From contig VKHL01000059.1 of assembly GCA_015146655.1 (NCBI GenBank), forward strand, positions 101,276-165,275: DNA of 64,000 nucleotides. Direction: 5' to 3'. Made by a program: the position numbers and the translations under genes. Origin of the DNA: Ochromonas danica. Its lineage: Eukaryota; Sar; Chrysophyceae; Chromulinales; Chromulinaceae. The notes under the pieces are model-generated. The model was not told where the DNA came from, ran no database searches, and saw only the letters and a list, made by a program, of their open reading frames with translations. How positions within the stretch are numbered: position 1 is the first letter of the stretch; each line of letters begins with the position of its first letter. Shown here piece by piece: positions 1 through 64,000 of the stretch.

Positions 1-3000
1 ACTATCAGTCAAAATTTGAGCCAATTGACCAATCAGATCAACATTGATTACATTTGTCGTTAGTTCACCTGGTTGACCAGAAGCAGGCTTATCTTTCATG
101 GCCAGCAAATACTGTTTATACATCAATTCAAAGAGGAAATGACGTTTGATGAAGATGATAGTCTCCTTCATCTCACGTCGATATCGTGGCAATTCAGTCA
201 AAGCAGCATGTCCCAAATTATGAGTGAACTTCGCTAAAACTGTATTGGCAGGGTTGTAGACATCATCGACTTGGGATGAAGGATTTAATAAGTGGAAGAC
301 AGTCTTCATGCTTACTGACCAATCTTTGGGCTGATTCTTTGATTGGTCTTCACTAATAACATGTGCTTGACTGACAAAATCATTTCTTGTCTTGCTGAAC
401 TTTCTCTGATAGTCTTCTTCCTGTAAAATGAGAATTTCTTCCATTGACAGTACTTGACTTGTCGATACACTTTCAGGAGGTGCAGGTTGACTGATTAATT
501 GTAAGACCATATCTTGTTTGTATTTATCTAAATAATCCAACAAATAGAGCAGTTGCTCAAAGCTATGAAGATCATGCTCTTTCTGTGCTTTACAGAATTT
601 TAGCAAAATCTTTGCAGTTAAATAGGATTGTTTTAATGGTAGACAAGATTGGATATATCCCTTATGCATTTCAAAGAAGTCAATCAGTAAGTTGAGCAGT
701 TCGACAGTATCTGATGAAATTGTCAATTCCCCAGGTGACCCACCAATTCGAACCAATCGGAAGGTGTAAGATGCAAGATATTCCAATTGGACTACTTTAA
801 TCTCTTCTCTGATTTTGTTAATTTCTCTTTGTAGATGTTGTTTTAAATAGGTTTCAATGCATTGCGATCTTTGAATGACATTCGTGAAATTAACTAAACA
901 AGCATAGACTGACTCTTGGTGGTTAACATATGACAAAGGTTGATCATCTTGCTTATTGACATGAGGATAAGAGAAATGAATATCGTCACCAAGATGTCGA
1001 GCAATGGTAAGGATTGGATTGTTATCTGTCAGATCACTCAGATTGATAAACCTTCCCTTTTTGATTGCAAAGAGAAGATCAATTAGTCTCTGTGCTATCT
1101 CACTCAATTCCTCGAAGATCTTAAACTTGGGTAATGGCGTTCCACTACCATCTACCACACTTCTCATAAATCGTTCAAGATGACCGCCTAAATTCTTACA
1201 AACATCAAGTGCATTTTCATGGAGACTCCAAGTAGGATGAGACGGTAATATACACAAAAGAAGATAATACTCCAAAGCACGCTGTGCGTTGATAATATTA
1301 ATATGAATATGGAAATAATCAACATCTCTAGTATAGATATTAAATCCTTCGATAGGTTCGATTGACTTGGTGAGATTCAATGCTTGATGCCATCTCTTCT
1401 GCGTGATCAGATCACGAAAAGTGATCAGCTTGATAACATAATCTTTTAACTTATTGCCTTTCATTGTCAGGAAGGATAGATTGGTAATGATCTCAGTTAG
1501 TTTCTGTGCGAAATAATGATAACTTGATGCTTCATCGCCAGTGTCAGAATTGGGCGCGACTAACAATGGGATGGCATCTATTCGCTTCACTTTGAATTGA
1601 ATCCTTCCATCTTCATCTTCAAATAAAATGATATTCTCACTCTTTGAAATACGACATAGCAAGCGAATGCGTACATGCTCAATACAACAACTTCGTAAAA
1701 TGGCGAGTGTAGATTCTAAGATGAGAGGTGGGAAGGCATGCTTCTGAAAACCTGCTTTACGCTCTAGATGATACTTAAAATCAGAATAGACTTTTATGAA
1801 ATAATAGACTGCGGGAAGTATTCTATCGAAAGAAGTGGTGCCTGGATGAAGTGTAACCTCATTCCCACTGCTACCACCTGTATTACACACAGAAGCAGCA
1901 GATTTCAATAACTTCATCATTGCTGTTGCAATTAGATTTAAACCATGGCACCAATTCTCATTAGGTTTTGCAAATGAGAACTTCTCTTTGGTGCCTTGAT
2001 TCACAGCTAATTCTAACGCATTGTACATTGTTGACATGGTCAGACCTTGTTTAGTCAATTGTAAGTACTCTCCATCCAAGATATGATGTAAAGCATGACT
2101 CACTGCGTTCATTGTATAATGTTGCAATAATAGTTTGCTCTCATTGATGACAAAGTCCTTTAACTGAGGATCCAGACACTTGTTCATAACTTCATAATCT
2201 ACAATACTCTGCACTTGATTTGTTAAGAACTTAATTTGATCGACAATTTTGTCATCAAATGTCGTTGGCCAATTGAGGGAACTAATCTTCTCAACTGTTT
2301 GTTCAGCTGCTGTAATGCTAGCTTCAACAAATGACTGAATCTCAACAGAATTTAAGCTAGCAATAGATCGTGATCGTTCACGTACAGGAGTGTTTCCCTT
2401 AACTTGCATACCAGACACCAGTATACGTATCTTCATCGCCACTTCACACAATTCGATTAATTGTGTGGTAAACTTTGATTTGATTCGCAAGGCTGTAGCT
2501 AGCATTATGACACGATTCAAAGGCCTGGGGTCCACCTCATGAGCTAAGATGGCACCTCTCGCACCTCGTATCGCGCCAGTTAATAATGCTTCTTTAGCTT
2601 GAATTTGCCAATAAGCATCACACGCTTCGGCTGTCAATAACTTGAACTCCATTTCGGCTATTTGCATCACCTTGCGATCCTTGGCATCGAATAAGGTTTT
2701 CAATATGGTATCAACATTTCCTTCATTGATCTGTAGATATTTCTTGATGACATCAATGGCTTCTAAAATGAATCGATTCTTGACGTTCTTACGAAGATGA
2801 TAAATCACTTCGAGCATGTTCAACAGAGTCGTACAACTACTGACACGTACATTGACTTGATAGACACGCTCTAATGTATTCCATGCATAATCTACAGATT
2901 CATCAGAGATGATAATATTGCCTACTTTCCCTTGTGATGGATAATTTGTCAGCGCCTTTTCTATCTCTATCGAAGAGACTTTGTCTTCTACGAGTTCTGT

Positions 3001-6000
3001 TTCGTAGTGCAATGCATTAGTCAAGACAGGATGAAGTTCAAGACGATTTGCAGCACGCAACAGCTGTTGAATGGAATGATCTGCATTATCTACATGCTTG
3101 ATTAAACTTGCCATATGAGGTGTTTTAGAGTTATTCAAGTCCAGTTTCCAATCGCGTTCAAATTCATCATAATTCTCCTTTACCTTTGCACGATAGAAAT
3201 GCAACAGGAATATTGCCGAGTGATAGAGAATATCAAAGATGTGACCCGGTTTTATTCCAGTCTTTCTATCGTGGTTGGCATTATTACTGTTACCGCTGTG
3301 CATCTTCTGCTTATGATGGAAATTGGCGATAATGCGCGAAAGATCAGAGACTAGCATGGAATGTTTGACACTTCCACCTGTCAGCATCATTCGAGCATTG
3401 CGAAGCAAAGGCAAGACCTGCACGAGGAATTCCTGCTCCATAACACTTTCAACCACCAACTCTACCTCTACCAAGTGATAAGGCAGCTCTAGGGCGTATT
3501 TAACCTTTTTCACAGCTCGTTCAAATCCTGGGTAATGACGCATATGATGGTCAATTGAGGCCGTCAAATCTTCAATATTTCGCATAGCTTGTTGGATTGC
3601 ATTGGGTATAAATTCTTCATCATTGACAATCAATCTCATGGCAGTGCTTGGATGAAGAAGATCATTCATTAGTTGCTGTTGTGTTGTTTGGGAGAACGAT
3701 GTGGGCGATTTAAAGGATTGATGGATGGCTAAAGCTTGTTGACGAATATCAACCAACTCTTGTGCAGCACTGGAGAATGTTTGAACCATTTTATCAATTT
3801 CACCTGATTCTGCTTCCATGACACGAATCTTCTTTATTGCTTGCTCCAACAAATCACTTCGTGCATCTCTAAAATGCAAAGCCAATGGAGAACCTGTAAT
3901 CATGCCCGCCGAATACGCACGCCTGAAACCTTGAAGCAATAATTTACGATCCCATTCGCGACTAACTAAAGCAAATTCCTTCACCAACACTTGAGGTGGT
4001 ACACCTCGGGCCGGTGTGCGAAAGAATTTCAATGCTTGCTGATATTCCATTAAACAGCGTTTGACTGTGACGATTGTGCGATCAAGTGACGATTTCCGCC
4101 CAGCTGACTCGCTTAGTTCCCATTCATTGGCAGCCAAAGCTTTGCGTAAATTAATAGAGAGCTCCAGGTAGAAGAACAAACGATCCAATCGATCAGACCG
4201 TGTTTTCAACTTCCTGGCACTATCCAAACGTTCTATAATATGTTCATACTGTAGTCTGGATAAACTAAACTTTCCACTCTCAAAATAAGGACCACCGAAC
4301 GAGACAGCTTTTGAAAGCTCCACAAAGGCTGTGAGGTCATACAAACGATTTAAAATCAATCGTAACTCCTCGCAAGCATAACCTTCCTCAGCATTTTCTA
4401 TGACACGTTCCACATCCGCAATATTTAAAACCTCGTGAAGGCGATCCTCTTCTTCATCCTTCTCATCTGCAGCACCAGTAGAGATAACATAGGTTGTATA
4501 CGTTTTCACAATGACTTCCCTAATTTTGACTAATTCACGTGCAGTTTCAAACCAATTCTTCGTCCTTTTGGACCATGAAAACATGTGATGCTCAGCAAAT
4601 GCCAAAGCAGACTTCAAGATATCTAACCGAATCAAACGATGATTTAAATGGTCAACTGAACCATGGCATTTCCCCATACCAGCACCAATCAGTAAACAAA
4701 TTTGACAACGTCGATCTGAGGAAAGTTGCTGGATAGTTTCAATTTCCACTTTGCAGATGGTTGGTATAGAGATAGTGGTTAGCCATGACAAGATCTCCAG
4801 TACTGATAAGCTCAGCAATTCCATGGAACGTATTCGGTCTTCCACTTGATGTAGAGGGAACTGTGCTTCTTGTAAGTTTGCCACCAATCGATCGAGTGAC
4901 TTAAGATCTTTGATTCCTTTCGTTTTGCTTTCCTTACCCTCAATTTGTAACAACTGGGCAGGTAGTTCATCAGTTGGGACATTTCCACAGAATAACAATT
5001 CCAACGGTTCCCATAGTCCATCTCTAACAACACATCTCAAGCAAAACAAAGCCTTCGCAAACAGAAACGTTTTAAATGTTTTTGCAGATAATCTCTTCAC
5101 TTCCGAAGCGGCAATAATCGCGCCGAGCAGTTGGCATGCATTGCTCACTGGCAAGGGCTTCTCTTGAATCACGAGTACCTCCAACAAGGATTGATGAACA
5201 TTGTAATCTTCAAATCTATCTCTCAAGGCTTGGAATTCAGCCCTGCAAACTTCATGACAATCTGAAAACTCGTCCGTCTTCTCAAAGATCTCCATGATAT
5301 CTTTACCAAGTGCATCCCACTGATCACCATAGAGATACTCTCTTAATCGAGCAATTGTTTGGCAATCATGTTGCAATAATTCCGTTTGTGCAGTACGAAT
5401 CAAATTAGGTTTGTTTTCCTCCAGGCAAATCATGAATGCATCTGAGTTATACTGCACACTATCTAATGGCTCTTCCAATTGTAAAGGAATGGCACCAATC
5501 TGGAAAGCTCTAACAATAACATGTACAGCTCGTGCATGTCTAAGCTCTGAGAGGAAAGTAGACAATTCATGCTCGATCACCATTACTGCCTTCTGAACCT
5601 CTACAGGTAACTGTTGTAAATGCTCTTTGCTATTAATTTCTTTCCACATCGAGTGGTGTTGAAGCCTCAGGATATCTGCTTCACTTTCATCAAATGCATT
5701 TGATTTAAGGTGAGTTCGAATTTGAAGTAATGCGTCTGCTATAACGAGCAATATCCTCCAATCTTTGCCTTTTACCTCAATCGACTGTGCGCCATGAAGA
5801 GCTGATTGCAATTGATCCACTTTCATATCTTGGCCTTGCAACGAGCCTGGCTCTCCCTTCCATTGTTCATAGATAATTCCCGTGAGAACTTTGTCCATTG
5901 CCACATACATCCGCTTAAATTTGCTTGCATTAAGATAATCTGGATGTGATTTAGACACCAAACGAATGCTATTTAAAGCATCTAACAGGGTTGTCTTGTT

Positions 6001-9000
6001 ACCCGAGGAAATGGCATTTCGCAAGAAGAGATGCTCTTTGATTGTGTCGATAAACTTCAGCAAATTGGCATCGAAATAAGTCTCGAATTCCTTTGTTTTC
6101 TCCAATTCATGAACCAAGCTTGATGAATCAATGAAGTCACGAGCATTATACATGGGAGTATCAGGAATAGCATTGAAATTGAGCAAAGAGGTGAATGTTG
6201 GCACAAGCATGGAGCTGATGGCTGCAATGTGCAGATCTCGGACCTCATCCAGGGCATTCTTGCGAATAGGAGGAGGCAAGAATAGCTGTCTTCCCTCTGC
6301 AACGTCGGTCATAGTATCTAGAACATCCTTTTTGCCTTGTGACTGCCACCAAAGGGTAACCAAGTGCTGGATTTCAGGCCATTGTTGAGCTTTGGCTGCT
6401 GTTCGGAGATTTATGATAGCCTCACATGTTTGTAATAACAGATTCGCCTTCTTTGAAAGCGTGCCTAATGTAGACTTCATCTTACTACCTGTCAAAAGGA
6501 CTTTTTTCAAAGGTTCAGGATCAACTTCCACAACCACAGGGGTTACTGTCGAAGCATCAGATGATGACTTCACCGTACATCTTCCTTGAGGAAGAGCATT
6601 TTGGAAAACAGCAAGGATTTCATCAAATTGTCGAGCTGCAGCGTTGATAATTGTATTCGCATCTTTCTCAAATTCCTTGCAAAAGGAGACATCGACAACT
6701 TTTGTTGTTCGAAGTTCATTTAATGCCTCCATTGCCCCTTCCAAGAGAAGCTCATTGCGATTTTCCATGCCTTCTCGGAATTGTTTTTGTACTTTCACTT
6801 TCAATCCCAATACACGAACCTTTTCTTCACTTTCTGCCAGTAGCGGATTCTCTTGCCATTGTAAACGAAGAACTTTTCCCTTAAAATTGGCTTTGAAATT
6901 GATTGATTTGGCCTGCTCCATGAGAGGAAAAAGCTGGACATATCTGTCTTCATCAGACATGTTAGTTTTCGACCAAATTGAGTTCATCTGAGCTGTGCAG
7001 AAATTCTCCTTTTCCAGTGCTTCAGCGAAATCGGCTGCAATTTGTACAATTGGACTGTAGCAAACAACATGGCAAGCAGTGAAGATACGAGCTTTGACTT
7101 CTTGTAAGGTTTGAGATATTTGTTGAAGGCGTTCTAATGCTCTTTGCATGATCGCAAGCATAGCATTGTGTTCATTCGCGATAATCGAACGAACAAGCTT
7201 GCTCGCTATATATCTTCGAGTCACTCTTTGCAAGAGGATACAAGCATTTAGTAGACGATCCTGTCTGATCTCTCTTAACACACGATGTTCATTAGCTCGA
7301 TAAAATGTCTTGGTGATACCAACATAGAACTTTGTTCGATCAATTGTGGCATAGCTTTCTGCCATGAAGCGAACCAAAAGATTACAACACTCTCGAGAGA
7401 CATCCGAAACAACAGCGTGCTTTCTCTCTTTTTTATCAAGAGAAACACCATGTTCTTGACAAAAGGTATCGAAGGCTGCTTTGTTATTCATCAAGAGTGA
7501 TTGATCAGATCGTTTGAGGAAGGCATCTACTAACTCATCATTAGAAAACATACGCTTTAGCCAGGAGGATTTCATCAAAACATGATACGAACAATAGAAT
7601 TCATAATGTGTGAATCGAAAAGGATATCCATTTTGCATAATAATGACTGCTTCAAAGACACCACTGTAGGTAAGTTGTTCATTGGTGAGATGATGAACAA
7701 AGATATTAGGCTTCTTCAATTGGTTGGGTTTAATGCATCGAATGTAACGAGGTTTAGTAGCATTTAGATTGCCAACCAAGGATTCCATTTGTAGGGAAAA
7801 CTTGCGTCCAACTGTTTGTTTGGTTTCATAGGAAGAGCCTCGTTTAGCAACTTTGCCTCTTGCACCAGTAGGTTCTACTACTATATTCGCCTGGATAACT
7901 CCACGAAATGATAGTGCACCTTCTTCACGTTGACGAATAATCTCTTCATCAAAGAGATCTCTTATAAATGTATGTGAAGAAAGTGAGAGGATTTCAATCA
8001 AGTCCATAGAGAGGGTATCTTTGTTCTTCACGAGGAAGAGTGATGGATCATAGTAGACTTCGCCTGCATAATGCACAATACCAAGTTCATTCGTTTTGGA
8101 ACGAATTTTGACTCTTGGATGGCTGGCGTATTGTTTGGAAAACTTGCTGTAGAAGCCTTCCCAAGATCCCTTGGGTACCATACCTTCCTCATCCAGCATG
8201 GGGATGAGACCCTTGGGGCGTTTGATGATCAGGTCCAAAACGTCTTGATTGTCTTTAAAGTCTAATTGTGGCACGGGCACATCCTCTGCAAGATAGATGT
8301 CCATCTCAGCTTGAAAGATGTTATAATTGAAATGTTGTTGCAAAGCTTCGTTAGCTAAGTTGATACATAGTTGTTCAAATGAATTCTAATACATGAGAAG
8401 CATAAGGAATGCAAGGAAATGGTCAATGAAGTTAAGTCATCATTCTCTAACCTTTTGAAAGATCTCAAAGCCAAAGATATCCAAGATACCAATCATCAAT
8501 GCAGCTTGAGCAGAAGAATTAAACATTAAACGATTAATAGTCGCCACAATCCAATCAAAACAGCGATTATAGATTTCTTTTGCTAGTGCATCTCGATTGT
8601 CATTGGCTGCTACTGGGGTATAAGGTGAGAAGGCGATGGACACTCTTCTGGCATTACCTGATTTAATCTTCTTAAACAGCAACGCTTTGCGGAAAAAGTC
8701 GATATCAGCACCAAACATAGAAGCACATCTTTCAAAGTACTTCTCTGTCTGCGGATCGATATTAGATTCATCACCTTCAGGTATAAATGCAATGTTTCCC
8801 AAGTGCAGTATACCTGCAATAGTGCGATAGAGAGCATCTTGTTCTTCCATGGTAAAACCAACATCTGCAAATGCTTCATTGACCACCCGATAGTCATCAG
8901 CATCGTCTACATCATCAATAGCGATGCAGCCACTTTGGTTAATATAGTTGAAAAGTGATAAATTCGGTCTAGTGGATAAGCCATTTTCTTGCAATCCATA

Positions 9001-9883
9001 TTGCTGTAAGAGATCCACTGGAGCTCCTTGTAATAGTTGATAAAACACGTGATAGTTGCGTTCATCTTTTGATTGAAAGACCACACGCGACTTCTCGAGG
9101 ATATAAGTCGTGTTGGACGAGCCCACAATTGTGGAACTTCCATCAAACCAAATCTCAATATACTTACCAAAGCGAGAGGAGTTGTTATTACGTAATGTCT
9201 TGGCATTACCCCATGCTTCTAATATTGGACTGGCATTGAGAATCTTGGATTGGATGCCGCTGGAGGAGCCAGCAATATAGGCCAGATAGTTGAGTGCTTG
9301 CTTGGTGGCTTCCGTCTTACCAGCACCTGATTCACCACTGCACTCAAGAGGAGAGATAAAGACCGAGAAGAAGGAAGAGCAGTAGAAGGAGAGCGTACCT
9401 GATGATGAGGCTTTGGTCCTTGCCGTACGACAAATCGGAAAACGCGTCATGAGCCACAGCAAAAACATGAGGCTGTTCCGACAAGTTATAGAGATTACTC
9501 TTATACTTCTCCTTGACATGTTCATCATAAATCCCAGCAATCCATTTGAAAGGGTTCAAAGCTACAAGGATGGGACCAATGGACGTGTAGATCTTGTCTC
9601 GATGGAAACGAGATCTCAATGTATGCAGAATACCCGGTCGATGGACATGTTGCAACTTAATAAGATCGTCTGGAGGATGTTCAAGCTCTTGTAATGAGCC
9701 TGCAGGGATGCACAAATCGCGTGCGATCTGATAGGATCGTTTTGTTGTCGCGCCGCTGTTGCCACTGCTTTCCACATCCACTACTGTCAAACTTTGATCT
9801 TTGTTTCGACTTGCTAGATGAACTAGCTTAAAGACGGTCTCATTATCTGGTAAAAAGAAGTATTCACACTCATCTATATCCAT
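1..9883 (-). CDS. Giant unconventional myosin heavy chain (3' end outside window)
   Basis: Actin-based motor. Three exons: 9399-9883, 8452-9337 and 8385 down to the left edge, with introns of 61 and 66 bases. The ATG is at 9883. The motor covers about residues 1-800: P-loop GESGAGKTE at about 163, switch I NNNSSRFGKYIEI at about 212, switch II LDIFGFE at about 447, and an actin-binding segment near 655 (RYIRCIKPN). Both introns fall inside hallmark motifs (QSLII/SGESGAGK and FEIFQK/NSFEQ), so the joins are firm. One IQ-like motif (ILLQRVTRRYIA, about 833-855) follows. The remaining roughly 2,390 residues are one open frame with no stop down to base 1. They are predicted mostly helical, with recurring 'L..A...G....L..AL' patterns, and I recognise no FERM, MyTH4, SH3 or PH domain. 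At least 3,252 codons are present, far above the usual 1,000-2,500 residues. The class cannot be assigned by eye. Confidence 0.93.
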
Positions 9884-10172
9884 CTTCTATCTAATTATTA
9901 TTCATTTGTTTTGTAAATTTCGGCGGTTGTCTCATTCCATCTGGAATAACGTATTTCCTTTATAGGAAGTTGTGGAATTACTCTAGTCTAGTCAGCAACA
10001 GCAGTTGTAACGTCTTCTTGTTGATGAGAACGATTGTTGAGAATAATAACTTGTAAGTTGATCACTTGAATTGACTGTTGGCTTGGCACAAAGGAGATGT
10101 CTTATTATTGACTAAACAAAGACGAATTGAGAGTTTACTTAAATTAATCTATTATTCCATTGTTTGTTTAGC
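9884..10172. promoter_or_regulatory. Divergent intergenic region between giant myosin and IQ/SAM scaffold
   Basis: These 289 bases separate the two start codons and must hold both promoters and 5' leaders. The stretch is AT-rich. I see no reliable TATA box or repeated operator-like element. The shared region makes co-regulation of the two genes possible, but the sequence alone does not show it. Confidence 0.5.
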
Positions 10173-13100
10173 ATGGCCACTAACAACGAATTGACTAGCA
10201 ATGATCTCATTTCCAGTTTATGGAGTGGATCCTCCATTGACAAATGTCGAATAGGCCTATGTGATGCTATCTTATATGAAGCTGGTCTGCCAGTGCGATG
10301 GTATGTCACAGGTGGGGCAGGAGAAGTGAAACTCAAACGAAATGTCGACTTGTCCGCCATTTCCCGCCGTTGGTTAGCCATTGCAGAACAATCTGAATCT
10401 TCTTTTGTAGCAGCAATAAGACAAGAAGGATTAGTGAAATTTCTTAGTCGGACAGCCTGGGAAGCCTTTGTGGAAGAAGGCAAAGTGGCCGACCCGGCGC
10501 TGTTGTCCGTGCATTGCTTTCTCGGACGAGGCACCAACCCCATTATCTATCGTAACTCTTACTCCATGAATCTTACTACAGGAAGATGGAAAACAAATAC
10601 ATTGTCTTATACGGTAGTCAAGGATGAGATCATGTCTATTATCTATGAGGAGAAGTTGAAATTTGTTGATAATCGTGCAGCACAAATTGCAAAAGTTTTA
10701 GATTTAGCCTCAACGACAGTAATACGATATGTAGAGAAGATGCTTCGTATTCAAATAGTAGAATGTAGTTTAGACTTTGTGATTGATCGTAAGTCTCAAA
10801 TTTGGATGTTATGGGCAAACAAAACGTTTTTTAAGAAATCTGCCGCTACTGGAGAAAGTATTTCCAGACCTTTATCATCAACTAATCGACTATCAGAGAG
10901 TATTGATCCTTTTTCTGAAACATATGATGAAGATATGATACATAGGAAAGATGAAAATACAGGTCATCTTCTTTCTCAACAATTAGAAGAAATGGCAAAT
11001 CATGATATTTTGAAACGAAATCCAAATGCGGAGAAAATTCATTCTGCTAACACTTTGAATAACTTTATAGTAAATGAGAAAATAGAGAAGAATAAGAATA
11101 ACAGCAACAAGAGAACAACTTCTTTCCCAACACCTTTCAAATGTATTGGAGATTATTGTCATCTTCTCGTCCAGCCTGTGGGGGCATTAACTGTTGACAA
11201 GAAAACTGCAGCAATGCATTTAGCAAGTAAACTCTTTACAGAGAAGGAGATTGAAACATTGAAGAAAGATCCAAATTATTCGAAGATGATGGACTTTTCT
11301 TCTTCTGCATTAGGAGAATCATCTGCTGATGGTTTGTTAGAGATTAACAAGAGATCTGTGGAATTGGCTCGTACAGAACGAAGAGGATTAGAACAGTCTG
11401 CCTTTAGTGATATCTCCTTCTCAAGCATTCCTGGACAGGCGATTGGATCTGCTGCTTCTGCTGGAGGAGGAGAGAATGGCGGTGGAAGCAAGAAACATCG
11501 ATACATGGTGAGATCAAACTTGATTGCCAGCTTTCTATTTTCTTACCATTTGCTATATGTTTGTTTTGATGATAGGATTCGATTCAATCTACACCTAATG
11601 CTCCGATTAGAATGGAAGGCTTTCCCTCCAATATGAACACATATTATGAACCTGTACGCGTCTGTCCCACTTGTTATGATGCTTATCGTTGTCTCGATTG
11701 GGCTCGTGGTATATTGAAAAGAGCAGAATTATCCAGTAGAAACAATAGCCTTAGCCCCAATCGCGTTATAACGAGAACGAATACAGATAAATCCTTTCTA
11801 AGCGCTTCCCCCAACAAACAATCGCCTATCAAGCCTGCTACCACAGGAGGTCTTCAGGAAGAAAGCAAACAGTCCTTGGAGAGCATATCATTCAAGTCAA
11901 CACAGTCTACAGAAGAAGGAAAACGTCAATCGAGACGAGGTGGACGAGAGAAGTTAGGCAGATCGTGGAAATCTCAAATAACTGATGAAAATGTGGTTGG
12001 CGAGGGGACATCATCGCACAGAAGACGTAATGACTTGGCCATGCTTGATAACTATATTCGAGGGAAGCCATCTTCACCTTCTTATATTTCTCGCGAGAAC
12101 TCCTCACAATCTCCTCAAAAGGGAAAATCTTCGTCTTCCAAACCAAGACGACAACGAAACTCATCTGAAGAAAGGGCCGCCACCACCACCACTGCTACTG
12201 CTGCTAACGAGAGTATCATCACAAGATCAAAACTTCCTCAAAGCAATGTATACAAAGGGAAGGTCCTTCTTGCTAGTGCAGATTCAGAACAAGTCAAACG
12301 AGTGATAGCTATTCTACAAGAGAATTTCTTTGAAGTACGTCATGTTATTGATGGTCGAGAAGCATTAAATATCATTTCTTTAGAATGGAAGAAGATTGAT
12401 TGTGCTTTGATTGATCGAGATCAATTACCTTTATTAGATGTCTTTGAAGTGTGTAAAGGTATTCGTTTACATGAGAAGACTTTACGAAAAACATACAGTC
12501 TACAATCACAAAAGGATCCCATCTATACTGACAGATTTCTAAACTTTCGCTTGCCAGTAATTTGTTTCACTTCTGCTACAACAGCTGGAGATTTAAGCAG
12601 TTATATGGCAGGAGATTTGGATGGTTGTGTTTCCAAACCAGTCGATCCAACTTCTCTCTTGACGACCATTCGTGCTGCTATTCCTCAGCATTTGGCTCCT
12701 CTTCCACCGCCCACATCAGATGAATCGATGGCCCTTAAAAATACCTCAAAAGTACAGAAAGTGGGACTTCTTGGTGAATTAGAGAATAGTCAAGACTCGG
12801 CGAGTATGGCATTAAAAACTTTAAGTATAATGGGCAGTAATGAAGGTTCAGAGTTTCAAGGCTTTGTTCAATTGGATGCTGACACAAAGCTACCTTACTT
12901 AGTGTTGAATGGTTCCAAGTATACAAGAGTAAGACAATCATCTACAAAGGAGAAGTTCTTCAATCTTGTTGTTTGTCATGATGTATTTGATACCTATGAA
13001 CGAATGAAAATTCTATTACAACCTATTATACAACGTTATCAAGCTATTCAAGTCTTAGTCTGGAATTATCCTGGTCAAGCACAAACAGAATGGAGATCTA

Positions 13101-16100
13101 CTCAATCTTTAAATAATGAATATCTAGCAGCTTGTTTAAATGAGGTCTTAGGTCAAGTAGGTCATCTAGGAACACGAGATTTCAATACCGAAGAGCCTTT
13201 CTACCTCTTAGGCTATGGTTATGGTGCCAATATTGCTGCTTACTATATGGCTCACTATCGAGCACCGTATATTCGTGGTCTGTTATTAGCCAATGGTTGG
13301 GCTTTTGTAGACAGTTACTTGGCAGGTATTATGCATGATTGTGTGAATATCTTCCAATCTGCACCTTCTTCCAGACCTGATCTTCCAGTTTATTTCTTCT
13401 CACGCTTTCTCTTTTGTAAAGATTATCTAGCAAAAGTGTCTGTTCCTTTAGCTTTAAATATCTACACTGCAGTCTATAACTCTATCTCTATTAATGGTCG
13501 AATTGCATTATGTAATGGAATATTGAAATCACATGATATTCGACCTTTGTTAAGATCAGTGGACTGTCCTATTGTCTGCTTACATAGCGATCAAAACAGC
13601 TTCATTCGGCCTATTCATGTTGAACCATTTGTTTCAAATCGTGGTGGTGAAGTTCGTAGTATTTATCGTGCTTTACAAGATTTTCGAAGAACTTGTGTAG
13701 TCTGGTTACATGGTGGACATGAGATGTTTCAAGAGAATCGTAAACAAGTTGTTCTTCTGTTAGAACAGATTCTCACAGGTTATCATGAAGTTCATGAATT
13801 AACCTTTCCTAGTGCTTCTTCAATTATCTCCGCAACGAATGCATTAAATGCAAATGATCTAAAGACAAGTGTGAATGAAGTTTCGATGGAAGATAAATTC
13901 ACTCAAAGTGTGTTGAATTTGTCTAAAAAGACTGCTAATGAGGTCCATCAGAAGACAACCAATCCTCTTAAGCCTGCCACATCACCTTCACCAATAAGGA
14001 CTAAATCAGCACATGTCAATTCTCTTCAGAACAATAGTCCAAATTCATTGACTTGGGGTCCAAAGGCCAGTAGTCAGAAGGATCTCTTGGCTACCACCTC
14101 AGCAACAAGTAGTCCAGGAAAAGGAATGTCGGTTGCCTTTGCAAATGATGAAGGAGTTCCTTCATGGCAATCTTTCTCCGAGACGTTATTACAAAAGCAA
14201 CATTCTATTTTAACATTTGATGCACAAAAGGCAAAGGATAAAGAAGGATTAAAGAAGACTAGTAATATCACTAATATCAACAATGTCCCTATGAATGATG
14301 TTCATGCTTATCCAGAAGTTAAGGAATATATGCAATGGAGATTAAAACGAAATAAGAAACGTTTAGAAAGATTACAATTAGCTGCACAATCCATTCAATG
14401 TGCTTTCCGAGCTTTCTTAGCGCGTAAATTAGTGAAGACTATTCGTGAATTACGTGCTGCTTCATTGATTCAACGAGTCTTTCGTGGTCATATTGGTAGA
14501 AAGAAATTCTTCCAGCATGTTCGTATGCTATGGGCAGCTATCTATATTCAAAAGATTTATCGTGGATTCATAGCAAGAAGAGATTATTTCATATTACAAG
14601 TTCGTATTGCAGCAGCAGCAAATATACAACGATTATTTCGTGGATGGAGAGGAAGAGAACGTGTTAAACGAATACGTGCTGAAAGAAATCATGCTGCATG
14701 TATTATTCAAGCTATGTTTCGTCGTTTTCAAGCTCGACGGGATGCTTGGCTTCGTCGACAATTTCGAAATTGTGCGACTGTCATTCAGAAGAACTTTCGC
14801 GGATTTTTGGGTCGAAAACGTGCTGCAGCAGAACGAGATAAATATATCTTTAGTAAGAGTCAGTCTCAAGGGATTGAGTTTGGTCGACAGATGTTATTAG
14901 AGCATAAGCTACATGTGACTAAATTACAAAGTGATGTGACATTATTAAGTCAAGAGAAGGTTAGTGCAGAGGAACAGATTGAAGCATTATTAGAAGAGAT
15001 TGCTTCCTTTGAAGAAGGTGTTCGTGTCTTGGAGAAAGAAATGCATCAATTATCAAAAGTTGAATCAGAAGCTGCTGCTTTTATGGATGAAGATAGTAAA
15101 TTTGAATTACGAGAACAAAAGATGCGATTAGATCGTGAATTTGGTGAAATGTTAGGAAAGATTGCTAATCGTAAAGATATGTTAAATGATATTGAAAAGA
15201 AACTTGCAGCTATTGATAAGGCAAGACAAGGTAAAGAAGAAGATCTTCGAACGTTAGAACGTAAACTAGTTGTATTATTAGAAGATCAACAAAAGGAATT
15301 GAATATGATCAAACGAAAACAAGATGTTCGTGGTGCTTTGTTAGCAGCTTCACATGCTGAACTTAATCGTGTTACAACTGCTGCATCAAATGGCACCATG
15401 GCATCCAATGCTGGATTACCATCATCTGCAGGAGGAAGTAGTGGTGGTGGTGGTGGTTATAATGGTGGTCCTAGTTTACAAGAGAAGAAACAAGCTGCTC
15501 AATTAATGCAAAGTACAGAGACGTTAATGAAGTTTGGCTTCATGTCAATGAGTATGACCTATTTTAGTTCTTTGAATATGATTAAGGCATTACGAACTGT
15601 TTCAGCTCAAGATACTGTCATGGCAGCTCTTGCTGATGTCCATGCACAACGAGCTGTTGGTCAGAATGGTCCATCATCATCATCTGCAATGTCCGCTGAT
15701 ACGATGAGTAATCTCACAGGTAATGCAGCTGATCGTGTAATGTCTCGTTTGAAAAAGGGTGAGTTACCAGGACAACAAAAGCTACAAGTTTCTTCTTGGA
15801 GTGTTGAAGATGTTGCCAAATGGTTGCAATCCTTATCATTAGGTCAATATTCAGAAGCATTTATTGACAGTGCAATTGATGGAGAGTTCCTCTATGATCT
15901 CAATGATGATGACTTAAAGAATACTTTAGGTATTGAACATCGTTTACATCGCAAGAAGATTTTGAATTGTATTCAACGACTTAAGATGGCAGAACTTCAA
16001 AATGAAAGTCGCTTGGGTAAGCTTCAACATGCTTTATTTGCTGGCCAAGGAGGTGCTGCAGGTGTTGGGAATAATGCCATGGTAAGGTCTTTCTTTCTCT

Positions 16101-16824
16101 TTCTCTTGCTAGTAGACAATGTTGATCATATGGTATTGTTAGGGTCCATCGGGTCCTGGAGCCATGCCAGACTTGCCTGCTTCTGCGCAAATGCCCGACT
16201 TCGCCAATGTTGGCTTTCCTGATGGAAGCAGCAATCGACCAGAAGAAGACAGTCGAATCATCGAAGGTCCTCGCGTCTCCATCCAAGAACTCTTCTCTTA
16301 CGTGCGACATTCCAAGCTCTCTATGCTCAAGGAAGCTATTGACTATCTACCCAATAAGCCTTTCGACAAGTCTCTTGTGCAGGTGAAGTCTATAACTCTG
16401 TTGAATGCTTAACATCTTTGTTAACGTTCTGTCTGTGTGTGTGTTTGTGTTGGGTCAGGCTGCATTTGTTGCCGATTTCGGTACAGTTTACGTCTCTGGG
16501 TATGAACGTTTGATATTCCATATTAACAAGGTGGATGAGTATGGCAATACCTTGTTGATCTATGCTTGTCAGAATGGCAATGCAAAGATCGCCAAGTATC
16601 TCGCCAACAAAGGCGCTAATCTCAACCATCAGAACAAGCAAGGACAGACGGCTGCTCATTACGCCATTGCTTATCAATTCTTCGATCTATCTACGTGGCT
16701 GTTTGAGAATGGTGCTGATGACACGATTGAGAACAAGTTCGGACTCACAGCTTATGACGGTCTCAATGCCACGGAGGATGAAGGAGGATATGGCGGTGAG
16801 GATACCCTAGCCATTGAGAACTAG
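10173..16824 (+). CDS. Multidomain scaffold: pseudo-receiver, inactive hydrolase fold, 6 IQ motifs, coiled coil, SAM, ankyrin
   Basis: Four exons joined in phase 0 (10173-11507, 11576-16081, 16143-16382, 16459-16824) give 2,148 residues. The first in-frame ATG is at 10173. The N-terminal 500 residues carry Cys motifs (FKCIGDYC, VCPTCYDAY) and are otherwise unrecognised. Residues about 670-810 form a receiver-like domain with a possible phospho-Asp (ALID), Thr/Ser (CFTSAT) and Lys (VSKPVDP), but the acidic pair is replaced (LLASAD). About 906-1178 has an alpha/beta-hydrolase fold. Its nucleophile elbow reads GYGYG with no Ser, although Asp (HSDQN) and His (HGGHE) remain. About 1382-1530 holds six IQ motifs, presumably binding calmodulin or centrin. 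A coiled coil (1535-1700), a SAM domain (about 1848-1916, WSVEDVAKWL) and ankyrin repeats (last 200 residues, YGNTLLIYACQNGN) follow. Likely a calcium-responsive cytoskeletal or flagellar scaffold; the function is inferred. Confidence 0.9.
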
Positions 16825-17003
16825 GGAAGCGTTAGAAAGAGAAGCGGGTAGATGTTGGACAAGATACTGTTGGTTTATGGTTTTCCTCATGTAAATAGAC
16901 TCTATGATACTACTAGTAGTAGTAGACTATACCCTTTCTTTAACGGTCATCATTGATTGAGCAATGATGAATAATACCTGTTGGTTAGGTTAGGTAAACC
17001 CAT

Positions 17004-17537
17004 CTATGACCATGGTTTGAGATCAGCATTGGCCTTGTCAAAGACTCGATCAACACTTTCTCTGCACGAGGCGAGGGACTGACCGTGTTGGGAGAATACA
17101 TTGTGTGTAGCTTCTGCTGCTTTCCCACGAATACAACGATCTTTCCACACTGACCAAGTCTTAGCACATTCTGCTTCTCGTGCAGCACGTACTTCACTAT
17201 AAGCTAGACCTTCAATAGTCTGCATGTTAATCTGAGGATTGTGTAGAAAGTCATACGCATGCACAGCCTCATGGATTAACACTTCTGGGATATCCTGAGG
17301 TTGTAAACGATTGGCACAAAGTATGATCTTGACATTTCTTTCAAGACTTAGATAAGCTCTAGCTGATCCTTCTACACCAGTGTTAGCACAGACATCACAG
17401 AGAACTTCAACATTGTTTTGTTGGTGTAAATGAAGAAGTAGATTGATGAGACGATTATCACTTCCTTTCTCATCTTGTCTTGATGCACTATTTGCTAGAG
17501 CAATCATTGTTTCTTGACATTGTTGCCAACGATTCAT
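17004..17537 (-). CDS. ATP23: Mitochondrial inner membrane metalloprotease ATP23-like (peptidase M76)
   Basis: Single exon, 177 residues, ATG at 17537. The zinc-protease signature LIHEAVHAYD (HExxH) is at about residues 88-97. Downstream motifs typical of the M76 family follow: a conserved E in the 'YSEVRAAREAEC' region and several Cys residues. In yeast, Atp23 processes the Atp6 precursor and assists ATP synthase assembly in the intermembrane space. The protein is shorter than yeast or human ATP23 (about 230-250), mainly at the N-terminus, and no targeting peptide is obvious, as is usual for twin-Cys intermembrane-space proteins. It is convergent with the IQ/SAM scaffold gene, 179 bases away. 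Confidence 0.85.
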   Translation of the reverse strand: MNRWQQCQETMIALANSASRQDEKGSDNRLINLLLHLHQQNNVEVLCDVCANTGVEGSARAYLSLERNVKIILCANRLQPQDIPEVLIHEAVHAYDFLHNPQINMQTIEGLAYSEVRAAREAECAKTWSVWKDRCIRGKAAEATHNVFSQHGQSLASCRESVDRVFDKANADLKPWS

Positions 17538-17919
17538 TCTCTTCCTTTTTCCTCACCCTACAGGTAGTCTACTTTCTCAATCTTTTCATCATAACAGCAA
17601 AACCGACAAACCCGCCTGGTCAACATTTGGAGATCTGGGAATTTAGATGCCTGGGATCTAGAGATCTGGAGATTTGGATGACTAGGGATGTTACAGTGTT
17701 GCACTGTAGCTGTCATAGTCTAGACATCTGATTGATCACACAAGGAAACAAAAGAGTGTCTAAGCCGCACAATGATCAAAATGGTGACTCACCATAGACA
17801 ACAGAATAGGTAGGAAGAACCCCTAAGCCGGAATTGCATTAAAAACAAACAATCACTTAAACTACGCTATTCCAGCTTAACCTCATCCTCTGACCTTAAC
17901 CTTAACCATCTACAGTATC
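17538..17919. other. 382-base intergenic stretch with degenerate GATCT/GGAGAT repeats
   Basis: It lies upstream of ATP23 and downstream of the plastid protein gene. No open frame of note. Around 17625-17677 there is an irregular run of short related words (gagatctggga, gggatctagagatctggaga). The rest is unremarkable and should hold the ATP23 promoter and the 3' UTR of the next gene. Confidence 0.4.
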
Positions 17920-20277
17920 TCACTGGCCTTTCAAGGACTTCTTCAGAGTTGCAACACGCTTGAAGACCTTCCCTAACTCACGGATACTAGGATTTTGACG
18001 AGCTTGTGGTGAATCAATTTGCTTGGCTAAGGTCTCAAAGTCCATGCCAGTGACTTTCTCGAATTCGAGAATATCAGGCAGTGTCAACTCTCCTCGATCC
18101 ATGGCCTGATCGAGTCCTTGAAGCACCTCCGTGAGGTAGGAGGCCATTTCCTCAGGCTTGAGTTTGCTTAAGTCAGGCATACCCTCAGGCAGCCCTCCAC
18201 CTCCCGCTGGCATGCTTTCCATCATGAGCTTGTTCAACTCATCCATGTTAGGCATCTCATTGGCACCACCTTTTCCAGTGAAGGCATCCATGAGTCCACC
18301 CAAACCTCCTCCTCCGCCTCCTCCACCACCAGCTCCAGCGAATTCTTTGCTCTTGCTCATGACCAAGTCTCGCATGATCTTCTGTTCAATACTATTTCTC
18401 TTCGATTCCTTAATATCAAAGATGAACTGCAACTTCTGCAAACTGGCCATTCTCTGTTCCATCACTTGCTGTAGATCTTGTTCCTCTGTAGCGGCTGTAG
18501 AGTCTTCTGGTTGGGAACCATCTGTGGGCATATTAAACATCTTGGAAAACATCGAATCATCTGCCATTGTAAACTTGGCATAACGTGTGTAAAGAGTTTC
18601 TAATTTGCTTTTCTTGGATTTGCCATTGTATTGGATTGGCTCCACACGAATACCTGGAACAATCTGAGAAAATGCATAGCCAACACGATCGACAAACTCT
18701 GCAATGACATCTAAACTATTCAACGATCGATCTTCATTCTTATCATCAGCAGTAGCAGCAGCTTCATCTACAAGCAAGACCATGATGGCATTCGTCACTT
18801 CAGCAAAGACTTCAGCTGCTTGTTGAGGCTGTAAATCAATCGATTGATAGCTTTCTACTATCGATTTCATAGCATCTTCATCGTTCTCTATGTTCATGAT
18901 CCTTTCACTGCGAGCTGACAGGTGGATTTCTAACGAGTCGTGAATATGTTGAGGCAAGTAGCGCTGCAAGAAGGCGGCGACCAACTTGCGATATTCCTTC
19001 GTATCATCTTGCACTTCCAACGCATTCTTAATCTCTGCAGGTCGTCCACTACCTGCCTTCTGGAAAAGTCGGCCCAAGAGACCCCCAGGTTTCTTAGGTT
19101 CGAGTGCTGGCAGAGGCACTTCTTCAACAACTGGCGGCTGTACGGGAGGAGGAATGACAGGCAAAGCGTCTTCAGGAATCTCCATCAATGTAGCGAATGG
19201 AGGAACCACTGCTGGGATGGGAGCATCAACAGTTTTGGAGGAAGCCATATCATTAACGGGATTGTCCAATTCGGTGGAGAGCTCATGTGGAAGTTGTTCA
19301 GCAGCAGCAGAAGGAGTTTTCTTGGCGATCTTCTTCATCATGCTCGATGATACTTTGGGTGATGATACACGACGAGATGGAGGAGCAGATGTAGGATTTT
19401 CAAGGATGTCATCAATAGTTTCATCTTCTTCGAGGATATCGTCGACTTTAGGTAACACAGATTTGCGCCAATCCCTTTTCTGATTGATTTGACCAATTTC
19501 CAAATCAGTTGATGAGGTCTGAGTAGAGTATTTCTTTTTGTTCAACTTCAGACCTTTCCCTTGAACCTCTTCTTCCCCTCCCAGTTCACTTTCTGCGTCA
19601 AGCATTTTTGCCTTCTTCTTCTTGAGTTGTTGCAAAGCTTGCTCTTTGGTCAGAGCAGACTCATCCCTTCCCAAGACAGCATAAACCACAGAGAAGACAA
19701 CGAGTAAACCACCAACAAGATTCAACTTCTGTTGATTGGAAGCCATGATGAAAGAGGAAGTCTGTTTCTTCGGTGTGACAATCTCCACCTGAACTTTCTG
19801 ATTGCCAGCTTTCCTCGCAGTGCCTGTTGGAGCAGTTGCTTTGCTTTGTGCTTTCCTATTGTTATTAACCACAACAACCTTTTCTGATCCTCTTCTAGAG
19901 GAAGGTGCAGCATTGGCTGGTGACGTGATTGTAAAGGCAAGCAACAGTGCCACACAAATTGTTGACACAAAGACACGAACCTTCTGCAAGACTTTCCTCG
20001 CCTTGATTTGTACTTGCTTCCATAGAGATGGTTGAAAAGAAATTACTGAGGAGGAGGAGGAAGAAGAAGAAGAAGAAGAAGAAGAGTAGGTCGATGGAGA
20101 TAACTGCAGAAGATTTTGAATGTTGTGGGTACGAGCCAGACGATCTTCTCGAAACAATGTCATAGAAGGATTAGTGCCATACCATCTTTTCCGATGCAAA
20201 GAGATAGCATGGAAAGCATGTGTAATCTCTATTAAAGTAATAAAGAGGAAAAGATAGCGTAGAATACCTCTCATCAT
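17920..20277 (-). CDS. Plastid-targeted low-complexity membrane protein, unknown function
   Basis: Single exon, 785 residues, starting with Met-Met (20277). A signal peptide (about 1-22) ends in THA before FHAIS, matching the heterokont plastid motif. A poly-Ser run (about 68-80) follows. A second hydrophobic stretch ending in SPANAAP resembles a thylakoid-type cleavage region or a membrane anchor. Another membrane segment (NLVGGLLVVFSVVYAVL) lies near 190. The middle is charged and Pro-rich. The C-terminal half is helical, with a Gly9 run and a Met/Glu-rich tail before FKRVATLKKSLKGQ. I do not recognise the family. Plastid location is inferred from the leader; topology is uncertain. Confidence 0.85.
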   Translation of the reverse strand: MMRGILRYLFLFITLIEITHAFHAISLHRKRWYGTNPSMTLFREDRLARTHNIQNLLQLSPSTYSSSSSSSSSSSSSVISFQPSLWKQVQIKARKVLQKVRVFVSTICVALLLAFTITSPANAAPSSRRGSEKVVVVNNNRKAQSKATAPTGTARKAGNQKVQVEIVTPKKQTSSFIMASNQQKLNLVGGLLVVFSVVYAVLGRDESALTKEQALQQLKKKKAKMLDAESELGGEEEVQGKGLKLNKKKYSTQTSSTDLEIGQINQKRDWRKSVLPKVDDILEEDETIDDILENPTSAPPSRRVSSPKVSSSMMKKIAKKTPSAAAEQLPHELSTELDNPVNDMASSKTVDAPIPAVVPPFATLMEIPEDALPVIPPPVQPPVVEEVPLPALEPKKPGGLLGRLFQKAGSGRPAEIKNALEVQDDTKEYRKLVAAFLQRYLPQHIHDSLEIHLSARSERIMNIENDEDAMKSIVESYQSIDLQPQQAAEVFAEVTNAIMVLLVDEAAATADDKNEDRSLNSLDVIAEFVDRVGYAFSQIVPGIRVEPIQYNGKSKKSKLETLYTRYAKFTMADDSMFSKMFNMPTDGSQPEDSTAATEEQDLQQVMEQRMASLQKLQFIFDIKESKRNSIEQKIMRDLVMSKSKEFAGAGGGGGGGGGLGGLMDAFTGKGGANEMPNMDELNKLMMESMPAGGGGLPEGMPDLSKLKPEEMASYLTEVLQGLDQAMDRGELTLPDILEFEKVTGMDFETLAKQIDSPQARQNPSIRELGKVFKRVATLKKSLKGQ
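20042..20087 (+). repeat. GAG/GAA trinucleotide microsatellite inside CDS
   Basis: A run of gaggag then gaagaa triplets on the plus strand encodes the poly-Ser tract of the plastid protein on the minus strand. It is prone to length variation. Confidence 0.8.
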
Positions 20278-20803
20278 GGAGAATCACTTCCAAGAGATTG
20301 ATGAAAGGACACGAAGCAAGCAAGGCAAGCAAAGCCACCACAGCAGCACCCCATCCCAAGGCATCAACTAGTATTACGATGCGTGGGGGGAGGTGCACAT
20401 ACTGCACAGAACATCGTGTAAATTACATGGCATGAGTTACTACTGTGCAGTAAAGTGAAAGAAAACAAGACAACGAGTAAGGATCTAGAAATATCTAGTT
20501 AAAGCTTGTAGTTTGAATGATATTCTACCATGTGCTAATCTCTCCAAGTGCAAGATGATGTCCTTATCCACAATGATACAGACAACATCAACAATCAATC
20601 TCCTGAGCAATGGTTTAGGATTGTACACCCTCTAAAGTCAACGCTCGACATCATTGAAAGGACTAAGAAAGCAGAGTAGCAAAGGCTAGAGGAAGATAAA
20701 GTCAATAAAAAACATGTCTTTCATACCCAGCCCAGCAGAAATGAGATAACCCAAAAAGATAGCAGCCTATCACCCCTTCTCGAAAATGCCAGATGAAAAA
20801 TAA
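20278..20803. other. 526-base intergenic stretch
   Basis: It lies between two minus-strand genes and holds the 5' leader and promoter of the plastid protein gene and the 3' UTR of the UBA-like gene. A short G-run (ggggggagg near 20386) is the only compositional feature. A 78-residue open frame across 20171-20407 overlaps the plastid gene start in another frame; I do not support it as a gene. Confidence 0.4.
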
Positions 20804-23348
20804 CTAAGATCTTCTGTTGGAGGAATAGCTACCTCCATTATGATGTTGGCCACCTGAAGAAGAACGTCGCAAATCCGAATTATTGCGCTGCTCTCCATGA
20901 TGACCTCCGCGCTGGACAAAACAACATTTGGTGACTAATTGAACAGCTGAAGGAATTGAACAATCATAAGGAAAGAATACCTGATCTACATTATTGGAGC
21001 CAGCATGGCCATGATGTTGGGATGGAGGAGCCGCATAATGCATGTTCTGATGTACCATGTTGCCAGGATGGTTGTATTGCGGCATCTGCATATGTGGAGG
21101 CATTCCACTCATGGAGATAGGCATACCACTCGCATTTTGGGGCACACCATACATTTGAAGGGGCTGCGCGGAAGGCGATGGGGCTGCAGGAGGGGCATGA
21201 GAGACGCCTCCTGACATTGCATACTGAGGTGGACCTCCACCATATGCACCGTTGGAAACGTTGCCGTGCTGAGGGATCATATTTGCGAATTGTTGCATAT
21301 TCATGGAAGGATTACCGGCGTACACCATGCCCTGAGGAGCATGTTGCATAATTTGATATGGAGGTGTTCCTTGCATCGTCGGCGCACCATGTTGAAGAGA
21401 GGCACCTCCATTACCAGAATTAGTACTACCGTTATTAGACGAAGGCGTCGAATTGCTATTCGTGGGAGGATTGCCAGGAGAAGCATAGTACATGGTCATA
21501 CGAGGATCATTCAGCCCCTGCATTGTGGGAGGAACTGGAACAGTACCAGGCGGAGGTCCAGCCATGGCCATATGCTTTCATTCAAAGAAGAATGATTAGA
21601 CAAGTCAAAAGTCCAAACAAAACAACTAAAAGAAGGTCTGACTTACCATTGGAAATGAATACGCATAATTAGCCTGCGCTTGTGGGTGCCCACTCATGCC
21701 TGCATATGCGGACATCGACACAGGCATCATGCCGTACGACATTCCCGAAGGACTTGAATAATACATGGGCATCGTTCCTGCGGGATAAACGGGAGCATTA
21801 GAGAAAACCGATTGCTGATAAGACTGCATCATCATATTCTGCATTTGAGCATGTTGCATTCGAAACAAAGGAATAGGAGTAGAAGGTTCATTAGGTGGCT
21901 TATAGTTTCTTTCAAAAATCAGCAAAACAGCATCTTCATATTTATATCCCATGTTCTGAAGTCGTCCAAGCTCAGAGTAATCCTCAGGTTTCATAGCTTC
22001 GAACATGTTTGTATTATATTTCGATTCTTGAATAGAGATGATGTGAGTCAGCTCCATGAGCTCTTCTTCTGTAAGAGAATAAGGCATGTATGCTTGCAAA
22101 TTAGAAGATATGATGGCCATTTTCTGCATCGAGGGTGGCCTAGGCATTGAGGTTTGCCCCGCATAACCATTGAATGATTGCGGAAGACTCCTGGGCGACG
22201 TGCTTTTCATCGAATTAGGCGTTTGCTGCCTCGATGAATAACGATTACCACCAGGCATCGGCCTGGGAGAAGATGTTTTTGAGGGATTATCTCTTGGTGA
22301 GGGCTGCGCTCGGGGAGAAGGAGAGGGAGCGGATCGATTTTGAAACGAATTCGGCGCTCGATTGGTTCCGTGTTGAGGAGAAGGAACCGGGTGCGGAACA
22401 TTGCGATGAGACATTCCCGAAACACTAGCACCAGGGCTGACATTCTCAAGATGATTTTGTTGATCATCCGAGCGACCTGAAAAACTACGATAAGAAGCAT
22501 CTTGGCTGTCCCCAGTAGACCGAGAACCCAAAGGCACTGAAACTCCACCGTCGGCCTCCCCTTCACTCCCCCCAAGTCCCTGAGTTACTTGAGAAACTTC
22601 TGAAGAAGTGGTTAGACCGCTGCTCGTTCCACCAGCAGCACATGCCGCAGCACGGGCACTTGCAGAACTTGCCAACGGTGGAGAAGTCGATGAATTGTCT
22701 GTTTGACCATCAGGGTAATCGTGAAAAGAGAGCTTTTCGGTTTGAACATTCAAAGGAGACTTGTCAGAAGCACGGCCGGCCTGTGCAGACGGTGGTCTAT
22801 CACAACCAAACACAGAGCTCTTGCCTCCATCACTCCGCGCACTTTCTGTTCTTGTTAGACCCCGGGTTTTCTTTGAGTTTTGACCCGTAAGGCTGAAATT
22901 TCTTTTCAAGAGAGCATCGGGAGTCATTCGCTGCATCTGCCCCTTGGTTTGCTCTTTGTCGCTGTCTGAGCTCTCGCACTCGTGCTCAACATGAGCAATT
23001 CCCTGCGAGCGAATATTTCAGAGATGATTTTAAAGGAAATAAAAATGAACAAAAACAAAAGGAATCTTACCAACGCCAAATCATCCAAGTCCAAGGGAGT
23101 TGGAGCCTGCTTTGTCCAGGATCGACTCGGCGGTTGTACGACTTCTACTCAAGAGAACAGCTTAGCACATTGAACATGATGAAAACAAAGAGAATGGAAT
23201 AAAGATCACCTAATTTAGAAGAATCTGACGAAAGGTTATCATCCAAATCACTGTTCGACACATCTGAAACAACAATTTCTTGGTCTTCTGCGGGAAGACA
23301 TTTGATCCCAATCTGTTGATCGCCTTGATTCACTTCTTGAGAATTCAT
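20804..23348 (-). CDS. UBA/CUE-like, Met/Pro/Asn-rich protein, unknown function
   Basis: Five exons (23210-23348, 23071-23144, 21647-23002, 20981-21574, 20804-20911) give 756 residues if translation starts at the ATG at 23348. The only folded-looking part is around residues 385-430. It has helices ending in LGRLQNMGY and YEDAVLLIFE, which resemble a ubiquitin-associated (UBA/CUE) three-helix module. The rest is Ser/Pro-rich, then Met/Pro/Gln/Asn-rich, like RNA-granule or ataxin-2-type disordered proteins. The last intron (20912-20980) is 69 bases with no stop, so retention would only add 23 residues. The second acceptor is a tandem GAGTAG. The true N-terminus may lie further upstream (see the ORF at 23345-23560). 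Confidence 0.75.
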
Positions 23349-23560
23349 GTACACAATCCAATTTTTTTTAGAGATTCCAAGAGATCATTAAACTTTCCAG
23401 GGATGGTAATAGTTGTTAATGAAAGCAATTCTTCACCCAACTTGGTCTTGTCTAGCAGTTGTCTGCTGCTTTGCTGAGTGAAGACGGAAGAGAGCGCCTC
23501 TGTCGCCTGGCCTCCCTGCTGCTCTCTGCTGTTGTCGCTGAACAAGTGGCGTTGCGCCAT
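23345..23560 (-). CDS. Upstream ORF (71 codons) or frameshifted first exon of the UBA-like gene
   Basis: ATG at 23560 (MAQRHLF) and stop at 23345-23347. The stop TGA overlaps the next ATG in the arrangement ATGA. Its composition (Gln/Ser-rich, then LLSLTTITIPGKF) looks like protein. It runs into an A8 run on the minus strand (plus-strand T8 near 23362-23369). One extra A would fuse it in frame with the UBA-like ORF downstream. It is either a genuine uORF with reinitiation, a programmed shift, or a sequencing or assembly error. Confidence 0.5.
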   Translation of the reverse strand: MAQRHLFSDNSREQQGGQATEALSSVFTQQSSRQLLDKTKLGEELLSLTTITIPGKFNDLLESLKKIGLCT

Positions 23561-23706
23561 TTTACCACCTTTTGACTATTTTGCCGTTTTGCGGTTTCTC
23601 TGTTGTTGATTTTGGTTGGTTTTCGGGTTTTTGCCAAACTCTGGTTGTGAGATTGAGATTGATTGCAGTCGATTAATTAATTAATTAATTGTACTGTTGT
23701 GCATGT

Positions 23707-26079
23707 ATGATTCAATTGTTTTACTTTATTTTCCTTGTTTTGGGTAGATGGAAGATTTGTGTGTCTTCTTCCTCTTCTACTTCTTCTTCTAGTAATCCCA
23801 TCATTGAAGAGAATGCCAAGTTGGGCAGTTCGTTGTGGTGGCAGCCTCAACATCAATCTGACCCACCAATAGAAGGCTTCACCACATCGATTAGTTATCT
23901 GCCTGGAGAGTCAGTGGACTTCAAGATGAAGTGTTCTAATCTCTCCCAACCTTCCTTTAACGTGGAGATCTATCGATTGGGTTATTACGGAGGCATGGGC
24001 GCTCGCCTGGTCGCCAATCTTTCTCTCCTCAGTGCCACTTGCCAAAGTCAACCTGCTTGTATGTGGGTACCAGGAGTTAAAATGACAGATTGTGACAATT
24101 GGTCCCTCTCGACACGATGGGTCGTCCCCAAAAATGCAGTTTCTGGCGTCTATCTCGCGTTGCCAAGCATTCGCGACATAAGTCTGCTTTATGGTGGATA
24201 CATACCTTTCATAGTGAAACAACCCTTAGATAAGTTTGGCAGCGACATATTGTTTAAGACTTCTGATCCAACTTGGGTAGCTTACAATAAGTTTGGAGGA
24301 TGGAATATCTATGGCTTCAATCATTCCAAAGACTTTGCAACCAGAGCCTTCGCTGCATCTTACAATCGTCCTTTTGCTAATCGTCTAATCTATCCAATCG
24401 GGCAACAACAAAACTTTGTTCTTGGTAGTGAGTTTCCAATGCTGTACTGGTTGGAGAAATTTGGTTACCATGTGAGTTATTGTGCTGCCAAAGATGTGGA
24501 AGATAGCAAGTTCATTGAGAACTATCGGATCATACTTAGTATTGGTCATGATGAATATTGGACAAAGGAGATGAAGAATGGGTTTATTCATGGTCGAGAC
24601 AGAGGGGTGCATTTGGCATTCTTCAGTGGCAATGAGATGTTCTGGCGAGTGATTTGGCAAGAAAACTATCAAGCCTTGATGAGACAGCATCATATCAATA
24701 GTACATGGTCCACTGAGCTACCTGTCAGATCATATCGAAACTTTATTTGTCGCAAAGAGAGTATTGATAATGTTTCTGCTCCTCATGAAGATCTCTGGAC
24801 AGGAACATTTACAGATCCTCGTCACCAATCTGTGCCTGATCCTTCCAATTCTCTTTCTGGTCAAGTTTTTCTCGTTAATTCTTATCGTAATGATAGCTTG
24901 ATAGTTCCTGTAGAGATGGCCATGCTAAGATTTTGGAGAAATGCTTCCTTTGTAAAGGAAGAGAAGCCTTATCGATCTCCCGCAGGAGTGCTTGGTTATG
25001 AGTGGGATATCTTCGTTGATGATATCTTCCGTCCTCCAGGACTCTTCCCTGTGTCAAGCTCTCCTATGATGATAAAAGAATCGCTATCAGAGAATTTTGG
25101 TGCTTCTTATCGAGGAAGTGGAGCGGTTGTTCACAAGGCAACCCTCTACCGACACCAACAAATCAAAAGGCAGCCTTCCGCTATGAAAGCTAATCTGCCA
25201 ATTGATGCTGTTTGTAATAAAAAGGCGTTGGCCAAAGATTTTAGTATTGAAAAGAAAGGATCTTCCTCTCTGGTTTTCGGCGCTGGAACTATTCAATGGG
25301 CATGGGCACTCAGTAACTTCCGCGATGGTGACCCTATGCCAGTCGATCTCAATCTTCAACAAGCTACAATGAATCTCTTTGCTGACATGGGCGTTCTACC
25401 TCATAGAAAACTTCAAAATGCTAGGGGTATTATTCCGTTGTGGAATGACAGCTTTGATCGTTCTGTGTCTCCCCATGACCACCTGGTTTTCCCTGTAGGA
25501 TCGACTGATAAAACTCCTCCTATCTCTCATATCCTACGCCCTTCACTATCTAAATCCTCTGACAAACGGTGGAAGAGGTCCGATTCACCGAGCAAGCAAG
25601 TGTTGTTTATTTACGGCACGGCAAGAGATGTTGGTGGGGGCCAAGTGGCAGCTGTGGAGGTTTCTGTCGATGCGGGTAAAACTTGGCATCTCGCCTTAGG
25701 TGGGGCACGCTGGAGATATTACCATCATTTTGAAGAAGACGATGCTGTTGTTGCCAGTAAGAAAGAAGGGTTTTATGACTGGGGAAGGTATGGCCATGGC
25801 TTGCTAGTCAATAGCATAGAGAATGATCTGCGAGAGCATTTCTTTTCTGAAGGGAAACTCTATTCTGAAGGGCTGAAAGCAAGAAAGGGGAAGGTCATTA
25901 TTATCATGAGTCGAGCTGTCGATGACAGTGGTAATCTCGAGAGATCGCCAATTCGGCAAACTTTGTGTGCGCTTGGGAACTTCATAGATAGAGTGAATCA
26001 AAGCTATCCAGCCACTCATATCTCGCGACACAACCTGAACGTAGAGAATGTTATTTACTTCTACCTTCCTTTCTCGTGA
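23707..26079 (+). CDS. N,N-dimethylformamidase beta-subunit-like protein (secreted or membrane-anchored)
   Basis: Intronless, 790 residues from the ATG at 23707. The N-terminus (MIQLFYFIFLVLG) is hydrophobic and likely a signal peptide or anchor, followed by poly-Ser. The main body has hallmarks of the C-terminal domain of the large subunit of bacterial N,N-dimethylformamidase: VEIYRLGYYGGMGARLV at about 87, LSIGHDEYWT at about 280 and FFSGNEMFWRV at about 300. The last 190 residues form a beta domain (GGGQVAAVEVSVDAGKTW) like the Ig-like dimerisation domain of sulfite-oxidase-type proteins, a pairing also known in bacterial members. Substrate and activity cannot be read; many members are of unknown function. 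The family is mainly bacterial and the gene lacks introns, so horizontal acquisition is possible. Confidence 0.8.
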   Translation: MIQLFYFIFLVLGRWKICVSSSSSTSSSSNPIIEENAKLGSSLWWQPQHQSDPPIEGFTTSISYLPGESVDFKMKCSNLSQPSFNVEIYRLGYYGGMGARLVANLSLLSATCQSQPACMWVPGVKMTDCDNWSLSTRWVVPKNAVSGVYLALPSIRDISLLYGGYIPFIVKQPLDKFGSDILFKTSDPTWVAYNKFGGWNIYGFNHSKDFATRAFAASYNRPFANRLIYPIGQQQNFVLGSEFPMLYWLEKFGYHVSYCAAKDVEDSKFIENYRIILSIGHDEYWTKEMKNGFIHGRDRGVHLAFFSGNEMFWRVIWQENYQALMRQHHINSTWSTELPVRSYRNFICRKESIDNVSAPHEDLWTGTFTDPRHQSVPDPSNSLSGQVFLVNSYRNDSLIVPVEMAMLRFWRNASFVKEEKPYRSPAGVLGYEWDIFVDDIFRPPGLFPVSSSPMMIKESLSENFGASYRGSGAVVHKATLYRHQQIKRQPSAMKANLPIDAVCNKKALAKDFSIEKKGSSSLVFGAGTIQWAWALSNFRDGDPMPVDLNLQQATMNLFADMGVLPHRKLQNARGIIPLWNDSFDRSVSPHDHLVFPVGSTDKTPPISHILRPSLSKSSDKRWKRSDSPSKQVLFIYGTARDVGGGQVAAVEVSVDAGKTWHLALGGARWRYYHHFEEDDAVVASKKEGFYDWGRYGHGLLVNSIENDLREHFFSEGKLYSEGLKARKGKVIIIMSRAVDDSGNLERSPIRQTLCALGNFIDRVNQSYPATHISRHNLNVENVIYFYLPFS

Positions 26080-26432
26080 TCATTGTTGATGGTTATGTTG
26101 TTGTCCAGCACATATGGAGACTGTAATCTGTGTGGTGAGCAAAATTTAAGTGCATAATAAAGTATTGTTGATGGACGGTGCATTGGTCGGATTGACTTCC
26201 TTGTATTTACCGCTTCATCGCAAACAGTGCAAAGGTTGACTAATTAGATTAATTATCATTGAGTGCACTACAAGGAGGTAAGGCAGTGAGATCTATGGAA
26301 TAGAGCAAATCATACTTTCAACACATTCTTTTCAAGGTTCGCAAGGTAAAGCAACCAGCTCATCCTGCAGACACTGTCATCCCAATGTATTTCAAGCACG
26401 ACACACCCTTCAGACCATCGACCCCTCTTCCA
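26080..26432. other. 353-base convergent intergenic region
   Basis: It holds the 3' UTRs of the dimethylformamidase-like gene (plus) and of the small TGA-interrupted gene (minus). If that TGA is selenocysteine, a SECIS hairpin should lie here on the minus strand. I could not identify one by eye. No open frames of note. Confidence 0.4.
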
Positions 26433-26831
26433 CTAGCACTTGCCATCCTTTTGACACTCCTTGTTCTTGTTTTCTCCCTTGGTCGTGGGCTTGTCTGTAG
26501 AGCAGGCAGAACAGCTGCTGGCAGGAGCGCTGGGAAGTGAAGATGGCGGAGGATTCTCAGGCTCACGCTGCATTTGAATGAAGCTAAAGACCCCAGTTCC
26601 TTGGAAGGTATTGGTTCTACGAAGCTGATATTGAATCAGATCGTAGGTAGACTTAATGGATCACAACAACACCATAGTAGACTCTTCTCGTTGAATTGAA
26701 TAACGTGGTTTTCTCAGAACAAGCTGCGATGCAAGTTTGTTGTCTCCGATATGGAAAGCCTGAAGTGATGAAACGCAAAAGCAGAGAAGTACGATCACCC
26801 AAGTCCAGCAATGCCAATGGCTAATGACCAT
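26433..26831 (-). pseudogene. Small plastid/secretory protein interrupted by an in-frame TGA
   Basis: ATG at 26831, stop TAG at 26433-26435, and one in-frame TGA at 26661-26663 (codon 57 of 133). Before the TGA is a signal peptide (MVISHWHCWTWVIVLLCFCV) with SSLQA before FHIG, the heterokont plastid cleavage motif. After it the frame continues with protein-like sequence (STYDLIQYQL, GTGVFSFIQMQRE) and a Cys-containing tail (SSCSACS, KECQKDGKC). Four readings are possible: a selenoprotein, a nonsense mutation (for instance of Trp), an error, or a 69-base intron (GTTCTGAG...TTAAG, 26652-26720) that would remove the TGA in frame but has a weak donor. I cannot decide. The family is not recognised. 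Confidence 0.55.
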
Positions 26832-26924
26832 TCCAATTCCAGTGGCTATTCTATTCTGTTCTGTTTTGCTCTTCTTGCCAAGTCAGCAGTGCAACAATTA
26901 TTACCAAACCGCGCAAGATATCCT

Positions 26925-26956
26925 AGAAAGCTAGATATACAGAAAGCTAGATATTC
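26925..26956 (+). repeat. Tandem 16-bp duplication in a divergent promoter
   Basis: Two adjacent copies of agaaagctagatat(a/t)c with one mismatch lie 58-89 bases upstream of the CCDC77-like start and inside the 182-base divergent spacer. The spacing would suit a duplicated regulatory site. Confidence 0.7.
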
Positions 26957-27013
26957 AGAAGACTGCTGGGAGCCAGATTTAAAAACACAAAACAAACAAA
27001 AATCAACTAGACT

Positions 27014-28386
27014 ATGACAAGTATTCAATGGTCTGCACTTAGACAACAAGATTTAGATATCCATAATCAAGAAGAAGGAGGAGGAGGTGGAGGAGAAAGA
27101 GGAAGAAAGTGGATCAACTATGATGAATTCTATGCTGAACGTGTGGCTTCGTTTGAGAAAGAGCGCAACCTCTTCGACCATTACATTCGTCTTATCCAAC
27201 CTGAGCATAATGAAGCACATGATCTAGAATGGGAAAGTCGTAATCTTCTAGAAGAAGCTCGTCTTGCTGAACAAGCTGGAAGTAATATTGATATGAAATT
27301 ACAGACAGTACAAGAGGATATTGCCGCCACACGGAAACTCATTGAAGAAGCAGAATATGCACAAAAACTACGAAAAGAACAAATTCAACGTTTGATTCTT
27401 TTAGCACGTCCTGTTGATCGAGACACGACCTATATCTACAAAGATCTCTTTCCTTCTCATCCTAGTCGACAACTTTCCTATTCTTCCCCCACAGCCATTG
27501 CTGCGAGTCGTCCAGTAAGTGGGAAGATTTCCTCACCCACTACAGCCATGACAAGTGCTGCTAAGCAAAGTAAAGCCGCTGCCCAAGCACACCAGGAGGA
27601 AGCCAACAAACTCTTCTGCACCATCAAGACCGGCGAGGTGATCAAATTAGAATTAAAACTGCAAGAAGAAACTGTCAAGTGCTCAGCATATCTGCGGGAT
27701 CTACGAAGTGCCCTTAAGATCGTGGATGAGGATCGTCATCGGAACAGAGAAGAACACTCCGTGGTGCGCGAGGAGGACATGAACAAGGCCATGAAAATGT
27801 GGCGCGAAGTTGATCGCAACGAGTCCCAATGCTTCCATGCAGTCTCCGAGTTGTTACGTCTACGCTATCGTATTCTTTCAGCTCAAAGACAAGAAGTTGA
27901 AGAGTTGGAGAAGCTTCAACAAGAGAAGAATGAGTTCATCAAGAGAGAAGAGGAGACGAAGAAAGAGCTGATCGAAGAGATGGCTGCCATGCAACGCTCT
28001 GCACAAAGAGAATTACAAGAAGTTCAGAAGACATTTCAACAACAAATAATTGATTTAGATGGTCGCATAGCACATTGGAAAGGCAAGGAAGCGCATTTAA
28101 TAGAACTGCGGGATCGTGTTGAGAAGAAGGAGCTGAAACTACATACCAAGATTCGCACTGCCAAGGAGAGGTTAGACCACCACCACTCCCACTCCCTCCC
28201 TCCCACGTCTTCTTCTAATACAATACGATCGTCTTTCTTATTCTTGTTAGATATATTGCATTGAAGAGACGTCATGCTTTGGAAATGGAAGGCTTCCAAA
28301 ATGAGATCCAACAACTCAAAACCACATTAAAGCATGTACAACGCCTCGCGAACTCCAACGAGCCACACAGTTCGCAGGATACATAG
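27014..28386 (+). CDS. CCDC77: CCDC77-like coiled-coil protein
   Basis: Two exons (27014-28170, 28251-28386; intron 80 bases) give 430 residues. After a poly-Gly patch, the protein is nearly all coiled coil. The layout recalls vertebrate CCDC77: an early helix, a break with IQRLILLARPVDRDTTYIY (in CCDC77 a similar 'LLALVG..GEVTYF' break), a long coiled coil, and a C-terminal 'RRHALEMEGFQNEIQQL' helix reached only after splicing. CCDC77 is a centrosome/ciliary protein of poorly known function, so this is probably a basal-body or flagellar component. Assignment rests on motif memory, not alignment. It diverges from the small plastid-type gene. Confidence 0.65.
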
Positions 28387-28475
28387 TGCAGTGTATAGTA
28401 TATAGATACATAATAGAGATAAGCTACAAAGGTTAATGAATTCTTCTTCATCGTAGTGAAAGGTAATATATATGG

Positions 28476-28525
28476 TTAGTGATAGATAATGATCAAGGAG
28501 CTTAGTGATAGATGGTGATCAAGGA
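28476..28525 (+). repeat. Two-copy 24-bp direct repeat in a convergent 3' spacer
   Basis: ttagtgatagat(aa/gg)tgatcaagga occurs twice, 26 bases apart, with two mismatches, between the 3' ends of the CCDC77-like and GST-like genes. Probably a local duplication. Confidence 0.7.
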
Positions 28526-28557
28526 TAGAAGGGTGTTACGTTGCTCGGGTTTTGACG

Positions 28558-29460
28558 TTAAAGTCGATGTTGTTGATAGAGATCAATGACATACTGCCCG
28601 AGAGGAGTGGAGCGATAATAAATCACTTCTTTTCGCGCCTCCTCATCCCGTTCAAGCATTTCTGTAAAGATTCTCTCATATCTTCCTTCAAAGAAGAGTG
28701 GCGGGAATAAGATAAACGCGGCGATGGATGAGATTGCAATATCTGCCACACCTGGTACATCTCCGCCAAGATATGCACCACTGCGACTAGTCACCACCTC
28801 TTGAACTCTATTCCACATCAAGGTTGCATTCTTTGCACTGTCTATCATAACGTCCCGATTATTCGCTTGAAATAAATCCACCATGATATCATGAGCAATA
28901 TAACGCAAACCAAGATACCACAGAATATACTCGAACATATTGAGATGTTTTGTCCACATTTGGTCAAATGTCTTCCAATTCAATGGTTTCATGACATAAT
29001 AGTAGAATCGAAGCCTCAGAAGGGGAGCGAGTCCTTCATCCAGGAGGTCTTGTAAAGAAGCAGAGATAGGAGCCAGTCCAGAATAGCGGGTAATGTCCCA
29101 ACTATCCAACAAAACCTCACCATTGGGCAAGACTCCCACAGGCACGACAGTAGAGCGTCTCTCTTCATCATGTTTCTTCGCAGCTTCTGGGTCCAAGATC
29201 TCATCCATGCGGATGATTCGAGAGGTCTGACATAAGTACTTTCTTCCATCACATACTCGGACAAATAAGGCAGCAAGAATATGAAAAATCGGTGCATATC
29301 CATGCTCTACAAAAGTCTTATGACCTGCTTTCAAGGACCAGACTGCCAGCTCGGTGAAATGTGAGAAAGAAATCGTGACCACTTGCAGAGTGTTTGACCT
29401 GCTCGCCAATCCAAAGAAATCAGGAGTAAACCATTTGGCTAAAGTCAATATCAATGCCAT
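28558..29460 (-). CDS. Membrane-anchored glutathione S-transferase-fold protein
   Basis: 300 residues from the ATG at 29460; the upstream frame has no ATG and looks like leader. A short hydrophobic N-terminus (MALILTLAKWF) precedes a thioredoxin-like N-domain (SFSHFTELAVWSL, HGYAPIFH) and an all-helical C-domain. The latter contains GAYLGGDVPGVADIAISS, the typical GST C-terminal 'yLxGd.pt.ADi' N-capping motif. The enzymatic role is unknown. The usual catalytic Ser/Cys/Tyr is not obvious; Ser in SHFTELA is a candidate. No intron found. Confidence 0.75.
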   Translation of the reverse strand: MALILTLAKWFTPDFFGLASRSNTLQVVTISFSHFTELAVWSLKAGHKTFVEHGYAPIFHILAALFVRVCDGRKYLCQTSRIIRMDEILDPEAAKKHDEERRSTVVPVGVLPNGEVLLDSWDITRYSGLAPISASLQDLLDEGLAPLLRLRFYYYVMKPLNWKTFDQMWTKHLNMFEYILWYLGLRYIAHDIMVDLFQANNRDVMIDSAKNATLMWNRVQEVVTSRSGAYLGGDVPGVADIAISSIAAFILFPPLFFEGRYERIFTEMLERDEEARKEVIYYRSTPLGQYVIDLYQQHRL

Positions 29461-29934
29461 GATAACCACTACAAAAAGGAGCAGCAGGACTAATACTGTA
29501 GAAGTCTCAAGAGAAAAGAATAACAGAATAACAGATTGATATTGAAGAAGCAATGTAGGAATGGAGAAAATGTTGAAGACCACCAAAGCCTCAATTCTCT
29601 CTCATGGAAGACGTATTTTGAAAGTTATAACTAGTAGTGTGTCTTCCACCCTCCCTAAAGGTTATCCATATTTACTAGTTGTCTACAAGTTTGTTTATGA
29701 AGATAAGATACTAGCAACGTTGTATAACCTCTTCTCTTTTAGTATAAATTTCGATTACCGAAGCAAATGAATGCAACGTAGCAGGTGATGGACAACAACA
29801 ACACCACAACAACAACTCAGAGCAAATGTTCCAAGCGTCAAAGAGACATTTCTAACACTTTCTATTGAACATAATTATATTGTCAGATAAGGAAGAAGAT
29901 TCACTGTTGGCAACCTTGTCCGTCGCTACTGCGA
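29461..29934. other. 474-base intergenic stretch
   Basis: It lies between two minus-strand genes and holds the 5' leader of the GST-fold gene and the 3' UTR of the exportin gene. A frame extending upstream from 29460 is hydrophobic but lacks an ATG. A small extra 5' exon cannot be excluded. Nothing else seen. Confidence 0.4.
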
Positions 29935-32900
29935 TCACAACCGTCTGGAAATCTCAGCTGCAATGGGATTCACCATCTCCTGAAGGCAATTATGTCCATC
30001 GAACTTAATCATATCTGCACCATTGAGCATGGCAAGGATGTCACCCTGTATTCCTTCCCCAGCTTGATATTCATGCGCAATCTTCAAAGACTATAGAGGA
30101 AATAGTCGTCAGAAACAAAACAAAAACACAAGACAAGGACAGTTGACGCTACCTACCTCTTGAGCGACATAGAACCAGAACTCTCGAACCTTGTTGTTAG
30201 CCTCTTCCTCACCTTGCTCAGAAGACAAGCGAAGATAGCGCAATCTTGACAGACAAAGAGCGTTGAAGAGGTTCTCCACAGCATGAACATGCATGTTGAG
30301 AAGCCGCAAGAGAAGCACCTATCAATCATTGCCAATATCAGCCCGATTAGACCAATACGAAACATAGATAGGCGCCACAAAAACTTACTCTAAGACAAGG
30401 CGTAAATAATGACTGCCAGCACTCGTTCTGGAACCAAGAAACAACAAAAATCTGATGCTGTTCACCCAAAGCCAGGATCCCCTCCAAGGCGAGAAGTGCA
30501 TCCTGTGGAGATACAGTGGTACTCTGAATACTACCAACACAGAGCTGAATCAGTACTTGAGCTATCAGACGAACATTGGCCCCGTTGGCAGGATCGATAG
30601 CTGAGGAAGGACCACTTCCGCCACCATTGCCAACAACTGCGCCTGCTACGCCAGATGAATGCAAAAAGGTGAGGCTGCGAGGTGCTTTCTGCCAGTAGCA
30701 ACGCACTGATACGATTCCTGTCTTCAAAGTCTACAGACCACACATAGCATGAATACAAAAGCTAGTTAAGAACAGATTACGTGGCTAAACGCCGAAAAGA
30801 CAAACTCACGGGTTGTAACAGTTCCGCACAGACGCGCTCATCGGAAAGGTAAGGAATAATAAATGCCAAAAGACGATAAGTGCTTTGAATTTGATTTTGT
30901 ACAGTTGAAGAGCTTGCAGCCGTGCTTTCCGCCAGAACACGTGCAAGCTCTAAGACTTGCTCCAAAAAGTTCATCCCTGAGCTATCGAAGAGAGCTAAAG
31001 CCAAGGGATTGTGAGGATTGATCGCAAAAATGGTTCCAAATGAAGGGTTAGATAGGTTGATAGAGTATTTCTCCTCTCCCGCAGCAGCTAAACAAGAGTC
31101 AATGAAGGCTACACTGACTTCGAGTACATCGCTAGCAGACTTGCCAAAGCTCTTTTTACCGAGACATTGCAACAAAGCTGCACTCAATGATACAATCATA
31201 CAAGAAGCCTTGTTTGCAGCATCCATTGGCCATTCAACAGAGCTGTGTAAAGGTGAAGAAGCAATACTGTATCGAATGTAAACTGTCTTGCGCCAGCATT
31301 GCAATGTAATTTGCTGTAGCATGGAAGAAAGGCTTCCCATCAAATTCTAAATACCATCCCAAGATCAAACATCATCAGCCATTGGGATTTCTTGATATGA
31401 AGCATGATTATAGGTAATTCACCTGTAATGGAGCGAAGGATACTATCAATGCTTGCCTTCGCGCTGGCTTTGCAACACTGTAGTTACGAGTCAACGCATC
31501 CATGCATCCTAACAGTTGAACAATTCGTTCTAATGGAAAAATCAGCGTCATGAGGATAAGAAGCCATACATGCATTCAAAAGCAGATCCTCACCTAACAA
31601 AGGCTCCAGATGTTTAACTTCTTGCCCTGCTACCATCTCAGAACTACTGTTGACAACTTGAACCGTCTTTTCCAAACGTCCTGCACATTCTAAACATTCG
31701 GAGATTAATCTTAGAGCGACATTCTGTGGATTTAGCTGGTCTTGTACGCAAGTGAGCAAGACAATCACATCCAAAGCTAAACCAGTCTCAGGACTTCGTT
31801 GTAGCCAAATATCAGAATTCTCTAGCAACTTTTGCCGAAGAATAGTTAATTCTGCCTTGTCAGAGAGAAGCTCTGAGTAAACAGACACAGCTTGCAAGAA
31901 CAGAATCGACCAAGCGAGCTGCAATGGGTAAATGGCTGTACTCGCATTGACTTCAGCCAATTGCAAGTGCAAACCTTGTGAGAGGAAAGTGAACAACGGA
32001 TCAATAATACTAAACCAATCCGCCGAACCTTGGCTGGGTAGAGTATCATTCAGATTGTTGATGGACATGATGTTGCCTTCCAAAAGTTGTCCGACAATCT
32101 GACAACACGTCACGATAAGGACAACCAATTCCCGACTGCATTGGTCACTTCCTGGGCGACATTTCATGTGGCAAAGTTGCTGTACAAAGTTCAACAACTG
32201 AAGAACCAATTCCGCTCGATTGGTTGTCGTCATGGGAACTATTCGCATGAGGACACACAGATCGAGTGCCGCATGGCTTCCATCCCCACTACTCGACGAA
32301 GTAGACAGCAATACATTGATGTTTTGTACCAACAAGTTGCTCACTGTTTGTTGTAACCACGATCTGACGTCGACAGATTCGATGAATTCTGCAAAGAAGT
32401 CAATGGAATCAGCGATGAGGGCAGAGCCAACATAACTCGTCTCTTCTGCACTCAGAACATTTCCTTCGCCGTTGTTCCCACTGTGACTGTGATGCGACGG
32501 AGGAGCTATCTTGGATAACAACTCCTTTATGTGTGGATCAACCAAAATATCTAATCGCAAATCGTCAACCATCTCATCAACATTTTCTTGATGATGAGGA
32601 TTCGAGGCTACAAGACATGCTTGCAGCAAATGCGAAACAATGGGTACGCATACGTGCTGTTGAGTGAATACAACCTCTTTGACCGAGTCTATTGCAATCA
32701 CACGATTCCAAACAGTGATTACCTTGTGCAAAACTCTGGGGTCCATACTAACTGTGGTCAGTGCCACCAATTCACTGAGAAAGAAGAACATATTCTGCTG
32801 CATGGACAGCCCATTCTCACCACTCGCGTTTTGACTCCCTGGAAGAGCTACTCCTTTGGAAGCAAATGAGACTTTCATACACCGTTCTAGATGACTCTCA

Positions 32901-33853
32901 GAAAACACAGCAATAAACTCCAGTAAGGCCAAAACCAGAGGACTGTCCTCCATATTCCCATGCTCGCAATATCCTTTCAATAGAGACACAACTTTCATTA
33001 CCAGATGCATCAAGATCGTCGCGCCTTGATCTATCTTCGTCGCAGTGGGAGAGTTTTGACCGTCTGCAGTTGCCGAAACATTGGGTATATACTTTTTATA
33101 CATGATCTCCGTCAAAATCTCAATGGATGTCAGCGCGCTATTGTGATAAGGAGATTTTTCGTCTGATCCACACTCTGCCAAAGAAAACAACATATTGAGT
33201 ACATCAGGAGTAACATGGCCACCCAGGGGAAGCTTGGCAATGACAATCTTGAGCACTTCCAGACAAACAGTCAATAATTGCAAATTTTCCTCATTTAGCT
33301 CCTGTACTGCCTTGCTACAACCTTGACAAGACAAAGTGATGAGTGGAGCCAGAATTGTTTGAGCTATATTCTTGATGGTTTGACCACGTTGAAATTCAAT
33401 CTTTGGATCATCTGATAACATCAAATCAAGTACCGTACGAATGGCTGACAAACCCGCATATGCTTGTGGACTTTCCACACTTACTAGGAGTGATAACACA
33501 GGCTGTAAGGAGAGCATGTTGACACAGATGACAGCAAGCACTTGCTCCAACTTGCTTCGAGCAAAAGTCTGCAGTGCAGATTGGCGATTCACCAAAACTG
33601 TTGTGATTGCACCTGTCAACGCTTCTTTATCTTCATTCGAAAGATTCATCCAATGACGCCATATTAACCGTTGCAAGGCAATACCGAAGAAGAAGCAGAT
33701 GGAGTCGTCAGCAGAGTACAACAGCGGCAGATATTGTCTCCAAGAGACTGGATCGGAGAAGATCTCCAAAAGAGTCATCTCTGCCTTGGATCGAGACTCT
33801 AAGGTAGAGGTTGGATTACAAATTGTACCTATTAAAACTTCAAAATCGGTCAT
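29935..33853 (-). CDS. XPO6: Exportin (XPO6-like) of the importin-beta family
   Basis: Six exons (31594-33853, 31423-31529, 30810-31346, 30389-30730, 30157-30318, 29935-30090) give 1,187 residues, close to the 1,125 of human XPO6. The N-terminus has the importin-beta N-terminal layout: a small first repeat (RSKAEMTLLEIF), then SWRQYLPLLYSADDSICFFF, LIWRHWMNLS and ARSKLEQVLAVI. It resembles XPO6 more than XPO1/5/7. The stretch ending in PDVLNMLFSLAECGSD also matches XPO6 around its early HEAT repeats. The rest is helical repeats. XPO6 exports profilin-actin from the nucleus in animals; here the cargo is inferred only. Other exportin families remain possible. Confidence 0.8.
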
Positions 33854-34249
33854 GGTGGCAGTTGGTTGTGGGTCAGGGAGGATAGCAAAGAACTACAGGG
33901 AAAGAAAGAAACAAATCTCGTGGTCTACACTAAGTCAAGATCTTGAAGAGGAAAAGGAATGAAAATTGATGGTGATAACTTGAATAAGAATTGGAAAGAA
34001 ACCTCCCAGTCGATGGATTTGCCTTGCTCCCCTCTCTTGGTCTTAATAGGCGAAGAAGGCAACAATCATCAACTCCTCCCCATCACTCCTTGGAAACCTC
34101 GACTTTTAGTAATATCAATATTTACAAATATCAAGATTTCTATCCCCCTCATGTCTCGATGTCGATTGATGATTTACACAGTGTATATCGGATATTGATT
34201 GATCTGGTAGGTTTTCTTGTTATCCACGGCACTGTTAACAAGTCAAGTC
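33854..34249. promoter_or_regulatory. Divergent promoter region, exportin / TRAPPC2L
   Basis: 396 bases between two start codons. A 79-codon frame (33959-34198) exists on the plus strand, but it overlaps another similar-sized frame and lacks protein-like features. I treat it as leader. No clear promoter motif. Confidence 0.4.
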
Positions 34250-34778
34250 ATGTCATTGGTTACTATCGCCTTGATTGGGAAGTCTAATGATCCCCTCTAT
34301 TTCTATTGTAAGGAGAATGCATCTGAATACCTCCACCAGCAAATGATCGCCTTTAGCGCTCTCGATGTCGTGGAGGAACGAAAGAAAAGGTGCGCACACC
34401 ACTCGTCCTCACACCTTAACTTTTCTTTCCTCTTAGACTATTCTAACCCTAACAACTTTGACGTTTGTTTTTATCGTGGACAGAGCGATGCAATCTTCTT
34501 CCTTCGAGATGTTCCTCGGTCAGCTTTTCCCTGTCGATGAATACAAAGTCTTTGGCAGCTACTCTAACTCACAGCTCAAACTCATTCTTATCTGCTATAA
34601 CCCACCAAATGAAGTTCTTGGTATTCGAGAGACAATCAACTCGTTGTGGTCTGCCTTTGTGTCGGCCGTGCAAAATCCATTTCAAGAATGTGGACGACCG
34701 ATTAAATCTCGTCGATTGGACATCGCGGTACAACAGATCGTCGATAAACATAACGCTCTCAATCTAAAGCGCAGATAA
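34250..34778 (+). CDS. TRAPPC2L: TRAPP complex subunit 2-like (TRAPPC2L/Tca17)
   Basis: Two exons (34250-34389, 34484-34778; intron 94 bases, the longest found here) give 144 residues, against 140 in human TRAPPC2L. The longin/sedlin fold is visible: VTIALIGKSNDPLYFY, SALDVVEER, then FPVDEYKVFGSYSN, LKLILIC and a C-terminal helix after NPFQECGRPIKSRR. The human counterpart motifs (LDVVDEK, YPTEDYKVYGYVTNS, CNPFYNPGDRIQSR) line up well. TRAPP is the Rab1/Rab11 exchange factor tethering complex at the Golgi. A nearer acceptor at 34437 would bring in a stop, so the long intron is required. Confidence 0.92.
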
Positions 34779-34923
34779 AAGGTAGCAGTATTGTCGTTTA
34801 AAAGGTGTTTGTGGGGATGCACTATCTCATTTTCATTGTTGTACATAAGAGAATCATACATATGATAAGATAACTTATTCGGAGCTGTCTTTGCGACAAT
34901 TTCGCTTCTTATTCTATACAAAT

Positions 34924-36311
34924 CTAGCGAGAGGGAGTGGGTGGACAGTTTCGTGCCACAGTATCGAAGCCCTCTTGGGTGGTTAGCCAATTCTCGATTC
35001 CTGCGAGATGTGCAAAGCCCACGACGGCGACCATGAGGTGGCTATCAGCACCTGCTATGGCCTTTGCCATGAAAACATCTCTCTCCCCTATTAAAGCATT
35101 GTAAACATCTGGAAGCTCTTCCCGCAAGCGACCCATGATGCGTCCCACCAGCTCCTTCTTCTTCAAACCCTCCACAAATGCTGAAATTTTCTCCTAACAG
35201 GCAATTACACTCAGTTTAGATGGTGGATAAAAGTGCTAAAGACTACATAGCAATACCTTATCCAAGGTTGAAGAAGGGTCGCTGAGACTCAATCCTAACT
35301 CTTGATCAACATCACTAATGTCCTCTCCTAACTTATCGAACCTATTGTCATTGTTATCATCATTGTTATTATGATTGACTGTTAGACAAAGATCAACAAC
35401 CAAATAAATATAAAGCTTACTTGGCAGGATCGGCTCCAGCTAACGCAGTAGCTAAGCGTTGTAAGGTGACATCAACGTCGCGATCACCAAGAAGAACCTT
35501 TGCGTTCTCTCGACGAGCTTCTTCAACTGCAGCTTGGAACTCTCCTCCAGCATTAAAGCCCAGCTTTTCTACAGATGTATAGAACTGCGAAAGCGCCTTA
35601 CCCAATACCAAGCCAGCAGCTTTCTGCACTGAGCTCACAATGGGGCTTACCAAGGCTCCCAGAACTTGCTTCACAGGATTTTGTGTGGGTTGTGGTGCAA
35701 CTGATGAATAAGATGCTGAGAGTTCGCTGACTCCGACAGGCAGCATGAATCCTAGCTTTTCCAGTGATTGATCTTTGGTTACTTTTCCAACACGCTTGGG
35801 ATCCAGTTCGATCATAACCACATCTGGGTGAACACCCTGCAAAACAACGGACACTGCTTCAGATTATCATTTTACAACACTTCAAGAAGATGACACCCAC
35901 CTTGATAGTTTTGCGAACCATATCTGCAGAGTTTTCTGATATATGAGCAGTTCCAATTAGTACTACTTGTCTGTCGTGTTCGTCATCACGAACCACTACC
36001 ACCGACTCGGAGCATTCGGGTAAGGCAATGTCTGCGGCTGATGCAGGAAAGGGCATCCACGGCATTGCTGTATAGGCTAAAAGTAATCCTCCAACAGTGT
36101 TCTTAAATGCTCTCTTGCAATCTACACTCGATATCTGAGGAATACTCAGCTTTGGCATGAAATGACGTGGTGCTTCTTCTGCGTCTGTTTGCTTTATTCT
36201 CAACCGAAGTGAAGAGGATCTAGCTTGACTCACAAAGGGAGCAAGAAGATAAGCATTGGACAACCAAAGAATTCCAGCCAATTGCACACATCTTAGAAGG
36301 AGATTCCTCAT
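34924..36311 (-). CDS. TraB/PrgY-domain protein with plastid-type bipartite leader
   Basis: Four exons (35901-36311, 35421-35836, 35257-35341, 34924-35193; introns 63-79 bases) give 393 residues. The TraB family motifs appear in order: VVLIGTAHISENSADMV, HPDVVMIELDPKRV, KVLLGDRDVDVTLQRL, and near the end LIGERDVFMA and MVAVVGFAHLAGIE. The conserved GTAH, E, R and GxxH positions are kept. An N-terminal signal peptide (about 1-20, SNA/YLLAPF) is followed by a transit-like stretch. A second hydrophobic segment then ends in PASAADI, an Ala-x-Ala site of thylakoid-lumen type. TraB proteins are putative membrane-linked metalloproteases related to the Tiki/EreA fold. Plastid, possibly thylakoid, location is inferred. 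Confidence 0.88.
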
Positions 36312-36966
36312 CTTCTTTCTATTTCTGATTTTCCAGGAAAAGAAAAGAACAAGTCAGCTCTTCCGCTATTATTATTGTTTTGCGATGGATGGCACATGAA
36401 CTGAGTCACTTTCTTACAATAATAATCAGCATTAATGGGGATTGCATTGTAAATATTTTTATAGTTTATTTAGTACACTCAGTATCACTACTTCACAGTC
36501 AGAGTCTAACAAACATATCGGAAAACAATTTGTCCGAACAAAAGAAGAATACAACATCACAGTATTCCATAAGTTAATATCTAGCACAAATCGTTATTGC
36601 TCAAATGCTCGACAATAACAATGTGGGCGAACTCTACGATATCAGTTTTACAACTTAAATCAGTCGCAACTGTTGAAAATACAGCACACGAAGGCCACTA
36701 AACTTATCTGATACCTTTTCTTATACTATCTACTACTGGGAATGACATTAAGTTAGTGACTCATAGAAACTCATCGATAAATCATATTTGAATTATATAG
36801 TCGACGATGATATGGTGAATTAGGGGATAGCAGAACACAAGTGAGACATTCTGGTTTGTTCATCTTCTTTTTTGAGGAATAGCACACAGGTTAAGCCCGA
36901 CTTGATAGATCTACCATATACTTTGATAAGAAAACTGAAATTCGACACTCAAGGAACAAGCTGATA
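36312..36966. other. 655-base AT-rich intergenic stretch
   Basis: It lies upstream of the TraB gene and downstream of the first paralogue. No convincing ORF, RNA gene or repeat seen. Confidence 0.4.
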
Positions 36967-37728
36967 TCAATGAATAAGTTTGACTGCATTTATTCCACTG
37001 GTCGAAGGAGAACTCAAGAAGGCTGGAATCGACGTTGGAATACAATGGTCCACCTTAGTGATAAAACCTTCATTGTTCATGAAAAAAGAAGCCATAATTT
37101 TGAATTCAAATTCCTCCATTGTGACAGAATCAGCCACATCTTTATCATCGCAATCAGTGATCTGATCTCCTTCTAGAATAGCCTTTGGATAAGCAGGCCG
37201 GGTGGCTTTAAAACTGGTGTATACCTCCACAATGGCAATCTCTTCGTAGAATTGCCGGATTACTCGACCACCCAACAGGATCACAGTGAAGTCAGGAAGA
37301 GGAGCATTTGCAAGCGCCATATATTCCGCGAACTGAGAGGGGCCTTTCAAGTGTAGAGATGGAAAGCCGAACTGGGGCAGAGGATCAGCCAATACATCAC
37401 AATCAGGCAATAAATAACGAGAGAGGAAACTCTTCGTCAACTCCGTGTTGGCGATGTTCGTCACATTGCAGAACATCAAAGGAAACTGTCTGCGCAAATC
37501 ATCCTTCACCATGCGGTTGAAAGTGAATTTACATCGCTGGGTATGTCTTAATCGCTGAACTTGCTTTTCAGTTGGCGGATTTGTTTTCCTCTTCTTCCTC
37601 TTCTTTCGTTTTTTCTTTGTTTTTTGTAGATTTTTGTCAGAGCTTTCAAGTGAAATGAAATCAGGTAAAGAAAACTCCTCCAAATCTACAGGGATGAAGG
37701 TAGTATCAAACTCCCAAGGAAACTCCAT
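36967..37728 (-). CDS. Tandem paralogue A, unknown function (possible NTF2-like C-terminal fold)
   Basis: Intronless, 253 residues, ATG at 37728 (MEFPWEF). A basic run of Lys/Arg (KKKRKKRKKRK, about 38-48) is a likely nuclear signal. A core shared with the neighbouring paralogue follows: RCKFTFNRMVKDDLRRQFP, MFCNVTNIANTEL, SRYLLPDCDVL, LHLKGPSQFAEYM, and LPDFTVILLGGRVIRQFYEE. The second half has alternating strands and a helix compatible with an NTF2/SnoaL-like fold. Basic region plus such a domain would fit a lineage-specific regulatory family, but I cannot name it. The core is about 75-80% identical to paralogue B by eye. Confidence 0.85.
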   Translation of the reverse strand: MEFPWEFDTTFIPVDLEEFSLPDFISLESSDKNLQKTKKKRKKRKKRKTNPPTEKQVQRLRHTQRCKFTFNRMVKDDLRRQFPLMFCNVTNIANTELTKSFLSRYLLPDCDVLADPLPQFGFPSLHLKGPSQFAEYMALANAPLPDFTVILLGGRVIRQFYEEIAIVEVYTSFKATRPAYPKAILEGDQITDCDDKDVADSVTMEEFEFKIMASFFMNNEGFITKVDHCIPTSIPAFLSSPSTSGINAVKLIH

Positions 37729-38727
37729 TAGTTAAATCAATCTGCCCATTTCTCCAGTGCAGTGCTTGCAGTACAGCGGCGATCAGCATCAGCGTCAGTC
37801 CGTCCTGCTGCTGGGAGGGTCTCTTCTCTTCCTTCTCTGCTCAACTCCTGTGAGAGACGTTGTGTGGGCGTTGAGAGAAAATAAGAGTTTAAACTCGCAG
37901 TTTTGACCTTTCAGGGTTAAATTTGACCATCTTAAATAGTTGAACGGTTGGTTATGCTGTATGAAAATCCTCGGAAGAAAGGTAGATGTTTCGGATGCAC
38001 ACAAGATCAACGAAACTAAGTAACTATATGTTTGCACGGAACAAGTAATCCTAATATGTGGTAAAATGATGTCTATCCAGGAGAAATAGCGAAAGCTGAG
38101 TCAACATGAAAAGAATATTTGACAAATTCTGCCCTGTCAACAGAACACGCTATTCATAAGCATTTCAGTCCTGGTGATGAAGGCACTCAACAATTGACCC
38201 TACAACAGCTCTGCAAACTAAAGGACTGTAAGGCGATCAGCTAAATTGTGTAACGCGTCTTGTGCTCATCACTCTGTACACAGATATGTGCTCGGAGAGA
38301 ACAATATACCAAGAGAAAGAAATCATAGACATAGACAGTTGCAAGCGTACGAAGCGCTGTCAATATGGAAGATACTATTACTCTTTCCGGCCCTTAAAGC
38401 CAACACACAAAACTACCACCTAACTAGAAGGAATGAGCAAAAGCTTTCCTCTACAGTATGTCTTAAATATCTATAATGAATTGCGAGAAATTAACAGAAA
38501 TAGCGGTCAGCGAATAGACTTCGAGAACGACTAGAATGCAAGGACGAAGAAGAAACTAAACAGGATTGCAATGGCACTCCTTCATGCTCCTTCCTACACA
38601 ACTACTCTCCTCTAATTGTAGTAAAAGGATTCAAATCTAGCAAAATTAATTCCACGACGCAGATATATATATCACTCATTCCAAAGCTGATGGCACAACG
38701 CAATCAGATCTTGAAAGGAACAATAGA
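37729..38727. other. 999-base intergenic stretch between tandem paralogues
   Basis: It holds the promoter of paralogue A and the 3' region of paralogue B. There is a short AT microsatellite (atatatatatc near 38663). Frames here are short and unsupported. I saw no trace of a third paralogue. Confidence 0.4.
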
Positions 38728-39480
38728 TCACTTTATTGATTGGGATGGATTCAACTCATTCATCAAAGGAATACTCAAAAACGCTGGGATAAACATCGAA
38801 CATCCATGGGTCACCTTCACAATAACTCCCTCGCTATTCATTTCGAAGCTGCTCTTAATATGGACCTCCAAGTCCTCCACATCCACTTGTTCACTGGCTA
38901 CCGACAGACAACATTCCTCACCATCCATGTGTGCGCTCTTCCAAGCAGAACACTGAGAATAAACTAATCGGGTAGCTTTCAACTTCATAAACATCTCCAA
39001 AATAGACGTTTCTTCATAGAATTGGCGGATTACTCGACCACCTAATAAGATTGTTGTGAAATCAGGAAGAGGAACAGAGACAAGTTCCATGTACTCCGCA
39101 AACTGAGTGGGGCCTTTCAAGTGAAGAGATGGAACACCTATCGTAGGCATAGGATCAGTCAATACATCGCAATCAGGTAACAAATAACGAGTAAGAAAAC
39201 TCTTGCTCAACTCCGTGTTAGCCTGATTGATGACATTGCAGAACATAATAGGAAACTGTCTACGCAAGTCATCCTTCACCAAACGGTTAAAAGTGAATTT
39301 ACATCGCTTGGTATGTCTTATTCGTCGTAATTGTCTGGTGGTCAGCTTCCTTGTCTCCTCAGATTGCTCCTTTCTCGCACAAAAAATGTTCTGTTCAGAT
39401 TGCTTATCTGAGCAGCTCGATGAGTTGGTGTCGCTCGAAGAGTTTCCTGCAAAGAGATCACTGTCAGTGACTGGCTCCAT
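38728..39480 (-). CDS. Tandem paralogue B, unknown function
   Basis: Intronless, 250 residues from the ATG at 39480 (MEPVTDSDLFAG). It shares the core of paralogue A: RCKFTFNRLVKDDLRRQFP, LTRYLLPDCDVLTD, LHLKGPTQFAEYM, LPDFTTILLGGRVIRQFYEE, and a C-terminal FIPAFLSIP. It differs at the N-terminus, where a Ser/acidic stretch replaces the long Lys/Arg run, and in a Cys-containing insert near 190-205. Same strand and same order as A, so the pair arose by tandem duplication followed by divergence of the N-terminus. Confidence 0.85.
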   Translation of the reverse strand: MEPVTDSDLFAGNSSSDTNSSSCSDKQSEQNIFCARKEQSEETRKLTTRQLRRIRHTKRCKFTFNRLVKDDLRRQFPIMFCNVINQANTELSKSFLTRYLLPDCDVLTDPMPTIGVPSLHLKGPTQFAEYMELVSVPLPDFTTILLGGRVIRQFYEETSILEMFMKLKATRLVYSQCSAWKSAHMDGEECCLSVASEQVDVEDLEVHIKSSFEMNSEGVIVKVTHGCSMFIPAFLSIPLMNELNPSQSIK

Positions 39481-39731
39481 GATAGCAGCTGAATCAGCAG
39501 CACTCTGTCGCAAGGCTTGAAGCAAGGCTCATCACATGACCAACGATCGCGCAAGTTCCAAAGTGGATTCCATATAAAGCACATGGATTCCATGAGTTGG
39601 TGTAAATTGTTTAGGGAGCACTGGTAATTTATTTGATTTCTGTATTCCTCCTATTGGAGAAAGAGTTAAGTGCATTAAGGGATGTATGCCCAGATTGAGA
39701 AATCTCCAAATCAGGCGGACAAAGATACAAT

Positions 39732-41603
39732 CTACAAACTAAACTCTCCATTCTTGCTTTTTTTTTCTTCATTGGGAAAATGCCATGCATGTAGATAGCG
39801 CAAGAATTCAAAATCAACAACTTCGTCAGAACTTGACGGGAGGCCACGAGTTTTCCCCAACAACATAACCGCCATAACCATCGTTCGTCCTGTAACAGTC
39901 ATCGCTCCACTCAGGGAGTAGCTTTCCCCGGGTATTCCCATCGAAAGCCCAACATTTCCATAGGCAGAGATCAACTCGAAAAAGATGTAGAAAAGGTTGA
40001 CTTGACTGGGGTGATTGGGCTGCAAGAGATGATCCTCGGAATATGCACAAATTAGCAATGCCAACAATAGAAATGATGTGTGGCGAAAAAGGTATCGAGC
40101 AGCAAATGCTTGGTTGAGTTTATGGAGGATGGTGAGTTTGTTGCGGGCTGCTGTAGTCTCATTACTTGATGAAGATGAGACACTGTCTCTCTCTATATGA
40201 AACCGCACTCGTTTCCTGCATTTACCTTTTTCATTATCGTTTGTTTGAGGGACAGATTCGTGCACATCATCATGAGTTGCTAGATCATCGGAATCTGTCA
40301 GTTTCCTTGACTCCTTTGATACCTCCCTTCTATCATCACTCAAAACATTGACCACAGCATCATCATCATCGTCGTCATCATTTGAAGGTCCATATTTACT
40401 ATCTTGAGTATCTTGGATAGTAGATACCAGAGGAAACGCTGACAGGTACATCATTACAACATAGATGACCAAGAGGCCCTGATTGAGAGTGCGCAGGTCC
40501 ATCATACTGAAGCCGGCTGATCGCGTGGATAATGTTTGAAAATATCCTATACCTAATAATTCCCACGTAGTATTTTCATCCAGGGACTCTCTTCTGCGCA
40601 TTGTAGATGCTATAAAGAAGACGTACTGAACAACAATGAATCCCAGTACCATACGTCCAAGATAAAGACTTTGAAAATGGTCAAAAAGACCACATGTGAT
40701 GGACCGTGGATGATTCAAAAGCATTTGTAGAGCTCTTCGATAGGTTTTGATATCCTCTCTTGAGAATCTGTTGAGCAGTTTAGTGTGTCTAGAGAGCAAA
40801 GTCTCCCCCACTGCGAAGAGACGAAGCATGGAACGAAGAAAAAGAGGGAGACAAGTCCCACCCGCCAAAATGAGAAAGGTCATGGGAACATAAGCTATTG
40901 GATTGTCTTTCATTCCTATTAGACTATTGGATGTGATGGTTAGACCACAGTTTGTGAAAGCGGATACTGACAGAAAAGCCGCGTTGTCAATACGCAGCAA
41001 TCCTCTCTGTTTGATCTCACTTGGTATACTTTGGGTCATAAAGGCACTATAGAGCCAAAGAGTACCCGCAAAGATCCATATGATGAGATAGAAAAGCAGT
41101 GCATATACCAGGAACTCCAAGGCAATGTCAACGTTGTGATAGTGTGCAATAGTGGCACGATCCTCCGTACTGAGAGTGGGAGCTATAGGTGTCTTTTTCA
41201 ACCAACTATCCACCTGCCTTCTCAAACTTTCCAGCTTCATCTTCCGTATAAACGCGAAAGCTGTGAGAATGAAAGCCTGTGAGCCAAAGATTGCCAATAG
41301 AGCCAATACCACAAAGCTCCCGTTGGAGATTCGAAGCATAGAGACAGTGTTTAGTCCAGCTCCAGTCATAGAGGATAGTGAAATAAATAGGGCATCATGA
41401 TAAGATATCTGACTGCTGTATGCAACGATCGAGGCACCAACCAAAGGCAGGATGATATAGTGCAGGCAGTAGACCACCTTATAGTTGAGGTATCTAGAGA
41501 GTCGACCTCCCCAAGACAGTAATCTATCATGAAAAGTAGTAGTCTTTCTGTCACTTTCTAAAGCTATATACCTAGTAAATCGAGAACTAGGTTCAAGCTT
41601 CAT
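39732..41603 (-). CDS. Trk/HKT-family potassium or sodium transporter
   Basis: Intronless, 623 residues, ATG at 41603. Multiple membrane segments and four P-loop-like selectivity regions are visible: SLSSMTGAGLNTVS, SVSAFTNCGLTITS, FQTLSTRSAGFSMMD and ELISAYGNVGLSMG. These are the four MPM repeats of the Trk/Ktr/HKT superfamily, each with its filter Gly. A large hydrophilic loop between about residues 400 and 480, with an Asp run, is inserted before the fourth repeat, as in fungal Trk and plant HKT. It imports K+ and/or Na+ at the plasma membrane. Ion preference cannot be predicted safely. Confidence 0.9.
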   Translation of the reverse strand: MKLEPSSRFTRYIALESDRKTTTFHDRLLSWGGRLSRYLNYKVVYCLHYIILPLVGASIVAYSSQISYHDALFISLSSMTGAGLNTVSMLRISNGSFVVLALLAIFGSQAFILTAFAFIRKMKLESLRRQVDSWLKKTPIAPTLSTEDRATIAHYHNVDIALEFLVYALLFYLIIWIFAGTLWLYSAFMTQSIPSEIKQRGLLRIDNAAFLSVSAFTNCGLTITSNSLIGMKDNPIAYVPMTFLILAGGTCLPLFLRSMLRLFAVGETLLSRHTKLLNRFSREDIKTYRRALQMLLNHPRSITCGLFDHFQSLYLGRMVLGFIVVQYVFFIASTMRRRESLDENTTWELLGIGYFQTLSTRSAGFSMMDLRTLNQGLLVIYVVMMYLSAFPLVSTIQDTQDSKYGPSNDDDDDDDAVVNVLSDDRREVSKESRKLTDSDDLATHDDVHESVPQTNDNEKGKCRKRVRFHIERDSVSSSSSNETTAARNKLTILHKLNQAFAARYLFRHTSFLLLALLICAYSEDHLLQPNHPSQVNLFYIFFELISAYGNVGLSMGIPGESYSLSGAMTVTGRTMVMAVMLLGKTRGLPSSSDEVVDFEFLRYLHAWHFPNEEKKSKNGEFSL

Positions 41604-41919
41604 GAGTTTCTATTTTCTCTCATCTCGTCAATGTTGGCCCAGCTGTGCATTATGCCGATGCGCGCGATGATTGTCTTTCCCATTCAATTGCATCATTGCC
41701 TAGACTGTCTACAGCATGGAGCACAAGATACTTTATCGAATTAACGGTCAGTTTACTGATATGAGTGCTTGATCAAAGTAATCCACTCAATACACGCAGA
41801 AACCAACAAAATTACCACACTTCGCTTGTTGAGGTCTTACAAGATCGCTAATGATGGGAAATTTCAAACTTACAAACAAGAGTACAATTATTTTCACAGC
41901 AGAAGATCGAAATGACTGT
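41604..41919. other. 316-base intergenic stretch
   Basis: It holds the promoter and leader of the transporter gene and the 3' UTR of GNL3, both minus strand. Nothing else seen. Confidence 0.4.
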
Positions 41920-43605
41920 TTACTCCTCCATCGCAGCTGTGGGAGGAGCAGTGAGCTCATCTACACCAACATACAGATCATTCAGACCATTATTGTCGTT
42001 GCCATTATTGCTTTTGCCTTCTGGGTAGAGACTGGTCATCACGCGCATATCAGCATCGGTCAATTGAGAGAGATCAAGCTCTTTCGAGTAATGAGGTAAT
42101 ACTGTGGTCTCCAACACGGTTTCTCCTTTAGAAGAGGAGGACTTCTTCGCTGGGGCAGGTGGCTTGCAATAGTATTTGATCTTTCCGTTGTTCCAATCAT
42201 GCAAAACAGTTCTTGCAGCAGCATCCGCATTAGGAATACCACCCTTCTTAAGTTTTCCAGTTGCTCTGGCAACTAATGCCAAGAAAGCCATAGCATCACC
42301 CTTGGGGAATCTGGGGATGGAATAGACTTGCATCAGATAAGCAGCGGGACACTTGTCCACAATCGCTTGAACCGGTGTAATGATATCTTCCATGCTCTCC
42401 ACATTAACACAATTGCGAAGAGCCGTTGCAGCGGTTTGGCCATCTGCAAAAACAATACCGGGCGAATCAATCAGACGAATGTTCTTGTCGAGAATAACTT
42501 CCTGGGCAACCTTGGTGTAACCCGGCTGAGGACTGACACCCACAGAGCGCATTCTTGTCAAGGAATTAATCAACGAACTTTTACCAACCTGAATGCACAC
42601 ACAGATATAAATTTAGACTCGCAGTAGACAACATTTTATAAACAATCACTTACGTTGGGAAAGCCCACAATGCCCACAGTGATGATAGATTTGCTCTCAC
42701 CCACACGGCAATAGTTCTTCAGCAGATTGAGCAATTCCTCAGCGCCAATGGCTTGGCTTGTTTGAAGAGCATCTTCAGATTGTTTGGAAACTTTGCCGCT
42801 ACTGCTGCCCAAATGGCCACGTTGAGATTGAGTATTGCATTTGAAAGGAACTGCAGGATGTGACTGACGAAGGAATTTTAACCAAGCTTCAAGAACTTCC
42901 TTAGGAACAAGATCGGCTTTGTTAACCACGTAGACCAACTTTTTGCGATAGTTTGCCATGACCATGTCCTCCACAGCAGTGCTTTTGGTTCCATTTGGAT
43001 CACGAGCATCTAATACCTGTAAGATGACATCAGCTCGCTCAACAAGCTTTTTTAATTCACCCAAGAAAGCGCGACGAGAGTTTTGACCCATTGCTTTCAT
43101 AGAGTGAACTTCCTTGGCGCCATCTTCTTCATTGTCTGACTCGTTTGTATAGTCATCAGCACGAGCAGCAGCTTCCATGGCATTAATGACCACTTGAGCA
43201 TTTTTCTTTGGATCATTCTGCTGAGTAGCACTCTGTTCATTGTCGTCCACTTCCATGGTAGTCAAGCCGCGACGCTTAGCCTGAGACAGACAAGACAGTC
43301 ATCATGTTAATCTCATAATCATCACAGCGGATAGTTTTGCCATCACTTACCACTTCCTCACGACGCTTTTCCTTCTGTCTAAGACGTTGTTCTTCCATTT
43401 TCTCTTTAGCATCTTGAATTTCTTTGAGAAGTTCCTCTTTATAAGGCCAAGCATTGGGGATGCGATTCTCCACCTTCTTCTTGTGATTGCTAGCATTTGT
43501 CAAAGCTCCTTTCTTAAGCTTCTTCTTGTGCTCTCTCACACGCTTGATAACTCTGAATTTTTGCTGGAGTGTTTGACGCTTCGACTTCCTCTTCTTGGCC
43601 ACCAT
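41920..43605 (-). CDS. GNL3: Nucleolar GTPase GNL3/nucleostemin (Nug1/NSN1 type)
   Basis: Three exons (43351-43605, 42654-43280, 41920-42588; introns 70 and 65 bases) give 516 residues. A basic coiled N-terminus (KKRKSKRQTLQQKFR) of the GN3L_Grn1 type precedes a circularly permuted GTPase: LDARDPNGTK (G5), NKADLVPKEV (G4), VGFPNVGKSSLINSL (G1) and RLIDSPGIVF (G3). The second intron splits G1 exactly (FPN/VGKSS). The C-terminus is charged with an Asn-rich patch. It acts in pre-60S ribosome assembly in the nucleolus. Distinction from GNL3L or Nug1 needs a tree. Confidence 0.93.
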
Positions 43606-43816
43606 GGTTCTTGACTTGTTGATTATGAAGAGGAATGGTTGCCAAAAGGCCCAAATTACAAAAGTGACTTTTAACTCGAAAAAGACGGGTTTCGATCTTC
43701 CTGAAGGTGCGTAACTTGGTGTCGGAGCATTCGTAAACTATTTTCTGGTATAGTAATCGGTTGTAAAATCTATATTTATACTGTCATTAACGTTAAAAAT
43801 TAGTCTTTAACTTCAC

Positions 43817-45569
43817 TCAAAACATAAATCTTGCCAGACTTCCGTCATGTCCAACGAAAGTGCGGAAAAGAAATATGTAGGTAAGAATGAGATTTAGCAA
43901 CGCTACTGAACCTAACTGAGCATGAGCCGCCGCTTTGAATAGAACATTGTCGTCTTCTTTGGGCGAATTGAGCAACAGCACAGTTAATGCTTGGCTGAAA
44001 TATCGCGGTTCCAAAAGAGGAGAAGGGAGCAACGTGATTACGACCGCACATGCCAAAATAAGCAACCACAAATCACTTCGTCGCTTACGCATGTCCGCTA
44101 TACATAAAACTACAGCAAGAGCAAATGCAGGCGCCAAAAGACAACGGAGTGAAAAGTGCTGCAAAAAATAACGCCAAACATAGAATATATAATGCCTACA
44201 AAAAACAGATTAACTAGGTGCTTAGATAGTGAAAGAACAGTTCAGAGCGGGGAATTTGACTAACCTGTTGTCTGAAAGAATAAACGGATGGCTTCTGCTG
44301 CCCCAAACAAACGCTGACATGGCAACGATATAAAGTGCACCATATCCTACCACTTGCGATACATTCCAAGTTCCCAAAAGCGAGAGCCAGTTAGTTTGGG
44401 CGTCCTTCATTTTTATAGCAAAGAGCAACCGGGCAAGAAAGTTTGGTATCATAAGAACGCCATAAAGAGCTAGCGGATAAACGATCATGACCCAGTGTAG
44501 GCTAAGTTGATGGTTTTCTTTGTCACCTATCAATACAGCCAATTAACATGAGGAATCTTGCACCATAAACAAGTAATAAGAAATAGCAATCACAATAACC
44601 TAGAACGACGCTTCCTCCATTACTAATAAGGAAGAGAATGAAACCCATGACGGGAAGGAGTTGAGGCCAAGTTAAATAGAAGAGATGGACCCTTTCTTTC
44701 CAAAGGAGGCAAACAAACTTCACGACACTAAATAGGTCTTCTTTGGTGCTAGGATAATACCGGAATACTTCAGCAACATACGATAAAACATTGATAATAT
44801 TAACTTACCTAATCAAGCCCATGAATTCCAGCTCCTCAAGCATAAGAGTGCCAGCAATAAAAAGAAGCCAAATAGAATTTGTTTGGCGCATTAGTACCGA
44901 GCAAGAGCATAACTGCGACAGACAATCAATAAAATATTTTCCCCAGCATATTATCAGAAAGCGCTGCTTACCAAGAAACTAAGTACTCCATGACCTAAGC
45001 TTCTACATCGGCCAAAGGATTTGACATCTGTTTTTTGTTTAACACTATATAAAGATGCTCGAGAATGCCAGTAGGATAACAGAAAGGAGGTCAAACTGAT
45101 GGTGTCAGTATAATACAGGAAATAGTACATGGCATTGCAAGGATACAAAAAGATCAGCGTAGATATGCTGCTATCTTCTCCTGCTATCATCTTTCTGCAC
45201 CTTTGTAAGAGAAAAAGTAACCCAACAGCGGAAAACAGACTGACTGCTCTGAGCAGAGCTGGTTCGCATTCCTTCATCCACAGAAGTCGCTGAAAGACTG
45301 TGCTGACATAGTATAGTCCAGGAAAAGTTGTGATCTTGGAGTCCCATTCAGAGAACTTATTCTGACAATATCGTTGTGCTTGAGGTACATGGAAGATTTC
45401 ATCCTGAATAAGGTAAGGTAAGGGTTAATCCTTCACTCCAACATTCAGCAAGCAATATCTCTATCAATCCTTCACCTACCATATAAGGGTCTTCATTCCT
45501 ATAGTTAAGATAGCCAAAGATAATAGTAACAACTCCAATGAGCAGCCATATTCTAGTCTCTTTACTCAT
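43817..45569 (-). CDS. ALG10: ALG10 alpha-1,2-glucosyltransferase (ER N-glycan assembly)
   Basis: Six exons (45480-45569, 44972-45403, 44809-44912, 44600-44727, 44265-44526, 43817-44195) give 464 residues, matching the family. Motifs appear only when exons are joined: NEDPYM/DEIFHVPQAQRYC at the N-terminus, FSEWDSKITTFPGLY, RQTNSIWLLF, VVLG/DKENHQLSLH, HPFILSDN/RHYIFYVWR and EPRYF near the end. Many membrane segments. The enzyme adds the third, terminal glucose to the lipid-linked oligosaccharide from dolichyl-phosphoglucose in the ER lumen. The DEIFH Asp/Glu pair is the presumed catalytic site of GT59. Confidence 0.95.
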
Positions 45570-46002
45570 TAACAACGAAATCAGCCAGCCCTCTCACTAT
45601 TCCCACCAAGACCAGTCCAGTGGCGGTTACTCGATTGAGGCGAGCAGGAATTTTTGAATTTCCTTCTTCATCTCCAACCAGAAGTATTGTGTTGCGTGCG
45701 AAATTCATCTGGTGAGTGTGGGTGCGTGTTCTGTGCTGACGCCGCCTTCCGAGCGGAATTGAACTTGCAGCTGGGGAGGAGGGGATCGTCAGCGGAAACA
45801 ACTGCAAGAGCAGAGAGAGGAGCCATCGGCACGCCGCCATTCGCATGTCATCGAACGAACGCGCACTTGAACGACATCCTCTTGAAGACCAACCTCAAGA
45901 GGAGAATTTTGTTAATGACGATTGATATTCACTATCAATTACAAAGAAACATTCCCCTTTGATTCATTATTTATTAACCCTTTTATTATTGAATATTATT
46001 CT
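45570..46002. promoter_or_regulatory. Divergent region between ALG10 and a small plus-strand gene
   Basis: 433 bases with a locally GC-rich patch (about 45720-45860) in an otherwise AT-rich window. Frames on both strands (94 and 102 codons) overlap here. They look like by-products of the GC-rich patch, though the minus one begins with a hydrophobic stretch. Likely a bidirectional promoter. Confidence 0.4.
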
Positions 46003-46489
46003 ATGAAACGATCTCGTACTATACGCAGAGCTTTAGAGACTTTGGGAGAAACTCTCTTGAAAGAGAATGAGAGTGAAGAAGTACGAAATGTCGCCAAGTT
46101 CTCCCTCAAAGTCCCTTCTTTATCGACTCCATCTTTGGAGATGAAGTTAGTTACTACTTCTGTTGGGCTTCAGTTGGATGATGATGTGAGTTGCACTTCC
46201 TTATTATTTACGAGTTTCTTTCTTTTTGACCCTAATGTATTGGTTTGACTTATAGGCCTTTGTTCCTGTGGGTAAAATGCAAAAGAGACTCCACAGTGCA
46301 ATTCCTGAGTCTCCTAACATCTTCCATATCAATCTATTCTCCAAAGAAGGCAAATGCAAAACAACAATCACAAACACAGAATCTCTTCGCGATTATGACT
46401 GGCTATCGGCGGGATCTAACGATGTCAATGAGATTGATGATCTTTCTCAGTCATTCTCTTCAGCTTTCGTGCAGAAATGTACTGCCTAA
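46003..46489 (+). CDS. Small protein of unknown function
   Basis: Two exons (46003-46185, 46256-46489; intron 70 bases, GTGAGT...TTATAG) give 138 residues from the ATG at 46003. The N-terminus is basic (MKRSRTIRRAL) and helical; the remainder is polar with no membrane segment or recognised motif. Support comes from the clean splice that joins two open frames in phase 0. It could be a lineage-specific gene. Confidence 0.6.
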
Positions 46490-47113
46490 TCAATGCGCGA
46501 GACTACTAAAGTCGCTCAATTCTTTCCCAGTTCTTTGCCAATCTGCCTTTATTTTTGTTTAGGATGTGCTAAATTTATTGATGAACGAAGTATACTGGAT
46601 TATTTTTGCGTGGAGGTTTAACTCAGCTATTTGTTTTTTGAGTATATTTCATTTGACACAATGTGCAGTGTTTGCTTTTTGATTTTAACAGCAGCAAACT
46701 GTGGTTTTCTTGCTGTTGAAATATGAATCTTCGCTGTCTAAGTTATCAAAGACGCCTTGAAAGTTATGCAAGGCGCTTGAAAAAAGGAAAAAGCTGTTGA
46801 TGCCGAGGTGTGGAAATGCCCTTCATGTTTTTGAATTTTTGTCTTCGGTCGTGGTTACATTGTTGAAGTTAGAGTTAAGATAGTTGATATGAATGCGTTG
46901 GTTATCCTTCTTATTATTGTTATGGAATTAAATGTGGCAGTTAAATGTTAAAATAGAACTTGCTGATCAGGATGTGGATCGATTTTTTAATCTTTTGCAC
47001 AATCTAGACGAGAGCAGTCCCTCTTGAAGTGATGAATAAGGAAAGCTTCGAAAAATCCACGTTGCAATTGATGGAAGTTAGAGATGACGTTAACAGTAGA
47101 TATGCACAAAAAA
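46490..47113. other. 624-base convergent intergenic region with a short hairpin
   Basis: It lies between the 3' ends of the small unknown gene and RbfA. It contains a 7-bp inverted repeat, cgccttg (46753-46759) and caaggcg (46769-46775), with a 9-base loop. It is T-rich overall. I looked for snRNA and snoRNA signatures and found none convincing. No coding frame supported. Confidence 0.4.
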
Positions 47114-47725
47114 CTACAACTCCTCGAAGTCCACTTCATCGAACGGTATTGATGAAGGCTGTTCAGCAGCTATCTCATCCATGACTTGATTTAACATATT
47201 GGATGCCTGCCGATCTACAAGGGCGAAAGTCAAAGTGGGCACGGACTTCATGCTTCGCAATCGTTGCGAAAGAGAATGACGGACTAAACCAGCATGATTA
47301 TTCAACCAAACAAACAATTGCTTCCTCTCCACAGTATTTCCTAATGATGAAATGTACACCTTAGCACGTTGGAAATCGTTGGACAGTTCAATCTCTGCAA
47401 TAGAAACAGTGTCCAGCAGTCCCTCGGCTGGGAATGTTACCGCCCGGATGTCAGATGTGCAAATAATGTCCGTGAGCTCATCACGAAGAATTCTTGCATA
47501 CTTCAACTTTCTTAGCTCATTGGATGGTGAAGAGGTGGAAGGGCTTCTGCTGGGAGGTCTTCTGGGAGCTCTGTTTTTGTTATAGTTCACGGAATTGGAA
47601 GGACGAGTTCCAAAGATTGCAGCTGATTGCTGGTTGCTCCTACCCAGTCCATTATAAGTTTTGACCTGAAAGGATTGCACAGTGCACGTCAGCACAAGAG
47701 TGATTAACAAGAATAATGTCAGCAT
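47114..47725 (-). CDS. rbfA: Plastid ribosome-binding factor A
   Basis: Intronless, 203 residues, ATG at 47725. A signal peptide (MLTLFLLITLVLTCTVQS) is followed by FQVK, the heterokont plastid cleavage motif, then a basic Ser/Pro/Arg-rich transit region to about 70. The RbfA KH-like domain runs from about 75 to 190: RILRDELTDII, VSIAEIELSNDFQRAKVYIS, GLVRHSLSQRLRSMKSVPTLTF. In bacteria and plastids RbfA helps mature the 16S rRNA 5' end and 30S subunit. The complete targeting leader puts it in the plastid. Confidence 0.92.
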   Translation of the reverse strand: MLTLFLLITLVLTCTVQSFQVKTYNGLGRSNQQSAAIFGTRPSNSVNYNKNRAPRRPPSRSPSTSSPSNELRKLKYARILRDELTDIICTSDIRAVTFPAEGLLDTVSIAEIELSNDFQRAKVYISSLGNTVERKQLFVWLNNHAGLVRHSLSQRLRSMKSVPTLTFALVDRQASNMLNQVMDEIAAEQPSSIPFDEVDFEEL

Positions 47726-48086
47726 CTGAAATTGATGGAACGAAGTCTCTGTTTGATGGGATGGCGGGGAAAGTGGCTGCCCCTCGCATCCTAGTAATTG
47801 ATAGTCTGGCAGAGACTACACGCACTCATCCCCAGCCACTTAACTCTGTCCAGCGGCAATCGATAGTAATCCTAATGGCTGAGCGCAATTCTATTGAACC
47901 TACTATGGCCGTAAGGGGGTTTAAGTGTGCAATAATTAACAAAGCACAAAGTTTAAACACTGAAGTCCAGGTCAGGAAGATTGAAATTAGAGCATTAAAA
48001 AAAGCAACGAGAATCTAAGGCAAGGGGCTATTGTAGAAGACGTTTATTTTATCACAATCAATTTAATTCAAATCAATTGCCGCGAC

Positions 48087-48517
48087 CTAGCGGTGAGCTG
48101 GGCAAGGGGTGTGAGGCGTGCATCCACAAGACTTTTTGCCAGAGGAGCATTCACTGCATTGGCAAGTCTTCTGACAAGGACAACCAGGACCACATTGGCA
48201 GTTAACGCATTGGCACACAGGTCCACAATTGCAAGTCTGGGGAGCACATTCTCCACAGAACTGCATCATTGACAACTCTCTTCTAGTGAGCGCTCTCTCC
48301 ATAGTCGACACAACAGCCGCCTTCGAGGAACGAGGCACGTTGGTAACCCATCTGTTATTCAAATTTGGTACTGCATAGACTGAGGATAAATCCACAATTT
48401 CAATGACATGAGGAAGTGATTACATGCAACCTAGAAAGAGGTCAAATAAGTTTTCTCACCTGGTCGCAACGCAGCCACAACAGCAAGTAGCAAAGAGAAG
48501 ATGAGCACGCGAATCAT
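48087..48517 (-). CDS. Cys-rich metallothionein-like protein with signal peptide
   Basis: Two exons (48460-48517, 48087-48379; intron 80 bases) give 116 residues. The first exon encodes a signal peptide (MIRVLIFSLLLAVVAALRP), joined to VYAVPNLNNRW. About 40 residues of linker follow, then a C-terminal domain with 16 Cys in about 50 residues in CxC, CxxC and CxxxC spacings (CGPVCQCVNCQC, CPCQKTCQCSEC, CGC). This is metallothionein-like metal binding. Metallothioneins are normally cytosolic; here the leader implies entry to the secretory or plastid route. The site after the signal peptide lacks the Phe, so plastid targeting is less certain. Confidence 0.8.
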
Positions 48518-48813
48518 TATGGCAAGGTTTTAAGAATAGAAAGAGACAACAAGAGAAATTCCGCGACCAACAAAGGAAGTGCACTCAACCCAGAGCGCTC
48601 TATGAAGAAAACTCGATTTTCGGATTTTCGGGTTGGCACAGCCGACACCATTCTGCATTCAATGCGTCTGGAACAGCTCAATCAACAGCGGGTTGTGGAG
48701 AAGTAGCAATTACTATTTATACAACCTTTTCGAAATCCCATAAAGTTTACCCATGGAGCAGGAAAAAGTTTTCTGTACTTATGTACAACTATATGGCACC
48801 TCTCATCTAATAT

Positions 48814-50051
48814 TTAGTTCTGCTTGCATTCCTGAGGCTTCTCTGCCATTTCGGCAGCCTTGCCCTTGCCTTGCTTCTTCTTTCCAGCACCAGTTTCCTC
48901 CTCCTCTTCTTCTTCGTCCTCATCTCCCTCCTCATCGTCATCTTCCTCATCATCGTCCATCTGTAAAAGCCAATAACGAGTTAGAAACAAGAATTTCAAC
49001 CTGATGCAATAAATAGCTTGCACTAACCTCAAAGCCATAGAGATGGCTAAAGTCCTTTTCGCGAAGAACATAGAGCACAGCCTCAGGGATGATGGAAGTA
49101 CGGAAGATATGGGCAATGTCGTAGTCCTCATCAATGTTAAACTTGACGCGGGCACCAAACTGCTGATCCTGCTCTTCTTCCTCCTCCTCTTCCTCACCAT
49201 CTTCGCCCTTACCAGGGACCTTGAAGAAATTGAAGAACGAGGGCTTGGGAACAGTTCGGGTAACGGTGCGCACTTGGCCCTTATTGCGGCCAGACTTGGC
49301 CTTCTGCTTCTTCTGAACCTCAGCCATGGTGAGATTCTTGCCCACCTTCCAATCAATGGGTGAGACCTGCACGTCTTGTAGGGTTGGGAATTCGTCGTGA
49401 AGGGTGGGCTCAACAGTGTAAGTCTTGGTGAGCACAGCATTGGTGAAGTGCTCGTTGTCCTGGAAATGGAAAGAGAGGGTGAAAGTCTTGAAGGCCTCAT
49501 CGTAAGAGACAGTAATATCAGTCAAGGCATTCAAAGCTGGAATATCCTCCTCAGCAATAAGTCCGCCAACCTCAGGATGCTCAGAGAGGACATTGATCCA
49601 GAACTCAGGAACACCCTTGATATTCTCTTCCGAGACAGCGCCATTGGTTTCATCATCGGGCTCAGGGGTTGGCTCGTGCTCACCAGCAACAATCTTCTTG
49701 CGGTGATCAAAGATAACCTGTCTCTTCTGAGTGAACTTGGACTCCAGAGCAGCGCGCTCACGCTTGTACTCCTCCTGAAGAGCATCGTACTCGCCATGGA
49801 GCTTTCGGAGAGCCTTCACTCTTCTGACAACCTCAGGGGCCTTATCAGCGAGAGGATCCTCATCTTCTTCCTCTTCGTCATCATCCTCTTCTAATTCCTC
49901 CTCTTCCTCCTCATGCTCCTCTTCGACTTTCTTTGCTTGCTGTCATAAAAATTTGGTTCACAACCCGAATTCCATCTCAAAGTTAAAACAAAATTAATTT
50001 CACCTGAGCAGCAGCCTCTTCGGTAGTCTTCTTGGTGGCCTTCTTGGTCAT
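48814..50051 (-). CDS. NAP1: Nucleosome assembly protein 1
   Basis: Three exons (50004-50051, 49028-49939, 48814-48960; introns 64 and 67 bases) give 368 residues. After an acidic N-terminus comes the long dimerisation helix (LHGEYDALQEEYKRERAALESKF), then the NAP domain (GVPEFWINVLSEHP, LTDITVSYDE, FTLSFHFQDNEHFTN, KTYTVEP, IDWKVGKNLT). FFNFFKVPG and a Glu run follow, and a very acidic C-terminal tail in the last exon. It chaperones histones H2A-H2B and H3-H4. The length matches yeast and plant NAP1. Confidence 0.95.
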
Positions 50052-50346
50052 GGTAGTAACTGCTGGTTAACAGGAGAAGTGAATGACAAGCAGATTCAAT
50101 GCAGCAGTTCTTTCAATGGATGCTGTGGAGGACCGAAAGCGGGACCAGACAGCGAGAGAAAGCGGTGTCGTAGAAGTCGTAATTGCGTGGAGAGAAAGTC
50201 GCAAATTCCAAATTCTGAGCGATTGCCGGGAGGTTTGGATCTTGCCAACACCATCAATCAAAATACATCCAGGAATTGATCGAATCTTGTCGATCCCTCC
50301 TGTCGGCAGAGAAGAAGAGTTTCTTAGAATACTAAGCTAAGCAAAA

Positions 50347-52072
50347 ATGTCTGAAGCAGCGAATACCAATAATAATGATACCACTAATAACCATGAGATG
50401 TCTCGGGTGTTAAAGAAGAAGACCGCTAGCGATTTCTACTTCCTTCAGCAGTACTACAAATATATCATTGGATTAGCGATCCTTGTCTCTATCCCTACTA
50501 TTATTATGTCAGCATTTTGGTCTGATATCCAGGGTAAGAATGACATGTATACAGACCCATCTGATAGCTGGCAAGCCTGTTTGACACAAGCTGACTATCA
50601 AGTGGTTCCACTGAAGGAGATCTCTGCTCTGTCATCTGCAAAGCTCAAAACACAGTTCACGAATTGTATTTTACAACAGAATTGCAGCTTACCTTGCTTG
50701 ATGGGTATTGGCGGCACCTGCGCCAAGATTCTCTCTGGTGGTTCCTCTGTCAGTGATCTCAAGTTACAAAATGGCAAATTTTTGAACTCTCTTGGATATA
50801 TTGGTATTCAAAATGTGATCTTTGCACTTATTGCTCATGGTAATATGTGGAAAGCTTTAAGTAACCCTTCTTGGTTAATCTCTGCTTGCGGTATGATGAT
50901 CTGGTTTTGCTTCAGTATTTTCACCTACTACTCTGTTAGTCCAGTATTGCCAGTTCCCACTCAGACTAATGCAACCTTCATGACCTTCTTGTACTACGAA
51001 GGTAGCTACTCTAAATTCCGCGCCTTTAATGACGGCGATAATAAATGCTTGACGGCTTATCGTTATGTATGGGTCTACCTTTCTTTCCAAATCGTTCTTG
51101 CGGCAACAATCTTCGCTGGTCTAATTGTTGGTCTATATGCTGAAAGGATTCGTTACAAGAGTCCTAATCGCAAGCATTATGATCATTTGGACTACACCCG
51201 TGCTCCTCGTGCTTTTGGTATATTGGGTATCAGCTTTTATCTCATCTTCGCTGTGTCAAAGATGGTTACAAGCTATACTGAATTGAATGCTATCAATGAC
51301 TACACTCCGACCATCCAAGAAGCTGCTGCCAGTGGACAAGCTGTATGGTTTCCTCGTATTTGGTTCCCTTTTGCCGTGCCTGCAGTGGATTTGACCACCC
51401 TTCTTGGCATTAGCTCTTGCATCAGCGTCTTGAGAGGTTTTACGGTGCAGTCGGTTTCAGCCTTCCAGATCGCTGGCGCTACAGCTGCTGTCTATGCTTT
51501 CTCCGGGTGGCCTATGATTGTTGGTGGCTATGAGTTCTATTTCCACAACAACTTCGATAATTTCGACACTTGTTACAATTATTTCCTGACATATCGTAAG
51601 TTACTCGTCAGATAACTTCTTTTCGATAATATGACTAACTGTGGATTGTTGTGTTGCAGCCACTAGCTCTAACTTCGGGTATCCATCGGAATATCAAGCT
51701 AAGCAATACTGTATTGGTTTCCGCTTAGCTCTTAGCGCGGCCACTGGATTGTTGGCAATGATGCACTTTTTGAGTATTGCGTGTTTTTATGTTGTGAGAA
51801 ACAACAAGAAGCGTGGTTCATTTGTTCACGAACAGTTGGATTTTGAGACTGCTGCTTTGGAATATGCTCTCAGCAGAAATAACTCTGTGACCGGTACAAG
51901 CTCTATGCTTCCCCGAGGAAACTCTATTTCTGCGTTCCTTGGTATTAGCGGTGCTGGATTCGGCAATTCTTCTAGTGTGAATGCCAACAGCCCTGTGAAG
52001 GAAAGTAGCTATGTTAATAACCCCTTGGGTGAGTCTTCCGCCGCTCCTTCGGTTGAAGAGGGCAAGAAGTAA
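50347..52072 (+). CDS. Multipass membrane protein, unknown family
   Basis: Two exons (50347-51595, 51660-52072; intron 64 bases) give 553 residues from the ATG at 50347. About seven to nine hydrophobic segments: one near residues 37-60, then after a Cys-containing loop (CLTQ, CILQQNCSLPC, GGTC) several from about 155 to 400, and one after the intron (LSAATGLLAMMHFLSIACFY). The C-terminal 90 residues are cytosolic, Ser/Asn-rich. The conserved-looking Cys loop suggests an extracytosolic, disulfide-bonded domain. I do not recognise the family. It diverges from NAP1 across 295 bases. Confidence 0.85.
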
Positions 52073-52489
52073 GCCCCAAAGAGGCTACTATGTACTTGAT
52101 ACTTGCAAGACAGGAAAATCATGGGACGTATGCGACTTAGATATGTATTTGAAATTGTGGTGAGTGAGTGAGTTGTCTAACTTTGCTGATTTTGCTGCAT
52201 CGATTCATGTCTGAGTACATACATGCTTTGTATTGTTTGTGGGGAGTCTTCTATGAGTTCGTAGCTCGTATTCACTCTTCTCTTCTTATATCAATAGCTG
52301 CAGCCCTCACTTTCTTCCCTTATCTCCGAGATATTAACATCACTTCGGAATTGTGGTTCTTAACTGACTAATTGTCGAGTCAATGATCATTTCCATCTTT
52401 ACTATTCTTTAATGATCTGAAGAAGATCTTAAATTGCAATTAAATTAGGTGGTTGAAAGTGTTGGTACACTTCTTTCTCATCAGGAGGT
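52073..52489. other. 417-base convergent intergenic region
   Basis: 3' UTRs of the membrane protein gene and PIN1. One 67-codon frame (52168-52371) is hydrophobic but unsupported. A short gtgagtgagtgagt run at about 52160. Confidence 0.4.
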
Positions 52490-52984
52490 CTAACGTACTC
52501 GAAGGAGAATGTGAACGCCAGAGTCAGTCTCGACCAGATCGCTCAACTCGCCAACTTGCAGACTGAAAGAGGCGTTTTCAAACGGCTTCTGCATTTGACC
52601 ACGACCAAACATTCCAAGATCACCACCACGCTCATGTGAACCACAATCACTCTCTGTGGTGGCAATTTCACGAAAGCGTTTGAACATTTCGTCGTAACCT
52701 TGTTGCTGTAAGATACGCTGAAGCTCATCTCTGTATCCACTCACTTGAGCTCGAGCTTCATTTATGCTTTGTGTTATCTGGTTGTTTCTCCAGCTGGCAG
52801 GACGTCGAGAACCACTATGTTTGCGCAGAATATGGAAAACCTGTACCTCCTCTTTCTCAATAACGTGGGAGTTACCTTGAGGTGGATGCCAAGATGACTC
52901 TCCTGTGGCAGAATTAAAATAGTAGATTTGTCCAGGATGAGATTTGGACTCTCGTTCCACCCAACCAGGTGGTAGATGTGACAT
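52490..52984 (-). CDS. PIN1: Peptidyl-prolyl cis-trans isomerase PIN1 (WW + parvulin)
   Basis: Intronless, 164 residues from the ATG at 52984, as in human PIN1 (163). WW domain: LPPGWVERES, IYYFNSATGESSWHPP. Parvulin domain: HILRKHSGSRRPASWR contains the phosphate-binding Lys/Arg-Arg loop, SDCGS the active-site Cys, GGDLGMFGRGQMQKPFE the core, and TDSGVHILLR the C-terminal strand with the conserved His. It isomerises phospho-Ser/Thr-Pro bonds in nuclear and cell-cycle proteins. Confidence 0.96.
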   Translation of the reverse strand: MSHLPPGWVERESKSHPGQIYYFNSATGESSWHPPQGNSHVIEKEEVQVFHILRKHSGSRRPASWRNNQITQSINEARAQVSGYRDELQRILQQQGYDEMFKRFREIATTESDCGSHERGGDLGMFGRGQMQKPFENASFSLQVGELSDLVETDSGVHILLRVR

Positions 52985-53037
52985 TTCAAAGACCAAGTCA
53001 ATTCAATTTAATCGCGGACAAGGCGGACAGGCTGCCA

Positions 53038-53097
53038 GAATTCCAGGGTGCTAGAGGGACAGAATTCCAGAGGGCTAGAGGGCTAGAGGGCTAGAGT
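53038..53097 (+). repeat. Short tandem repeats in the PIN1 / SH2-C2 divergent promoter
   Basis: Three perfect copies of agggctag end the block, preceded by two imperfect copies of an agaattccag...gctagaggg unit of about 25 bases. They occupy much of the 161-base spacer between two start codons. Confidence 0.75.
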
Positions 53098-53145
53098 CTG
53101 GGAGCATCAACTGCTTTTGTCGAACACATCAAGACGACGAGAAAG

Positions 53146-56100
53146 ATGGATGATGATTCCCTCTCCTTACATGAGAAAATGATCAATCTTCAATCTACAG
53201 GAGGGATTGTTCACTTCTTAGCTGGAATTGTGAGTCGTAATCGAGCATTAGCAGAACTTTCTCTCTCTCAATTGCTTGACAGCATCTCTTGTCTGGATGC
53301 AACTTTCCTCAACCCTGCTGTCACCCCTCGGCCCACACCTTTGATTGACGTCTTCACTCTCTCCAATCCACATCTGGCATTTCTGGTAAGACCTCCCATA
53401 CTACTGAGTGAACATGTCTGGTCTATCATATCTGATAATGGTTCATGATGAGCAGGCATTCTTGAATCAAAGTTTGGAACGGTCAAGTCGCTCTATGACA
53501 GAGTGCACTCTACGCTCCTTTGATAAGATGCTAAACAAGTTGATTACACATGATCATATGAATGCTATCACTGGCTTCTCTCCTAGTGTATCCTCCTCAG
53601 ACAATGACAATGTCGTCTCGCCAATCAAACAGCTGGGGGAGATCCTCATTGACTATCAGACCGCGGGTCAGCCGTTGTCTCTTCCTCCTTACGGAATTTG
53701 CCTTCTTTTCCTGCTCCAACTAATGGTAGAAAGAGTGGATGATGCCTTCCATCACCTAGCTACCGCCTTATCTTCTACCTGGCAGCTGATCGTACAGTTC
53801 GCTGAGGAGAAGTTTAGCCTCCTTCAACATGGAGACTCTTCTTCAACCTCTCATAGTCAAGCACAACAACAACATAAGAAGAAGCTGTTATTACAAAGAG
53901 CTTGTGAGCTACAGCTCATATTGAGCTGGTTGGTCTCTGTCTGTGAATGGATCCATTTGAAGAATACCTCCACCCAAGAACAAGAACAAGAAGACGATAT
54001 TCAGCCTGGCCTCATTCACACTAGCCTTTCTGATGTATCTCTTGATAATGGGTCGAATTCTTCATCCTATGATAATCTTATACATTCCTTGGAGAATCTC
54101 GTGTTACATTATCGTATTGTATTGCCACTGTTGAGTTTTGTTATTCGAGGCGTCATTATGGTGTTGTCTGTGTCAGAACGGTTAGAAAATCTACTAGTTT
54201 CTCTGTACTCTGTACTCTGTTGATTTGTCACTCTTCTTCCTCTATAGGCCGGACCTTGTGCTGGAAGTATTGAGGATGGACAAGAGTGTGAATTATGAGC
54301 AATACGCCAAACTGCTTACTTTTGATGCATTCACTGGTGAATCTTCTGTTGTTGTTTCTACTACTGGGGATAAAATGAAAGAAGATGATGTAATTGATAT
54401 TAGTGATGATGGATATCAGTATTTCCAAGAAGCCACAAGAGAAGAGTGTGATGAGGTTAGCCAGATGACAGTTTAGCTTGTTATTGGCCTGTTAACATCT
54501 GTTGTTAATGCTTGTTATGGTGAGACAGATACTGGATGACAAACCAATTGGAACGTTCATGGTGCGGTATCAATCAAGTCCAAATGTTGTCAAATCTTCT
54601 TCTTTACAGTTTTTCTTAAGTTTCAAGACTTCCACTTGTGTAAAGCATGCAGTCATTCGTCGCGAGCCTTTCGCAGGAAATAGTGGTAGTAATAATGGTA
54701 GTAGCAGTGCTTTGCCTCCTCCGAAGTTTTCTTATCGCTGTGGATCACTTGGTCCCTTGAACAACCTACTCGAGATATTGCGGTGAGTCGAATCATCCTT
54801 ACAGTTCACCTCTCATGCCTACCGTAACTTCGCTATGCTATAGGGCTATATCAGGGTATCTACCAGAGCCACTTTTGTTCACCAGTACAATCTCTTCGCC
54901 TTCTGACAGTCACTCCAATGCTAGGAAGCTGCCACAGTTTGATATTAACGCACCCTTATGGCATTTCATTCGGTCAACTTGGCTGATAGAATCCACGAAT
55001 CACATGGATATAGAGTTTCGCAGTTTGAGTCAAGCTCCTCCTCCTCTCAGCCAACTAATAAATGAGACAAGCTTTGGTGACTCTGAATCACGTCATTCGG
55101 GTAAGACAGCAATCTCTGACGGAGAAGAGGAAGAAGAAGAATTGCATTCCAAGCAAGGAAGAACTAGTTCAGAAGAGAAAGGCAAATCAGAAAAGCTTGG
55201 TGAAGATAGAGAGGAGGATATGATAGGAGCTGAAGATGAAGAGCAACGGAGATGGTTCTTGCTGGAGAAGCCACAAAGAATGATGCATTTTGTAAGCAAC
55301 CTCGTCTATTGACTGCATCACTTGTTAATGTGCTGACGAGGAAATTGTTGTTGTATTATCAGGTGGACATGATTGTAGACACTCTGACCATGGAGCAGTA
55401 CCTTAATTCCACTGAGACCATTGGTCATGTCTTGCAGAAGATTTATGCTTTCGATCTTCATCAAGCTCACTTCCCTGAAAGTACACAAATCCCCAATAAG
55501 CTTTTGGGAGAGATAGCTGGAGATGACACCGGTCATCATTCTATTTCTCTTGCTAATGAGAAACTATATGCAAATCTTCTCTTCTTGAAGAAGCAATTCT
55601 TGTCCTTTACCTCTTTCTCTCAATTCGCTCTATCCAATCAAATTAAGCGAATGGATATGTTGCAGGATATTCTACTTTCTCCTTTGCGTGTTTTAGTACA
55701 GAGATTGCAAAATAGACTATCCTCAGCCCTTACTCTTGCTCGACCATCAAGTGCCAATATGTTGTACCACATGCATAGGTCTAATTTCATGACTCACAAG
55801 AAATCGAGATCAGAGAGGAAGCCTTCTTATCATCTCTTCAAAACATGTGAAAGACTGCTTTATCTATTGCGCAGATATTCTTCCTTGTTGACAAGTGCAA
55901 ATGCTGCTAGTGGATTATTTCGATCAGTGAAATTCTCTGCTGGAAGTAGTTTCCAAGAATCTTCTTCCTTATCAACTTTGTCTGTCCATATTCAAGGTGG
56001 CACAAGTGCAGGAGGATTTGTCTTGTCTGATTGCTGTGAAGTCACAGAGCTGCTTCACACCTTACACAAGTACATATCCGAGATTGGTAGTCATTACAAG

Positions 56101-59048
56101 ACAATGAATAGCTCTGGTCACCCCACTAACAACAGCAAGAAGGAGATGGTGGACAAGCAGCATGTCTCAAAATCTGGTCTCTTCTCCACTTTCAAAACTT
56201 CTTCTCATCGTCCAAAATTTGGTGGAATGATTTCTGACGATGAAGATGATGATGATGATTTGAATGATGACGATGATGCAGAAGTCGCTCGAGAAGAAGG
56301 AGATGATGACATCATCACTGCTACATTAGCAGATATGAACAACAAAGACAGAAATGTTGCTGACAATAGTATGCACGGGAAACTGCCTGGGCAATTAGGA
56401 GAAATGAATACTAGCACTACTTCGAAGGAGACAACACAACAACAAGTCATCGAAGAAGGCCAAGATAGTACTAGTTCAGGAACAAGTGAACAAGCATCAG
56501 TCACGCTTTCCTCTTCTTCCACATCTCAAGCATTCTTCAAAAAGCCACCACTTCCTGAACAACAAGGAGAAAAAGTAACAGGTGGAAAGATGAAGCAGTT
56601 CACTAGTAATCTACGAAGTAACTTTCATCGTAATATGAGCAAATTAGCTTCTCATATGGACAAACTCTCTGTAGTATCGAAGTCGTCAGCTTCAACCAAC
56701 CAACTTCCTTCTACTGCTCCTCCAAATGTTGTGAAAGAAGCAACAAGCTTACAACGAGCTATCTTGCATTCTATCTTGCATCTAATTCGACTAATGCATG
56801 TTGATTTGCTGGAAGTGATGAAAGCATCTGATGCCGCTGCAGTGTTGCCCAAAGCTTCTGTTCATCACAGTACCACGGATGGACCCATGACAACTATGAG
56901 CCTAGCTGAAAAGATCGTTGACATTATGACGAATTGCAATATGCTGGAATGTATTGTCAAACCTTCTGAGCTAGCCTTTGGTCTGCCTCAAACATATTAT
57001 CACTTTGTACATCCTTGGGAGGTGAGTTGAAAGAAGTATTTGATATAAAGGTCATGTGTTCTATATGAGAATGATTTGTTTTCCATGTTTGTTAGGGAAA
57101 GGTTTTACAAAACTATGCCATTGCAAGTGAAAGATGTAAACTTGGTCGCCAGGTGTACCAAGCTGCTCCTTCCTCTGTTCTCTTTTCCAAGGTGAGTATA
57201 CTACATCATAGACAACTACTTAAAACAAATGTATTTAACAGCAGCCGTTGATAATGGGACAGATATCATCCCCTGGGGCATTTTCTTCTTCTGTAAATGA
57301 CGAATATTCTGGCTTGGGAGCTTATCAAATAATGGTGTCCAATCTCATAAAAGAAACAAAACGAGGTCTCCAGGCAGTAACTGCATTGGAAAAGACTATT
57401 CCTGACTGGAAGAATGGTGGTTACACTGAAAAAGCATCAAATCAACGAGAAGAAATCTGGACTGAATCCTATCTCAAACTAGTGGACTACCTCAGGTACA
57501 CTTTACTGTAATATGATTGCTTGTGACCTTTCTCTCATTGACTGCTTCGCTGGTGTTGTTGTAGAGTGGAACAAGCTCTGGTACAAGTCGTCAATGAAGC
57601 TACTGTGGATGTTGATCCTCATAATCATGTCACACAACCCACTAGTGCTTGTCAAGCTCTGGCTACTCCAACTACTCTAACACAGAGTGGGTTATTAGAT
57701 TTACAAGAAAGAGTTCTTGCGTTTTCTGCAATGGCACAGTCTCCTTTCATCTCCACTGTGGAGCAATACCTTCTCCGCAATGCCTTATTGGCTAGACTTG
57801 GACTACCTTACCGTTTTGTGATGTTCTTTCAAGTGGATATTTATAGTTTAAAGGAGATTGTAGCCTTGAGCGCTCGATCACACAAAGTGACAACAAGCAA
57901 CCCAACGGAATCATCCAGTAGATTCAATGATTCCACCTCCTTTGCTTTATTGCCTTCCAATCAGATGCATCCTCAGTCTATGGATGTGTATTCGATGATG
58001 AAATTGACCAAGTCCATGGAGTTGGATCCTTTAGCAGATTGTCTTCATCAGCTGCCAACGCATGGAAGCTATTTCATGGGGAGTGGTCACAATAATAGCT
58101 CAGCCAACAATACTCGACCAATGGACTGTGGGTTCGTTACACCACCAAAACGATTGGAGGCACGCCCATCAACTGCCGGTGGTGGTGGTGCATCAGATGG
58201 TAGTGGAGCAGCGCTGTCAAGGCCTTGGTTAGCTCAAGTGGGGCAAAGTGTTGACTATGAGTTGCGCCAGCAGGGACTCTTCAGAGTCGCTCTTCCCGAA
58301 TATGTGACATCAGTTATTGATCCAAGCAGTGCTCAGTCTTCATCAACTGCTTCAGGTAGGTCATCCATAGCGTTGACAGCGAGAGAGAGGCATTCAGCAA
58401 TGCAGTAACATGTCTGTTGTTTGTTGTTTGCGTGTTGTGTACCAGATGAAGAAGATGTTCACTTTATTCCCTACACGAAGCTGTCAATCTCATTGTTTGA
58501 ACGAACTTTCTTCAGTGATAATAAGTTTGGAGATATACATATCAGTCTTCTTGACTTGAATGACAAAATGTGAGTATGGATGAGTTACTAGTTGTTCTGA
58601 TGGATATGCTAATTAGCGAACTGTTTGAATAGGGTACTCAAGGATTGGTTTCCAGTTGTCTCTCCACCTGAAGGACTGTCAGGAAGTATGAATGCGAGCA
58701 CAACAAAGATGACAGCGTGTTGGTTAGCTTTCTTGCAAGTGAAGTTACGATTCCATCTGATGCAAATGGAGGAATCTTCTTCATCTGCTGCCAATAATGT
58801 CAACTCTTCCTCCTCACTTCCCTTGCCAACCTCAACAAGTAATCGCACAGGTGGCAAGGAAGAGAGTGGCAATAGTGCAAGTTTGGGTACCAATATTAAT
58901 AATGCTGCGCCAGCAGAGAGCAAGAGCAAGAAGGTGAGTCTAATGCAGTGTAAACAATACACAATGGCAATAGGTTTGGCTAACAATTTGTATGAAATAC
59001 TCTCTACTACAGCGAACATTACTTGGTCAGCTGGATGACTTTTTCTAA
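53146..59048 (+). CDS. Large SH2- and C2-domain protein
   Basis: Twelve exons (53146-53385, 53456-54180, 54248-54455, 54529-54782, 54844-55291, 55363-57021, 57096-57191, 57242-57495, 57565-58355, 58446-58569, 58633-58933, 59013-59048) give 1,711 residues. An SH2 domain is read across the third intron at about residues 378-480: ATREECDE/ILDDKP, GTFMVRYQ with the phosphotyrosine-binding Arg, LQFFLSF, VKHAVIRRE with the beta-D His, and YRCGSLGPLNNLLEIL. The middle is helical and Ser/acidic-rich. The last 380 residues include C2-like strands (FFQVDIYSL, LSISLFERTFFSDNKFGDI, ISLLDL, LKDWFPVV, LQVKLRFHL). SH2 domains bind phosphotyrosine; C2 domains bind lipid or calcium. The last intron could be retained, giving an alternative end at 59038. 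No kinase domain; the overall family is unrecognised. Confidence 0.85.
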
Positions 59049-59227
59049 GTGAAGTGGTCTTGAGAGAGATGAAGAAGAAGAAGAAAAAGGAGGAGGAGGA
59101 GAGGATTCCTTCCTCTCTGGAAAGATGCCGTAAAGCTACAGTATGTTATTTGTTAATTCCAATTATATTTGTGGTCAGGCAGTAAGCCGTTGTGAGGGAC
59201 ACTAGCGCTGGCTGTCACTCTGTTCAT

Positions 59228-59854
59228 TCAATGAGTGACGACATGAGAAAAGATCAATATTGAATAGAAAACAAGGATAATAGACCATAAGAGCAGGCAA
59301 GCTAAGGCAAAGGCTCGATTTCGACTGCTGAGGTTGAGTTTCCTCTGAATGAGGTCCAGTGCCTTGTCCAGTACAGGTGCCAGCATAAGGGCACCACCTG
59401 CACGGAATGCTTTAGTAGCTTGTGAGCCAATCCATACGGTGACACAGACCTTGGCCAGTCGCTGTAATGCGAGAGAGAGTTTGGATTTGTTGGGAGCGAC
59501 TGAGCTGGCAGCCATGAGATTCTTCTTGCCTGCGAGAGTCCAGACTATCGCAGTAGCAGCCATGTAATAGAAGCAATTGAGAGTGCCATACGCAAGAATG
59601 CCTGAAGTGCCAGCTTTGGCGAGTGCATCCTTGAAGTTGTTGGCTTTGGGGGATGCAAAGAGAGGGCGAGGCGTTGGGGACACAGTTAGGGACCACTGCT
59701 TCGCACTTCGAAGAGTAAATCTCGAATATTGAAAAGAAAAACAGACTGAACAGCAAGTCAAGACAGCTGCAAAGACAATGAACCACCGCATCGAACTCAT
59801 CAAATTCATCAACAATTGTTGTCTTTGCGTGTTTTTCAACAGTGAAGCACGCAT
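59228..59854 (-). CDS. Conserved plastid membrane protein, unknown function
   Basis: Intronless, 208 residues from the ATG at 59854 (a later Met would remove 15-24 residues). The leader MRWFIVFAAVLTCCSVCFS ends before FQYS, the heterokont plastid motif. A transit region follows, then a mature domain: FKDALAKAGTSGILAYGTLNCFYYMAATAIVW, a charged loop, and two more hydrophobic segments, the last at the C-terminus. The 'alAkAGtsGilAYG.lN..yY' pattern resembles a family shared by cyanobacteria and plants, from memory; no role is known to me. Convergent with the SH2-C2 gene. Confidence 0.82.
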   Translation of the reverse strand: MRASLLKNTQRQQLLMNLMSSMRWFIVFAAVLTCCSVCFSFQYSRFTLRSAKQWSLTVSPTPRPLFASPKANNFKDALAKAGTSGILAYGTLNCFYYMAATAIVWTLAGKKNLMAASSVAPNKSKLSLALQRLAKVCVTVWIGSQATKAFRAGGALMLAPVLDKALDLIQRKLNLSSRNRAFALACLLLWSIILVFYSILIFSHVVTH

Positions 59855-60010
59855 CGTAATAATAGTTTCCAGGCAAAACAATAATCGACACACTGTCTGA
59901 ATCCCGAATCATGTTTATAACTCTTCTTTAGTGACTTTGGTGAGAGGCAAGAACAGGTTTGTCTTAAGTTAATAGATGGTTGACATGCTGTCTTTTAGTA
60001 TAATCATATC

Positions 60011-61825
60011 ATGATGATGTTGCAGGGAATTTTGATAATAACCTTGCTGTTACTTTCCTCCGCTTATCATCATCCAAGATCTAGTTGGAGAAGAAGCTAT
60101 CGATTCAAGCTGTCTGATGAGAAAGATGAAGGAGATATCAATTACGAAGAACTCTTCAAAACATCACCCGAAGTTGAAGAGACCAAACAGAAAGTACAAG
60201 AGCTACTCTCTACCGTTGCTCCCAAGAGCATACAGGACAAGACAAATGCTACTTTGGATGAGATCGAAGCTGAACTGTCCAAGCTCATGAGAGCAGCTAA
60301 TACAAGTTTTGGCACATTCTCTCACTCACTAGACCCTCTCCTCGCTAAGTTAGATCGAGGAGAGATGGCTGACTCTGACAAAGAAAGTCTAACTGACAAA
60401 TTTGCAAACCAAGTTCTCTTTTCCAAGATGGAGTCTAGTTTGTGCTCTCCTATTTCCTCCCCCATGGCGATTGTGCATGGGCCTGGACGAGTTGGTCGAC
60501 GATTGGTCGCTCTTGCTCAAGAGATGGGGAAAGCTGCTCGAGCAAGCTTCATTGATGCCGAATCCTTGGGAGTTATCAGAGACAATGACCTTTCCTTTGC
60601 TCTGAGAGGTGTTAAATCAGTCATCATCGCGGCGGATGGACCCGTGACAACCAAAACCAATTGGTTAGGCCAGCCAGAAGAGGAAGAATATGACACTGTC
60701 ATTAAAGACTACAAAGGGTTAAAGAGGTTGCTAACATTTGTACGCAATGAAGTCAGTCGTCGTGAAGAGGCGATCAAAGTGGTCGTAATGACCAAAGCCT
60801 GTAAACCACCACGTTCTGTGGCATCTCTCCTATTGGGAGACAACACAGATCTCGGCAACGAGGTCATCCTAGAGTGCAAACTGAGAGGACTTGGCTACAC
60901 AGTGGTTCAAGTTGGTCGTGTCATTGATGATCTCGATCCTGTGCCTGCCAATGTTCGCTATCGTGGCCCTAAGGTCGCTTTGGTGGATCAACTGTCATCA
61001 TCACCATCACCACATCTACTACGTCCTATTGCTATAGCAGTGGGAGGTAGTGCAGAAGCGAGCGAAGTGACAAGAAGTGGAATTGCAGCAGAAGGACTGT
61101 TACGTGCAGCCTCGTTACCCTTCCGCAATGCCACATTCTCACTCTTCTCTGCTCCTCTGCAGGGAGCTGACAACCTGCGCACTGCCACCAACGAAGAGTG
61201 GGACGATGAGTTTGTCAAGCTAGAAGGGCCTGAGTTACTACGACTATCATTGAAGTTTGCTAACAAAGAGCAGGCGAAGAATCTCTTGTTACGCTTTGGA
61301 CAAGAGCTGGAGAGCAGAAAGAAAGATTTGACTACCCCCATTGATATCCAACCACTCTCTGACACTATCCTGAGGATTGTCTTCAAGCCTTTGCTGAGTG
61401 ACTATCAATCCGCTAGGGAAGAGAAAGAGAAAGAGCAAGAAGTGGAGGTGGAGAAGTTGAAGGAGAAGGAGGAGAAGTTGAAGAAGAAGACTGTGCAAGG
61501 TCAGAGAGCTAGTGGGTACATCCCACCAGAATATGACCAAAAAACAAACACTCTCAAACAAGACAACGTTAAGACTGAAGCAGCAAAGGAGACCGAGAAG
61601 AAGGAGAAGGATAAGAAGAAGAGAGAGGAGGAGCCTCAAGGTGGTTTAGATATTCTCGTGGAGAGTCTTCCTTATCCTCGTATTCGTGTTCGGCGTTGTA
61701 ACATGGGTCCACGTACGATTGTGAAAGAAGAGAGTGAGAAACGTATCCTATCCAGCTTGGAAAAAGACTGGATTGCCTTGGAAAATGATGCTCGTATCCT
61801 CTCATCTACAGGGCAGTCGAAATAG
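60011..61825 (+). CDS. Plastid-type Rossmann-fold (atypical SDR/NmrA-like) protein
   Basis: Intronless, 604 residues, starting Met-Met-Met at 60011. An N-terminal signal peptide (LQGILIITLLLLSSAY) and a basic region suggest plastid or secretory routing. A helical stretch precedes a nucleotide-binding fold at about residues 153-400: MAIVHGPGRVGRRLV (Gly-rich loop), SVIIAADGPV, VVVMTKACKP, and a later LRPIAIAVGGSAEASE strand-turn. This resembles atypical short-chain dehydrogenases with NAD(P) binding but lost catalytic residues. The C-terminus carries a Lys/Glu-rich coiled segment (about 470-555) and ends in LPYPRIRVRRCNMG. No substrate can be named. Confidence 0.82.
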   Translation: MMMLQGILIITLLLLSSAYHHPRSSWRRSYRFKLSDEKDEGDINYEELFKTSPEVEETKQKVQELLSTVAPKSIQDKTNATLDEIEAELSKLMRAANTSFGTFSHSLDPLLAKLDRGEMADSDKESLTDKFANQVLFSKMESSLCSPISSPMAIVHGPGRVGRRLVALAQEMGKAARASFIDAESLGVIRDNDLSFALRGVKSVIIAADGPVTTKTNWLGQPEEEEYDTVIKDYKGLKRLLTFVRNEVSRREEAIKVVVMTKACKPPRSVASLLLGDNTDLGNEVILECKLRGLGYTVVQVGRVIDDLDPVPANVRYRGPKVALVDQLSSSPSPHLLRPIAIAVGGSAEASEVTRSGIAAEGLLRAASLPFRNATFSLFSAPLQGADNLRTATNEEWDDEFVKLEGPELLRLSLKFANKEQAKNLLLRFGQELESRKKDLTTPIDIQPLSDTILRIVFKPLLSDYQSAREEKEKEQEVEVEKLKEKEEKLKKKTVQGQRASGYIPPEYDQKTNTLKQDNVKTEAAKETEKKEKDKKKREEEPQGGLDILVESLPYPRIRVRRCNMGPRTIVKEESEKRILSSLEKDWIALENDARILSSTGQSK

Positions 61826-62021
61826 TCTCATTACAGTACAGTACTTGCACCGTAGATCTGCTCTTCATAAATCGCATTAACTTAATGTGTACTGCCTTAT
61901 TAAGTTAATAGCCCCAGTGGTGTGAAGTTAACAATCTCGACTCCATCCATCCATCCCTTCCATCAATTCTTACAGGCTTTTTCAGTCGTTTGCTTTTCAG
62001 TTCGACCAGATCCTTGGACTG

Positions 62022-62084
62022 AAGTTTCCTTCCACCCCTTCAAGCTACGCCTTCTCTCAGTCACTCTCTCACTCACTCACTCAG
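62022..62084 (+). repeat. Pyrimidine-rich (CT/CTCA) leader before SURF6
   Basis: ctctcactcactcactcactcag and neighbouring pyrimidine tracts lie 20-80 bases before the SURF6 ATG. This is typical of a pyrimidine-rich 5' leader or a simple repeat. Confidence 0.6.
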
Positions 62085-62104
62085 TCGAGGCTCAGATTGC
62101 GGCG

Positions 62105-63583
62105 ATGACGCTCAGTGTCCATCATCATCAGGAGAAAGAGGAAGACTTCCTCTCGAGGCTGGCCAAACAGGATCGCTTCTATTCGCGCATGATTCATCTC
62201 ATCCCACGAGATCTTTATTTACATACTCACTCCTCAGCAAATATTGCAGAGATTCCTACTAGTAGTAGTCGTGAGACAGAAGATGGGATGTCATCCAATA
62301 AGAAGCGCAAGCAAGAGGTCTTGGCAGAGCCTGTGGTCTCAGCAAGTGAGAAGTACTACAAGCATCGTAAGCAACCTCTTACAGCAGATGAAAAGAAGCT
62401 GCGTAGTCAGCAAAATAAGAAAGCCAAGTATTCCTCCGAGAATGCCAAGGTATGATGATTGATTGATGGATGGGTGGTCCTTGCATCTATTGCAGTAGTT
62501 CGCTTCATGCAATAACAACCTCTTCTCTTCTTCTTCAGATTGATGAAGATGAAGAAGATGGAAATGCGATGGAAGAGGAAGATGGCGATGACAATGATGC
62601 TTCGTCTAGTCCTGCCATGCCAACCTTCAACCCCGAGTCCAATGAGAAGATAGAAGAGTTACGGAAGCGTCTACAGGTCTGGAATCTACGCTTTGTGTGT
62701 TATGTTTGTCAGTGATGATTTGCGATGTTTGTCTGGGGTATTTCAGGATCGGATAGCTAATCTGAAGAATCAACGTCTCCCCACAAAGAAGAAGCCCACA
62801 GAAAGACCTCAAACTAAGAAGCCTGTTGTACCTAACAAGCCAAATGGCTTGAAGAATGTTAAATCTGAAGATAGTATTGAAGAACTTAAAGCTCAACTCG
62901 CCTTCCAGCAGGATGATCATGAGTCTCACAGTGTGAATAGCGTTGAATCAGGTCCCTTGGCAGAGGATTTGGAATTTGGTACCGTGCTGCGCGATAGTAG
63001 TAACAATCGTTCTCATCCCGCCAAGAAGGATGGTGGCAAAGTGCAACGTATCAAAAAGCTGTTGCAAGAGGCCGAGAAGAAAAGAGAGCGTTTGAAAGCT
63101 CTAACAGCTTCAAAGGAAGAGGCTGATCAGAAAAAGGCTAAGAGTGAGCAATGGCAGGATGTTTTGAAAACTGCTGCGGGAGAGAAGGCTCTTGTTATTG
63201 ATCCAACCACTCAAGGCGTGTCAAAGGCTGAGATGAAGCTGAAGAAGGCTCTCAAGCGAAGAGAGAAGCTAAAAGCGAAGTCCGCCGAAGCATGGCAGGG
63301 TAGATTGGATCAAGTGGCAGATGAGAAGGCTGCCAAGCAGGCTACACGTGAAGAAAATATCAAGAACCGAAAGTTGCAGCGCCATGGTGAAGTTCCGCCC
63401 AGCACTGCTGCTGCTGTTACTACTGCTGATAACAAAAAGAAACCCGTGCCCATTGCTCGACCTGGTCAAGCAGCAGCGAAGGATAACAAGGCGAACAAGA
63501 ACGAAGATGGAGGAAAGAAGGGTCGCAATCGCGCTGGTTTTGAAGGCAAGAAAACATCCTTTCTCAACGCAGCGCACAAGTAG
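62105..63583 (+). CDS. SURF6: SURF6/Rrp14 ribosome biogenesis protein
   Basis: Three exons (62105-62449, 62539-62676, 62747-63583; introns 89 and 70 bases) give 439 residues. The N-terminus contains a small RRP14-type motif (FLSRLAKQDRFYSRMIHLIP). NLS-like basic runs and an acidic block follow. The C-terminal SURF6 domain has EELRKRLQDRIANLKNQR, GKVQRIKKLLQEAEKKRERL, WQDVLKTAAGEKA and LKKALKRREKLKAKSAEAW, then RDQV-like and REENIKNR, ending GRNRAGFEGKKTSFLN. A nucleolar protein in 40S and 60S maturation. The upstream frame is open but without need of another start. Confidence 0.92.
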
Positions 63584-63935
63584 ACTTCTATTCGACGACC
63601 ATGAAATAGCTTGTGTATAGTTCAGATGGAAATGGAATGAAGCATCTCAATGTAGTATAAAGAAGATTTAGCTCTAACTTAGCTTAATGTTCAGCTTCTT
63701 AGACTGCACTATCAATTATTCGAGTGCATCTCTTCTGGAAGACCATTCCTTCCCCACTGTACAGTATATGATAGACTAGGACATACGGGATAGCTGCCAT
63801 AACAAAAAATAGACTGTGGATTGGAGGGGAGTTGGATTCCACGTTTCTGTTCCATGGAATGTCGAATTCTTCGACACTCTCATCAGGTCCCCACCACACA
63901 AATCAGCAATCAATTTGACTTCGGATTTCATTTCG
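63584..63935. other. 352-base intergenic stretch with an unsupported minus-strand frame
   Basis: Between SURF6 and the last gene. A minus-strand frame (63699-63899) has a plausible membrane segment (FFVMAAIPYVLVYHILY) but no good start. An in-frame stop precedes it and no acceptor site can supply an upstream exon. Left as undecided. Confidence 0.35.
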
Positions 63936-64000
63936 ATGTCTAGTCAGTTATTAGGTAAAAGAGTGAGGGAGGAGGAACCTGAACAAGATAGACCTCCAGA
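63936..64000 (+). CDS. Start of a further gene, truncated by the window
   Basis: ATG at 63936 opens a frame running to the right edge, beginning MSSQLLGKRVREEEP. The charged, NLS-like N-terminus resembles nuclear proteins, but 21 codons are too few to identify it. Confidence 0.5.
   Translation, partial: MSSQLLGKRVREEEPEQDRPP

Follow-up and report, generated by a model that had tools for sequence, protein, structure and literature searches.

The SH2 domain is the module by which animal cells read phosphorylated tyrosine. SH2 domains and tyrosine phosphatases (PTPs) are widespread across eukaryotes, with or without tyrosine kinases, as stated in a paper on a Legionella SH2 protein (PMC6208348). 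Among stramenopiles, only four proteins with plausible SH2 domains and two tyrosine kinases are described in Phytophthora infestans, and the diatom Thalassiosira pseudonana is credited with no tyrosine kinase (TK) and 14 TKL kinases (PMC3019232, its Table 1). In the SH2 domain of yeast SPT6, phosphothreonine is bound in the canonical pocket, according to PMC5599234.

The protein described here is encoded by the chrysophyte alga Ochromonas danica and very probably carries an SH2 domain. It resembles the P. infestans proteins in belonging to the same supergroup and in occurring in a lineage with few or no tyrosine kinases, a comparison made by description and not by sequence. The first-pass annotation had regarded SH2 domains as scarce beyond animals and amoebae. 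This rarity was overstated, as four are already reported in the stramenopile P. infestans (PMC3019232), although the existence of an SH2 protein other than SPT6 proved to be real. The algal domain is thus a modest addition to the SH2 proteins already reported in that group. The literature on SH2 in diatoms, stramenopiles and named ochrophytes, surveyed with incomplete coverage, yielded no paper on such a protein. The protein is large and otherwise unannotated, with an architecture for which no match to known proteins was found.

The window, which is the whole stretch of DNA analysed, comprises 64,000 nucleotides (positions 101,276 to 165,275 of contig VKHL01000059.1, assembly GCA_015146655.1), and the features of the SH2 gene within it are collected below.

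Table 1. Features of the SH2 gene, with positions counted from the first nucleotide of the window.
Feature	Position	Strand	Content or evidence
SH2 gene model	53146..~59051	+	12 exons, hand-set GT..AG introns keeping one frame
Exon 3	54248..54455	+	3' end codes first SH2 strand and helix alphaA (DGYQYFQEATREECDE); PDB alignment
Whole SH2 domain, residues 375-476	54405..54782 (intron within span)	+	PF00017, E 3.6e-4, 21.0 bits
Intron splitting SH2 helix alphaA	54456..54528	+	73 bases, GT..AG
Exon 4	54529..54782	+	betaB (GTFMVR), betaC, betaD (VKHAVI), ~20-residue insert, C-terminal part to LLEIL
FMVR, betaB strand, invariant phosphate-binding Arg (residue 404)	54556..54567	+	PDB alignments
VKHAVI, betaD strand, His (residue 431)	54640..54657	+	at its aligned place
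C2-like C-terminal stretch, residues ~1555-1607	58446..58675 (exon 10, intron, exon 11 start)	+	phmmer
Last exon	59013-59048	+	stop included

The coding sequence of the hand-set model is 5,115 bases including the stop codon, giving a protein of 1,704 residues, and all 11 introns are of the GT..AG type with lengths of 61-90 bases. Read without splicing, the frame of exon 3 stops at 54476. When exon 3 is joined to exon 4, the frame is kept and reads ATREECDE/ILDDKPIGTFMVR, followed by VKHAVI and LLEIL. The spliced protein of the first-pass annotation is therefore borne out in its open joined frame and its quoted peptides, although not in its length of 1,711 residues. The splice 54455/54529 is a prediction based on the frame and the domain match. 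Because exon 3 adds 7.7 bits to the Pfam score, the splice and the SH2 domain are both independently supported.

The SH2 gene has a head-to-head neighbour on the minus strand at 52493-52984, a gene for a Pin1-type prolyl isomerase with WW and PPIC-type rotamase domains. Elsewhere in the window a long open frame (11576-16222, plus strand) encodes a SAM domain and IQ motifs; its match to the response-regulator receiver stays below threshold (E 2.7e-5, 24.8 bits against a cut-off of 30.2), and one stretch is suggested by eye alone to be alpha/beta-hydrolase-like. The frame at 23692-26076 (plus strand) strongly matches the N,N-dimethylformamidase beta-subunit-like C-terminal family (E 2.1e-72), and its Mo-co dimerisation match is weak and below the cut-off.

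The segment of residues 375-476 is a divergent but recognisable SH2 domain, with a confidence that we put very high and a statistical strength that is moderate. On a 119-residue segment, the Pfam SH2 profile (PF00017) scores 21.0 bits (E 3.6e-4), which equals the curated cut-off of 21 exactly. With other bounds the score is below this cut-off (19.7 bits, E 9.4e-4, for a 204-residue segment; 13.3 bits, E 0.092, for exon 4 alone), and a Pfam scan of the full-length protein gives no match at E ≤ 10. An SH2 piece of SPT6 from the same genome, used as a positive control, reaches 33.1 bits on PF00017, and eight shuffled versions of the segment and one reversed version all give no match to Pfam at E ≤ 10. 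The match spans positions 2-55 of the 77 in the profile, and the last quarter of the domain is left unaligned. The last strands and helix, which end in LLEIL and follow a Ser/Pro/Asn-rich insert of about 20 residues in exon 4, were assigned to SH2 by eye alone, as was the fit of the final FSYRCGSLGPLNNLLEIL stretch. Of the peptides initially said to match SH2, the terminal LLEIL part lies outside the profile match.

Among PDB sequences, all 24 matches of a 63-residue core at E ≤ 1 are SH2-carrying proteins, with p85, Src, HSH2D and Grb2 among the printed names and a best E of 0.029, and a longer query of 147 residues gives eight matches, all SH2-carrying and aligned only from the start of the SH2 domain onward. 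The 119-residue query gives 38 matches at E ≤ 10, comprising 21 antibody chains, 16 SH2-carrying proteins and one other, and its top match is an antibody chain; the antibody chains align with the Ser/Pro-rich insert and with the C-terminal end. Exon 4 folded from its single sequence gives a poor model (pLDDT 52.2), for which a fold search retrieved nothing at E ≤ 0.001, SH2 being absent from the 50 matches listed. The borderline score, the empty full-length scan and this poor model would fit a chance or convergent resemblance, in which the segment is not SH2. That explanation is very improbable in view of the E-value of 3.6e-4, the gain of score on splicing, the silence of all nine negative controls, the SH2-carrying identity of every PDB match of the core, and the correct order and spacing of the motifs. 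The domain claimed by the first-pass annotation is thus upheld by profile, controls and PDB matches together.

The best single-sequence matches of the algal domain are the N-terminal SH2 of p85 (PIK3R1/2) and the SH2 of Src, which share with it the order of motifs and the pocket Arg and His. In alignments to both, alphaA begins with TREE, betaB carries FMVR and betaD carries VKHAVI, and the phosphotyrosine Arg and betaD His named at the outset are found there, in FMVR and VKH. We take TREE, FMVR and VKHAVI to supply the pocket residues ArgalphaA2, ArgbetaB5 and HisbetaD4 that contact phosphotyrosine, and position betaD6 is Val in the algal domain where Src has Lys. Since these pocket residues are conserved, phosphotyrosine reading by the algal SH2 is plausible from its sequence. 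In contrast to p85 and Src, the algal protein lacks, by Pfam, any PI3K-regulatory, SH3 or kinase part; a long insert separates betaD from the last strands of its SH2 domain, and the score is weak.

The tandem SH2 of SPT6 (SH2_2, PF14633) belongs to the SH2 superfamily and is present in the same genome, whereas the SH2-gene protein has no Pfam match to PF14633. The SPT6-type match sits on another contig (C15), apart from the SH2 gene, so that the protein is not SPT6, as had been stated. Exon 4 as a query matches only itself in its own genome, which indicates a single copy, and exon 9 likewise matches only itself, with no paralogue. Two genome-wide searches of the assembly (31.2 Mb, 337 contigs) are uninformative on how many SH2 proteins it encodes: PF00017 returned no candidate, missing even the SH2 gene and SPT6, and its controls stayed silent, and a generic SH2 consensus gave no match. 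Viral contigs, scanned twice, and genome contigs, scanned once, yielded no relative of the protein, in collections where eukaryotes are not abundant.

Outside the SH2 domain, the helical parts of the protein match no Pfam family apart from a chance-level Fur_reg_FbpA (E 0.11) and no PDB sequence better than E 0.76. The peptide SVNYEQYAKLL, just N-terminal to the SH2 domain, looks to us EF-like, as in the Cbl/STAT arrangement. Together with a helix-rich stretch, this resemblance would suit a protein built like Cbl or STAT, with a helical bundle, an EF-like linker and SH2, but such an arrangement is very unlikely: SH2 is the sole Pfam family in the 204-residue segment that contains the peptide, and none of the eight PDB matches of the 147-residue query is Cbl or STAT, their alignments beginning at the SH2 domain. 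A Cbl or STAT identity is accordingly unsupported by Pfam and PDB searches. The same holds for a MUN/Munc13 identity, which was also considered.

A C2-like domain at the C-terminus, fused to SH2 according to the first-pass annotation, is hinted at by weak single-sequence similarity. Three of five PDB matches of this stretch are extended synaptotagmin-2 (E 0.21, 0.22 and 0.43), and a viral glycoprotein chain and a cohesion protein account for the remaining two; two C-terminal segments match no Pfam family at E ≤ 10, C2 included, and the fusion is unproven. The alignment to the extended synaptotagmin-2 C2 (E 0.21) runs ungapped over 53 residues, whereas most acidic residues of its aligned loop are replaced in the algal stretch, and Ca2+ binding would therefore be unlikely.

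The genome fits a photosynthetic ochrophyte, in agreement with the heterokont alga initially proposed, as it has 47 matches to chlorophyll-binding proteins. One of these, searched against the PDB, matched 660 sequences, of which the best 60 are light-harvesting (LHCI, XLH, FCPI, VCPI). Four tandem light-harvesting matches of equal score (L024-L027) are spaced at about 2.4 kb on contig C224 (8673-16382).

The first-pass annotation had proposed to look for tyrosine-kinase-like genes. The kinase family PF07714 has 150 matches in the genome, and the exact tyrosine-kinase patterns HRDLAARN, HRDLRAAN and HRDIAARN have none each, in a search that misses intron-split or varied motifs. All 20 of the kinase loci read by eye, out of the 150, show in their catalytic loop the Lys typical of Ser/Thr kinases; in one locus the loop is interrupted by an apparent intron. 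The tyrosine phosphatase family PF00102 has four matches at three places: the match on contig C172 (45 bits) shows the CX5R signature, its Cys being preceded by Asn in place of the customary His, and the two further places resemble dual-specificity or related phosphatases. Eraser-like genes of the PTP family thus exist, and a classical writer kinase is unseen by the three exact patterns.

These genome data bear on whether a true SH2 fold could have lost phosphotyrosine reading and now bind phosphoserine/threonine or serve as a purely structural part of a scaffold. Such a loss would accord with the silence of the three patterns, with the Ser/Thr-type Lys in the 20 loci read and with the phosphothreonine bound in the canonical pocket of yeast SPT6 SH2 (PMC5599234). 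It is nevertheless unlikely, if less so than the other alternatives, since decay would not favour the retention of ArgalphaA, ArgbetaB5 and HisbetaD, all of which are kept, and PTP-family phosphatases are present.

We prefer, with a probability of roughly 0.6, a phosphotyrosine-binding scaffold or adaptor that would receive its phosphotyrosine from non-classical kinases. The protein would be single-copy, long, mostly helical and cytosolic, with one SH2 domain and a possible Ca2+-independent C2-like C-terminus. Its SH2 domain would dock on phosphotyrosine of partner proteins via the alphaA Arg, betaB5 Arg and betaD His, and its C-terminal C2-like part may hold this presumed scaffold at a membrane by direct contact. 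Tyrosine-kinase-like or dual-specificity kinases might make the phosphotyrosine, and the phosphatases of the PTP family carried in the genome would remove it. If the algal SH2 does bind phosphotyrosine, the gene would offer a single-copy entry point for asking whether phosphotyrosine reading occurs in photosynthetic stramenopiles without classical tyrosine kinases.
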